A stretch of DNA of 46,661 nucleotides, from NCBI GenBank assembly GCA_030446555.1, contig JAUJNA010000004.1, forward strand, positions 97,908-144,568, read 5' to 3'. The position numbers and the translations under genes were made by a program. Source of the DNA: Chloroflexota bacterium (GTDB lineage Bacteria; Chloroflexota; Limnocylindria; Limnocylindrales; CSP1-4). The notes under the pieces were generated by a model. It had not been told where the DNA came from. It made no database searches and saw nothing but the letters and a program-made list of their open reading frames with translations. This document shows positions 1 through 46,661 of this stretch, piece after piece (positions within the stretch are counted from its first letter, which is position 1; every line of letters begins with the position of its first letter).

Positions 1-90
1 CCGCCGGACCATGGCGGACCGCCGGACCATGGCGGACCGCCGGGGCGGGACGGACCGCCGGGGCGGGACGGACCGCCGGCCCTGGGGCCA
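1..90. repeat. 18-bp tandem repeat, five units
   Basis: Five consecutive 18-base units start at 1, 19, 37, 55 and 73. Units 1-2 are identical to each other, units 3-4 are identical to each other, and unit 5 is diverged. All start with ccgccgg. On the minus strand each unit encodes one Gly-Gly-Pro-x-x-x hexapeptide of the partial gene, so the repeat keeps the reading frame. The array may continue beyond the window. Confidence 0.85.
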
Positions 91-158
91 CCCGGCCGCT
101 GCCCGTGCCTGTCCGTGGGCCGGGGTCGATCATCCCTGGGGTCGCGACTCCTGCCCAT
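1..158 (-). CDS. N-terminal part of a gene downstream of cysS, cut by the window edge (possibly RlmB/TrmH-type rRNA methyltransferase)
   Basis: An ATG at 158 lies 6 bases after the cysS stop and opens a frame that runs without a stop off the window edge. The visible 52 residues are a disordered Arg/Gly/Pro-rich stretch, beginning MGRSRDPRDDRP and ending in hexapeptide repeats (GGPSRP twice, GGPPWS twice). No catalytic domain is visible. In many bacteria the gene after cysS is rlmB, and RlmB/TrmH-family proteins of high-GC organisms often carry a basic disordered N-terminal extension, so that is the best guess, but it rests on gene order and composition only. A purely non-coding repeat region is the alternative. 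Confidence 0.5.
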   Translation of the reverse strand, partial: MGRSRDPRDDRPRPTDRHGQRPGGPRAGGPSRPGGPSRPGGPPWSGGPPWSG

Positions 159-164
159 GGCGCA

Positions 165-1601
165 CTACCCGCGAGCCATCTCGGTGATGCGGCGCGACCG
201 CTGCCCGTCGGGCGTGTCCTCGACCGCCACACCGAGCTCGGCCAGTCGGGTGCGCAACTCGTCCGACCGTGCCCAGTCCCTTGCTGCGCGCGCGGCGGCT
301 CGTTCAGCCAGCAGGCCGGTGATCTCGTGGCCGGCTCCATCGGGGGGAGCGGGCGACGTCGCCGTCTCATCCGGTCCCACCACGGCCAGCACACGGTCCA
401 GGTCGCGTAGGACCGCGGCCGCCCGCCCCGCGTCCGCCGTAGAGAGCCCTCGCTCCGCGATCCGTCGGTTCACCTCGCGGACCAGGTCGAAGGCGGAGGC
501 AAGCGCCGCGGCGACGTTGAGGTCGTCGTCCATCGCCTCACGGAAGGCGCGGTGCGCCGCCTGCAGCACCACCGGCAGGGATGCATCGTCCGGCCGCAGC
601 TCCGTGTACTCGTCGAGCGAACGGAGACAGCTCGACAGTCGCTCCACCGCCGCCGAGGCTTGGCGGAGCGACTGGTCGGAGTACTCCACCGGCGCACGGT
701 AGTGAGCGGCGAGCAACGCGTAGCGCAGGGCGCGCGGCGAGTATCCGCGGTGGAAGACGTCGGCCGGGGTGTCGAAACGGCCGGTCCGGCGCGCCATCTT
801 CTCGCCGCCCAGCTGGAGATGCGCGCAGTGCAGCCAGGTACGTGCCAGTGGCTGGCCGGTCGCGGCCTCGGACTGGGCGATCTCATCCTCGTGATGCGGG
901 AAGACGAGGTCGATGCCGCCGGTGTGCAGGTCGAAGGTGGTACCCAGGTAGTGCATGCTCATGGCCGAGCATTCGATGTGCCAGCCCGGCCGTCCCGGCC
1001 CGATGCGCGTCGGCCACCTGGGCTCGCCCTCCTTCGGGCCCTTCCAGAGCGCGAAGTCCCGCACGTCGTCCTTGCCGTAGTCGTCGGCCACGACCCGCTC
1101 GCCCACGCGTTGCTGCGACGGGTCGATGCGCGCCAGTCGGCCGTATCCCGGCCAGCTGGAGATGCGGAAGAAGACCGAGCCGTCCTCGGTGCGGTAGGCG
1201 TGACCGGCCTCGAGCAGCCGCTCGATGAGATCCACCATCTGTGGGATGTGCTCGGTCGCCCGCGGCCGGACGTCAGGCTCGCTCAGGCGAAGCCGTCGCC
1301 AATCGTCCAGGAAATGCTCGATGTGGGGGGCGGTGAGCTTCGCGATGGGCATCTCCCGCTCGATCGCGTCGCGGATGATCCGGTCGTCGACGTCGGTGAT
1401 GTTGACGGCCCAGGTGACCTGGTAGCCGCTCCACCGCAGGTAGCGGACGAGCAGATCCGCGAAGACGTAGCTTCGGAAGTTGCCCACGTGCGACGGCCCG
1501 TAGACCGTGGGACCGCAGCTGTACACCCCGACCCGACCCGTTGCCAGCGGCTGGAAGGGCTCGAGCTGGCCGCTCAGCGTGTTGCGGAGGCGGAGGGACA
1601 T
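165..1601 (-). CDS. cysS: cysteinyl-tRNA synthetase
   Basis: Charges tRNA-Cys with cysteine; class Ia synthetase, cytoplasmic. The N-terminus (MSLRLRNTLSGQLEPF) matches the usual CysRS start, followed by the zinc-ligand/HIGH region (CGPTVYGPSHVGN). Further zinc ligands sit in WHIECSAM and FPHHEDEIAQSEA. The KMSKS-type loop reads GEKMARRTG, so only the KM of the textbook motif is kept. Length 478 residues is normal. I chose the ATG at 1601 because it aligns with the family; an in-frame GTG at 1634 or ATG at 1628 would add 9-11 residues and sits right after the ispDF stop. It is the last complete gene of the minus-strand clpC-radA-ispDF block. Confidence 0.95.
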   Translation of the reverse strand: MSLRLRNTLSGQLEPFQPLATGRVGVYSCGPTVYGPSHVGNFRSYVFADLLVRYLRWSGYQVTWAVNITDVDDRIIRDAIEREMPIAKLTAPHIEHFLDDWRRLRLSEPDVRPRATEHIPQMVDLIERLLEAGHAYRTEDGSVFFRISSWPGYGRLARIDPSQQRVGERVVADDYGKDDVRDFALWKGPKEGEPRWPTRIGPGRPGWHIECSAMSMHYLGTTFDLHTGGIDLVFPHHEDEIAQSEAATGQPLARTWLHCAHLQLGGEKMARRTGRFDTPADVFHRGYSPRALRYALLAAHYRAPVEYSDQSLRQASAAVERLSSCLRSLDEYTELRPDDASLPVVLQAAHRAFREAMDDDLNVAAALASAFDLVREVNRRIAERGLSTADAGRAAAVLRDLDRVLAVVGPDETATSPAPPDGAGHEITGLLAERAAARAARDWARSDELRTRLAELGVAVEDTPDGQRSRRITEMARG

Positions 1602-1637
1602 GGCGACATGATGAGGGCTGCGCGCCATGGGCACGCC

Positions 1638-2795
1638 TCAGGCAGCGACGACCCCCACCAGGGCGCTGGCGGTGATGACGAGGCCCGCGCCCTCGGGCCC
1701 GCTCAGGTTGCCGGTCGACGCCTTGATCGTCATCCGCTCCGACGGTAGCGTCAGGAGTCCGGCCATCGCCTCCCGCATGGCATCCAGCCGCCGGTCCCCC
1801 AGCCGCGGCCGCGCCGCGACGATGCTCACGTCAGCCGACGCCGGGCGCCACCCGGCTTGGGCGGCATGTGCCATCGCGAGGCGGAGGAGCACGTCCGAGG
1901 CGATCCCGCGAGTGGCTGCGTCGGTGGCCGGGAAGGTCCGGCCCAGATCCGGGAGACCGGCCGCGGCCAGCAGCGCATCGGCCACTGCGTGCAGCGCGAC
2001 GTCACCGTCGGAGTGACCCAGCAGCCGCGGTGCGTCGGGAAGGTGCAGGCCGCCCAGGCGGAGGCCATCGTCGGGTCCGAAGGGGTGCGTGTCGGACGCG
2101 CTGGCGTACCGGGGCCCGCCTGTCCGGGCCGTGGCCACCGCCTGCACCATCTCGAGGTCAGCCGGTGCCGTCAGCTTCAGGTTGGCGGGATCGCCCGGCA
2201 CGGTGGCCACCGACACGCCGGCCGCCTCCAGCATCGCCGCCTCATCGCCGAAGGACCGACCGGATCGGCGGGCGGCCTCGTACGCCGCGACCAGGAGCTC
2301 CCGGCGGGCTCCCTGGGGCGTCTGCGCCGCGTAGAGGCCGGCCCGCTCGGCCGCCGATGCCAGGCCGCGGTCGTCGAGTCGCTTCAGGGAGTCGACCACG
2401 GGCAACACGGGGATGGCAGCACCATGCCGGTGCGCGCTGCGCGCGACCGCATCCACGACCTCCGGCCGCACGAAGGGTCGCGCGCCGTCGTGCACCAACA
2501 CCACGTCGGATGACGTCCGCGCCACCCCCTGGGCGACTGAATCCTGTCGCTCGGCGCCGCCGATCACCACGCTCGCACCAGCGGCGCGGATCCACGTACG
2601 CCCCATCAGCCACTCGGTGCGCTCGGGTGAGGTCACGACGACGAGCTGGGCGACGCTTTCCGCCGCTCTCAACGCCGCTACCGCCCAGGCGAGCGCCGGA
2701 CGCCCTGCGAGCGCGATGGAGAGCTTGTCGGCGCCGTGCATGCGACTGCTGGACCCAGCGGCGACGATCACGGCGTCCGCGAACGGCCCGACCAT
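1638..2795 (-). CDS. ispDF: bifunctional IspD-IspF (MEP isoprenoid pathway)
   Basis: Fused enzyme of the non-mevalonate pathway: the N-terminal half is 2-C-methyl-D-erythritol 4-phosphate cytidylyltransferase (IspD) and the C-terminal half is MEcPP synthase (IspF). IspD shows the nucleotide-binding start VIVAAGSSSRM and the DGARPFV motif. IspF starts near residue 228 with the metal-binding DTHPF, then LLGHSDGDVALHAVADALL. The usual C-terminal TTE-x-GxxGR region is replaced by KASTGNLSGPEGAG, so the Glu and Arg expected there are absent. The 385-residue length fits the fusion. It starts 15 bases after the PIN/TRAM stop and is followed directly by cysS. Confidence 0.93.
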   Translation of the reverse strand: MVGPFADAVIVAAGSSSRMHGADKLSIALAGRPALAWAVAALRAAESVAQLVVVTSPERTEWLMGRTWIRAAGASVVIGGAERQDSVAQGVARTSSDVVLVHDGARPFVRPEVVDAVARSAHRHGAAIPVLPVVDSLKRLDDRGLASAAERAGLYAAQTPQGARRELLVAAYEAARRSGRSFGDEAAMLEAAGVSVATVPGDPANLKLTAPADLEMVQAVATARTGGPRYASASDTHPFGPDDGLRLGGLHLPDAPRLLGHSDGDVALHAVADALLAAAGLPDLGRTFPATDAATRGIASDVLLRLAMAHAAQAGWRPASADVSIVAARPRLGDRRLDAMREAMAGLLTLPSERMTIKASTGNLSGPEGAGLVITASALVGVVAA

Positions 2796-2809
2796 GCCGC
2801 GCGCCGGTC

Positions 2810-3865
2810 TCAGGGACGCGGCTGGGCGAAGACCATCCGGCCAGCGACGGTCTGGAGGACCCGTGTCACTTTGACCACGAGCTCGCGCTGGAGGAACGAC
2901 CCGCCGCCCTCGACGACGATCATCGTGCCATCGTCGAGGAACGCGACGCCCTGTCCGGGTTCCTTGCCCTCCTGGATCACCTTGACGGTGAGCTCCGCGC
3001 CCGGGATGAACACCGGCTTGAGGGCATTCGCCAGATGGTTCAGGTTCAGCACTCGAACGCCCTGCAGCTGAGCGACCCGATGCAGGGTGTGGTCGGTGGT
3101 CAGCACGGCGCCATCGCGCCGCTGGGCCAATGCGACCAGCTTGCCGTCCACGGCATCCACGCCGTGCGCATCTTCATCGCTGAACTCGAGTGCCGCGCGC
3201 GGGTCCTTCTGGAGGAGTGACAGGATCCCAAGCCCGCGCTGTCCCCGGCTTCGTCGCGATCGGTCGGACTGATCCGCGATGTGCTGGAGCTCGTCCAGGA
3301 CGAACCGCGGCACGACGAGCGTGCCGTACAGGAACCCGGCGGCGACGACATCGGCGATGCGGCCATCGATGATGGCGCTCGTGTCGACATAGATGACCGG
3401 CCCTGGCGCGCCTCCCCCATCCACCCGCGCCGCGGGCTGTCGCACCATCCCCGAGCGGCGCGCCGCGTCCGCCAGATCGTGGCGCTTGGCGACCGTGAAC
3501 CCCATCATCCCCAGGCCCAGCACGACCGACACGCCGATGGGCAGCACCCAGCCATACGGGTCGGGGAGGTTGGCCAGCGGCAGTCCGAGCAGGAGCCCCA
3601 TCAGCAGGCCCAGGAGCAGACCCACGGTGGCGGTCACGAATTCGTCGGTCGAGAGGGCCGATACGGCGCGCATCAGACGCCCCGCCGGCTCCACGGTGAT
3701 ATGGGGCAGGATCGAGTAGCCGACCACCATCCAGGCGCCGATCCAGCCGGCCAGCAGCAGCCGCCCCGCGAGCGAGGGATCGAAGAAGCTGCTCGAAGCC
3801 GCCGCCAGGGAGATGGCCACGATGGCTCCCAGCGCACCGCCCAGGACCCGGATGAAGCGCATCAT
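2810..3865 (-). CDS. membrane-anchored PIN/TRAM domain protein (YacL type)
   Basis: The N-terminal ~125 residues hold several hydrophobic segments, the middle is a PIN nuclease fold (VIYVDTSAIIDGRIADV, with later Asp residues in SDEDAHGVDAVDGKLVALA), and the C-terminus is a TRAM-like RNA-binding segment (GAELTVKVIQEGKEPGQGVAFLDDG). This matches the YacL/PilT-N-like family found beside radA and ispD in Gram-positive bacteria and Chloroflexota. A role in RNA turnover is inferred from the fold. The start ATG overlaps the radA stop as ATGA, so translation is probably coupled, and an extended -10 box lies just upstream inside radA. Confidence 0.9.
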   Translation of the reverse strand: MMRFIRVLGGALGAIVAISLAAASSSFFDPSLAGRLLLAGWIGAWMVVGYSILPHITVEPAGRLMRAVSALSTDEFVTATVGLLLGLLMGLLLGLPLANLPDPYGWVLPIGVSVVLGLGMMGFTVAKRHDLADAARRSGMVRQPAARVDGGGAPGPVIYVDTSAIIDGRIADVVAAGFLYGTLVVPRFVLDELQHIADQSDRSRRSRGQRGLGILSLLQKDPRAALEFSDEDAHGVDAVDGKLVALAQRRDGAVLTTDHTLHRVAQLQGVRVLNLNHLANALKPVFIPGAELTVKVIQEGKEPGQGVAFLDDGTMIVVEGGGSFLQRELVVKVTRVLQTVAGRMVFAQPRP

Positions 3866-5325
3866 GAGCCGGGCGAGCCTAGCACAGGGTGACGCTCGCT
3901 CACCCCCTGCCCATCGGTACCGGGCGAAGGCAGGAGTACCAGCCCCAGAGCCTCCTGGAGGGTCCTCGCCGTCATCACGTCGAGCGTCCCCCCGATCGGG
4001 CCGTCCTGGCCGTCCGACCCCTCGGGCCCGGGCACGAGCGCTCGTCGGAACCCTAGTCGAGCCGCCTCACGCAGCCGACGATCGACCCCACGGGCCGGGC
4101 GCAGCTGCCCCAGGAGGGAGACCTCTCCGCAGACGACGGTACCGGGACGGATGGGCCGGTCGCGCAGCGAGGACGCGAGCGCGAGGGCCACGGCCAGGTC
4201 CAGCGCCGGCTCGCTGACCGTCACCCCACCGGCCAGGCTGACGTACAGGTCATGGCCCGAGACGTCGACCCGGCATCGCCGCGCGAGCACTGCCACGAGC
4301 AGGGCGACCCGGTTGGCGTCGACGCCGGCCACGGTGCGCCGCGGGGGACCGTAGCCGCTGGTGGCCACCAGCGCCTGGACCTCGACGAGCATGGGCCGGC
4401 TGCCCTCCAGCGTGGCCGCCACGGCCACACCGGCGGCGTCGAGGCTGCCGTCGCCAAGGAACGCCCGGCCGGGGTCGGGGACCTCTCGCAGGCCGTCGGC
4501 GGTCATCTCGAGCACGCCGACCTCTTCGGTCGAGCCGAAACGATCCTTCGACGCGCGGAGGAGGCGCAGTGGCCCGAAGCGCTCGCCCTCCAGCGTCAGC
4601 ACCGCGTCGACCAGGTGCTCGAGCGTCCGGGGCCCGGCCAGACTGCCGTCCTTGGTGACGTGGCCGACCAGCACGACGGGAACGCCTGCCGCCCGGGCGA
4701 AGGCGCCCAGTCGCGCGGCTGACTCGCGCACCTGCCCCACCGAACCGGCAGGGCCGTCGAGGCCGTCGGCGGTCATGGTCTGGATGGAGTCGACGATCAG
4801 CAGTCCCGGCTGCTCCTGCTCCGCGACGGCGATGATCCGGTCGACCTCCGTATCGGCCAGCAGCAGGATGCGCTCCCCCGAGACCCCCGCGGCGAACCCC
4901 AGGCGAGCGGCGCGGAGGCGCACCTGCGCCGCCGACTCTTCGCCCGAGGCATAGAGCACGCGAGCGCCGGATCGCGCGACCCCTGCCGCGATCTCCAGGA
5001 CCAGCGTGGATTTGCCGATGCCGGGCTCACCCCCGAGCAGTACGAGGGATCCCGCGACGAGGCCACCGCCCAGCACCCGGTCCACCTCATCGACCCCACT
5101 CCGCGTCCGCTCCTCGGGCGCGGACCCGGCGGTGCCGGCCAGTGGCTCTGGGCGCGGTGCCCCCGCTGAGGCGGCGCGCGCGGCACCGCGTGGCCCGACC
5201 GCATCGGGACGGACGAGCGTCTCGACCAGTGTGTCCCACTCGCCGCAGACGTGACAGCGGCCTTCCCAGCGAGCGGAGCTGGCGCCGCACGATCCGCAGA
5301 CGAAGCGGCTCTCCGGCCGCGCCAC
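3862..5325 (-). CDS. radA: DNA repair protein RadA (Sms)
   Basis: RecA-like ATPase with a Lon-like C-terminal domain, acting as a helicase in branch migration during recombination repair. A four-Cys zinc finger is visible at residues 10, 13, 24 and 27. Walker A is GGEPGIGKST at about 98-107. The RadA-specific KNRFG motif reads KDRFG at 260-264, with Asp in place of Asn. The C-terminal Lon-protease-like domain follows from about residue 290. Length 487 is slightly long, with a Pro/Arg/Ala-rich linker after the zinc finger. It starts at a GTG 5 bases after the clpC stop and overlaps the next gene by 4 bases. Confidence 0.95.
   Translation of the reverse strand: MARPESRFVCGSCGASSARWEGRCHVCGEWDTLVETLVRPDAVGPRGAARAASAGAPRPEPLAGTAGSAPEERTRSGVDEVDRVLGGGLVAGSLVLLGGEPGIGKSTLVLEIAAGVARSGARVLYASGEESAAQVRLRAARLGFAAGVSGERILLLADTEVDRIIAVAEQEQPGLLIVDSIQTMTADGLDGPAGSVGQVRESAARLGAFARAAGVPVVLVGHVTKDGSLAGPRTLEHLVDAVLTLEGERFGPLRLLRASKDRFGSTEEVGVLEMTADGLREVPDPGRAFLGDGSLDAAGVAVAATLEGSRPMLVEVQALVATSGYGPPRRTVAGVDANRVALLVAVLARRCRVDVSGHDLYVSLAGGVTVSEPALDLAVALALASSLRDRPIRPGTVVCGEVSLLGQLRPARGVDRRLREAARLGFRRALVPGPEGSDGQDGPIGGTLDVMTARTLQEALGLVLLPSPGTDGQGVSERHPVLGSPGS
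3876..3884 (-). promoter_or_regulatory. extended -10 box upstream of the PIN/TRAM gene
   Basis: TGCTAGGCT on the minus strand ends 10 bases before the PIN/TRAM ATG, inside the last codons of radA. It matches the TGnTAnnnT pattern seen before several genes here and could give a nearly leaderless internal transcript. No -35 element is evident. Confidence 0.35.
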
Positions 5326-5330
5326 GGCGG

Positions 5331-7808
5331 CTAGTGCGCCTCGACCGGCGTCTTCTCAGCGACGGCTTCGATGGACAGCCCGGCCTCGGGCGAGCGATCG
5401 ACAAGCACGGTCTGCCCGGCGGAGAAGCGGCCCAGCAGGAGCGCCTCGGCGAGCGGGTCCTCGACCATGTTCTGGATCACGCGCCGCAGGGGTCGCGCGC
5501 CGTAATCCACGTCGTAGCCCAGCTTGATGAGGTGATCCTTGGCCTCGGCGGTCACCACGAGATCGATCTGCTGGGTCTGGAGCTGGTTGCGCACGCGGGC
5601 CAGCAGCAGCTCCACGATCTGACGGATCTCCTCGACGGTGAGCGAGCGGAAGACGACGAACGAGTCGACTCGGTTCAGGAACTCGGGCCGGAACTGCGAC
5701 TTCAGCTGCTCCAGGACCTTGTCGCGCATCCGCTCGTACTGCGCCTGCTGCTCCCGGGACTCGTCGCTGGCCACCGGCCTGAAGCCGAGGCTCGTGTCCT
5801 TCAGCAGCGACTTGGCGCCGACGTTGCTGGTCATGATGATGACCGTGTTGCGGAAGTCGACGCGTCGGCCCTTGGCGTCCGAGAGATGGCCATCCTCCAG
5901 GATCTGCAGGAGGATGTTGAAGACCTCCGGGTGCGCCTTCTCGATCTCGTCGAGGAGCACCACCGAATAGCTCTTGCGGCGGACCGCCTCGGTGAGCTGG
6001 CCGCCCTCCTCGAACCCGACGTAGCCGGGAGGCGCTCCCACGAGCCGGCTGACGTTGTGCCGCTCCATGAACTCGCTCATGTCGATCTTGATGAGCGAAT
6101 CCTCCGAGCCGAACATGAACTCGGCGAGGCTCTTCGCCAGCTCGGTCTTCCCGACGCCCGTGGGGCCCAGGAAGATGAAGGAGCCGATGGGGCGCTTGGG
6201 ATCCTTCAGCCCGGCACGGGCGCGGCGCACGGCCTTGCTGATCGTCTCGATCGCTTCCTGCTGGCCCACGACCCGCTTGTGGAGTGCGTCCTCCATCTGC
6301 AGCAGGCGTTCCGATTCCTCCTGCGCGATCCGAGTGACGGGGATCCCCGTCCACATCGCCACGACCTGCGCGATGTCCTCCTCGGTGACCGTGGGGGTCG
6401 CGGCGGCCTGGGCTGCCTGCCAGTCGGAACGCAGCTGATCGATGGTCGACTTGGCGGCCGCTTCGGAGTCGCGCAGCGCCGCGGCGACCTCGTAGTCCTG
6501 GCCGTTGATGGCGGCGTCCTTCTCCTTGACGACGCGCTCGAGATCCTTCTGGGCCGCCTTCAACTCGGGGGGCGCCGAGCTGTGGCGCAGGCGCACCCGG
6601 CTGGCGGCCTCGTCGATGAGGTCGATCGCCTTGTCCGGAAGATGTCGATCGGTGATGTAGCGGATGGAGAGATCGGCGGCGGAACGCACGGCCTCGTCGC
6701 TGATGGCCACCTTGTGGTGCTGCTCGTACCGCTCACGGATCCCGAAGAGGATGTCGATGGTCTGCTCGAGCGTGGGCTCCTCCACCATCACGGGCTGGAA
6801 GCGCCGCTCCAGGGCCGCGTCGCGCTCGATGTACTTGCGGTACTCGTCGAGGGTCGTGGCACCGATGCACTGCAGCTCACCGCGAGCCAGCGGTGGCTTC
6901 AGGATGTTGGCGGCATCGATGGCCCCCTCGGCTGCTCCGGCGCCCACGAGCGTGTGCAGCTCGTCGATGAACAGGACCGCGTCGTTCGTGTTGCGCAGCT
7001 CCTCGATGATCTTCTTGAGCCGCTCCTCGAACTCGCCGCGGTACTTCGTGCCCGCGACCAGCGAGCCGATGTCCAGCGTCAACACGCGCTTGTCGGCCAG
7101 CGTCTCCGGCACGTCGCCCGACACGATCCGCTGAGCCAGACCCTCGGCGATGGCGGTCTTGCCCACGCCCGGCTCACCGATGAGAGCCGGGTTGTTCTTC
7201 GTCCGCCGGGACAGGATCTGGATGACGCGCTCGATCTCCTTCTCGCGTCCGATGACCGGGTCGATCCTTCCCGCGCGCACGGCTTCGGTCAGATTGATGC
7301 CCAGCTGGTCGACCGTGGGTGTCTTGCTGGCACGCTTGGTCTCCGCGGCGGGCCCGGCCGAGCTCGACTGCGAGAGGACGCGGATGACCTCGTGGCGGAC
7401 CTTGTCGAGGTTCACGCCCAGCGATTCCAGGACGCCGGCCGCGATGCCCTCGCCTTCGCGCACGAGCCCCAGCAGCAGGTGCTCCGTGCCGATGTAGTTG
7501 TGTCCCAGGCGGCGCGCCTCGTCGATGGCGAGCTCGATGACGCGCTTGGCACGCGGCGTCAGCCCCACCTCGCCGACCACCGGTCGGTCGCCGCGCCCGA
7601 TGATGAACTCCACCGCGGTGCGGACCTTGGCGAGCTCGACATTCATGTTCTCGAGGACGCGGGCGGCGACACCCTCGCCCTCACGGACGAGGCCCAGCAG
7701 CAGATGCTCGGTGCCGATGTAGTTGTGGTTGAACCGCTGCGCCTCGTCCTGCGCAAGCGTCAGGACCTTCCGTGCGCGGTCGGTGAACTTGTCGAATCGG
7801 TCGGTCAT
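5331..7808 (-). CDS. clpC: ATP-dependent Clp protease ATP-binding subunit ClpC
   Basis: AAA+ unfoldase that feeds substrates to ClpP. Two nearly identical Clp-N repeats lie at residues 5-140, each with [18 protein letters not shown]. The first AAA domain has Walker A GEPGVGKT at about 211-218. A coiled middle region with a UVR-like motif lies near 425-460. The second AAA domain has [20 protein letters not shown] near 545-565, followed by the C-terminal D2-small domain. Length 825 is typical. The usual Firmicutes partners ctsR, mcsA and mcsB are absent: rpsA is upstream and radA follows. No CIRCE or CtsR operator was seen. Confidence 0.96.
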
Positions 7809-7862
7809 CGGATCGGACTTCTGTTCCCTATCAAAGCGCCCTTCAGCGCTCCGTTCTGCTGA

Positions 7863-7871
7863 ATCGTAACA
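7863..7871 (-). promoter_or_regulatory. candidate extended -10 promoter of clpC
   Basis: TGTTACGAT on the minus strand lies 54 bases before the clpC ATG and fits TGnTAnnnT. A short inverted repeat (agcgc/gcgct) followed by three T lies between it and the gene. No -35 match is seen at the expected distance. Confidence 0.4.
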
Positions 7872-8007
7872 CCGGCCCCTCGCTGGGGGATCTCTCGTCC
7901 GGGCCCGACGGACTCATCCGGCGGACGTGTCCGGCGATGCGGCGAGCTCGTGCTGCCCGATGATTCGCCATCGCGGCGCGCAGTGGATGGAAAGTGAAGG
8001 AAATCGA

Positions 8008-8063
8008 ATGACCCGCCGATCAGGCGGGTCATGGAGCGAGCGCGGACCGTGGGGGAACGGTCC
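8008..8063 (-). terminator. double hairpin terminator after rpsA
   Basis: Right after the rpsA stop there is a 7-bp hairpin (8044-8050 with 8057-8063). A perfect 10-bp hairpin follows (8008-8017 with 8023-8032, loop of 5). On the minus strand the second hairpin is followed by a T-rich run (ATTTCCTTCACTTTCC). The arrangement fits intrinsic termination of rpsA before clpC. Confidence 0.7.
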
Positions 8064-8064
8064 C

Positions 8065-10341
8065 TCAGGCGTCCCCGTCTCGGGAGACCGTCTCGGGCGC
8101 AGGGGCCTGATCCTCGGTCGTGGGGGTGATGGCGGTGTCGGCCTCATCCTGTGAGGCCGTGTCCGGCTCGGCCTGCGCTGGGCCCTGCTGGTCGGTAGGT
8201 GCCTCGTTGTCGGCCTCGGCAACGAGGGCCTTGGCCTCGGCAGCCACCGACGGGTCCTCCGCGGTCGGGGGCTCCGCCGCCGCCGGGGCGTCCGGGGCGT
8301 CCGGGGCGTCCGGCGGCGTCGCCGCGTCCTGCGCCGGATCGGTGGGCGGCGAAGCGGACGCCGCGCCCTCTCCCTCGCCGACCTCGATGGCCGGAGCCAC
8401 CTCGTCCGTGGTCGCGGGGGCCTCGGCCGTGTCGGGGGCGGCTTCCACCGCGTCGCCCGCCTCGGCTTCCGCAGCAGGCGGCGTGGCATCGGCCGCGGTC
8501 GGCTCGGCATCGGCCGCGGTCGGCTCGGCATCGGCCGCGGAGGCTGTGCCGGTCGACTCCGCAGGCGCGTCATCCCCAGCGGCGGCCTCGGACTCGGCCA
8601 CCTGCTGGCGGACCTGGGCGAAGGCGGCCGCGAGGGTGTTGTCGATGCCCTCGTCGGGCTCCTGGACGGCCTGCGCTGGATCGTAGGCTCGTTCCGGACG
8701 CGCACGGCGCTCGCGCGGTTCGGCGGCGGGCGGACGCGGGGGAGCTTCCTCGGCCTGCTTGAGGCTCAGGCCGAGGCGATGTCGCTCGGAGTCGAGCGAG
8801 ATGACCTTCAACTTGAGCTTCTGACCTTCGTGCACCACGTCACCCGGATGTCCCACGCGCTGGTGAGACAGCTCGCTGATGTGGATGAGGCCCTCGAGGC
8901 CGTCGCGGACACGCACGAACGCGCCGAAGTTGACGATCTTGGTCACCGTGCCGTCGATGACGTCGCCGACCTTGAGATCGGCCACCGTGGAGTGCCACGG
9001 GTCGGGTTGCAGCCGGCGGATGGAGAGGCTGATGCGGCCGCGCTCGTGATTGATGTCGATGACCTCGGCCTCGACCTCTTCCCCGACCTTGTAGCCCGCC
9101 TCCGGATTGTTGACCTTGTTCCAGGACAGCTCGCTCTTGTGGACAAGGCCGTCGATCCCGCCGAGGTCGACGAACACACCGAACGGGGCGATCGATCGCA
9201 CCGTCCCGGTGACCTTCTGGTTGACCTTCAGGCTGCTGAAGAGTTCGTCCCGCTTCTCGCGCCGCTCCTCGTAGAGCGCCACCTTCTCCGAAAGGATGAG
9301 CCGGTTCGCCTTGCGGTTGACCTCCAGGATCTTCAGCCGGAGCTTCCGTCCCACGTACGGCTGGAGCTTCTCGGCGATCTCCTGCGCGGCGTCGCGCGGC
9401 TGTTCGTTCTGCGGTCGTCTCGGGAAATCGACGATCTGGCTGATGGGCACGAACCCGCGGATGCCGCAGTCGACGATGAGCCCGCCCTTGTTGTGGTCGA
9501 TGACCGGTGCTTCGATGATGGCGCCGGCGTCCAGCTGCTCCTGCATCGAGCGCCACTTGCGCTCCAGGCCGGCCCGACGGAGCGAGAGCACGGCGTGGCC
9601 CTCGTTCGACTCCGGCTGGAGGACGTACACGAGGACCGTGTCACCGATGTCGAGCTGCGGCTGGGACTCCGCGTTGCGCCCGTAGAGTTCGCGGTTGCTG
9701 ACGACGCCCTCGGACTTGGCTCCGATGTCGACGAGGATCTCGTCCTTGTCGATGCGCACGACCTGACCCTCGACCACGTCGCCGTGCTTGAGGCTGCGGA
9801 TCTCGTCGGACTGCTCGCTGAGCAGCTCCTCCATGGTCGTCGGCTCGGGCCGGTCGTCCACGGCGGGTGGCGCGTCGGCGTGCTCGTCGACCCCTGCCTC
9901 GGCGGTGGCTTCCTGGCCGTCGGTCACCGGCTCGGCGACGGCGGGCTCCGCGACGGCGGGCTCCGCTGCGCCGCGGCCATCCGTGGGACCGCCACTGGGG
10001 GCGGCGACCTGCGCTTCCGGCTGCGGGTCGGTGCTCTGCCCGTCCGCGTCCGGCGTCGACACGGCTGCCTCGGCACGCGCAGCGAGCGAGTCTCCGGCGC
10101 CGAGGGAGTTCGCTTCCCCGGCGCCCGCGTCCGGGTCTCCGGCTGGAGCCGCAGCGACTGACGCCTCGGCCGTGTCCTCGGATGGCGCGCTCGCGTCGAC
10201 CGAGGGCGCGCTCGCATCGTCCTGGCCTGCGGCCGCTGGAGCCTCGGCCTGAGGGGCAGCCGTCTCTTCGGCGGCCTGGTCGGACTCGCCGTTCTGGGCC
10301 TGCGCGGCGGGCTCGGCGCCCTCTATCGGCTCGACGGTCAA
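8065..10341 (-). CDS. rpsA: 30S ribosomal protein S1 with long acidic Ala/Pro-rich tails
   Basis: Binds mRNA and helps load it on the 30S subunit. Four S1 domains are visible at residues about 186-255, 273-353, 372-442 and 457-528. They are flanked by low-complexity acidic Ala/Pro/Glu/Asp regions at both ends: residues 1-170, and 531-758 with the short repeat AADAEPT and a run of DAP. I chose the TTG at 10341 because GAGGAG lies 12 bases upstream and the protein sense begins there; the frame stays open further upstream without domain content. The gene stands alone between its own promoter and a strong terminator. A general S1-repeat RNA-binding protein is the only real alternative. Confidence 0.9.
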   Translation of the reverse strand: MTVEPIEGAEPAAQAQNGESDQAAEETAAPQAEAPAAAGQDDASAPSVDASAPSEDTAEASVAAAPAGDPDAGAGEANSLGAGDSLAARAEAAVSTPDADGQSTDPQPEAQVAAPSGGPTDGRGAAEPAVAEPAVAEPVTDGQEATAEAGVDEHADAPPAVDDRPEPTTMEELLSEQSDEIRSLKHGDVVEGQVVRIDKDEILVDIGAKSEGVVSNRELYGRNAESQPQLDIGDTVLVYVLQPESNEGHAVLSLRRAGLERKWRSMQEQLDAGAIIEAPVIDHNKGGLIVDCGIRGFVPISQIVDFPRRPQNEQPRDAAQEIAEKLQPYVGRKLRLKILEVNRKANRLILSEKVALYEERREKRDELFSSLKVNQKVTGTVRSIAPFGVFVDLGGIDGLVHKSELSWNKVNNPEAGYKVGEEVEAEVIDINHERGRISLSIRRLQPDPWHSTVADLKVGDVIDGTVTKIVNFGAFVRVRDGLEGLIHISELSHQRVGHPGDVVHEGQKLKLKVISLDSERHRLGLSLKQAEEAPPRPPAAEPRERRARPERAYDPAQAVQEPDEGIDNTLAAAFAQVRQQVAESEAAAGDDAPAESTGTASAADAEPTAADAEPTAADATPPAAEAEAGDAVEAAPDTAEAPATTDEVAPAIEVGEGEGAASASPPTDPAQDAATPPDAPDAPDAPAAAEPPTAEDPSVAAEAKALVAEADNEAPTDQQGPAQAEPDTASQDEADTAITPTTEDQAPAPETVSRDGDA
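8485..8540. repeat. 21-bp in-frame tandem repeat inside rpsA
   Basis: Two full and one partial copy of a 21-base unit beginning ggcatcggccgcgg start at 8485, 8506 and 8527. They encode a seven-residue Ala/Asp/Glu/Pro/Thr repeat in the disordered C-terminal tail of S1. Near 8283-8315 a 9-base unit repeats three times and gives Asp-Ala-Pro repeats. Confidence 0.8.
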
Positions 10342-10387
10342 GGTGATCGACTCTCCTCGGATCTGAGCTCCTACGGCGGACAAGACA

Positions 10388-10411
10388 GAGCCCGGGCACG
10401 CGCCCGGGCTC
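10388..10411 (-). promoter_or_regulatory. perfect 10-bp hairpin in the rpsA 5' leader
   Basis: gagcccgggc (10388-10397) pairs perfectly with gcccgggctc (10402-10411) around a 4-base loop. It sits 47 bases before the TTG start and about 100 bases after the predicted transcription start, so it lies in a leader of about 165 bases. It has no following T-run. S1 genes in other bacteria are autoregulated through leader structure, so such a role is possible but inferred. Confidence 0.55.
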
Positions 10412-10514
10412 CCGATCCGCAAGGTGGGTCGTCCGTGTCCTCGTGGGCTCGTCAGACTCCTTCGTTCGGGGGCGCGCGTTCCGCTCTCGGCCGATCCTGC
10501 CGCAGGGCCGGTGC

Positions 10515-10543
10515 ATGGTACCACCGTATCCACGGCGTCACAA
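10515..10543 (-). promoter_or_regulatory. rpsA promoter (-35, 17-bp spacer, extended -10)
   Basis: On the minus strand TTGTGA (10543-10538) is followed by a 17-base spacer and then TACCAT (10520-10515), preceded by TGG to give the extended -10 TGGTACCAT. Spacing and hexamers fit a housekeeping sigma factor. The fpg promoter faces the other way about 60 bases away. Confidence 0.65.
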
Positions 10544-10579
10544 TGGTCGGCGGTCGCTCGTCGCGATCCTCCGACACGC

Positions 10580-10588
10580 TGGTAGCAT
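10580..10588 (+). promoter_or_regulatory. extended -10 box giving a probably leaderless fpg message
   Basis: TGGTAGCAT ends 8 bases before the GTG start of the glycosylase. That distance puts the expected transcription start at or next to the start codon. No Shine-Dalgarno sequence fits between them, so a leaderless transcript is likely. Confidence 0.5.
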
Positions 10589-10596
10589 CGCGCGTC

Positions 10597-11487
10597 GTGC
10601 CCGAGCTGCCGGACCTGGTGATCCTGGAGGAGGCGTTCCAGGCCGCTCTCGTGGGCCGTCCGCTCGTGGCCTGGGACGCGCCCCAGTCCCTCGTCGTGCG
10701 TGGCACCAGCAGCGAGATCGCGGCCCTCGTCCAGGTCCCCCTCGACCGGGTGGAACGTCGCGGCAAGTTCATCACCCTGGGCTTCGGCGTCGATCGCGTC
10801 GTCGTCAATCCCATGCTGACCGGCAGACTGGGCCTGGGGACCCCGGGTTCCAAGGCCCTGTCACAGACAGCCGTCGTGCTCACGTTCGGTCCGCGCAGAG
10901 GCGCGGCACCGCGACGCTCAGGGGGTTCCCGCGGGTCGGCTTCCTGGACCGCAGGCGCCGACTGGATGCCGCCCGACGATGCGATGGTCGAGTTGCGATA
11001 CCGCGACCCCACGCGCATGGGCAAGGTCTACGTGCTGCCGCACGGGGTGTCCCGTTCGGTCGCCGGCTGGGACGAGCAAGGGCCTGACGCCGACGACGCA
11101 GGCTTCGTACTCGAGGCCTGGCGAGCGCGCATCACCCGGCATTCCGGCGAGCTCAAGGGCCTGCTCAAGAACCAGGCCTTCGTCGCGGGCATCGGCAACG
11201 GATACTCCGACGAGGTGCTCTGGGCGGCGGGCCTGGCGCCGTTCCGGAAGCGCTCTTCCCTCGCTCCGGAGGAAGTGGACGCGCTGTACACCGCCATGCG
11301 CGAGGTGATGCGATGGGCGATCGACGAGCTCCGCCGACGCGTCCCACCCCGCTTCGAGATCGAAATGCGTGACTTCCTGCGCGTCCACCGCAAGGGCGGC
11401 TCCGGCTGCCCGCGGTGCGGGACGACCGTAAGCCAGATCTCGCCCGGCGGCTTCGTCACGAGCTGGTGTCGAGGCTGTCAGCGCTGA
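10597..11487 (+). CDS. Fpg/Nei-family DNA glycosylase
   Basis: Removes oxidised bases and cleaves the strand through the N-terminal proline. The start GTG at 10597 gives M-PELPDLV, placing Pro1 and Glu2 where the family needs them; any earlier start would bury them and destroy activity. The conserved Lys lies in ERRGKFITLG near residue 56. The helix-two-turn-helix segment is LKGLLKNQAFVAGIGNGYSD, and the C-terminal zinc finger is C-P-R-C with C-R-G-C. The usual PELPEVE reads PELPDLV, and the finger tip is GGFVTSW, so substrate preference (8-oxoG against pyrimidine lesions) cannot be assigned. An Arg/Ser/Gly-rich insert lies near residues 102-128. Confidence 0.85.
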   Translation: MPELPDLVILEEAFQAALVGRPLVAWDAPQSLVVRGTSSEIAALVQVPLDRVERRGKFITLGFGVDRVVVNPMLTGRLGLGTPGSKALSQTAVVLTFGPRRGAAPRRSGGSRGSASWTAGADWMPPDDAMVELRYRDPTRMGKVYVLPHGVSRSVAGWDEQGPDADDAGFVLEAWRARITRHSGELKGLLKNQAFVAGIGNGYSDEVLWAAGLAPFRKRSSLAPEEVDALYTAMREVMRWAIDELRRRVPPRFEIEMRDFLRVHRKGGSGCPRCGTTVSQISPGGFVTSWCRGCQR

Positions 11488-11527
11488 CCGGCCGGCACGC
11501 CTCGCTTCGATGATCGCTCGTCGAAAG

Positions 11528-11562
11528 GCGCCGGAGGTCCATCACGATGGCACCGCCGGCGC
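11528..11562. terminator. long hairpin between fpg and the rRNA operon
   Basis: gcgccgg (11528-11534) pairs with ccggcgc (11556-11562). Inside these arms ggt/acc and cat/atg also pair around a short loop. It lies between the converging fpg and rRNA units. On the minus strand it is followed by CTTTCG, a weak T-run. A two-way terminator is the likely role. Confidence 0.5.
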
Positions 11563-11618
11563 TCGGTCAGCACGTCGCACGCGAGCGACGGGGAGGTCCA
11601 TGTCCAGAAGGCAAGAGA

Positions 11619-11736
11619 TCCTGGCAACGGCCTATTTTCCCGAGGAGCTACCCCCTGAGTATCTTCGGCGCTGGAGAGCTTAACTGCCGTGTTCGGGATG
11701 GGAACGGGTGTGGCCTCTCCGCTAGGGTCACCAGGA
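11619..11736 (-). rRNA. rrf: 5S ribosomal RNA
   Basis: The minus strand carries the typical 5S core (cacacccgttcccat, then cgaacacggcagttaagc). The ends TCCTGG and CCAGGA pair to form helix I, which sets the limits and gives 118 nt. It is the last gene of the operon, about 180 bases after the 23S. Confidence 0.92.
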
Positions 11737-11743
11737 TCCACTG

Positions 11744-11762
11744 CATGTGATGACGTGATCGG
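11744..11762 (-). other. 23S trailer arm of the rRNA processing stem
   Basis: This 19-base stretch between 23S and 5S is complementary to the 23S leader at 15082-15100, with 16 of 19 positions matching. It probably closes the precursor-23S stem cut by RNase III. The 23S-5S spacer also holds a perfect palindrome at 11872-11885 and an 8-bp hairpin at 11884-11891/11901-11908. Confidence 0.55.
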
Positions 11763-11916
11763 GCGGCAGCCCGGACACTCGCCCTTGCGGGGCGCTGCCT
11801 TGCTGGCCCATCGGGTCCTTCGTACTTCGTTCCTGTCGTGCGGGACGATGCCCGCGACAAGGTGTTCGGATCCACGGATCCGTGGCAGCTGCCCATGGGT
11901 CAGCTGCCGAAGAAAG

Positions 11917-14983
<3,067 letters not shown>

Positions 14984-15369
14984 CCCTTCGGCAGCTCACC
15001 CGTAAGCAAGTGCCAAGGGATGGTCCGGGATCATCACCTTGTCGTTCTACGGCAGAAATCGAAGTACTTGGACTCGATCTACCGATCACATCTTCACTTG
15101 GTAAGGTGCTCTGCCCCTTCTCGAGGCGCCGGCCCGGTCTTGCCGGGTCGTCCAGCGGTCCGCTGGTCGGTGGCCCGAAAGCTGCATCCTTCGCATCCAC
15201 GGATCAGGGGACTCCTGGTGGGTGACGCACATCGACGGCTCGAGGTCCTCGAGCCGTCGCGCGACAGCGTTTGGTTCCTGCGAGATCGACGGGGTCTACC
15301 CGATATTCGGTTCTTCAGCGAGGGTCTGGGCCAGTGTGCCGATCCTCTGGTGGACTGCCGGCAGAGAGG
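14984..15369 (-). other. spacer between tRNA-Ala and 23S rRNA, no gene
   Basis: No coding region is supported here. The spacer holds the 23S leader element (15082-15109) and a perfect 12-bp hairpin with a 3-base loop (15233-15244 with 15248-15259). The hairpin has no T-run, so it looks like a structural or processing element and not a terminator. Confidence 0.6.
15082..15109 (-). other. 23S leader element (processing arm and boxA-like repeat)
   Basis: Positions 15082-15100 pair with the 23S trailer at 11744-11762. Positions 15091-15109 match the 16S leader at 17369-17387 in 18 of 19 bases. On the RNA strand this reads GCACCTTACCAAGTGAAGA, which resembles a boxA antitermination element. The same sequence thus stands before both large rRNAs. 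Confidence 0.6.
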
Positions 15370-15446
15370 TGGTGGAGACGAGGAGACTCGAACTCTGACC
15401 CTCTCCTTGCAAAGGAGATGCTCTCTTCCAGCTGAGCTACGTCCCC
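15370..15446 (-). tRNA. tRNA-Ala (anticodon TGC), CCA encoded
   Basis: GGGGACG (5') pairs with CGTCTCC (3'). The anticodon loop reads TTTGCAA, giving TGC at 15409-15411. The discriminator A is followed by an encoded CCA. It lies in the 16S-23S spacer in the usual Ile-Ala order. Confidence 0.96.
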
Positions 15447-15477
15447 TTCGTGGCGCGGCGGCTGTCGATGGGTGGGA

Positions 15478-15554
15478 TGGTGGGCGTTTCTGGACTCGAA
15501 CCAGAGACCTCTGCCTTATCAGGGCAGTGCTCTAACCAGCTGAGCTAAACGCCC
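15478..15554 (-). tRNA. tRNA-Ile (anticodon GAT), CCA encoded
   Basis: GGGCGTT (5') pairs with AACGCCC (3'). The anticodon stem carries the GAT triplet in the loop CTGATAA. The discriminator A and CCA are encoded. It is the first tRNA after 16S. Confidence 0.96.
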
Positions 15555-15592
15555 GCCGGGCCCGCTGCCTCGCCCCTGAGGACGAGCCAGCG

Positions 15593-15622
15593 ACCGCACC
15601 CTAACAGTTGAAGAGTGGCAGG
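15593..15622 (-). other. 16S trailer arm of the rRNA processing stem
   Basis: This 30-base stretch downstream of 16S is the inverted complement of the 16S leader at 17361-17390. Twenty-seven of 30 positions match, and one of the three differences still gives a G-U pair. Together the two arms enclose the whole 16S and would form the precursor stem for RNase III. Confidence 0.7.
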
Positions 15623-15796
15623 TAACCCGCAACGAACGGGCTTCGGTCTTTGCAGGTGCCGGGTCAGCGCGATCCACCCGGATGACTCCAGGTGCCCATC
15701 CCACCCAGCGGGGACGGAGGACGATCGCGTCGAAACAACCTGGGAGGGTATCTATCGCCGGGCCCGTTACCGATCGGTCCCGACTCCCGCTCCCTA

Positions 15797-17297
<1,501 letters not shown>

Positions 17298-17360
17298 ACG
17301 GCCGACATCGCTGCCAGCCGCCCGTATCTCGAGTCATTCCCGCTCGTAGTTTCCGGATTT

Positions 17361-17390
17361 CCTGCCACTCTTCACTTGTTAAGGTGCGGT
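17361..17390 (-). other. 16S leader arm (processing stem and boxA-like repeat)
   Basis: Complementary to the 16S trailer at 15593-15622. The inner 19 bases (17369-17387) recur in the 23S leader with one change. The RNA reads GCACCTTAACAAGTGAAGA. CTTAACAA resembles the boxA core (CTTTAACAA) that loads the rRNA antitermination complex, which would explain one copy before each large rRNA. Confidence 0.65.
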
Positions 17391-17425
17391 GTCCGATCCC
17401 GCGAACGGCTCCGGCACAGCAGTGC

Positions 17426-17454
17426 ATTGTGGCACAGCCTTCCGTGGCTGTCAA
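17426..17454 (-). promoter_or_regulatory. rRNA operon promoter
   Basis: On the minus strand a perfect TTGACA (17454-17449) is followed by a 17-base spacer and CACAAT (17431-17426). It lies about 130 bases upstream of the 16S 5' end, just after hairpins that would end the recR operon. It is the best -35 match in the window. Confidence 0.7.
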
Positions 17455-17474
17455 CGAGGACCGCCCCGGGCGCT

Positions 17475-17510
17475 CGGGTGGAGCGCCACCCGCCCGGTCC
17501 GGGGACCGGG
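17475..17510 (-). terminator. tandem GC hairpins downstream of the recR operon
   Basis: A 7-bp hairpin with a 4-base loop (17475-17481 with 17486-17492) abuts an 8-bp hairpin (17493-17500 with 17503-17510). Both lie between the last gene of the dnaX-recR operon and the rRNA promoter. No clear T-run follows, so termination is inferred from position and structure. Confidence 0.45.
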
Positions 17511-17558
17511 CGCGACGGACCGCCAGAGTAGTCGGGGCGGCCGCGCCCGTCAAGTGCT

Positions 17559-17600
17559 GGCGGGCGTCAGCGCCGGCGGGCGTCAGCGCCGGCGGGCGTC
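17559..17600. repeat. 16-bp tandem repeat, 2.6 copies
   Basis: The unit ggcgggcgtcagcgcc begins at 17559, 17575 and 17591, the last copy partial. It lies immediately after the stop of the small membrane protein gene. It could arise from slippage; no function is evident. Confidence 0.8.
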
Positions 17601-17602
17601 GC

Positions 17603-17788
17603 TCAGAGCGGGCTCGTCTGGGCCAGCAGCCAGGATCCCGCGGCCGTCAGCCAGCACAGCAGCGCCAGGGTCACGGACCCGGGCTCGCCCAGGGGCCCCG
17701 TGACGACCAGGTAGAGGATCCCGCCGAGCACGGTCACGAGGACGACCTTGGCCACCCGGAGCAAGAGCTCGGCGACCAGGTCGCTCAC
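17603..17788 (-). CDS. small two-helix membrane protein after recR
   Basis: Sixty-one residues with two hydrophobic helices, about residues 12-31 ([20 protein letters not shown]) and 38-56 ([17 protein letters not shown]). The GTG start overlaps the recR stop as GTGA, so it is the last gene of the dnaX-ybaB-recR unit and probably translationally coupled. I do not recognise a named family. Its reading frame joins the recR middle frame without a stop because of the recR indels, so it can be missed as a separate gene. Confidence 0.6.
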
Positions 17789-18414
17789 CGGTCGACGGCC
17801 ACCTCGAACTCGCGGCGCCCTTGGAGCGCTCGGACCAGGGTCACCTCGTCGGCGTACTCCAGGTCGCCGCCGACCGGGATGCCGCGCGCGATGCGAGTGA
17901 CAGCCGCCACATGCCCCGACAGCCGCTCGGCCAGGTACATGGCCGTCGCCTCTCCTTCCAGCGTCGGGTTGGTAGCCAGGATGACCTCTTCGTACGGCTC
18001 CCCGGCCGCGCGACGCTGGGGCGCTGTCCAGGAGCTCACGGACGCGAAGCCGGTCCGGGCCTACGCCGTCCATGGGTGAGATGGCGCCATGCAGCACGTG
18101 GTAGCGCCCGCGAAAGGCGCCAGTGCGTTCGATGGCCAGGACGTCGAGTGCTTCTTCCACCACGCACAGCCGGCGTTCGTCGCGTTCGGGATCCAGGCAG
18201 ATGGGACAGCGCGGCCCGGTGCTGATGTTGAAGCAGAGATCGCAGAAGACGACCTCGTCGCGCACGGCGACGAGCGCCGCGGCGAGCGTCGCGCCTCCCC
18301 CTCGTGCGCGCGCAGCAGGTAGTAGGTCAGCCGCTGCGCCGTCTTGGGGCCGATGCCCGGGAGCCGGGCGAACGCCTCGATGAGTCGCGCGACAGGCTCG
18401 ACGAGCGCGGTCAC
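17785..18414 (-). pseudogene. recR: recR, recombination mediator, interrupted by two single-base indels
   Basis: RecR helps RecF/RecO load RecA at gaps. The N-terminal helix-hairpin-helix (LPGIGPKTAQRLTYYLLRA) is read from the GTG at 18414. The C4 zinc finger (CDLCFNISTGPRCPICLDPE) and Toprim segment (VVEEALDVLAIERTGAF) lie in the next frame. The end ([20 protein letters not shown]) is back in the first frame. A base appears lost near 18303 (GCGCGACG) and one C gained near 18020 (GCCCC). The two changes cancel, leaving 630 bases, the normal RecR length. All signature residues survive, so a sequencing error is more likely than a dead gene. Confidence 0.8.
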
Positions 18415-18420
18415 CGGGCT

Positions 18421-18729
18421 TCAGCCCATGCCGTTGCATCCGAGCCCACCGGTGACCCGTGCCATCTTCCCTTCAGCCGTTTCGCGGGCCCGCCGAAGGC
18501 CGTCATTGACGGCCGCGGTCACCAGGTCCTGGAGCATCTCGACGTCATCGGGGTCCACGACGCCCGGGTCGATGGTCACCGAGACCAGCTCCTGCCGCCC
18601 TGTGACCACCGCTGTCACGGCGCCTCCACCGGCCGTGCCCTCGAGCTCCAGGGCGCGCAGCTCCTCCTCGACACGGGCCATGTCGGACTGCATCTGCTGC
18701 GCCATCTTGGCCAAGTTGCCGAAACCCAT
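18421..18729 (-). CDS. ybaB: YbaB/EbfC-family nucleoid-associated protein
   Basis: One hundred and two residues, intact, with the family start (NLAKMAQQMQSDMARVEEEL) and the core AVVTGRQELVSVTIDPGVVD. Forms dimers that bind DNA. GAGGAG lies 8 bases before the ATG. The gene sits between dnaX and recR, the classical dnaX-ybaB-recR order, and is the only one of the three without a frameshift. Confidence 0.93.
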   Translation of the reverse strand: MGFGNLAKMAQQMQSDMARVEEELRALELEGTAGGGAVTAVVTGRQELVSVTIDPGVVDPDDVEMLQDLVTAAVNDGLRRARETAEGKMARVTGGLGCNGMG

Positions 18730-18747
18730 CGGTCGCTCCTCGCCTGC

Positions 18748-20378
18748 CTACGATCGGCTGATCTCGCGCACGTCCGCCGCCGATCATCCTGGAAGATCCG
18801 CCGGGCATGCTCCACTGCATCGGCGGCTCCGGTCTCGACCGGCGTCGCCAGGGCCACGTTCGTGGCCACGCAGCGCACGCCGACGGGTCGCCGCAGCACG
18901 TGCTCGAGGCCTTCCTCGAGCACCTCCGCTTCCGCTCCGCGATGTCACGGAGGAATGCCTGGTCCTCCGGGAACCGAGGACCACCACGCCATCCTGCATC
19001 TCCACCGGACGGCATGCCGAGATGAGGGCCGGTTCGCTGGGTTCCTGGCGACATGGTCGACCACCTCCTGCCAGCCGTCACGCAGCCGAGCCAGGAGCTG
19101 GTCCGACTCCGATGCCGAGGTGACGGCGGTGTGGACGCGCGAGGTGGTGGGCGGCGCGGCGGTCACCGCGGGCGTGGCGGTCGCGTCGGGCGTGGCGAGT
19201 CGCGCCTCAGGCGGGGCGGCGGGCGGGCGATCGACCCTCACCGGCCCGGTCACCGGATCGTCCTGCGCCGTACCGGGCTTCGGCCTCGAGCTGTCGAGTC
19301 CCGGTGCCCGTTCGCTGCTCGACGCCGCGTTCAAGAGCGCCAGCTCGAGCTGCCAGCGATAGCCCCCCAGCCCCGCCCGGCTGGCGTCGATGCCGCTCAG
19401 CCGGCGAGCGGCCCCAGCGAGAGCGGCCGCAGACGGACCGTGGCGGCCGGCACCGGGACCGGATGCGAGCGCCTCGACGAGCTGCTCCCGAAGGGCGGTG
19501 ACGACCTGTTCCGCGAACGAGACCAGGTCGCGGCCGTCCGCCTCGAGGCTGTCGAGCACGGCGATCCCGGTGAGTGCGTCGGCCGTGGCGAGCGCCTGGA
19601 CGAAGCGCTCCACCTCGTCACGATCGGCGATGCCGAGGAGGTCGCGGATCGAGCTGGCGGTGACGGGATCGCCGGCGATCCCCAGGACCTGGTCGAGCAT
19701 CGACTCAGCGTCGCGCATGCCACCCCCTGCCAAGTGGGCGATGAGGTCCAGCGCGGCCGGCTCGGCCGAGCGACCCTCTTCCTCGAGGATCCTGTCCAGC
19801 TTGTCGCGGATCTCCGCGCCTCTCAGCGGGCGGAATGTGAAACGCTGGAGCCGCGAGATGACGGCGGGCCGGATCTGGCTGGGGTCCGTCGTGCAGAAGA
19901 CGAAGAAGACACCGTCCGGTGGCTCCTCGAGCGTCTTGAGCAGGACGTCCCAGCCCTCCTTGATGCGCTGCACCTCATCGATGATGAACACCTTCTGGCG
20001 GAGGTCGGCTGGCGCGGTGTAGACGCGGGGAAGGAGCTCGCGCATGTCGTCGACGCGGTTGTTCGATGCCGCGTCCATCTCCACGACGTCGAGCGCGCGA
20101 CCGTCGCGGATGGCGGCGCACGACGGGCAGCGATCGCACGGTTCGCCGTCTTCCAGGTCGGGACAGTTGACCGCCTTTGCCAGGATGCGCGCCATGGAGG
20201 TCTTGCCGGTGCCGCGCGGCCCGACGAAGAGGAAGGCGTGTGCCAGGCGATCGAGGCGAACGGCGTTGCGCAGCGTGGTCACGACGGCTGCCTGACCCAC
20301 GATCTCACCGAAGGTCTGGGAGCGCCAACGGCGATAGAGCGCCTGGTGCGGCGCGGCTGCGACCGAGCGTGTGGCCAT
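18748..20378 (-). CDS. dnaX: DNA polymerase III gamma/tau subunit, C-terminus frameshifted
   Basis: Clamp-loader ATPase. From the ATG at 20378 the protein reads ALYRRWRSQTFGEIVGQ, Walker A GPRGTGKTSMARILAKAV, a four-Cys zinc module (CPDLEDGEPCDRCPSC) and Walker B VFIIDEVQRI, and is continuous to about 19025. After that the sense moves through other frames (MQDGVVVLGS, FPEDQAFLRDIAE, EVLEEGLEHVLRRPVGV) by what look like four single-base losses in short G/C runs, near 19030, 18970, 18935 and 18770. The TAG at 18748-18750 fits as the natural end. The unbroken frame ends at 18945. A C-terminal domain of the tau type is implied. Confidence 0.88.
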
Positions 20379-20507
20379 CGGCCTCAGGATGACGGAAACC
20401 GCTCCGCGATGGGACGGCCGGGCTGGTGCCCGGGATCGATGTGCCGTGCACCCTCCGTCGACCGAGACGCTCGTGGGCCCACCTGGGCGGTCGGCTCGGA
20501 CCAGGCC

Positions 20508-20590
20508 GGTCCGCGGCACCCGGCGAGCAGCGCTTAACGCTGCTTCCTTCCGGACCTGACGTGGTTCACGCGTCGCCGCTGCGCGGGACC
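20508..20590 (-). ncRNA. ffs: signal recognition particle RNA (bacterial small type)
   Basis: The minus strand holds the SRP RNA hallmark GUCAGGUCCGGAAGGAAGCA, the two internal loops that bind Ffh. Outer helices are formed by ggtcc/ggacc, cgc/gcg and ggcga/tcgcc, which set approximate ends of 20590 and 20508. It lies upstream of dnaX, a common place for this gene. The exact 5' end is uncertain by 10-20 bases. Confidence 0.88.
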
Positions 20591-20760
20591 CGATCCTCAT
20601 CGCCGATCACCCCGGCGGCATCCGCGGGCGCGGGCCTCGGGAGGGGATTCAGCCCTGCTGAAGCGGATCGCAGGTACAGGGCACCGCTAGTTCCCCGCCT
20701 AGCACGGCATGGGCATGATAGCGGAGGCGATGCGCGTAGCAGGTCCCGGTGGTCTGCAGC

Positions 20761-20848
20761 TGGCGGAGAGGGCGGGATTCGAACCCGCGATGGGTTGCCC
20801 CATACCGCATTTCCAGTGCGGCGCCCTAGGCCTCTAGGCGACCTCTCC
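20761..20848 (-). tRNA. tRNA-Ser (anticodon GGA), CCA encoded
   Basis: GGAGAGG pairs with CCTCTCC. The loop CTGGAAA gives anticodon GGA, and a long variable arm and a normal TTCGAAT T-loop are present. Discriminator G and CCA are encoded. It follows tRNA-Ser(CGA) by 29 bases and is probably co-transcribed with it. Confidence 0.95.
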
Positions 20849-20877
20849 GCGGGGTCCCGGCCGGTCGGGAAGCGGCG

Positions 20878-20963
<86 letters not shown>

Positions 20964-20970
20964 GCGCGAG

Positions 20971-20979
20971 AGGATAGCA
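20971..20979 (-). promoter_or_regulatory. extended -10 promoter of the tRNA-Ser(CGA)-Ser(GGA) unit
   Basis: TGCTATCCT on the minus strand ends 7 bases before the mature tRNA 5' end, the distance expected between a -10 box and a transcription start at the tRNA itself. Confidence 0.55.
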
Positions 20980-21052
20980 AAGGCCTTCGCGCGGATGTCC
21001 TGGCCGCTGACCGCTCGGCGGAAGTTCCGTCACGGAGACGGCGCACCTCACC

Positions 21053-21529
21053 TCACCGAAGCCGGGCGAAGTCTCGCTTCATCGCTGCGCGACCGTTCCG
21101 CAGATCCGGTCGCAGGTCTGCGGCATCGGCCTGCAGGATGCCCGAGACGACGTGCAGCCGACGCGGCAGGAGGTCCGTGTCCGCCAACTGGAGGCATGAG
21201 CCGGCCGCACCCTCCACCGGGTCGGCCGCCGCGTAGACCACGCCATCGGCATCGCTCTGGAGCAGCGCCCCCACGCACATCGCGCACGGCTCCACAGCGC
21301 AGAAGACGGTGACGCCGGAGAGACTCGCCCGACCGAGCCGCCGCGCGGCTTCCCGGAGCACCACGACCACGGCGTGCGCCGTGGGGTCGCCGGCGCTCAC
21401 GACCTGCTCCCTCCCATGAGCCACCATGGCTTCACCGAGCACGGCCACGGCTCCGTCGGCTCGCTCTCCCGTGGCGGCGGCGGCCGCGGACTCGGCGAGC
21501 GCAGCGCGCATATAGAGCTCGTAGTTCAC
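21053..21529 (-). CDS. TadA/CMP-deaminase-fold protein lacking the catalytic Glu
   Basis: The 158-residue protein has the layout of tRNA adenosine deaminase TadA: a helical start, a GAVAV strand, a DPTAHA segment (48-53), and the zinc-binding EPCAMC (80-85). The proton-shuttle Glu of the HAE motif is Val (H52-A53-V54; codon GTG where GAG is expected), and the tRNA-contacting GHN segment reads HGRE. The zinc ligands remain, so the fold should bind metal but not deaminate in the known way. It may be a pseudoenzyme, a divergent activity, or a point sequence error. It follows pfp by 40 bases but has its own -10 box. Confidence 0.75.
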   Translation of the reverse strand: MNYELYMRAALAESAAAAATGERADGAVAVLGEAMVAHGREQVVSAGDPTAHAVVVVLREAARRLGRASLSGVTVFCAVEPCAMCVGALLQSDADGVVYAAADPVEGAAGSCLQLADTDLLPRRLHVVSGILQADAADLRPDLRNGRAAMKRDFARLR

Positions 21530-21535
21530 GGCGGA

Positions 21536-21544
21536 ATCCTAGCA
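21536..21544 (-). promoter_or_regulatory. extended -10 box for a leaderless TadA-like message
   Basis: TGCTAGGAT on the minus strand ends 6 bases before the GTG start of the TadA-like gene, which has no Shine-Dalgarno sequence. The predicted transcript would begin at the start codon. Confidence 0.5.
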
Positions 21545-21569
21545 GGGGCTCTTCCCACCACCGCCCGCT

Positions 21570-22619
21570 TCAGCCGAACAGGGCCGCCAGGTCGAGCATC
21601 GACGGGTCCACCTGGCGGTTCCGGCCGCGCACGAGGCTGAGGGGCACCTCGATGATCTCGTCACCTCGCAGCGCGACCATGACGCCGTATCGCCCGGCCT
21701 CGATGGCCGCCACGGCCGCCACGCCGTACCGGCTGGCCAGCACACGGTCGAAGAGGCTGGGCGATCCACCGCGCTGGATGTGGCCGAGCACCGTCACCCG
21801 GGTCTCGATCCCGGTGCGTGTCTCGATCTCGCGGCCGAGCCGTTCCCCCACCCCGCGGCGATCGAGCCGTGGGTGCCCGAAGGCGTCGAGGGTCTCTGTC
21901 GCACCGTCGCCGGTGCCATCTCCCAGATCCTCGGGCAGCACGACCCCTTCCGCGACCACCACGATGCTGCTTCCCGTGCCGATGGTGGCGCGTCGGGAGA
22001 GGTGATGGCAGGTCGCCGCCAGGTCGATGGGGCGTTCCGGGACCAGGATCGCGTCAGCCCCGCCTGCGAGCCCGCCGTAGGTCGCGATCCAGCCGGCGTC
22101 GCGGCCCATGACCTCCACGACCATGACCCGGTGGTGGCTGGCCGCCGTCGACTGGAGCCGGTCGATGGCCTCCATGACGGTGGTGGCTGCCGAGTCGAAG
22201 CCGATGCATCGGTCGGTCTCGGCCACGTCGTTGTCCATCGTCTTGGGCACGCCCACGACCGGTTCACCGCGCTCCGCGAGTGCAGCCGCCACGGACAGCG
22301 TGTCGTCGCCACCGATGGCCACCAGGGCATCGAGTCGCAGTCGCCTGAGGTTGTCGCGGACGGCGTCCATCCCGCCCTCGCGGTCCTGCGGGTTCGTGCG
22401 GGAGGTGCCGAGTACGGTGCCGCCCTCGCCGAGGATGCCGCTCACGTCGAGGTGACCCAGCTCGACCGCGTCGGGGCGGCCGGGTGTCGCGAGCCCGGCC
22501 CAGCCGTTGCGCAGCCCGACCGTCTCGTGGCCACCCACCTCGGCGCGGCGCGCGACCGCCCGGATGGCCGCATTGAGGCCGGGACAGTCACCACCTCCCG
22601 TGAGCAGCCCGATGCGCAT
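21570..22619 (-). CDS. pfp: 6-phosphofructokinase, pyrophosphate-type signature
   Basis: Converts fructose 6-phosphate to the 1,6-bisphosphate. The N-terminus GLLTGGGDCPGLNAAIR, the PKTMDNDV active-site loop (catalytic Asp), and the MGRDAGW and HIQRGG motifs are present; 349 residues. Residues that decide the phosphate donor read GGDD (103-106) and PKTMDND (K126). Asp and Lys at these places mark PPi-dependent enzymes, while ATP enzymes carry Gly at both. The ATG at 22619 has GAGGAG 8 bases upstream. An upstream extension stays open but lacks family sequence. A role in reversible glycolysis is inferred. Confidence 0.9.
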   Translation of the reverse strand: MRIGLLTGGGDCPGLNAAIRAVARRAEVGGHETVGLRNGWAGLATPGRPDAVELGHLDVSGILGEGGTVLGTSRTNPQDREGGMDAVRDNLRRLRLDALVAIGGDDTLSVAAALAERGEPVVGVPKTMDNDVAETDRCIGFDSAATTVMEAIDRLQSTAASHHRVMVVEVMGRDAGWIATYGGLAGGADAILVPERPIDLAATCHHLSRRATIGTGSSIVVVAEGVVLPEDLGDGTGDGATETLDAFGHPRLDRRGVGERLGREIETRTGIETRVTVLGHIQRGGSPSLFDRVLASRYGVAAVAAIEAGRYGVMVALRGDEIIEVPLSLVRGRNRQVDPSMLDLAALFG

Positions 22620-22721
22620 CCGATCCACTCCTCGCCTGGTTCCGCCCGCAGCATGCGGGCACGGAGGCGATGGTAACGAGGGATCGTATGCAAGACTCCC
22701 GGCGTGCTGAGGGACCGGACG

Positions 22722-23609
22722 ATGGACGGGTCGGAGGGTCCCTTCGCGGCGCCCGTCCCCCTCGTGGCGCTCGGCGTGGTGCTCGCCGGGCTCCTGATGG
22801 CGGCCGTCGCCTTCTCGGCCGAGCCGTTCCTTCCCGACGCCTACGGACCGGGTCAGGATGCCCGTGCGTACTGGGCCGCCCCGGCGGGGGATCCGTACGA
22901 CGTGGGATCCGTGGGCCGGGAGAGTGCCTACCTCTACTCGCCGGCTTTCCTCCAGGTGCTGGCTCCGCTGCGCGAGCTGCCCTGGCCGCCGTTCCTCCTT
23001 GCGTGGACCGGCCTGCTGTTGGTGGCGCTCGTCCTTCTTTCCGGCCCGATCCTCTTCGTCCCCGTGCTCGCGCTGGCCCTCCACGAGGTGTGGGGCGGGA
23101 ACATCCACCTGGTCCTGGCGCTCGCGATCGTGGTCGGCTTCCGCTGGCCGGCCGCGTGGGCATTCGTGCTGCTGACGAAGGTGACGCCGGGGATCGGTCT
23201 CGTCTGGTTCGCCGTCCGACGCGAGTGGCGCTCACTGGGCGCGGCACTTGGAGCCACGGTCCTCGTGGTGATCGGCTCGGCGCTCTTGGCGCCACAGCTG
23301 TGGCAGGACTGGCTGGCCCTGCTCCGCAGCAGCGCCGGTTCGAGCACCGTGCCGGGATCGGTGCCCATCCCCCTGCTGTGGCGCCTCCCGGTGGCGCTGG
23401 CGGTCATCGTCTGGGCCGCCCGGACCGATCGACGCTGGCTGCTACCGATCGGGGCGATGCTCGCGCTGCCGGTGATCTGGTGGGGCGGCCTGACCATGAT
23501 CCTGGGGAGTGTCGCCCTGCAGCGACCGCGGCTCGAGGCGTGGTTCCTGGAGCGGATCGGTGATCGACCGCGTGACGGGCGCCCCGCCGCGGAGCGCGCC
23601 CCGACCTGA
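22722..23609 (+). CDS. GT87-type (DUF2029) integral membrane glycosyltransferase
   Basis: About 295 residues with seven or eight hydrophobic segments. It shows the family features: an acidic outside loop (GQDARAYWAAPAGDPYD), the YLYSPAFLQVLAPLRELPW segment, then GNIHLVLALAIV and LLTKVTPGIGLVWF. Such enzymes use polyprenol-linked sugars to build cell-envelope glycans, often mannosides. The chosen ATG has TGAGGGA 8 bases upstream; a GTG at 22704 would add six residues. It is shorter than most family members. It is divergent from pfp, and tRNA genes follow. Confidence 0.8.
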   Translation: MDGSEGPFAAPVPLVALGVVLAGLLMAAVAFSAEPFLPDAYGPGQDARAYWAAPAGDPYDVGSVGRESAYLYSPAFLQVLAPLRELPWPPFLLAWTGLLLVALVLLSGPILFVPVLALALHEVWGGNIHLVLALAIVVGFRWPAAWAFVLLTKVTPGIGLVWFAVRREWRSLGAALGATVLVVIGSALLAPQLWQDWLALLRSSAGSSTVPGSVPIPLLWRLPVALAVIVWAARTDRRWLLPIGAMLALPVIWWGGLTMILGSVALQRPRLEAWFLERIGDRPRDGRPAAERAPT

Positions 23610-23751
23610 TCGGCGACCGGACAGACCGAGTGGCGATCGGAAGGGGCCTGATCAGAAGGACTCGGCTCCCGTCTTGGCAGGAGCTGACCCGGAACTCGCT
23701 GCCCACCGGCAGCCCGAGGGCGGAGCCGTCGAGCGGGCGTTCTGGAGAGAG

Positions 23752-23827
23752 TGGCGCGCCCGGCGGGACTCGAACCCACGACCTTCAGGTCCGCAACCTG
23801 ACGCTCTATCCACTGAGCTACGGGCGC
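23752..23827 (-). tRNA. tRNA-Arg (anticodon GCG), CCA encoded
   Basis: GCGCCCG pairs with CGGGCGC. The loop TTGCGGA gives anticodon GCG, and the T-loop TTCGAGT is normal. CCA is encoded. It follows tRNA-Ser(GCT) by 37 bases and is likely co-transcribed. Most bacteria read CGN codons with an ACG (inosine) tRNA, so GCG is uncommon. Confidence 0.93.
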
Positions 23828-23864
23828 GCGCGAGGCCGGGGTCGGTCCCTGCGGAGAGCGAGGC

Positions 23865-23956
<92 letters not shown>

Positions 23957-23973
23957 GGACCCGGGCGTCGCGG

Positions 23974-23982
23974 ATGATAGCA
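23974..23982 (-). promoter_or_regulatory. extended -10 promoter of the tRNA-Ser(GCT)-Arg unit
   Basis: TGCTATCAT on the minus strand lies 17 bases before the tRNA-Ser(GCT) 5' end, allowing a short leader of about 10 bases. Confidence 0.5.
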
Positions 23983-24189
23983 CGGGCATCCGGGCCGATC
24001 GGGTATCCTTAGGCTCCCCTCACGCCTCGGGTCCCCGAGTCGCGCGACGGCGTCGGATCGGCAGGCCTGCCGCCTCGGCGACGTGCTCCGGACCCTCGGC
24101 AACGTGCTCCGGACGATGCCCAGGATGCCCGGCGAGCAGGGATCGTGACCATCGGCTGGCCGGGCGCCACCGACGACCTGAGGTGCTCC

Positions 24190-25113
24190 ATGACCAAGCG
24201 CGTCGTCCTGATCGGCCATCCAGTCGAACGCTCGCTCTCGGGCGTCCTCCAGCAGGCCTGCTTCGACGCGCTCGCCATCGACGCCACCTACGAACCGCTC
24301 GACCGGCTCCTGATCGACCTACCCGAGACGATCGGTAGCCTGCGCCATGACGAGTTCCTCGGCGCGAACATCACCGTGCCCTACAAGGAGCGGGTGGTGC
24401 CCATGCTCGACCGGCTCACGGAAGAGGCGCAGCAGACCGGCGCTGTCGACACCATCACGCGCGAGGGCACCCGACTGGTCGGCCACAACACCGATGTGCT
24501 GGGCTTCCGGCCCGCCCTGGACGCTCTCGTGGGCAAGCAGAAGATGCCCAAGCTTGCGGTGGTGCTGGGCGCTGGTGGTGGCGCTCGAGCCGTCGTGTAC
24601 GGCCTCATCACCGCCGGGTTCCAGCGCATCATCGTATTCAACCGTCACCTGCACCGCGCAGAGAACCTCGTGCGTCACTTCGCGCGGAGCGCGGCACACA
24701 TGGAGCTGCGCGCCATGCCGTGGCACGAGTCGGTCATCGAGGCTGAGCTGGCCAAGGCCAAGCTGCTCGTCAACGCCAGCTCCATCGGCCGCCAGCCCGA
24801 CGAGAGCCCCGTCTCCGCGGAGCTCCTGCCGGCGGAGATCATGGTCCTGGACCTGCTGTACCAGCCATCGGAGACGCGCCTCATGCGCGAGGCGAAAGCA
24901 TCCGGCGCCTCGGCCGTGGCGGGCGGTGACCTGATGCTGATCCACCAGGGCGCTGCCGCGTTCCAGCTGTGGACCGGGTCGCCAGCACCCCTCGACCTCC
25001 TTCGCGACCGGCTGGAAGAGGCCCGTGGCGGATTCGGATCGCACTCCCGGGATGGCGGGCGGGATGGCGAGGCAGAGCCAGCGACCGCCGCGCCGGGCGG
25101 TCCATCGGCGTGA
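24190..25113 (+). CDS. aroE: shikimate dehydrogenase
   Basis: NADPH-dependent reduction of 3-dehydroshikimate in the aromatic amino acid pathway. Visible are the substrate loop GHPVERSLSG, the catalytic Lys in NITVPYKE (K66), the partner Asp in GHNTD (D102), and the nucleotide-binding VVLGAGGGARAVVYGL. The SLSP motif reads SLSG. The ATG at 24190 is preceded by GAGGTG at 4 bases' spacing. The end carries a short Gly/Arg/Glu-rich tail and overlaps the next gene by GTGA. The stretch 23957-24189 upstream has no gene. Confidence 0.9.
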   Translation: MTKRVVLIGHPVERSLSGVLQQACFDALAIDATYEPLDRLLIDLPETIGSLRHDEFLGANITVPYKERVVPMLDRLTEEAQQTGAVDTITREGTRLVGHNTDVLGFRPALDALVGKQKMPKLAVVLGAGGGARAVVYGLITAGFQRIIVFNRHLHRAENLVRHFARSAAHMELRAMPWHESVIEAELAKAKLLVNASSIGRQPDESPVSAELLPAEIMVLDLLYQPSETRLMREAKASGASAVAGGDLMLIHQGAAAFQLWTGSPAPLDLLRDRLEEARGGFGSHSRDGGRDGEAEPATAAPGGPSA

Positions 25114-26138
25114 GCACGGGCGCGGCCCCCGCCCAGCTGACGGCATCGGGGTCGACCCGGGCCCGCGAGGTGGCGCTCGACGCCGTCCGCGCCGCGAGCG
25201 CGCTGTCTGCCGCCGTCCGGCACGAACTGGTGGCGGCGCATTCCACGACCAAGGTCGACCGTTCCCCCGTGACGGTCGCCGACCTGGCCTCACAGGCGCT
25301 CATCAGCCTCTGTCTGCGGGCTGCGTTCCCGGACGATCCCATCGTGGGCGAGGAGGATGGAGCGCTGCTGCGCGCCGATCCGGACGGTCCCATCGCCAGG
25401 CAGGTGCGCAGTCACCTCATGCGCACCGGTGTCACGGGCGGCGACTCGCTCATCGCCGATGCGCTCGATCGCTGCGCGCACCCCGGTGGCCCCGGCGGCC
25501 GGTTCTGGACGCTCGACCCCGTGGACGGGACCAAGGGTTTCCTGCGCGGCGGCCAGTACGCGGTCGCCCTGGCGCTCATCGAGGATGGTGACGTCGTGTT
25601 GGGCGTGCTGGGCTGCCCGAACCTGTCCCTTGACCCGGGCGATCCTCTCGCCCCGTCGGGTTGCATGTTCCTCGCCGAGCGCGGCGGCGGCGCGTGGATG
25701 TATCCGCTGGCCGGCGGCCCTGCCACGGCGCTCGGCGTGACGCCGCCGCCCAGCGTCGCCGACGCCCGCATGGCCGAGTCGGTGGAGCCGGGCCACTCCG
25801 CGCTGGACCAGGGCGATCGAGTGGCGCGCATCCTGGGTCTGACCCAGGCGCCGCTGCAGATGGACAGCCAGGCCAAGTACGCGACCGTGGCGCGGGGGGA
25901 GGCTCACGTCTACCTGCGCCTGCCGACCAGCGACACCTACCGGGAGCGCATCTGGGATCACGCGGCCGGGTGGCTGCTGGTCCGGGAGGCTGGCGGGGTC
26001 GTCACCGACGCGAGGGGTGAGCGGTTCGACTTCCGCCGTGGACGCCGGCTGGAAGGCAACGCGGGCGTCCTGGCCACGTCCGGCGGCGCGCTGCACGAAC
26101 GGGTGCTCGAGGCGATCGTCCAGGCGCAGGCGGCCTGA
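25110..26138 (+). CDS. 3'(2'),5'-bisphosphate nucleotidase-like phosphatase (HAL2/CysQ, inositol monophosphatase fold)
   Basis: Metal-dependent phosphatase of the Li+-sensitive superfamily. The metal-site motifs are GEED (near residue 76), DPVDGTKGFLRGGQYAVALA (near 140) and WDHAAGWLLVREAGG (near 280). The DGTKGFLRGGQYAV wording is typical of HAL2-type enzymes that remove the 3'-phosphate from PAP, and less so of inositol monophosphatases. The substrate is therefore inferred. The GTG start overlaps the aroE stop (GTGA), suggesting coupled translation; no sulfate-assimilation genes are nearby. Confidence 0.82.
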   Translation: MSTGAAPAQLTASGSTRAREVALDAVRAASALSAAVRHELVAAHSTTKVDRSPVTVADLASQALISLCLRAAFPDDPIVGEEDGALLRADPDGPIARQVRSHLMRTGVTGGDSLIADALDRCAHPGGPGGRFWTLDPVDGTKGFLRGGQYAVALALIEDGDVVLGVLGCPNLSLDPGDPLAPSGCMFLAERGGGAWMYPLAGGPATALGVTPPPSVADARMAESVEPGHSALDQGDRVARILGLTQAPLQMDSQAKYATVARGEAHVYLRLPTSDTYRERIWDHAAGWLLVREAGGVVTDARGERFDFRRGRRLEGNAGVLATSGGALHERVLEAIVQAQAA

Positions 26139-26176
26139 TCGGCCCGCGTGGCGCGCGCAGCCTGATCAGCCGGTCG

Positions 26177-27259
26177 GTGGACCGGCTGCTCCACACGACG
26201 GCGATCCGATCGTCCGATCCCATCGACCCCGAGGTCGCCGCTTTCCATGCCCAGCAGCGCGTGGTCGACCTGGTGGTCGGCACGCCGCTCTTCCGGCCCG
26301 ACATCCTCCGCCGGCAGGCGCACGGCCACGTGGACCTGCCGCGCCTCCGAGAGGGGGGTGTGGACCTGGTCGGCTTCACCATCGCGACGCGGCATCCCGA
26401 CCTGCGCGGCACGCTCTCCACACCGCACTTCTGGTCGCAGGGCCTTTCCCGCCGTCAACTGACGAGCGACATGGCCATCGCGAGAGCGCTGCTCGACCGC
26501 ATCGGTGGCTGGATGGGGGCGTCGCGCGGCTTGCTGTACTCCGTCCGCTCCCGGTCGGACCTGGATCGGGTCGGCCGCCCTGGTCAAGGCGTAGGCGTCT
26601 TCGTGGGCGTCCAGGGCGGCCACGCCCTCGAGGGCGATCTCGGGAACCTGGCTGAGCTGCGTGATCGCGGGGTGCTGATGGTCGCGCCGGCGCACATCAT
26701 GGATAACGCGCTGGTCGGCTCGAATACGGGCCGGAGGTCGGGAGGGCTGACCGGGTACGGGCGCGAGGCGGTGGCTGAGATCCAGCGGCTGGGGATGCTC
26801 GTGGACCTGGCTCACATGTCCGTGGCGGGGATCGAGGACACCCTGCCCCTGCTCCACCGGCCGTTCCTGCTGAGCCACACCGGGTTCACCAGGCTCAGCC
26901 ATGCCGGCAGCCGGATCCCCGGCCGGCGCTTCACGCCGCGCCACCGGAACCTGGCCGACCGTGAGGCGCGGATCGTGGCCGAGGCGGGCGGCCTCATCGG
27001 CGTGACCCTCAGCACGCGTCTGCTGGGCGGCGATGATCTCGACGCGGTCCGTCGAACGGTGGACGTGGGCCTGGAGCTGGCGGGGTACCGAGGGCTGGCC
27101 CTGGGCTCCGACATGGACGGTGCGCTGCGCATGGTCTGCGACGCGGCCGGCCTACCAGCCGTCACGGCCGCCCTTCTTCGTGGCGGGCTCGACCGCGAGA
27201 CCGTCTCTGCCCTGCTGGGCGGCAACGCGCTCGCGATCCTGCGCGCGACGCTGCCGTGA
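26177..27259 (+). CDS. M19 (renal dipeptidase) family homologue with altered metal site
   Basis: The 360-residue protein follows the dipeptidase family: VQGGHALEGDLGNL, LVDLAHMS, FLLSHTGF, LGSDMDG and LLGGNALAIL align with the usual EGG, DLSH, SHS, GSDFDG and GGN blocks. The first metal-binding motif (D-x-H-x-D near the N-terminus) reads VVDLVVG, without the His and second Asp, and the EGG Glu is Gln. It may use another metal arrangement or have lost peptidase activity. The start GTG is uncertain since no clear ribosome site is seen. It follows the phosphatase by 38 bases. Confidence 0.75.
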   Translation: MDRLLHTTAIRSSDPIDPEVAAFHAQQRVVDLVVGTPLFRPDILRRQAHGHVDLPRLREGGVDLVGFTIATRHPDLRGTLSTPHFWSQGLSRRQLTSDMAIARALLDRIGGWMGASRGLLYSVRSRSDLDRVGRPGQGVGVFVGVQGGHALEGDLGNLAELRDRGVLMVAPAHIMDNALVGSNTGRRSGGLTGYGREAVAEIQRLGMLVDLAHMSVAGIEDTLPLLHRPFLLSHTGFTRLSHAGSRIPGRRFTPRHRNLADREARIVAEAGGLIGVTLSTRLLGGDDLDAVRRTVDVGLELAGYRGLALGSDMDGALRMVCDAAGLPAVTAALLRGGLDRETVSALLGGNALAILRATLP

Positions 27260-27275
27260 TCGACCGACTTCGTGC

Positions 27276-27284
27276 TGCTATCGT
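27276..27284 (+). promoter_or_regulatory. extended -10 box for a leaderless gbsR-like message
   Basis: TGCTATCGT ends 6 bases before the ATG of the regulator gene, with no Shine-Dalgarno sequence between. It sits just after the M19 gene, so the regulator probably has its own promoter. Confidence 0.5.
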
Positions 27285-27290
27285 CGCGCG

Positions 27291-28043
27291 ATGGCGGTGA
27301 ACGCTGCCCGGTCGGGCTCCTCCCTGGTCGCCGACGCGGCGGATGCCGGTGACCGAGCGGAGCAGATCAGGCTCTCGTTCGCGGACGCGTGGGGCGACAT
27401 GGGCACCGCGTGGGGCGTGCAGCCGTCGGTCGCGCGGGTCCATGGATACCTTCTCGCGCATGGAGGCGTGCTGACCGAGCGCGAGGTGCGTGAGGCGCTC
27501 GGCATGAGCCACAGGGCTGCCAGTCTGGCGCTCGCGGAGACCGAGGCATGGGGCCTCGTCGAGCGGGTGCCGCAGCTCGACCGAGCCGGGCGGCGGGGTC
27601 CGAGCCCGACCGCGTACGCGGTGGTTCGCGACCACTGGCGCTGGTTCCAACGCATCGCGGAGCAGCGCAAGCAGCGCGAGGCCGATCCGTTGCTGCCGCG
27701 ACTGGAGGCGTGCCTCGCACGTGCCGATGACGCCGCCGCGAGCGCCCCGGACGATGCCGACCTGTCGCGGTTGCGGGAGTGGCTCATCGAGCTGCTCGGC
27801 TTCGTCCGCCTCTTCGACCGCGCGCTCGGTCTGGTGGCGCGGGCGGAAACGGAAGAGATCGCCCGCGGCTTCACCGTCCTCGCCCGGCTCTCCGACGAGA
27901 GCCTGGACCGCCTGCTCAGGCTGTTCGGTTCACTGCCCGAGGAGGAGCTGGCCACGACCATCGACGCCGTCTCACGCGTCTCTCCCGGCGTGGCTCGACG
28001 GATCCTGTCCACGGCCGGGCAGCTGGCCCGGCTGGGTCGCTGA
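27291..28043 (+). CDS. GbsR/MarR-family winged-helix transcriptional regulator
   Basis: About 250 residues. The N-terminal DNA-binding part shows a GbsR-like layout: WGVQPSVARVHGYLL, LTEREVREALGMSHRAASLAL (recognition helix) and WGLVERVPQLDRAGRRGPSP (wing). A helical region of about 130 residues follows, longer than in typical GbsR proteins, ending in a segment that counts as a possible dimer or ligand domain. GbsR relatives control osmolyte and other genes; the target here is unknown. Confidence 0.8.
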   Translation: MAVNAARSGSSLVADAADAGDRAEQIRLSFADAWGDMGTAWGVQPSVARVHGYLLAHGGVLTEREVREALGMSHRAASLALAETEAWGLVERVPQLDRAGRRGPSPTAYAVVRDHWRWFQRIAEQRKQREADPLLPRLEACLARADDAAASAPDDADLSRLREWLIELLGFVRLFDRALGLVARAETEEIARGFTVLARLSDESLDRLLRLFGSLPEEELATTIDAVSRVSPGVARRILSTAGQLARLGR

Positions 28044-28226
28044 GCCGAGCGCCGACCAAGCTTCTTCACGCGGCCGCAACGCGCCCACGCCGGCACCGTG
28101 CGGCCCGGCAAGTCCCCGACCGGTACGTTCCGTGCCCATCGCACGGAGATCGCAGGCGCGCCGTGGCGTTCGTGACCGCGCGGGACGTTCGACTCCTGGC
28201 TACAGCACTCCGAAAGGCAAGGGGGG

Positions 28227-29036
28227 ATGGCTACGCACCCGCTCGCGTCTCGCCCACGGGCATCGGAAGCACCGCCCATCACCCCAGACGGTCCTCGCGG
28301 TCGTGGTGCACTCGCGGATCGGCCCGGGGCACCACCGGAAGGGTCGGGGTCGCGGCTCATCCTGCTGCTACGAGACGGGCCAGGTCACGTCGATCCGCCC
28401 GGATCGGCCGAGCGTCTCGCGGAGCGTCTCGCGGAGGCCGGGTTCGAGTCGCTGGCCCTTACGTCCTGGCCGGAAGCCGTCCAGGCACTGGAGGATCGAG
28501 CGCCGGCTCTGCTGCTGCTCGATCTGGGTGACGGCGTGTCAGCCGCCGCACCGCTTCGTCGGCTCCGCCGGCACTGGGCTCGGCCGATCATCGTCTTGTC
28601 CCCGAGCGCCGATGTGCGGCACCGCGTCGAGGCTCTGGAGGCGGGCGCGGACGATCACCTGCGGAAGCCGTTCGACGCGAACGAGCTCGCGGCACGCATC
28701 CGGGCGGTGCTCCGCCGGGGACGATCAGCGGCCCCACCCAAGAGCCTCTCGGTGGGGCCGCTGGAGATGGACCTCGAGCGACGTCTCTGCCGCGTGGAAG
28801 GGACCCTGGTGCCTCTGGCACGCTCGGAATGGCGCGTGCTTGCCTACCTCGCCCACAACGTGGGGCGTGTGGTCATCGCCACCGAGATCCTGCGCCAGTG
28901 CTGGGGACCCGGCTACGAAGACGATCTCCAGATCCTGCGCATCTGCATCTCGCGTCTGCGCCGGAAGATCGGCGGCACCGGGAGGACCGGCGTCATCCGC
29001 ACCTACCACAACGTGGGCTACGCCCTGGAGGCATGA
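28227..29036 (+). CDS. OmpR/PhoB-type response regulator, orphan
   Basis: Residues 1-40 are a Pro/Arg-rich extension. A receiver domain follows: the phosphoacceptor Asp lies in LLLLDLGDG (D99) and the conserved Lys in LRKPFD (K147). The usual Asp/Glu-Asp pair reads Arg-Asp (R49-D50), so metal binding may be weakened. The C-terminal winged helix (residues ~170-265) has SEWRVLAYLAHNVGRVV and ISRLRRKIGG, ending TYHNVGYALEA as in KdpE/PhoB proteins. No histidine kinase is adjacent. The stretch 28044-28226 has no gene; it holds a 7-bp hairpin at 28129-28147. An internal start without the extension is possible. Confidence 0.82.
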   Translation: MATHPLASRPRASEAPPITPDGPRGRGALADRPGAPPEGSGSRLILLLRDGPGHVDPPGSAERLAERLAEAGFESLALTSWPEAVQALEDRAPALLLLDLGDGVSAAAPLRRLRRHWARPIIVLSPSADVRHRVEALEAGADDHLRKPFDANELAARIRAVLRRGRSAAPPKSLSVGPLEMDLERRLCRVEGTLVPLARSEWRVLAYLAHNVGRVVIATEILRQCWGPGYEDDLQILRICISRLRRKIGGTGRTGVIRTYHNVGYALEA

Positions 29037-29072
29037 GCCACCCGGCGCCTCGCCACGGTCCGGGGGCGACCG

Positions 29073-29357
29073 TCAGGAGCTTCCCAGTCGCTCCCGTAGC
29101 TGCTGGATCAGGCGCTCAGCGTGGCGACGATCGTCCGACGCCAGTTCCTGGAAGATGCCGCTGTCGTCGTCGCGCGAGTACTTCTCCATGACCTCCAGCG
29201 CCTCCAGCTTGGACGCCAGCGCGGAGATCAGGTTGTAGGTCGCGTTGTCCACCGGCGAGCCGACGCTGGCACCCGAGCCGGCCCCGCCCGCGTTCGATGA
29301 GCTCTCGCCAGCACCCCCGCCGCCCTGCATCGAGTAGCTCTCCCCGGATCGTTCCAT
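29073..29357 (-). CDS. small hypothetical protein coupled to an F420-type oxidoreductase
   Basis: Ninety-four residues: a Gly/Ser-rich flexible start of about 35 residues and then an amphipathic, charged helical part (ALASKLEALEVMEKYSRDDD and ELASDDRRHAERLIQQLRER). GGAGGT stands 7 bases before the ATG, and the upstream gene's TAA falls inside this ribosome site, so the two are one operon. I do not recognise the family. The helical half resembles small helical-bundle proteins, possibly ferritin-like, but without clear metal ligands. Confidence 0.65.
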   Translation of the reverse strand: MERSGESYSMQGGGGAGESSSNAGGAGSGASVGSPVDNATYNLISALASKLEALEVMEKYSRDDDSGIFQELASDDRRHAERLIQQLRERLGSS

Positions 29358-29360
29358 CCC

Positions 29361-30329
29361 TTACCTCCCCGTCGCGGAAGCGAAGGCGGGCAGGATCTCC
29401 CGCTTCGCGAAATCGATGAAGCCTTCCTGATCGGGCCCCACCTGATGGATGTAAACGTGATCGTAACCCGCATCCACGTACTCCTGGAGGGCCTCCAGGT
29501 GGCGCTTCGGGTCGGGCCCGCACACCATGGCCTCGCCGATCTGTTCCTCCGTGACCATCTGTGCCGCCTGCTGGAAGTGCGCCGGGGTGGGTAGCTCCTG
29601 GGCGAGCTCGCCCTTGACGCCGGCCGTGGGCCAGATCTCGAACGCGGTGCGTCGCGCGGCCGCCTCGTCGGGACCCCAGCAGACCGTCAGCTGCCCGTAC
29701 CGCGGACCCGTGCCGCCTGCCTCGCGATACGCGTCGATGAGCTCTCGCTGCGCCGACGTGCCGACGAACCCATCACCCAGGCGACCGGCCATCTCGGCCG
29801 ACTTGGGGCCGCCGGCCGCGATGACGATGGGCGGCGCCTCATCGGGAAGGGTGTAGAGGCGAGCGTTCTCGACGATGTAGTACTCCCCGTAGTGGCTCTG
29901 CTCTCCGCCCTTCCAGAGCAGCCGGATGACCTCGATGGCCTCCTCGAGCATCTCGGAGCGGAGATCGTAGGGCGGCCACTTTTCACCCAGGATGTGCTCG
30001 TTGAGGTTCTCGCCCGTGCCCACCCCGAAGAAGAACCGGCCAGGCATCATCGCGGCCGACGTCGCCGCGGCCTGGGCCAGGATGGCGGGATGGATGCGCA
30101 TGGTGGGGCACGTGACCCCCGTGCCCAATCGGATCCGCTCCGTCCGCTCGGCGATGCCGCCGATGACACTCCAGACGAAGGGACTGTGCCCCTGGCGGTC
30201 GATCCAGGGATGGAAGTGGTCGGAGATGAGGGCGAACTCGAAGCCGGCGGCCTCGGCCAGCACGGCGTTCCGGACCAGGTCGCTGGGCGTGTGTTCCTCG
30301 CTGGAGATGGCGTAACCGATCGCTGTCAT
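29361..30329 (-). CDS. F420-dependent LLM-class oxidoreductase (TIGR03557-like)
   Basis: Luciferase-like (beta/alpha)8 flavin/F420 enzyme of 322 residues. Signature stretches are FALISDHFHPWIDRQGHSPF, RIRLGTGVTCPTMRIHPAI and GRFFFGVGTGENLNEHILGE, typical of the F420 glucose-6-phosphate dehydrogenase-like group. It uses coenzyme F420 by family knowledge; the substrate is unknown. It heads a two-gene unit with the 94-residue protein. The ATG is preceded by GAGAGGT at a rather long spacing. Confidence 0.85.
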   Translation of the reverse strand: MTAIGYAISSEEHTPSDLVRNAVLAEAAGFEFALISDHFHPWIDRQGHSPFVWSVIGGIAERTERIRLGTGVTCPTMRIHPAILAQAAATSAAMMPGRFFFGVGTGENLNEHILGEKWPPYDLRSEMLEEAIEVIRLLWKGGEQSHYGEYYIVENARLYTLPDEAPPIVIAAGGPKSAEMAGRLGDGFVGTSAQRELIDAYREAGGTGPRYGQLTVCWGPDEAAARRTAFEIWPTAGVKGELAQELPTPAHFQQAAQMVTEEQIGEAMVCGPDPKRHLEALQEYVDAGYDHVYIHQVGPDQEGFIDFAKREILPAFASATGR

Positions 30330-30428
30330 GGGTGGTCAGGACCTCTCTACCGGGTCGGGGCGCGCAGGACGCCGACCGCGTGGGGCTGGCGGCACTGGGC
30401 GGCTCGATGTGGATGGGCGTCCGCGGTG

Positions 30429-30516
30429 TGGCGGAGAGGGTGAGATCTGAACTCACGAGCTCTTGCGAGCCTGCGGTTTTCAAGACCGCCGCCTTCAACC
30501 ACTCGGCCACCTCTCC
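30429..30516 (-). tRNA. tRNA-Ser (anticodon TGA) with atypical T-loop, CCA encoded
   Basis: GGAGAGG pairs with CCTCTCC. The loop CTTGAAA gives anticodon TGA; a long variable arm is present and CCA is encoded. The T-loop reads TTCAGAT where the other three Ser tRNAs here have TTCGAAT, so the nearly invariant A58 is G. The T stem (GTGAG/CTCAC) is intact. Confidence 0.9.
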
Positions 30517-30567
30517 GCGACCCCTATGCTCGCACGAACCAGCGCATGGACGACCGCCGAGCGGCCG

Positions 30568-31194
30568 TCAACGGAACGAGACGCGCCAGCCGCCGTAGTA
30601 GGTCCGCAGGATCCGCTTGCCGTGCCAGCCGAGCTCGCCGCAGTGGTCGGCCGAGACCTCGTAGAGCTTCCAGCCCGTGGCGTCGCGACCACAGGTGTCG
30701 GAGCCGCCGTCGTAGCGATAGCCGGTCAGGATGAACCGCTTGTTGCCGTCGGCGCCCTCGCGGCGCAGGCTGAGTCCCCACAGCCGGTCGCGCGCCCGGC
30801 GCTGCTTGTCGGTCGGGTCACCGAAGTGCGCGTACAGCTGGTCGGCGGTGCTGTCCTTGACGTCGTAGCACTTGCCGTCCTTGCGGTACCCGTCGCGATG
30901 GTGTCCCTCGAGGGCGTAGTACCAGCCGTACTGCTTCACGGCGAAGGCGCCCGCGACGAGCGTCCCGAAGGGCAGGTATGACGGCCACTCGCCCGAGACC
31001 ATGACGCGGGCGACGTAGCGGCGGAACGGCACCTCGACGACCTGTCCGGTCCGGCGGAGGACGCGGATGGTCTCGGGTGGTTCGGTCCGGCTGCTCCAGC
31101 CGGTGCAGCTCCCACCGGCCACGGCGGTCGAGGGCGGAGAGCCAAGCAGCAGGATGCTCACGGCGAACACTGCTGCGACAAGGCGGACGAGCAC
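30568..31194 (-). CDS. secreted SpoIID/LytB-domain protein
   Basis: The 208-residue protein starts with a signal peptide (LVAAVFAVSILLLGSPPSTAVAG). The rest follows SpoIID: VPFRRYVARVMVSGEWPSYL (with the catalytic-type Glu), TLVAGAFAVKQYGWYYAL, and CYDVKDSTADQLY. SpoIID cleaves glycan strands of peptidoglycan lacking stem peptides; homologues occur in non-sporulating Chloroflexota and Cyanobacteria. It probably acts outside the membrane on the wall. AAGGAGG precedes the GTG at 7-8 bases. It stands alone. Confidence 0.83.
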   Translation of the reverse strand: MLVRLVAAVFAVSILLLGSPPSTAVAGGSCTGWSSRTEPPETIRVLRRTGQVVEVPFRRYVARVMVSGEWPSYLPFGTLVAGAFAVKQYGWYYALEGHHRDGYRKDGKCYDVKDSTADQLYAHFGDPTDKQRRARDRLWGLSLRREGADGNKRFILTGYRYDGGSDTCGRDATGWKLYEVSADHCGELGWHGKRILRTYYGGWRVSFR

Positions 31195-31372
31195 GGTCGC
31201 GCCTCCTTCGCATATGGGCGTCGCACGGCGCGACGCATGCCTGAGCCACTGGGGCGGCTCGACCCGGCGTGTCGGCGGGGAGCGGTAAGTGTGACAGGGG
31301 TTCCCTTGGACTCAACGGGTCGGCCGGGGAGCCACCTGTCTCCGAAGCATTACAAAGGCATGACGCCGCCGC

Positions 31373-31945
31373 TCAGCGGTCGTCCGCGCTGGGGTCCACG
31401 TCGGCACGTCCCTCCGCTGGCTCCGCCCCCGCGAGCTGGTCGCCCGTGGGCGACCCGGTGACCGCCACCGAATCGTTCTCAGCTTCACCGCTGGTCCCGT
31501 CCGTGACGCCGATGCGGTGGCGGTACGAGAGCTCGCCGCCCAGCCAGCCGGTCACCGCCAGCAGTCCGGCGCCCAGAGCGCTCATCCCGAGGCCCGCGGC
31601 ACTGACGCGCCCGTCCGAGCCGCGCCGGAGCGCCAGGTTGGTGACCGTCAGGGCGAGGACTCCGGTGTTACCGCCGGCATGGAGCCAAGCCTCAGGCAGC
31701 TGCCGGGCGCGCGGGATGGTCGCCAGGTCGATGGCGCCGAACGGCGCGGCCATCGCCGATCCGGCCGCGCCGACACCCAGCAACCAGCGGGAGGCACGGC
31801 CCCAGAAGCGGTCACCCGTCCGCCACGAGAGCACGTCCGTTGCGGCCGCCAGGACCAGCGCCCCGATGGGCAGCGGCACGAGCATCGGATGGATGGGGTG
31901 ACCGCCGATGGCCGCCGTGCTGGGATACGCTCGCTGGCTGTGCAT
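31373..31945 (-). CDS. DUF2231 integral membrane protein
   Basis: About 190 residues. The family start GGHPIHPMLVPLPIGALVLA is clear. Four hydrophobic helices follow up to about residue 135 (VLSW... LLGVGAAGSAMAAPFGAIDL, NTGVLALTVTNLAL, LGAGLLAVTGWLGGEL), and then an acidic Gly/Asp/Ala-rich tail. GGAGGT lies 5-6 bases before the ATG. Function unknown; members often accompany haem or redox proteins, but none is adjacent here. Confidence 0.8.
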   Translation of the reverse strand: MHSQRAYPSTAAIGGHPIHPMLVPLPIGALVLAAATDVLSWRTGDRFWGRASRWLLGVGAAGSAMAAPFGAIDLATIPRARQLPEAWLHAGGNTGVLALTVTNLALRRGSDGRVSAAGLGMSALGAGLLAVTGWLGGELSYRHRIGVTDGTSGEAENDSVAVTGSPTGDQLAGAEPAEGRADVDPSADDR

Positions 31946-32063
31946 CGCTGACCTCCGGATCGCTCAGGGTCCACCACGGTACGCTTCGCGGGGCACCGGA
32001 CGACAGGTCGCCCCCGTCGCCCTTCCTATTGCCAGGCTTGCAAACGTCACGAAGGAGACACTC

Positions 32064-32321
32064 ATGGATCAGTGGACCGATCGCTCCTCGGACGAGGACA
32101 CCGGTGCCGGCTCATCCCAAGACGCCCCGCTGCCGGAGGAGTCGGGCAGCGCCCCCACGGCCGGCACGGACGAGGCCACGTCCACGGGTCCGAACGAGTC
32201 GACCTCGGACAGCCCCGCATTCGAGCCGCCGGCCAGCGGTGACGACAACATCCGTGAGGGCCGCGTGGGTGGCGTGATGGGCGGCCCGAACCAGCAGCAG
32301 GGTCAGGGCCAGGGCGGCTGA
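32064..32321 (+). CDS. small acidic low-complexity hypothetical protein
   Basis: Eighty-five residues rich in Asp, Ser, Glu, Gly and Pro, ending in a Gln/Gly run (NQQQGQGQGG), without hydrophobic segments. It is supported by AAGGAG 7 bases before the ATG and by a stop just before serS ends. I recognise no domain; it is probably disordered. Confidence 0.55.
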   Translation: MDQWTDRSSDEDTGAGSSQDAPLPEESGSAPTAGTDEATSTGPNESTSDSPAFEPPASGDDNIREGRVGGVMGGPNQQQGQGQGG

Positions 32322-32339
32322 TCCGCCACCGCGGCCGGG

Positions 32340-33644
32340 CTACCCCGTGAGCGCGGTGAGCCGGGCACCCAGCCGCGGACGCAGGACCTCGGGGACGTCG
32401 AGCGAGCCGTCCTCGAGCTGATAGACCTCCAGGATGGCCGCCACCGTGCGCGCCAGGGCCAGACCCGAGCCATTGAGCGTGTGGAGGTGCTCTGCCCGGG
32501 CGCCCGCCTCGGGTCGCCAGCGGATGTCCATCCGGCGCGCCTGGTAGTCCCGGAAGTTCGAGACCGAGCTGACCTCGAGCCAGTCCTCGACGCCGGGCGC
32601 CCAGACCTCCAGGTCGTAGGTCTTCGCCTGCACGAAGCCCATGTCCCCGGTCGCCAGCAGCTTGACCCGGTATGGCAGGCCCAGGAGTTGGAGGCATCGC
32701 TCCGCCCGCGCCGTGAGCCACTCGAGGGTCTCTCCCGAGTCGGCCGGCCGCTCGAAGCAGACCATCTCGACCTTGTCGAACTGGTGGACGCGCAGGATCC
32801 CCCGCGTCCTGGCGCCCGCGGCGCCGGCCTCGCGGCGGAAGCAGGGCGAATAGGCGACGTAGCGGATGGGCAGCCTTGCTGCTTCGATGATCTCGTCGCG
32901 ATGGAGGTTGGTGACCGGGACCTCGGCCGTGGGGACCAGGTAGAGGCCATCCCGGCCCACCGCGTACATCTGGTCTTCCTTGTCGGGGATCTGCCCCGTG
33001 CCACGGGCCGACGCCTCGTTGACCACGGCCGGCGGCCAGATCTCGACCATCGCGTGTTCCCGGGTGTGGAGATCGAGGAACAGGTCGATGAGCGCCCGCT
33101 GGAGGGCTGCGCCGGCGCCCCGGTAGACGGGGAACCCCGATCCGGCCACCTTGGCACCGCCGGCCAGGTCGAAGAGCCCGAGGCGGTCCGCCACCTCCCA
33201 GTGTGGTCGCCGCTGCCAGCCCTCCGCCGCCCTCGGTGCCGGATCGCCCCAGGTGCGCAGGATGGCGCTGGCCTCCACGCCGCCCACCGGGACGTCGGGG
33301 TCGGCAGGGTTCGGGATGCGCAGAAGCAGCTCCTCCAGCTCGGCCTCCATCCCTGCCAGCTCGCCGTCCAGGACGTCGATGCGACGCCCGATCTCGGTCG
33401 AGGCGGCGCGGATCTCCGCCACCTCCGGCCCACGCGGGTCGCCACCATCACGGATCGCCAGCTCGATGCGTCTGCTGGCCCCCTTGCGCTCGCCCTTCAG
33501 GCGGTCGCTCTCCCCGCGGCTGGTGCGGACCCGCTCATCGAGCGCGAGCGCCCGGTCCACGACCGAAGGATCCTCGCCCTTGTCGCTGGCTCCCTGGCGG
33601 ATCCGTTCTCGGTCCTCGCGCAGCCGCTGAAGCCCGACGCTCAC
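32340..33644 (-). CDS. serS: seryl-tRNA synthetase
   Basis: Class II synthetase charging tRNA-Ser (and tRNA-Sec where present). The N-terminal coiled coil that reads the long variable arm spans about residues 1-110. Motif 2 is YVAYSPCFRREAG with GILRVHQFDKVEM, and motif 3 is LNGSGLALARTVAAILE. Length 434 is typical. The GTG start overlaps the lysS stop (GTGA), making it the last gene of greA-lysS-serS. All four Ser tRNA types it must charge lie 2-13 kb away. Confidence 0.95.
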   Translation of the reverse strand: MSVGLQRLREDRERIRQGASDKGEDPSVVDRALALDERVRTSRGESDRLKGERKGASRRIELAIRDGGDPRGPEVAEIRAASTEIGRRIDVLDGELAGMEAELEELLLRIPNPADPDVPVGGVEASAILRTWGDPAPRAAEGWQRRPHWEVADRLGLFDLAGGAKVAGSGFPVYRGAGAALQRALIDLFLDLHTREHAMVEIWPPAVVNEASARGTGQIPDKEDQMYAVGRDGLYLVPTAEVPVTNLHRDEIIEAARLPIRYVAYSPCFRREAGAAGARTRGILRVHQFDKVEMVCFERPADSGETLEWLTARAERCLQLLGLPYRVKLLATGDMGFVQAKTYDLEVWAPGVEDWLEVSSVSNFRDYQARRMDIRWRPEAGARAEHLHTLNGSGLALARTVAAILEVYQLEDGSLDVPEVLRPRLGARLTALTG

Positions 33645-35257
33645 GCCGCCGGACCCTGTGGTAGGGCGACCGCCGCGCCACTGCCGGCCTCACGGAGCCG
33701 ACCGAGGACGAAGCCCCGATCCAGGCTGGCCAGCAACCACCCCGCCCGGGGCCCGTTGGGTCGTCCCAGGAAAGCCCGGTAGAGCGCCTCGAACGCCCAG
33801 CCAGATGCGACGTCGGTCTGTTCCGCCGTCCGGAAGATGAGATCCTGCCACGCGTCCCCCGCCACCGGCGTCTCGGCCTCGGCAGCGTCGGCGAGCGCGG
33901 CCAGGTACGCCCGCTGCGGCGGCTCGAGCGAGGCGACGTCAGCGGGCACGGCCTCGCTGCGGACGTCCACGCGGTAGCGGTCGGGCGCGAAGCTCGCCAG
34001 CCAGACGCGCGCGACGGCGGTGCGCTGTTCCAGGATCGAGTGCTCGACTTCGTCGAGAGGCGCGCCCTTCTCGGCTGCCATGCGTGCGGGCAGGTCCACC
34101 CCCGGGACCTGGACGAGCAGCGCCAGGTGACGGAACGGCGGCCGGAAGCGGGCTCCCTCCACCGGTGGGTCGGCCGAGGCATCGACGAGGCTGGCGCGGA
34201 AGATGCGCTCGGGATCGGGCGGCAGCTCTCCGCGCACGGGCCGCCCCGCGGCGGCAGCGGCGATCCGGTCGAACTCATCGAACAACCCGGGCACCGTGTC
34301 GCCTTCCGGATCGAACTCCAGGGCCCGGCGCGGCTTGTGCCGCAGGAAGAGGAAGCGGAGGAGCTCCGAGGGGAGCAACTCCGCCATCTCGTGCGCCGCC
34401 GCCCCCCGGCCCTTGCTGGTGGCCATCTTCTTGCCGCCGATGTTGAGGAACTCATAGGGCACGTTGAGCGGCGGCTCGCGCTGGAACACCTCGCGGCTGA
34501 TGGCATCGGCGCGGTCGCGGGAGCCGCCGGCCGTGGCGAGGTCCTTGCCGCAGCCTTCGATGGTCACCCCCATCAAGCCCCAGCGGGCCGCCCATTCCAC
34601 GTTCCAGACCAGCTTGGCGCGGCCACCGAACGGCGACACGCGGCCGCGGTTGCCGCAGCCGGCAGCCCAGGTCACGAGGTCGGGCCGGCACTCGTAGCCG
34701 ACCTCGCGCCCGTCCCAGCCGGTGGCCAGCGTGGTGCCGCTGCGGCCACACGCCTCACAGATGACGCTGACCGGCAGCCAGTCCGGCGGGTGTTCCACCG
34801 TGCTGACGGTGGCGTAGATGCGGAGGATCGTGGCGGCCCCATCCAGCGCGCGTTCGATGTAGGGGTCCATGGCACCCACGGCGTACTGCTCGCTCCACCA
34901 GTAGAGCTGTGGACGGATGCCGAGCCCAGCGAAGGTGTCGAGGAAGAGGTTCGCGAAATGACGCGCGTAGTTCGGCGCGCTGCTTCCTGCCGGCGGGGGG
35001 ACGCTGCACAGCGGCATGCCCATCGATCGATCGACGGCATCCCCGGTCAGGAACGCCTGCGTATCCATGGGGTCGAGATCCTCGACCCCGTAGCGGAACT
35101 CGACCGGGACGTCGCGCTCGCGCAGCGCTCGCACGATGGCGTCATGGAGGACGACGCCACGCAGGCTGCCCACATGGACGGTGCCCGACGGGGTCTTGGA
35201 ATCGTTGACGACCTGCGGCCCTTCCACCGAGGCCGCGATCTCGTCGGCCCAGTACAT
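33641..35257 (-). CDS. lysS: class I lysyl-tRNA synthetase
   Basis: Charges tRNA-Lys; this is the class I (archaeal-type) enzyme, unrelated to the class II LysRS of most bacteria. HIGH-like motif PSGTVHVGSLRG lies at residues 23-34, Cys pairs CEAC and C-x9-C at 167-201 may bind zinc, and the KMSKS equivalent KKMATSKG spans 276-283. The helical anticodon-binding half follows; 538 residues. GGAAGG stands 6 bases before the ATG. It lies between greA and serS. Confidence 0.94.
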   Translation of the reverse strand: MYWADEIAASVEGPQVVNDSKTPSGTVHVGSLRGVVLHDAIVRALRERDVPVEFRYGVEDLDPMDTQAFLTGDAVDRSMGMPLCSVPPPAGSSAPNYARHFANLFLDTFAGLGIRPQLYWWSEQYAVGAMDPYIERALDGAATILRIYATVSTVEHPPDWLPVSVICEACGRSGTTLATGWDGREVGYECRPDLVTWAAGCGNRGRVSPFGGRAKLVWNVEWAARWGLMGVTIEGCGKDLATAGGSRDRADAISREVFQREPPLNVPYEFLNIGGKKMATSKGRGAAAHEMAELLPSELLRFLFLRHKPRRALEFDPEGDTVPGLFDEFDRIAAAAAGRPVRGELPPDPERIFRASLVDASADPPVEGARFRPPFRHLALLVQVPGVDLPARMAAEKGAPLDEVEHSILEQRTAVARVWLASFAPDRYRVDVRSEAVPADVASLEPPQRAYLAALADAAEAETPVAGDAWQDLIFRTAEQTDVASGWAFEALYRAFLGRPNGPRAGWLLASLDRGFVLGRLREAGSGAAVALPQGPAA

Positions 35258-35291
35258 CGCGTCCTTCCGTCGACCGGTCGGGCCGGCCGCG

Positions 35292-35756
35292 TCAGCTGAT
35301 GCCGACGATCCTGTAGATGGAATCCCCGGCCGGCACCGAGACGGTCACCTTCTCGCCCTTCTTGTGGCCCAGCAGTGCCCGCCCCACGGGCGACTCGTTG
35401 GAGATCTTCCCCTGGCCGGGAGCCGTCTCCGCGGAGCCCACGATGGTGTACTTCTCGCGCTTCCCGTCCGACTCCACCTCCACCGTGGAGCCGATCTGGA
35501 CGTGGGTCGTGGAGTGGTTCTCGTCGATGAGGACCGCATTCTTGATGAGCGCCGAGAGGGTCTGGATGCGGCCCTCCACGAACGCCTGCTCGTTCTTGGC
35601 GTCCTCGTACTCGGCGTTCTCCGTGACGTCGCCGTGCTCCTTCGCATCGTGGATCCGGTTCGCCACCTCCGCCCGGCGGACGTTGACCAGCTCGTCCAGC
35701 TCCGCGCGGAGATTCTTGAGTCCCTCGCGGGAGAGGTACGCGGGCTTGTTGTTCAC
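35292..35756 (-). CDS. greA: transcription elongation factor GreA
   Basis: Rescues backtracked RNA polymerase by stimulating RNA cleavage. The N-terminal coiled coil carries the acidic tip (DAKEHGDVTENAEYEDAK) and the C-terminal FKBP-like domain has SPVGRALLGHKKGE. The GTG at 35756 gives 154 residues, the family length, with GGGAG 7 bases upstream. Upstream frame extension lacks family sequence. It is the first gene of greA-lysS-serS. Confidence 0.94.
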   Translation of the reverse strand: MNNKPAYLSREGLKNLRAELDELVNVRRAEVANRIHDAKEHGDVTENAEYEDAKNEQAFVEGRIQTLSALIKNAVLIDENHSTTHVQIGSTVEVESDGKREKYTIVGSAETAPGQGKISNESPVGRALLGHKKGEKVTVSVPAGDSIYRIVGIS

Positions 35757-35828
35757 GGGGTCTCCCTCATCGTGGGGACGGCGGTCGTGGGCACCGGGCG
35801 GACCGTCAGGTGGCTGAGAAGCAAAGGA

Positions 35829-35885
35829 CCCCCGCGCGCTCTGCACGCGGCGGGGGGCCGACCGGGACGGGATTCTAGGTCGGCC
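35829..35885 (-). terminator. two hairpins between the alcohol dehydrogenase and greA
   Basis: First arms 35856-35863/35878-35885 (ggccgacc/ggtcggcc, 8 bp), with TAGAAT in the loop on the minus strand. Then a GC-rich hairpin at 35829-35857 is followed by TCCTTTGCTTCT. Position and T-rich tail fit a terminator for the dehydrogenase. If TAGAAT is a -10 box, the second hairpin would instead lie in the greA leader. Confidence 0.6.
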
Positions 35886-35896
35886 GCGGGGGGCCG

Positions 35897-36970
35897 TCAA
35901 ACGGCGCTCTGAGCGTCACTTGGGTCCCCGTGGGCGTCGAAGACGATGCACACCTTGCCCGCCGTCCCGGCGTCGGCCAGGGCGTAGGCCTCCGCCGCGC
36001 GCTGGAGCGGGAATCGGTCGGTGACGACCACCTCGGGGTGCAGCTTCCAGCGTACGAGGCGTTCCAGCAGTTCCTCCATGTGGCCAAGCGAGGTCACCCA
36101 GGAGCCGTACAGCGTCAGCTGCCGGTGGATGAGCAGCGGGGAGACCGGGAACTCGACCGTCCCGCCCTCGCCCACGAAGGCACATCGGCCCCGCTCGCGC
36201 GTCGCCTCGAGTGCCAGGAGGCGACCGGCGGCGGCGCCCGAGCAATCGATGCTCGCCTCCGCCCCGCGCCCGTCCGTGGCGGCCAGGACCCGCCCGAGCG
36301 CCTCGTCGTCGGCCGGGAAGGCATCGTCCACCAGTCCCAGCGATCGGGCGAGCGCGATGCGCTCCGGCGCGGTGTCCGTGCCCAGCACCATGGTCGCGCC
36401 GAGCGCCCGGCCCAGCATCGCGGCCGCCAGACCCACCGGACCGAGCCCCGTCACGAACAACCGGTCGCGACCGCTGACTCCCATGCGCAACAGTGCCTCG
36501 TAGGCGGTGCCGAAGCCGCAGGCGACGCAGGCACCGTCGACGAAGCTGAGCTCGTCTGGCAGCGGCAGGCAGGTGATCTCGTCCGCCAGCAGGTAGTCGG
36601 CGTGGCCGCCATCGCGTTGCCAGCCGTACGCCGCGCGACTGGGATCGTGGCAGCCGATCATGTAGCCGCGACGGCACTCGTCGCACACGCCACAACCCGC
36701 GATGTGGTACACGCAGACCCGGTCGCCGACCCGGAGGCGGCGACATCCCACGCCCACGGCCACCACGGTCCCGGCCGGCTCATGGCCGGCGATGACGCCC
36801 TGGTAGGCCTCCGCCCCCACTCCCAGATGCTCCCGATAGATCGCCCTGATGTCGCTGCCGCAGATCGACGAGGCGGCCATGCGGACCAGGACCTGGCGGT
36901 GACCGGGGTCCGGCACCGGCACCTCACGGGACTCCGCTCGTCGCGCACCGGGCAGGTAGACGCCCCGCAT
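35897..36970 (-). CDS. zinc-dependent medium-chain alcohol/polyol dehydrogenase
   Basis: MDR-superfamily NAD(P)-dependent oxidoreductase. The catalytic zinc Cys is in [12 protein letters not shown] and GHEPAG. The structural zinc site has four Cys in [16 protein letters not shown]. The nucleotide fold is [20 protein letters not shown]. It resembles threonine 3-dehydrogenase or sorbitol dehydrogenase, but the substrate cannot be told. I took the ATG at 36970 (357 residues); an in-frame GTG at 37009 is possible. It is divergent from the LLM oxidoreductase, and two hairpins follow. Confidence 0.87.
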
Positions 36971-37173
36971 CGTCGACGGCAGCGCTGATGCGTCGGGCGA
37001 GCGCGTCACCGCCAGTGCACCGGTGGCGTGTCCGCGCTGCTGTGACCCCGACCAGGACCGCCGCGCCAACGGGCGGCAGCCTCTGAGCGGCTGATGAGGC
37101 ATCCTGCGCGGGTGGACGCGGTGATCCCGGACCGGGTCGTCCGGGGCGCATCGGTGGATGGAGGGGCACCAGC

Positions 37174-38094
37174 ATGAAGGTCGGGGTCATCGTCCCGCAG
37201 GGTTGGACGGGCGAGTACGACGGTTGGGAGCCCCAGCGTGCCTGGGCCAGGACCGTGGAGGTCGCCCGTCACGCCGAGGAGCTCGGCATCGAGTCGCTCT
37301 GGGTCTTCGACCACTTCCACACGACGCCTGACCCGACCGATGAGATCACCTTCGAATCATTCTCCACGCTGTCCGCCCTGGCAGCGCTGACGCAGCGCGT
37401 CCGCCTCGGGCACATCGTGATGTGCTCGTCGTTCCGCAACCCCGGGCTCGTGGCCAAGATGATCAGCACGCTGGACGTGATCAGCGGAGGGCGGATGGAG
37501 TTGGGACTCGGAGCCGGCTGGAAGGAGGAGGAGTGGCTGGCCTACGGCTACCCGTTCCCCTCGACCCCCGAGCGGCAGGCCATGCTGAAGGACACGCTCG
37601 AGATCGTGACGCGCATGTTCGCTCCCGGTCGTGCGACGTACGACGGTGGACACGCCTCGGTGCGCGACGCCATCAATGTCCCGAAGCCTCTCCAGCGGCC
37701 ACACGTGCCCATCATGGTCGGTGGCAACGGGCGCAAGGTGACGTGGGGCCTGGCCGCACGCTACGCCGATGAGCTCAACCTCGACGCCATGGCTCCCAGT
37801 GTCCTCCGCGAGGCGATGCCCGTGATCCGTCAGCGGTGCGAGGAGGTCGACCGCGACCCCGCCACGCTGCGAGTATCGGTCCACCTGTGGCTGAAGGACC
37901 GCCAGTGGCTGGCCGACAGCGGAGAGCAGGATCTGCCCATGGCCGAGCTGCTCGCCAGCTACAGCGACCAGGGTGTCAGCCGGGTGATGGGGCTCGTCCC
38001 CGGATCTGTCGACGGCGATGAGGCGCTCGATCGGTTCGCGGCGGACGCGCGCGCCGCCGGGGCGGAGCTCGAGTCGGACCCCGTCGCGGCCTGA
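37174..38094 (+). CDS. LLM-class (F420-dependent type) oxidoreductase
   Basis: Luciferase-like monooxygenase-family protein of 306 residues. Visible: [31 protein letters not shown], and [23 protein letters not shown], the loops that bind the flavin or F420. F420 use is likely by family but not shown; the substrate is unknown. GGAGGGG stands 8 bases before the ATG. It is transcribed away from the alcohol dehydrogenase and ends at a strong hairpin. Confidence 0.85.
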
Positions 38095-38134
38095 GCGCCG
38101 CGGCGGCGGGATGGCCGACCGCGGAGACACGAAA

Positions 38135-38160
38135 CGGCCGGCGCCCGAAGGCGCCGGCCG
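38135..38160. terminator. bidirectional terminator, 11-bp stem with tetraloop
   Basis: 38135-38145 pairs perfectly with 38150-38160 around CGAA. On the minus strand the loop is C(TTCG)G, the extra-stable tetraloop, followed by TTTCGT. It separates the converging LLM and GH43 genes. Confidence 0.75.
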
Positions 38161-38176
38161 CTGTCTGCAGCCTGAT

Positions 38177-40183
38177 TCAGGATTCGTCGATCGGGACGGG
38201 CTCCCGGATGTCGACGTCGTAGACCCGCAGCCAATCGACGAGCACCCGCGAATCCCAGCCGTGGTCGATGAACGCACCGGCGCCCATCGAAACGATGCCG
38301 ATCATGGAGTCGCGCAGCGAGTCGTATCGCCAGGTGGCACCACGCTCCCACACGCCGCCAGGCGCGTCTCGCCGCGTCCACGCCTGGAAGAAGGTGCCGC
38401 CGTCGAAGCTGGCCTTGACCACGCGCACGATCGTCCACTCTCCCGGAGGTCCGACGACCGTGTTGCCATAGCGCGGTCCCCGGACGGCGGCCGGGACCTC
38501 CTTGGCCCATTCCATCTGGCGGGTGTTCCAGATCGACGCGTGTACGAGTTTCAGGTAGCGGTCGTCGTCGCCATACATGACGACGCCACCCTGGCGGTAG
38601 TTGAAGCAGCAGCCTTCTGAGGGCAGCTCCAGCTTGATACGCGCCTCGAGGACGTACTCGCCGTCGGGCGCATCCTGCCTGAGGACCGAGGCGCTGTTGC
38701 TGTCCTCGTGGAGGTCGGCGTTCTGGGTCTTCATCCAGAAGTGACCGTCGTCGGAGACGCCCCAAGTCGATGAGTCGTTGGGCTGCCGGACCCAGCTCCA
38801 CTGCGGGCCGAGGCCATCGTTGAACTCGTCGGAGTAGCTTTCCTTCAGATCGCCCTTGGTCGAGCGCCAGTCCGTCGTGGGCTGGTACCGATCCTGTTCT
38901 CCCGGCTGGGCCGCCGGCGCCGGCATGGTCACAGCGGACGCCCACCGACCGCCGCGGACCTTGGGCCACCCATCGACCCAGACGATCGGGTCGAGGAGCG
39001 CCGGGCGCTTGGTGAAGCCCCCGTTGGCATCCTCGCAGCAGGCGAAATAGGGGTCGTTCTTCTCGACCGCGTGGTAGATCGTCCACCAGCGGCCGGCGAA
39101 GTCCTTGAAGACCGTGTTGTGGCCAGGGCCCATCCACTGGTTCCCGTTCATGGTGAGGAAGACTGAGCCGCCGACGCGCCCGTCCGTCGGGTCGGTGGAC
39201 GTGTCGTCACGCCCGTCATCCTCCTCGAACAGCGAGACCCCGCTCCGGTCGACGTACGGCCCGAACAGGCTCTGTGACCGCCCCACGAAGACGCTGTAGC
39301 CCGTCAGCGGACCGTTGCAGCAGTTCGTGGCGGAGACGAAGAGGTAGTACCAGCCTTCCCGCTTGATGATCTCCGGACCTTCGTACTTGTTGTCGACGGT
39401 GATCCGCAGCTGCGTCCCCTCCATCGTCTCGGTGTAGTCCGGCGCGGTCAGCTGGCGGGAGAAGATGCCGCCGTAGTAGGAGCCCCAGAACATGTACTTC
39501 TGCCCGGCGAGGCTCTTCACCTCGGGGTCGATGGTCCAGAAGAAGTTGCAGCCGGGCCCGCCGCGCCGAGGGTCGATGACCGGGTCACCGCTGTCCGTCC
39601 ATGGACCGTCCGGCGAAGGCGCCGTGGCGACGCCGATGGCGAAGTCGCCGCGACAGCCCTCCGGCTCACCGCTGATCGCTGGCTTGGTGTTCTCGACGGT
39701 GTAGTACAGGTACCACTGCCCGTTCAAGCGCTTGATCTCGGGGGCGAAGAGCCCGGAGTCAGGCTCGACCCAGGTCGGGTAGTTGGACGGCGTAGCGCCA
39801 GGATCGGCGAAGACGTTGCCGCGGTAGGTCCAGTTGACCAGGTCCGACGAGCGGTAGATCGGGATGAGCTGGAATGTCGGGGGGCCACCAGGGGGGGCGT
39901 CCTCGTCGTTGCGCGGGTCCTTGGTGCAGTACATCCACCAGTAGTAGGCGCCGTTGGCGCGCCGCTGCTTGGTGACGGTGGGGTCGGCGCAGTTGTCCAC
40001 GGGAGTCGTCAGATCGGGCGCCGTGATGTCCAGCGGGTTGCGATACGTGTCGCTATCGCCGGCGCGGGCGCCCTGCGGAGCGGCGACCAAGAGTCCCGAG
40101 GCGCCGATGAGAGCGGCTACCACGGGGATGACGAGCCTGCCGAGCGCCCGTCGGGCGGTGAGGCGTTGGGAGCCTCGCGTCAT
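38177..40183 (-). CDS. secreted GH43-family glycoside hydrolase (arabinanase/xylosidase type)
   Basis: The 668-residue protein starts with a twin-Arg-like signal (TARRALGRLVIPVVAALIG to APQGARAG). The GH43 five-bladed propeller spans residues about 50-410, with the catalytic base Asp in NCADPTV, the pKa-setting Asp in WTIDPEV and the general acid Glu in YEGPEI. A C-terminal beta-sandwich (about 445-655, YSDEFNDGLGPQWSWVRQ onward) resembles the concanavalin-like domains of this family. AGGAGG stands 9 bases before the ATG. Arabinan- or xylan-type side chains are the likely substrate; the exact one is unknown. It faces away from the sugar ABC genes. Confidence 0.87.
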   Translation of the reverse strand: MTRGSQRLTARRALGRLVIPVVAALIGASGLLVAAPQGARAGDSDTYRNPLDITAPDLTTPVDNCADPTVTKQRRANGAYYWWMYCTKDPRNDEDAPPGGPPTFQLIPIYRSSDLVNWTYRGNVFADPGATPSNYPTWVEPDSGLFAPEIKRLNGQWYLYYTVENTKPAISGEPEGCRGDFAIGVATAPSPDGPWTDSGDPVIDPRRGGPGCNFFWTIDPEVKSLAGQKYMFWGSYYGGIFSRQLTAPDYTETMEGTQLRITVDNKYEGPEIIKREGWYYLFVSATNCCNGPLTGYSVFVGRSQSLFGPYVDRSGVSLFEEDDGRDDTSTDPTDGRVGGSVFLTMNGNQWMGPGHNTVFKDFAGRWWTIYHAVEKNDPYFACCEDANGGFTKRPALLDPIVWVDGWPKVRGGRWASAVTMPAPAAQPGEQDRYQPTTDWRSTKGDLKESYSDEFNDGLGPQWSWVRQPNDSSTWGVSDDGHFWMKTQNADLHEDSNSASVLRQDAPDGEYVLEARIKLELPSEGCCFNYRQGGVVMYGDDDRYLKLVHASIWNTRQMEWAKEVPAAVRGPRYGNTVVGPPGEWTIVRVVKASFDGGTFFQAWTRRDAPGGVWERGATWRYDSLRDSMIGIVSMGAGAFIDHGWDSRVLVDWLRVYDVDIREPVPIDES

Positions 40184-40517
40184 GCGTTCGTCCTCCTCAT
40201 GTCCTACCTGCGTGCCCGCATGCGCCGGCGGCACCACTGCGGAGGCTAGCACGCCCGGGCAACGGCACTCCTTTCACCTCGCATGCAAGTCAGGGGCCAG
40301 CGGCGCGTCAAGCATCCGGCTGCGGGGCGCGATGCGGCAAAGGGAGTGGCCCGGAGGTCCAGCGAGAACGAATGACTTTGAAAGGCGCCTTGGGCGTGCG
40401 CAAGGACGAGCGCGCCGATACACTCCGCCGATGGACCGACCGGGCGCGTGGCCCGGGACCTCGCAGCTGCCGCTGACCGAGGGTCGGGGTCTGGCAAAGC
40501 ACGAAGGGGTGCAGAAC
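40184..40517. promoter_or_regulatory. divergent control region of the sugar locus, no gene
   Basis: This 334-base gap separates the minus-strand GH43 from the ABC genes. It holds an extended -10 box for GH43 (TGCTAGCCT, 40251-40243 on minus), a perfect 10-base palindrome aaggcgcctt at 40382-40391 that could be a repressor site, and a weak -10-like TACACT near 40417 on plus. The operator idea is a guess. Confidence 0.4.
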
Positions 40518-42076
40518 GTGACAGCACCGGAAACGCCGCGTTCGCGCGTCCCGTACGGGACCGCCGCGACCGGCATTCATCGCCTCCGGCTGATGGCCGG
40601 GATCATGAGCCTCGCGCTCGTCGCTCTCGCATGCGGCGGTGGAGGCGGCGCGACCCAGCGACCCGCCAGCGTCCCACCCATCGCCAACACGCCCGGGCGC
40701 CCGAGTCGCCCGAGGGACCTCACCCGAGGCGAAGGCACCGAGTCGCCGGAGGCGTCGGAAGGCACCGAGTCGCCCGGAGCGTCCGAAGGCACCGAGTCGC
40801 CGGGCGCGAGCGGTTCCCCGACAGGTGATGGCGGAGAGATCGCCGTCACCCTCCAGCCGCCGGCCGCGAACCCTGGCCCTCGACGCTCTGGAATCCGTTC
40901 ACCGGACCCGATGGCGCCTTCTTCACGGGTCTCGTCGATCAGTTCAACGGCGAGACGCCCAACTGCCGATCACCGTGCAGACGCAGCCGGGTGCCGAATA
41001 CATCGCGAAGCGTGGAGGCGGCCGCTTCGGCCAACCAGCTGCCGCACATCATCGCCGCCGGTTACGACGCTCGCGCGGCTTCTGACCGAGAACGGCATCG
41101 TGACGCCCATCGACGACTTTGCGGAGCAGGCTGGCTTCGACGAGACACAGTTCCCCGAGGCCATCTGGAACGCCGGCCTGTGGAAGGACCAGCGTTCGGG
41201 ATCCCCATCGACACCCACCCGATGTCTTCTTCTACAACAAGGCGCTCTTCGAGGAGGCCGGCCTCGACCCCGAGTCCCCGCCCACGGACCAGGAGAGCTT
41301 CGAGGCGGCCATCACGGCCATCAGCGAGCAGACCGACGCCGACGGTTACCAGATGGTTGCGAGCGGCGACGGCGCGAACTTCCCGGTGGGCATCCAGTTC
41401 GCGACGCTCTTCTACCAGGGCGGTGGCGAATGGACCAACGGCGACTTCACCGAAGCCACCTTCAACAGCGACGCCGGGGTGCAGGCGGCGAGTATCTCGC
41501 CCACCTGGTGAACGACCTCGGCGTGCCGAAGGTCGAGAGCGACGCCGAGATGCCGCCTTCGCCAAGCCGCCAACGGCATGGTCATGTCCGGCGTCTGGGA
41601 GACATCTCGCTACGTCGATGCTCTCGGCGACGATCGGGGCGTCGCCCGTCCGCCCGCGATCTTCGGCCCCGGCAACTGGGCCGGCTCGCACAACCTCGCT
41701 GTGACGTCGGCCGCTGCTGACGGCGATCTGCGAGCATGCGCCTACCACTTCATCGACTGGCTCTCCGCCCATTCCATGGATTGGGCCGCAGGCGGCCAGG
41801 TGCCGGCGCGCAACGCGGTCCGCGACACCGTGGTCAACACCACCGAGTCGGAAGGCCCTCTGCCCTTCATCGCGCAGGTAGCCCCGATCGCTGAGGACGT
41901 CCAGTTCCTGCCCGCCATCCCGGGTGGCGGTGACCTGCTCTTCGTAGCCAAGGGGGCCGGCGAGGCTGCCGTGCTGGGCGATCAACGGGACGGCGAGCGC
42001 CAGGCTGGCATTGGACGATGCTGCGGCCTTCAATTCCCAGCTCCTCCAGCCCAACAAGGATCTGTACGGCTATTGA
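40518..42076 (+). pseudogene. ABC sugar-binding lipoprotein, broken by many frameshifts
   Basis: Extracellular solute-binding protein of family 1, delivering sugar to the permeases that follow. The GTG at 40518 (AAGGGG upstream) leads to a lipobox LALVALAC and a repeat-rich linker. From about 40865 the sense jumps between frames every 60-300 bases. In order one can read WNPFTGPDGAFF, EAAASANQLPHIIAAGYDA, LLTENGIVTPIDDFAEQAGF, FFYNKALFEEAGLDPESPPT, EYLAHLVNDLGVPKVESDAE, GVWETSRYVDALGDD and FGPGNWAGSHNLAVTS, ending near 42076. Motifs are well kept and stops inside the right frame are absent, so sequence error is more likely than decay. Confidence 0.75.
40731..40811 (+). repeat. 27-bp tandem repeat, three units, in the binding-protein linker
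   Basis: Units begin at 40731, 40758 and 40785 and encode EGTESPEAS, EGTESPGAS and EGTESPGAS. They form a flexible acidic linker between the lipid-anchored Cys and the sugar-binding domain. This part of the gene is still in frame. Confidence 0.85.
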
Positions 42077-42160
42077 GATGAGCTGAGCGAGAAGGGAGCG
42101 GTCCTCGTCGACCGGTCCCTCGCAACGCCCAAGCCAGCGCACGGTAGGAGGGAGACGCGG

Positions 42161-43141
42161 ATGGCGGGCGTCGAAAGCGCAGGAGGGGAGCAGTCCCTGA
42201 CCGGCCATTCTTCGGACTTGGCGCCGGAAGCGGCGGTCATCGACCGACGTCCGGCGGCGGATCGGAGAGGCGTGGTACACCCCTTACCTCTTCATCCTTC
42301 CCCACCTTCATCATCTTCGCCCTCTTCATCGGGCTGCCGTTCTTCCTGGGCATCTGGATCAGCCTGCACGCCTCGACGGCACTCCGCGAGGGTCCCGTTC
42401 GTCGGGCTACGGAACTACGAGGCTGTGCGACCCCGGCAGCATCCACTCCGAGCGGTTCTGACGACGGTCTGGAACACGGTCCTCTTCGTGATCATGAGCA
42501 CGCCACTCCTGGTCGGAGTCGGGCTCTTCCTGGCGGCGCTGCTCAACCAGCGAGTTCCGCGGCCGCAACTTCTTTCGTGGCATCTACTTCGCTCCCTGGA
42601 CGCTCTCGGTCGCCGTGGTCGGGCTCACGTGGTGGTGGATGTTCAGCGGACACGGCGGCGTCATCACTCGTTTCCTCCAGGACACCGTCGGCGCCAGTCC
42701 GGGCTGGCTCACGACCAATCCATGGGCATGGATCTCCATCCTTATCGCCACGCTGTGGTGGACCATCGGGTTCAACACCATCATCCTGCTGGCGGGGCAT
42801 GCAGGGCATCCCCGCCGATCTCTATGAAGCCGCGGCCATCGATGGCGCCAACAGATGGCAGCAGTTCCGGCACATCACCATCCCCAGCCTCAAGGCGGTG
42901 CTGCTGCTGGTGGTCACGCTCCAGATCATCGCCTCCTTCCAGCTCGTGGGCCAGCCGCAGCTTGATGACCGGCGGCGGCCACCACCCACGGAGACGACAC
43001 CCGTGTTGCTGCACGTCTTCAACACCGCCTTCGGCGGCCGTCCGACTCGGGCTCGCCGCCGCGATGGCGCTCATCGTGGCCGTGCTGATGGTGGTGGTCA
43101 GCATCGTGAACTTCCGCCTGTTCAGCTCCGAGCGAGCGTAG
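42161..43141 (+). pseudogene. ABC sugar permease, MalF/UgpA type, frameshifted
   Basis: Inner-membrane subunit of the importer. AGGAGGG stands before the ATG at 42161. The protein sense runs through several frames: TTVWNTVLFVIMSTPLLVGV, TWWWMFSGHGGVITRFLQDT, WAWISILIATLWWTIGFNTI, then the EAA loop MQGIPADLYEAAAIDGANRW which contacts the ATPase, and LGLAAAMALIVAVLMVVVSI to the stop at 43141. At least six single-base indels are needed. No ATPase subunit gene is in the window. Confidence 0.72.
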
Positions 43142-43150
43142 GAGGCGCTG

Positions 43151-44042
43151 ATGGCCACCGTGCTCGATCGCGGCCTTGAACGTGACGCTCCCCCGGAGCT
43201 GCAGGTCGTCGGGACCAAGCGTCGTCGAGGCAGTCTCGACCGCGCCCTCCTCTACATCCTGCTCATCGCTCTGGCGGCGTTCTTCATCCTGCCAGCCGTC
43301 ATCGTGCTCTCGACTTCCTTCAAGTTCCGGACCGAGGTCTTCACCGATCCGGGTTCATCCCTAGCGAGCCAGGCCTGGAGAACTACCTGCGACTCCTGAC
43401 CGCGCGGACTCGCTCTTCTACCGGTGGTTCCTCAACAGCGCCATCGTCTCGACCGTGGGCAACATCCTCGACGCTCGTCCTGACGTCGCTCTCCGGCTAC
43501 GCGTTCGCGCGCATCGACTTCCCGTTGAAGAATGTCCTGCTTTTCAGCGTGCTCATCACCACCCTGCTGCTGCCCAGCGTGATGTTCCTCGTGCCGCAGT
43601 TCAAGCTCATGGCGCAGATCGGGTTCTATGACACGTTGCCGGCGCTCATCCTTCCCGGACTCGCCGGGGTCTTCGGCGTCTTCTTCATGCGCCAGTTCTT
43701 CATGGGCATCCCGGTCGAACTCGAGGAGGCCGCATACGTCGACGGTGCCGGCCGCCTGCGGACGTTCTTCTCGTCGTCCTGCCACTGACCGCGCCGGCCA
43801 TCGCCACACTCAGCGTCATCACGTTCCTGGCGTTCTGGAACGACTACCTGTGGCCAGCCGTCATCTGCCAGACGAACTGCACGCTGCCCGCCGGACTGCG
43901 GCAGCTGCAGAACCAGTTCTCGGCGAACTACGGCCTGACGATGGCGGGCGCGGTCGTCGCCGCCGTGCCGGTGCTCGCGTTGTATCTCATCGCTCAGCGA
44001 TGGATCGTCCAGAGCGTGACGTCCTCCGGCGTCAAGGGTTGA
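43151..44042 (+). pseudogene. ABC sugar permease, MalG/UgpE type, frameshifted
   Basis: Second membrane subunit. GGAGG is 6 bases before the ATG at 43151. The first 75 residues are in frame (LLYILLIALAAFFILPAVIV), then frames change near 43360, 43400, 43480 and 43765. Readable parts are FYRWFLNSAIVSTVGNI, LLFSVLITTLLLPSVMFLVP, the EAA loop GIPVELEEAAYVDGAGRLRT, and TFLAFWNDYLWPAVI. It ends VTSSGVKG at 44042. Confidence 0.72.
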
Positions 44043-44086
44043 GGCGCGGCGTTCTCGGGTCTCCATGCGGCGGCCCGGAGCACCAC

Positions 44087-45256
44087 GTGAGCTGGACACG
44101 CCTGCGCCGGTCTGCTTTTCACCGTGACACTCCGCGGGCTGTGCCGGCGGCACGGCATGCCTCGCGGTCCCGACGCCGGCGGTCCCGTCATCGCCGGGAG
44201 TCGAGCCGTCCCGCGCCAGCCTCCGCCGGTGCATCGGCTGACGCCTCGCCCAGCACCGGTGCGGCCGTGAGCCCTTCTCCGTCGCAGCGACCGACCGTCT
44301 ACGTCCATCCCGCCGAACGCGTTCGTGAACCCGGTGCTGGAGCGCAACGGCCGATCCTGGCGTCATCGAGGTCGATGGCACCTGGTACGCCTACGCGACC
44401 GGCGACTGGACCGTGAACCTCCAGGTGGCGAGCTCGACCGACCTGGTGCAGTGGGAGGTACTGGGCGATGCGTTGCCACGATCTGCAGCGTGGAGCGGCT
44501 TGACGCCCCTTCTCCGAGACGCCTCACAAGGCGACCTGGGCGCCGGCGGTGAGCGCAGACGTCGGCCGCTTACTGCTCTACTACACACGCCCGGCCGCGA
44601 CCGGCAGGCGCCCCAGCCAGTGCATCAGCGTGGCCTCGCCGTGCCCGAGGGTCCGTTCGTCGACGATGAGCGAGGTCCCCTCGTCTGCCAAGACGACCTG
44701 GGCGGCTCGATCGACTCGTTCCCCTTCCAGGATGAGGACGGGACTCGGTACCTGCTCTGGAAGAACGACGGCAACTGCTGTGGGATCGATACGCGATTCT
44801 TCATCCAGAAGCTGACCGACGACGGCCGGCGCGCTGGTCGGCCAGCCGGTCGACATGGGTGTGGACAACGATGTCGTATGGGAGCGTTTCGTCATCGAGG
44901 CGCCGACGCTCTTCCTGCACGACGGCACGTACTACCTCTTCTATTCCGGCAACGACTTCGGGAGCGCCGCGTATGCCGTGGGATACGCCACGTCCGACGA
45001 CGTGCGCGGCCTGTTCACCGACGCGCCCGAGAATCCCATCCTGGTGTCGACGACGCCCATCGCCGGACCCGGCCATCAGGCCATCGTCGCCGACGCCGAG
45101 GGCGACCTGTGGATGCTCTATCACGCGTGGGATGAGTCTCGGCCATCGGCTACCAGATGGGCGGACGGCGCGCGATGTACATCGACGAGTTGGTGTTCGA
45201 GGACGGCAAGGCGGTCGTCCGACGGTCCGGAGCGGAGGTCCGCAGCCCGTCCGTGA
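44087..45256 (+). pseudogene. second GH43-type glycoside hydrolase, frameshifted
   Basis: The GTG at 44087 (CGGAG upstream) opens a region whose sense is scattered over frames. Pieces in order are NPVLERNG, VIEVDGTWYAYATGDWTVN, LQVASSTDLVQWEVLGDALP, SIDSFPFQDEDGTRYLLWKN, VVWERFVIEAPTLFLHDGTY and AGPGHQAIVADAEGDLWMLY. These match the GH43 propeller, with the mid-blade Asp (SIDSF) and general acid Glu (IEAPT) present. The N-terminus is a Pro/Ala/Ser-rich stretch. The end is uncertain: frame loss near 45135, with a TGA at 45254-45256 overlapping the next start as GTGA. Confidence 0.62.
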
Positions 45257-46536
45257 GCCTGCCGACCACCGGCGCGCGTTCCTCGACGGCCGACGGCGAC
45301 TGGGCTTGGATGACCGGCTTCGAATGCTCCACCTTCCCGCAAGCCGGGATGGATGAGCTGGCCCTGACACAGCATGACCGTTTCTGGGGGTCGGACATCT
45401 TGCGCGCGGCCGATGCCGGTTGCCGGGTGCTCCGGTACGGCATCCGCTGGCACGTCGTCAATCCCCGGCCACACCAGTGGGAATGGGCGTCCCTTGACGG
45501 ACCGATGGAACTGATGCGTCACCTGGGCGTCGAGCCCATCGTGGACCTCTTCCACTTCGGCGTGCCCGAGTGGCTGGGCACCGGCGTGCTGACATCGATC
45601 TTCCCCGACTTCCAGGCGGAGCTGGCCCGGGAGTTCGCCCGCCGCTATCCGTGGGTGCGCTGGTACACGCCGACCAACGAGCCGTACATCATGGCCCAGT
45701 TCGGCGGCGAGCTCGGGACCTGGTACCCCTACGAGAGCAGTCCCGAGTCGTTCGTGAGAGCCATGCGCAACGTGGCGCGCGGCGTCTGCGAAGCTTGGGA
45801 GGAGATCCTCGCCGAGCGCAGCGACGCGAGGCTCATGATGTCCGACACCTGCGAGTACCACCACACACTCGACGAAGCGGGGCGCTCCCTCGCCGAGCTT
45901 CGCAACGAGCGACGGTTCCTGATGCACGAGCTGTACAGCGGACGAGTGGGCAGCGACCATCCGCTGCGCGAGTACCTGATGCGCCACGGCATGCGCGAGG
46001 CGGATCTGTGGTGGTTCCAGGACCACCCCGCGCCGCTCGACGTCATCGGGCTGGACCACTATCCCCACTCGGAGCACCAGTACCGGCGCGGTGAGCGCGG
46101 CGATCTCATCGACGAGCCGCGGCCCCTCGAGGCACAGCTCGGCCCGGCTGAGCTGTGCCGGCAGTACTTCGCGCGGCTGGGCCGTCCGATGATCTTCGCG
46201 GAGACGGGCGCCCCGGGCGACGACGCCCGCAAGATCGCGTGGCTCGATCGGCTCGTCTCCGAGGTGCACGTCGTGCGTTCGGAGGGCGTGCCGGTCATCG
46301 GCATCACCTGGTGGGGCCTCATCGACCAGGTCGACTGGGGGACGGCGCTCCGGCGGTTCGAGTACCAGATCGACCCCACCGGCCTGTACGACCTTCGCTG
46401 GGAGGGTGGCCGGCTCGACCGCATCCCCAACGGTGCACTCGACGCGTGGCGCCGGTACAGCGCCGCGCCGCCGTCGGAGACCGTAGGACCGCTGGCGCCC
46501 GTGACGTGGCCGGATGGCGAGGCGGCGCTCTGGTGA
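45253..46536 (+). CDS. clan GH-A glycoside hydrolase (GH1-like)
   Basis: A (beta/alpha)8 hydrolase of about 427 residues, in one clean frame. The family start is MTGFECSTFPQAGMDELALT (from residue 20), then VLRYGIRWHVVNPRPHQWEW. The acid/base Glu is in WYTPTNEPYIM and the nucleophile Glu probably in MIFAETGAPG; WWGLIDQVDWGTALRR follows as in GH1. I prefer the GTG at 45253, overlapping the preceding stop; ATG 45310 is the alternative. The frame stays open upstream into the GH43, which could suggest a fusion, but the nearby indels make separate genes likelier. It likely acts on short glycosides brought in by the importer. Confidence 0.78.
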   Translation: MSLPTTGARSSTADGDWAWMTGFECSTFPQAGMDELALTQHDRFWGSDILRAADAGCRVLRYGIRWHVVNPRPHQWEWASLDGPMELMRHLGVEPIVDLFHFGVPEWLGTGVLTSIFPDFQAELAREFARRYPWVRWYTPTNEPYIMAQFGGELGTWYPYESSPESFVRAMRNVARGVCEAWEEILAERSDARLMMSDTCEYHHTLDEAGRSLAELRNERRFLMHELYSGRVGSDHPLREYLMRHGMREADLWWFQDHPAPLDVIGLDHYPHSEHQYRRGERGDLIDEPRPLEAQLGPAELCRQYFARLGRPMIFAETGAPGDDARKIAWLDRLVSEVHVVRSEGVPVIGITWWGLIDQVDWGTALRRFEYQIDPTGLYDLRWEGGRLDRIPNGALDAWRRYSAAPPSETVGPLAPVTWPDGEAALW

Positions 46537-46661
46537 CCTCTCCCGAGGATCCCTCCGCCCTCGCGGCGGACGAGAGCGGACCAGGACGCTTCTGTGTGGA
46601 GCGCGCCACGATGGCGGACGGGCGGACCATCCTCTACTACACCTGGCCGGACGAACCGGAC
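46533..46661 (+). CDS. start of a small protein gene, cut by the window edge
   Basis: A GTG at 46533 overlaps the stop of the GH-A gene (GTGA) and opens a frame to the window end, 43 residues visible. After a Ser/Pro/Asp-rich start it reads RFCVERATMADGRTILYYTW, which looks like a folded small domain. I do not recognise the family. The four-base overlap, common in this window, supports a real gene in the same operon. Confidence 0.6.
   Translation, partial: MTSPEDPSALAADESGPGRFCVERATMADGRTILYYTWPDEPD

Follow-up and report, generated by a model that had tools for sequence, protein, structure and literature searches.

A TadA orthologue without its catalytic glutamate is conserved in Chloroflexota that carry tRNA-Arg(GCG)

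We have found that the window, by which we mean the whole 46,661-nucleotide stretch of Chloroflexota DNA analysed here, encodes an orthologue of TadA in which the catalytic glutamate is replaced by valine, and that orthologues without this glutamate are maintained throughout the family of the source genome (f1) and its sister family (f4). These orthologues accompany a tRNA-Arg with the anticodon GCG, which replaces tRNA-Arg(ACG), the usual substrate of TadA. We consider it highly probable that the protein, which we call pseudo-TadA, is a dead TadA orthologue that selection retains for a role other than deamination. TadA, from which the adenine base editors were derived, is usually regarded as an enzyme that has one purpose and is often essential. 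The Chloroflexota family concerned, which consists of soil and water bacteria, would amount to an experiment of nature: the substrate has gone, catalysis has been dropped and the protein has been kept, implying that the fold can be worth keeping without editing.

The pseudo-tadA gene and its locus

An earlier note on this DNA had claimed that the HAE motif of TadA is changed to HAV, that the zinc-binding histidine and PCxxC motif remain and that the GHN motif is lost, and all three readings stand. The plus strand reads CAC at codon 54, so that the codon is GTG and Val54 takes the place of the catalytic Glu. The motifs of the protein are H52-A53-V54 and P81-C82-A-M-C85, with the zinc ligands H52, C82 and C85 all present and 100% conserved across f1 and f4, and GRE (E41) replaces GHN. 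The NCBIfam TadA model NF008113 is matched with an E-value of 7e-26 and 91 bits; the equivalog cut-off of 150 bits is not reached, which says little, because most of the active-looking TadA proteins of f3, from the same class, miss it too. The Pfam matches of the protein are deaminase families and its top matches among solved structures are TadA. The predicted structure (a single-chain model with mean pLDDT 90.6 and pTM 0.85) has the TadA fold, and in a Foldseek search this model matched TadA best (E about 1e-16), followed by guanosine deaminase, ADAT2 and ADAT3, the ADAT3 matches having TMq values of 0.76-0.78. A search of a viral fold library yielded nothing beyond other deaminases, and these matches were weaker. 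The note had also suggested looking for another tadA, and the source assembly (2.09 Mb in 21 contigs, 78% complete) holds this single TadA-like gene and no second one.

The locus order in f1 and f4, read to contig ends and subject to few rearrangements, is tRNA-Ser(gct), tRNA-Arg(gcg), pseudo-tadA, tRNA-Ser(cga), tRNA-Ser(gga), dnaX, ybaB and recR. Proximity of tadA to dnaX-ybaB-recR is known from other bacteria, and the active f3 tadA of genome G058 likewise has tRNA-Ser and dnaX beside it. Because this canonical locus is shared, pseudo-tadA is best understood as a vertical descendant of tadA and not as a stray paralogue. The recR gene of the window is split over frames -1, -3 and -1, as against the intact recR of relatives, and its two apparent frameshifts are probably assembly errors. 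On the other side, a pfkA-like gene (21570-22676, minus strand) adjoins pseudo-tadA on the same strand; in the five relatives compared, the pfkA-like neighbour lies on the opposite strand to pseudo-tadA and is only 37-39% identical to that of the window.

Table 1. Features of the pseudo-tadA locus in the window
Feature	Position	Strand	Basis
Pseudo-TadA (TadA orthologue without catalytic Glu), 158 aa, GTG start	21053..21529	-	ORF, profile, synteny, fold
Codon 54, GTG (Val); Glu in TadA	21368..21370	-	sequence
Codon 52, His, zinc ligand, 100% conserved	21374..21376	-	alignment
Codons 82-85, C-A-M-C, zinc ligands C82 and C85, 100% conserved	21275..21286	-	alignment
Codon 41, Glu; substrate-binding Asn (GHN motif) in active TadA	21407..21409	-	alignment
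tRNA-Ser(CGA), conserved neighbour	20878..20963	-	tRNA listing, synteny
tRNA-Ser(GGA), conserved neighbour	20761..20848	-	tRNA listing, synteny
dnaX (ORF), canonical tadA-dnaX-ybaB-recR neighbourhood	18945..20600	-	ORF, synteny
ybaB-like, conserved neighbour	18421..18729	-	ORF, synteny
recR, conserved neighbour, two apparent frameshifts	17785..18414	-	ORF, synteny
tRNA-Arg(GCG), replaces the usual TadA substrate tRNA-Arg(ACG)	23752..23827	-	tRNA listing

Conservation of pseudo-TadA and the accompanying tRNA-Arg

The observation extends beyond one genome. Our alignment contained 53 distinct f1 sequences, 17 f4 sequences and 26 controls with Glu, 18 of which were from f3. Glu is absent from all 53 f1 sequences, where residue 54 is valine (92%), isoleucine or threonine, and from all 17 f4 sequences, where it is valine throughout; HAE is present in 18 of 18 f3 sequences and Glu54 in all 26 controls. 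The f1 codons at this position are GTG (26), GTC (22), GTA (1), ATC (3) and ACG (1), a synonymous turnover indicating that the valine is old and has been maintained, and is not a recent change. A single step would turn GTG into GAG, and no reversal to Glu was seen. When 400 genomes of the phylum were scanned at the DNA level for DPTAHA and then a codon whose middle base is T, the TadA matches were confined to f1 and f4. In other families 12 loci with HAV-pattern matches could be read, and not one of them contained a TadA-like ORF; five further places with such matches (in G058, G073, G248, G301 and G340) lie outside this set. Within genus g2 the motif is HPV in place of HAV (L072, L077, L208, L213 and L223), a change that adjoins the zinc ligand. 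In one f3 genome a TadA-like frame (L342 of G108) is shortened internally with the reading frame preserved, so that residues about 79-160 of the f3 protein, and the zinc site with them, are missing; this reflects either biology or misassembly.

Pseudo-TadA spans about 30 genera with its frame intact in nearly all, and the gene is found in most near-complete genomes. D48, P49, T50, H52, T74, F76, E80, P81, C82, M84, C85, G87, V98 and G107 are kept in 100% of the f1 and f4 sequences. For the closest pairs, dN/dS is 0.10-0.20 in f1 and f4 and 0.10-0.17 in the active f3 genes, as estimated by NG86. With genes this rich in GC, the NG86 values for more distant pairs (medians 0.22-0.35) are not reliable. 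Judged from these sequence comparisons, pseudo-TadA is shown to be under purifying selection and not decaying, and such conservation calls for a second function. The gene was not found in 8 of ~90 f1 genomes, mostly incomplete ones, though G067 is 94% complete, and TadA is missing from all genomes of f2, which are ~1 Mb in size and probably belong to the Limnocylindraceae; since some f1 and all f2 genomes lack the gene, the second role would be dispensable at least in reduced genomes.

The losses in pseudo-TadA are not restricted to the catalytic residue. The anticodon-loop contacts of Staphylococcus aureus TadA are N42, R94, K106, N123 and the C-terminal Phe (PMC3711424). In our alignment, position 41 is Asn in 26 of 26 controls and in f1 is Asp (39), Glu (4), Asn (4) or another residue (6), its range being D/E/N/A/G in f1, D/Q/H/R/C in f4 and D/H in the Omnitrophota discussed below. 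Position 93 is Arg in 24 of the 26 controls and Asp or Glu in all 53 f1 sequences, with Arg kept in 10 of 17 f4 sequences. Lys105 and Asn122 are mostly lost in f1, the positions of R70 and D104 are partly kept, and the C-terminal Phe-Phe (F143-F144), found in 26 of 26 controls, is gone from pseudo-TadA along with its helix. Most of the residues expected to grip the anticodon loop (Asn41, Arg93, Lys105, Asn122 and Phe-Phe) are thereby shown to be missing. The C-terminal tails are variable and have no conserved D or C close to the end.

The tRNA-Arg(GCG) that the earlier note had placed in the window is present there, and the tRNA-Arg complement of the source genome comprises GCG, TCG, CCG and TCT; tRNA-Arg(ACG) is absent from its 39 tRNA matches (assembly 78% complete). 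The note had gone on to propose, as an inference, that without tRNA-Arg(ACG) deamination is unneeded and the Glu could be lost. This coupling holds well outside the source genome. tRNA-Arg(GCG) was seen in 30 f1 genomes that have the pseudo-gene, and none was found to have ACG; tRNA-Arg(GCG) is present in 16 f4 genomes, and the f2 genomes with a full-match tRNA also have GCG. The nearest outgroups have a Glu-bearing TadA together with tRNA-Arg(ACG), which was found in 13 f3 genomes. The same pairing is seen in Omnitrophota. Relatives with HAE, which the note had named as counter-evidence, were found solely in lineages that keep tRNA-Arg(ACG). We found no exception to the rule that a residue other than Glu at position 54 goes with tRNA-Arg(GCG), and Glu54 with tRNA-Arg(ACG). 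ACG-like pattern matches in f1 and f2 (G003, G022 and G042) were set aside, none being called a tRNA by ARAGORN. The f3 genome G056 (97% complete) has tRNA-Arg(GCG) at L354:3183-3257 and no TadA, its one TadA match having been rejected for its resemblance to RibD; it is a further ACG-to-GCG switch, here with gene loss. In G060, of family f5, a tRNA-Arg(ACG)-like sequence at L140:2478-2538 apparently lacks the T arm and receives no ARAGORN call; this genome has no clear TadA match, and the sequence is perhaps a decaying tRNA gene.

A parallel case is found in the Omnitrophota, where one metagenome-assembled genome (L016) encodes HAV. Among the genomes of its class that were read, 27 proteins have HAE, with tRNA-Arg, where listed near tadA, being ACG; GCG accompanies HAV in G167 and G210 of the same class and HAA in G175. 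Two more cases, G733 and G802, came from a scan of the whole phylum, both with HAV and GCG and with the tRNA gene near pseudo-tadA. Proximity of this kind is frequent in Omnitrophota (L335, L337 and L338; G196, G181 and G200), with tRNA-Arg (ACG or GCG) often about 10-150 bp from tadA or pseudo-tadA, an arrangement that sets substrate and modifying enzyme side by side.

Two separate origins, in Chloroflexota and in Omnitrophota, are likely on this sequence evidence though not proven. The five Omnitrophota proteins without Glu form one group inside Omnitrophota in the best tree, among relatives with Glu and ACG, and two changes are required to explain the states on it. The identity of these proteins to active Omnitrophota TadA is 50%, as against 38-40% to the f1 and f4 proteins, and they have 17 diagnostic columns in common with the former and 4 with the latter. 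For three of the five Omnitrophota tRNA-Arg(GCG) genes the nearest match is an Omnitrophota tRNA-Arg(ACG), and the other two are, by raw identity, about equally close to Chloroflexota GCG genes. The alternative of a single event, which concerns origin and not function, would have a linked tRNA-Arg(GCG)-pseudo-tadA pair passed between the two phyla. It draws on the linkage of the two genes in both groups and on an AU test that, on this short protein, did not reject a single HAV clade (p 0.48), which is why two origins are not proven; given the nesting, the identities and the tRNA genes we regard it as unlikely.

Function of pseudo-TadA

We propose that the tRNA-Arg anticodon switched from ACG, which needs A34-to-I conversion, to GCG, which does not, and that tadA, vertically inherited at its original locus, then became catalytically dead in the switched lineage. 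The switch would have preceded the inactivation, because the reverse order would leave A34 unmodified, but this order is not forced, since B. subtilis survives without TadA (PMC10454642). Hydrolytic deamination would have been lost with the Glu, which shuttles the proton in this superfamily; in ADAT3 the exchange of this Glu for Val contributes to inactivation (PMC8216470). Normal anticodon-loop binding would have been lost as well. The zinc may now be structural, as in ADAT3; yeast ADAT3 depends on zinc for its stability (PMC7713142), which would explain why the ligands are kept without catalysis. The protein would have been kept as a putative TadA-like dimer with a deamination-independent binding or scaffold role. 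Our first choice for this second role, held tentatively and at somewhat less than even chances, is protein or RNA binding near translation, inherited from active TadA. A more speculative possibility is that TadA has a second, deamination-independent function widespread in bacteria, which becomes visible where the tRNA switch made catalysis dispensable; selection would then have kept just the zinc-bound body of the protein, independently in two phyla.

Other accounts of the protein fare less well. It might still be catalytically active, by a new mechanism or on a new substrate, with another residue performing general acid-base catalysis at the zinc, as the strict retention of the zinc ligands and the frequency of Asp or Glu at position 41 (39 D and 4 E of 53 in f1) would allow. 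However, the alignments of f1, f4 and Omnitrophota contain no new invariant acidic residue able to replace the Glu, position 41 being variable in all three, and the two strictly conserved acids in the vicinity, D48 and E80, occur in ordinary TadA too, which makes this account improbable. That pseudo-tadA is a relic, purposeless after the tRNA switch and eroding so slowly as to seem conserved, would fit with a function no longer required and with the loss of the gene in f2 and its absence from G056, both with tRNA-Arg(GCG). Against this stand the intact frame across about 30 genera, the presence of the gene in most near-complete genomes, the complete conservation of the zinc site and core, and the low dN/dS of close pairs, and we rate slow decay a poor prospect.

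The protein could also be an ADAT3-like subunit that forms a heterodimer with an active deaminase. The Glu-to-Val change, zinc retention and C-terminal shortening are common to it and ADAT3 (PMC8216470, PMC7713142), and a few members of the clade have a second deaminase with HAE (L127-L130). Yet a second protein close to TadA is missing from the source genome and from most relatives, and the HAE paralogues, which occur sporadically, fall far short of the TadA cut-off. There is also no tRNA-Arg(ACG) to edit, an ADAT3-type N-terminal domain is absent, and the variable C-terminal tails offer no conserved candidate for a zinc ligand. Such a partnership is very improbable. Sporadic second deaminases with HAE, HSE or HGE occur in some f1 and f4 genomes (L127-L130, L210, L225 and L226); they are far from TadA by score and are possibly guanine or other nucleoside deaminases. 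A sequencing or assembly error concealing a true GAG codon in an ordinary TadA, for which the two apparent frameshifts in the neighbouring recR offer a precedent of imperfect assembly, is ruled out for practical purposes by the 53 f1 and 17 f4 orthologues, which come from many separate assemblies, use different codons and lack further active-site residues together with the Glu.

Relation to known systems

Pseudo-TadA resembles the bacterial TadA enzymes (PDB 7cph, 1wwr, 2b3j and 1z3a) in locus, fold, zinc ligands and core motifs, and differs from them in lacking the catalytic Glu, the substrate Asn, most of the anticodon-loop contacts, the Phe-Phe helix and the substrate tRNA. The tRNA-Arg(GCG) state itself has precedents. 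In Mollicutes tadA has been lost, and tRNA-Arg(GCG) is then found in some of them (PMC3711424); Candidate Phyla Radiation bacteria have tRNA-Arg GCG and no tRNA-Arg(ACG) (PMC8629427). Both groups are reported to be without tadA or inosine, whereas in the genomes described here an apparently dead, constrained protein is kept. In the literature searched, which included few subscription journals, we found no description of a bacterial TadA that is inactive yet retained.

The closest likeness is to ADAT3/Tad3, the pseudo-catalytic subunit of eukaryotes (PDB 7nz7 and 7bv5), with which pseudo-TadA shares the Glu-to-Val replacement, the zinc triad, a shortened C-terminal helix and the loss of the tRNA determinants of the site. 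In contrast to ADAT3, the 158-residue protein consists of the deaminase domain only, without the N-terminal tRNA-binding domain, and lacks an active ADAT2-like partner, a conserved candidate for the C-terminal zinc ligand and an A34 tRNA to edit; its origin is separate. As predicted from its sequence features, pseudo-TadA is ADAT3-like in being a zinc-bound pseudo-deaminase, yet is neither ADAT3 nor active TadA. It offers a counterpart among bacteria to the catalytically inactive subunit ADAT3, together with a set of genomes in which the hidden function can be sought.
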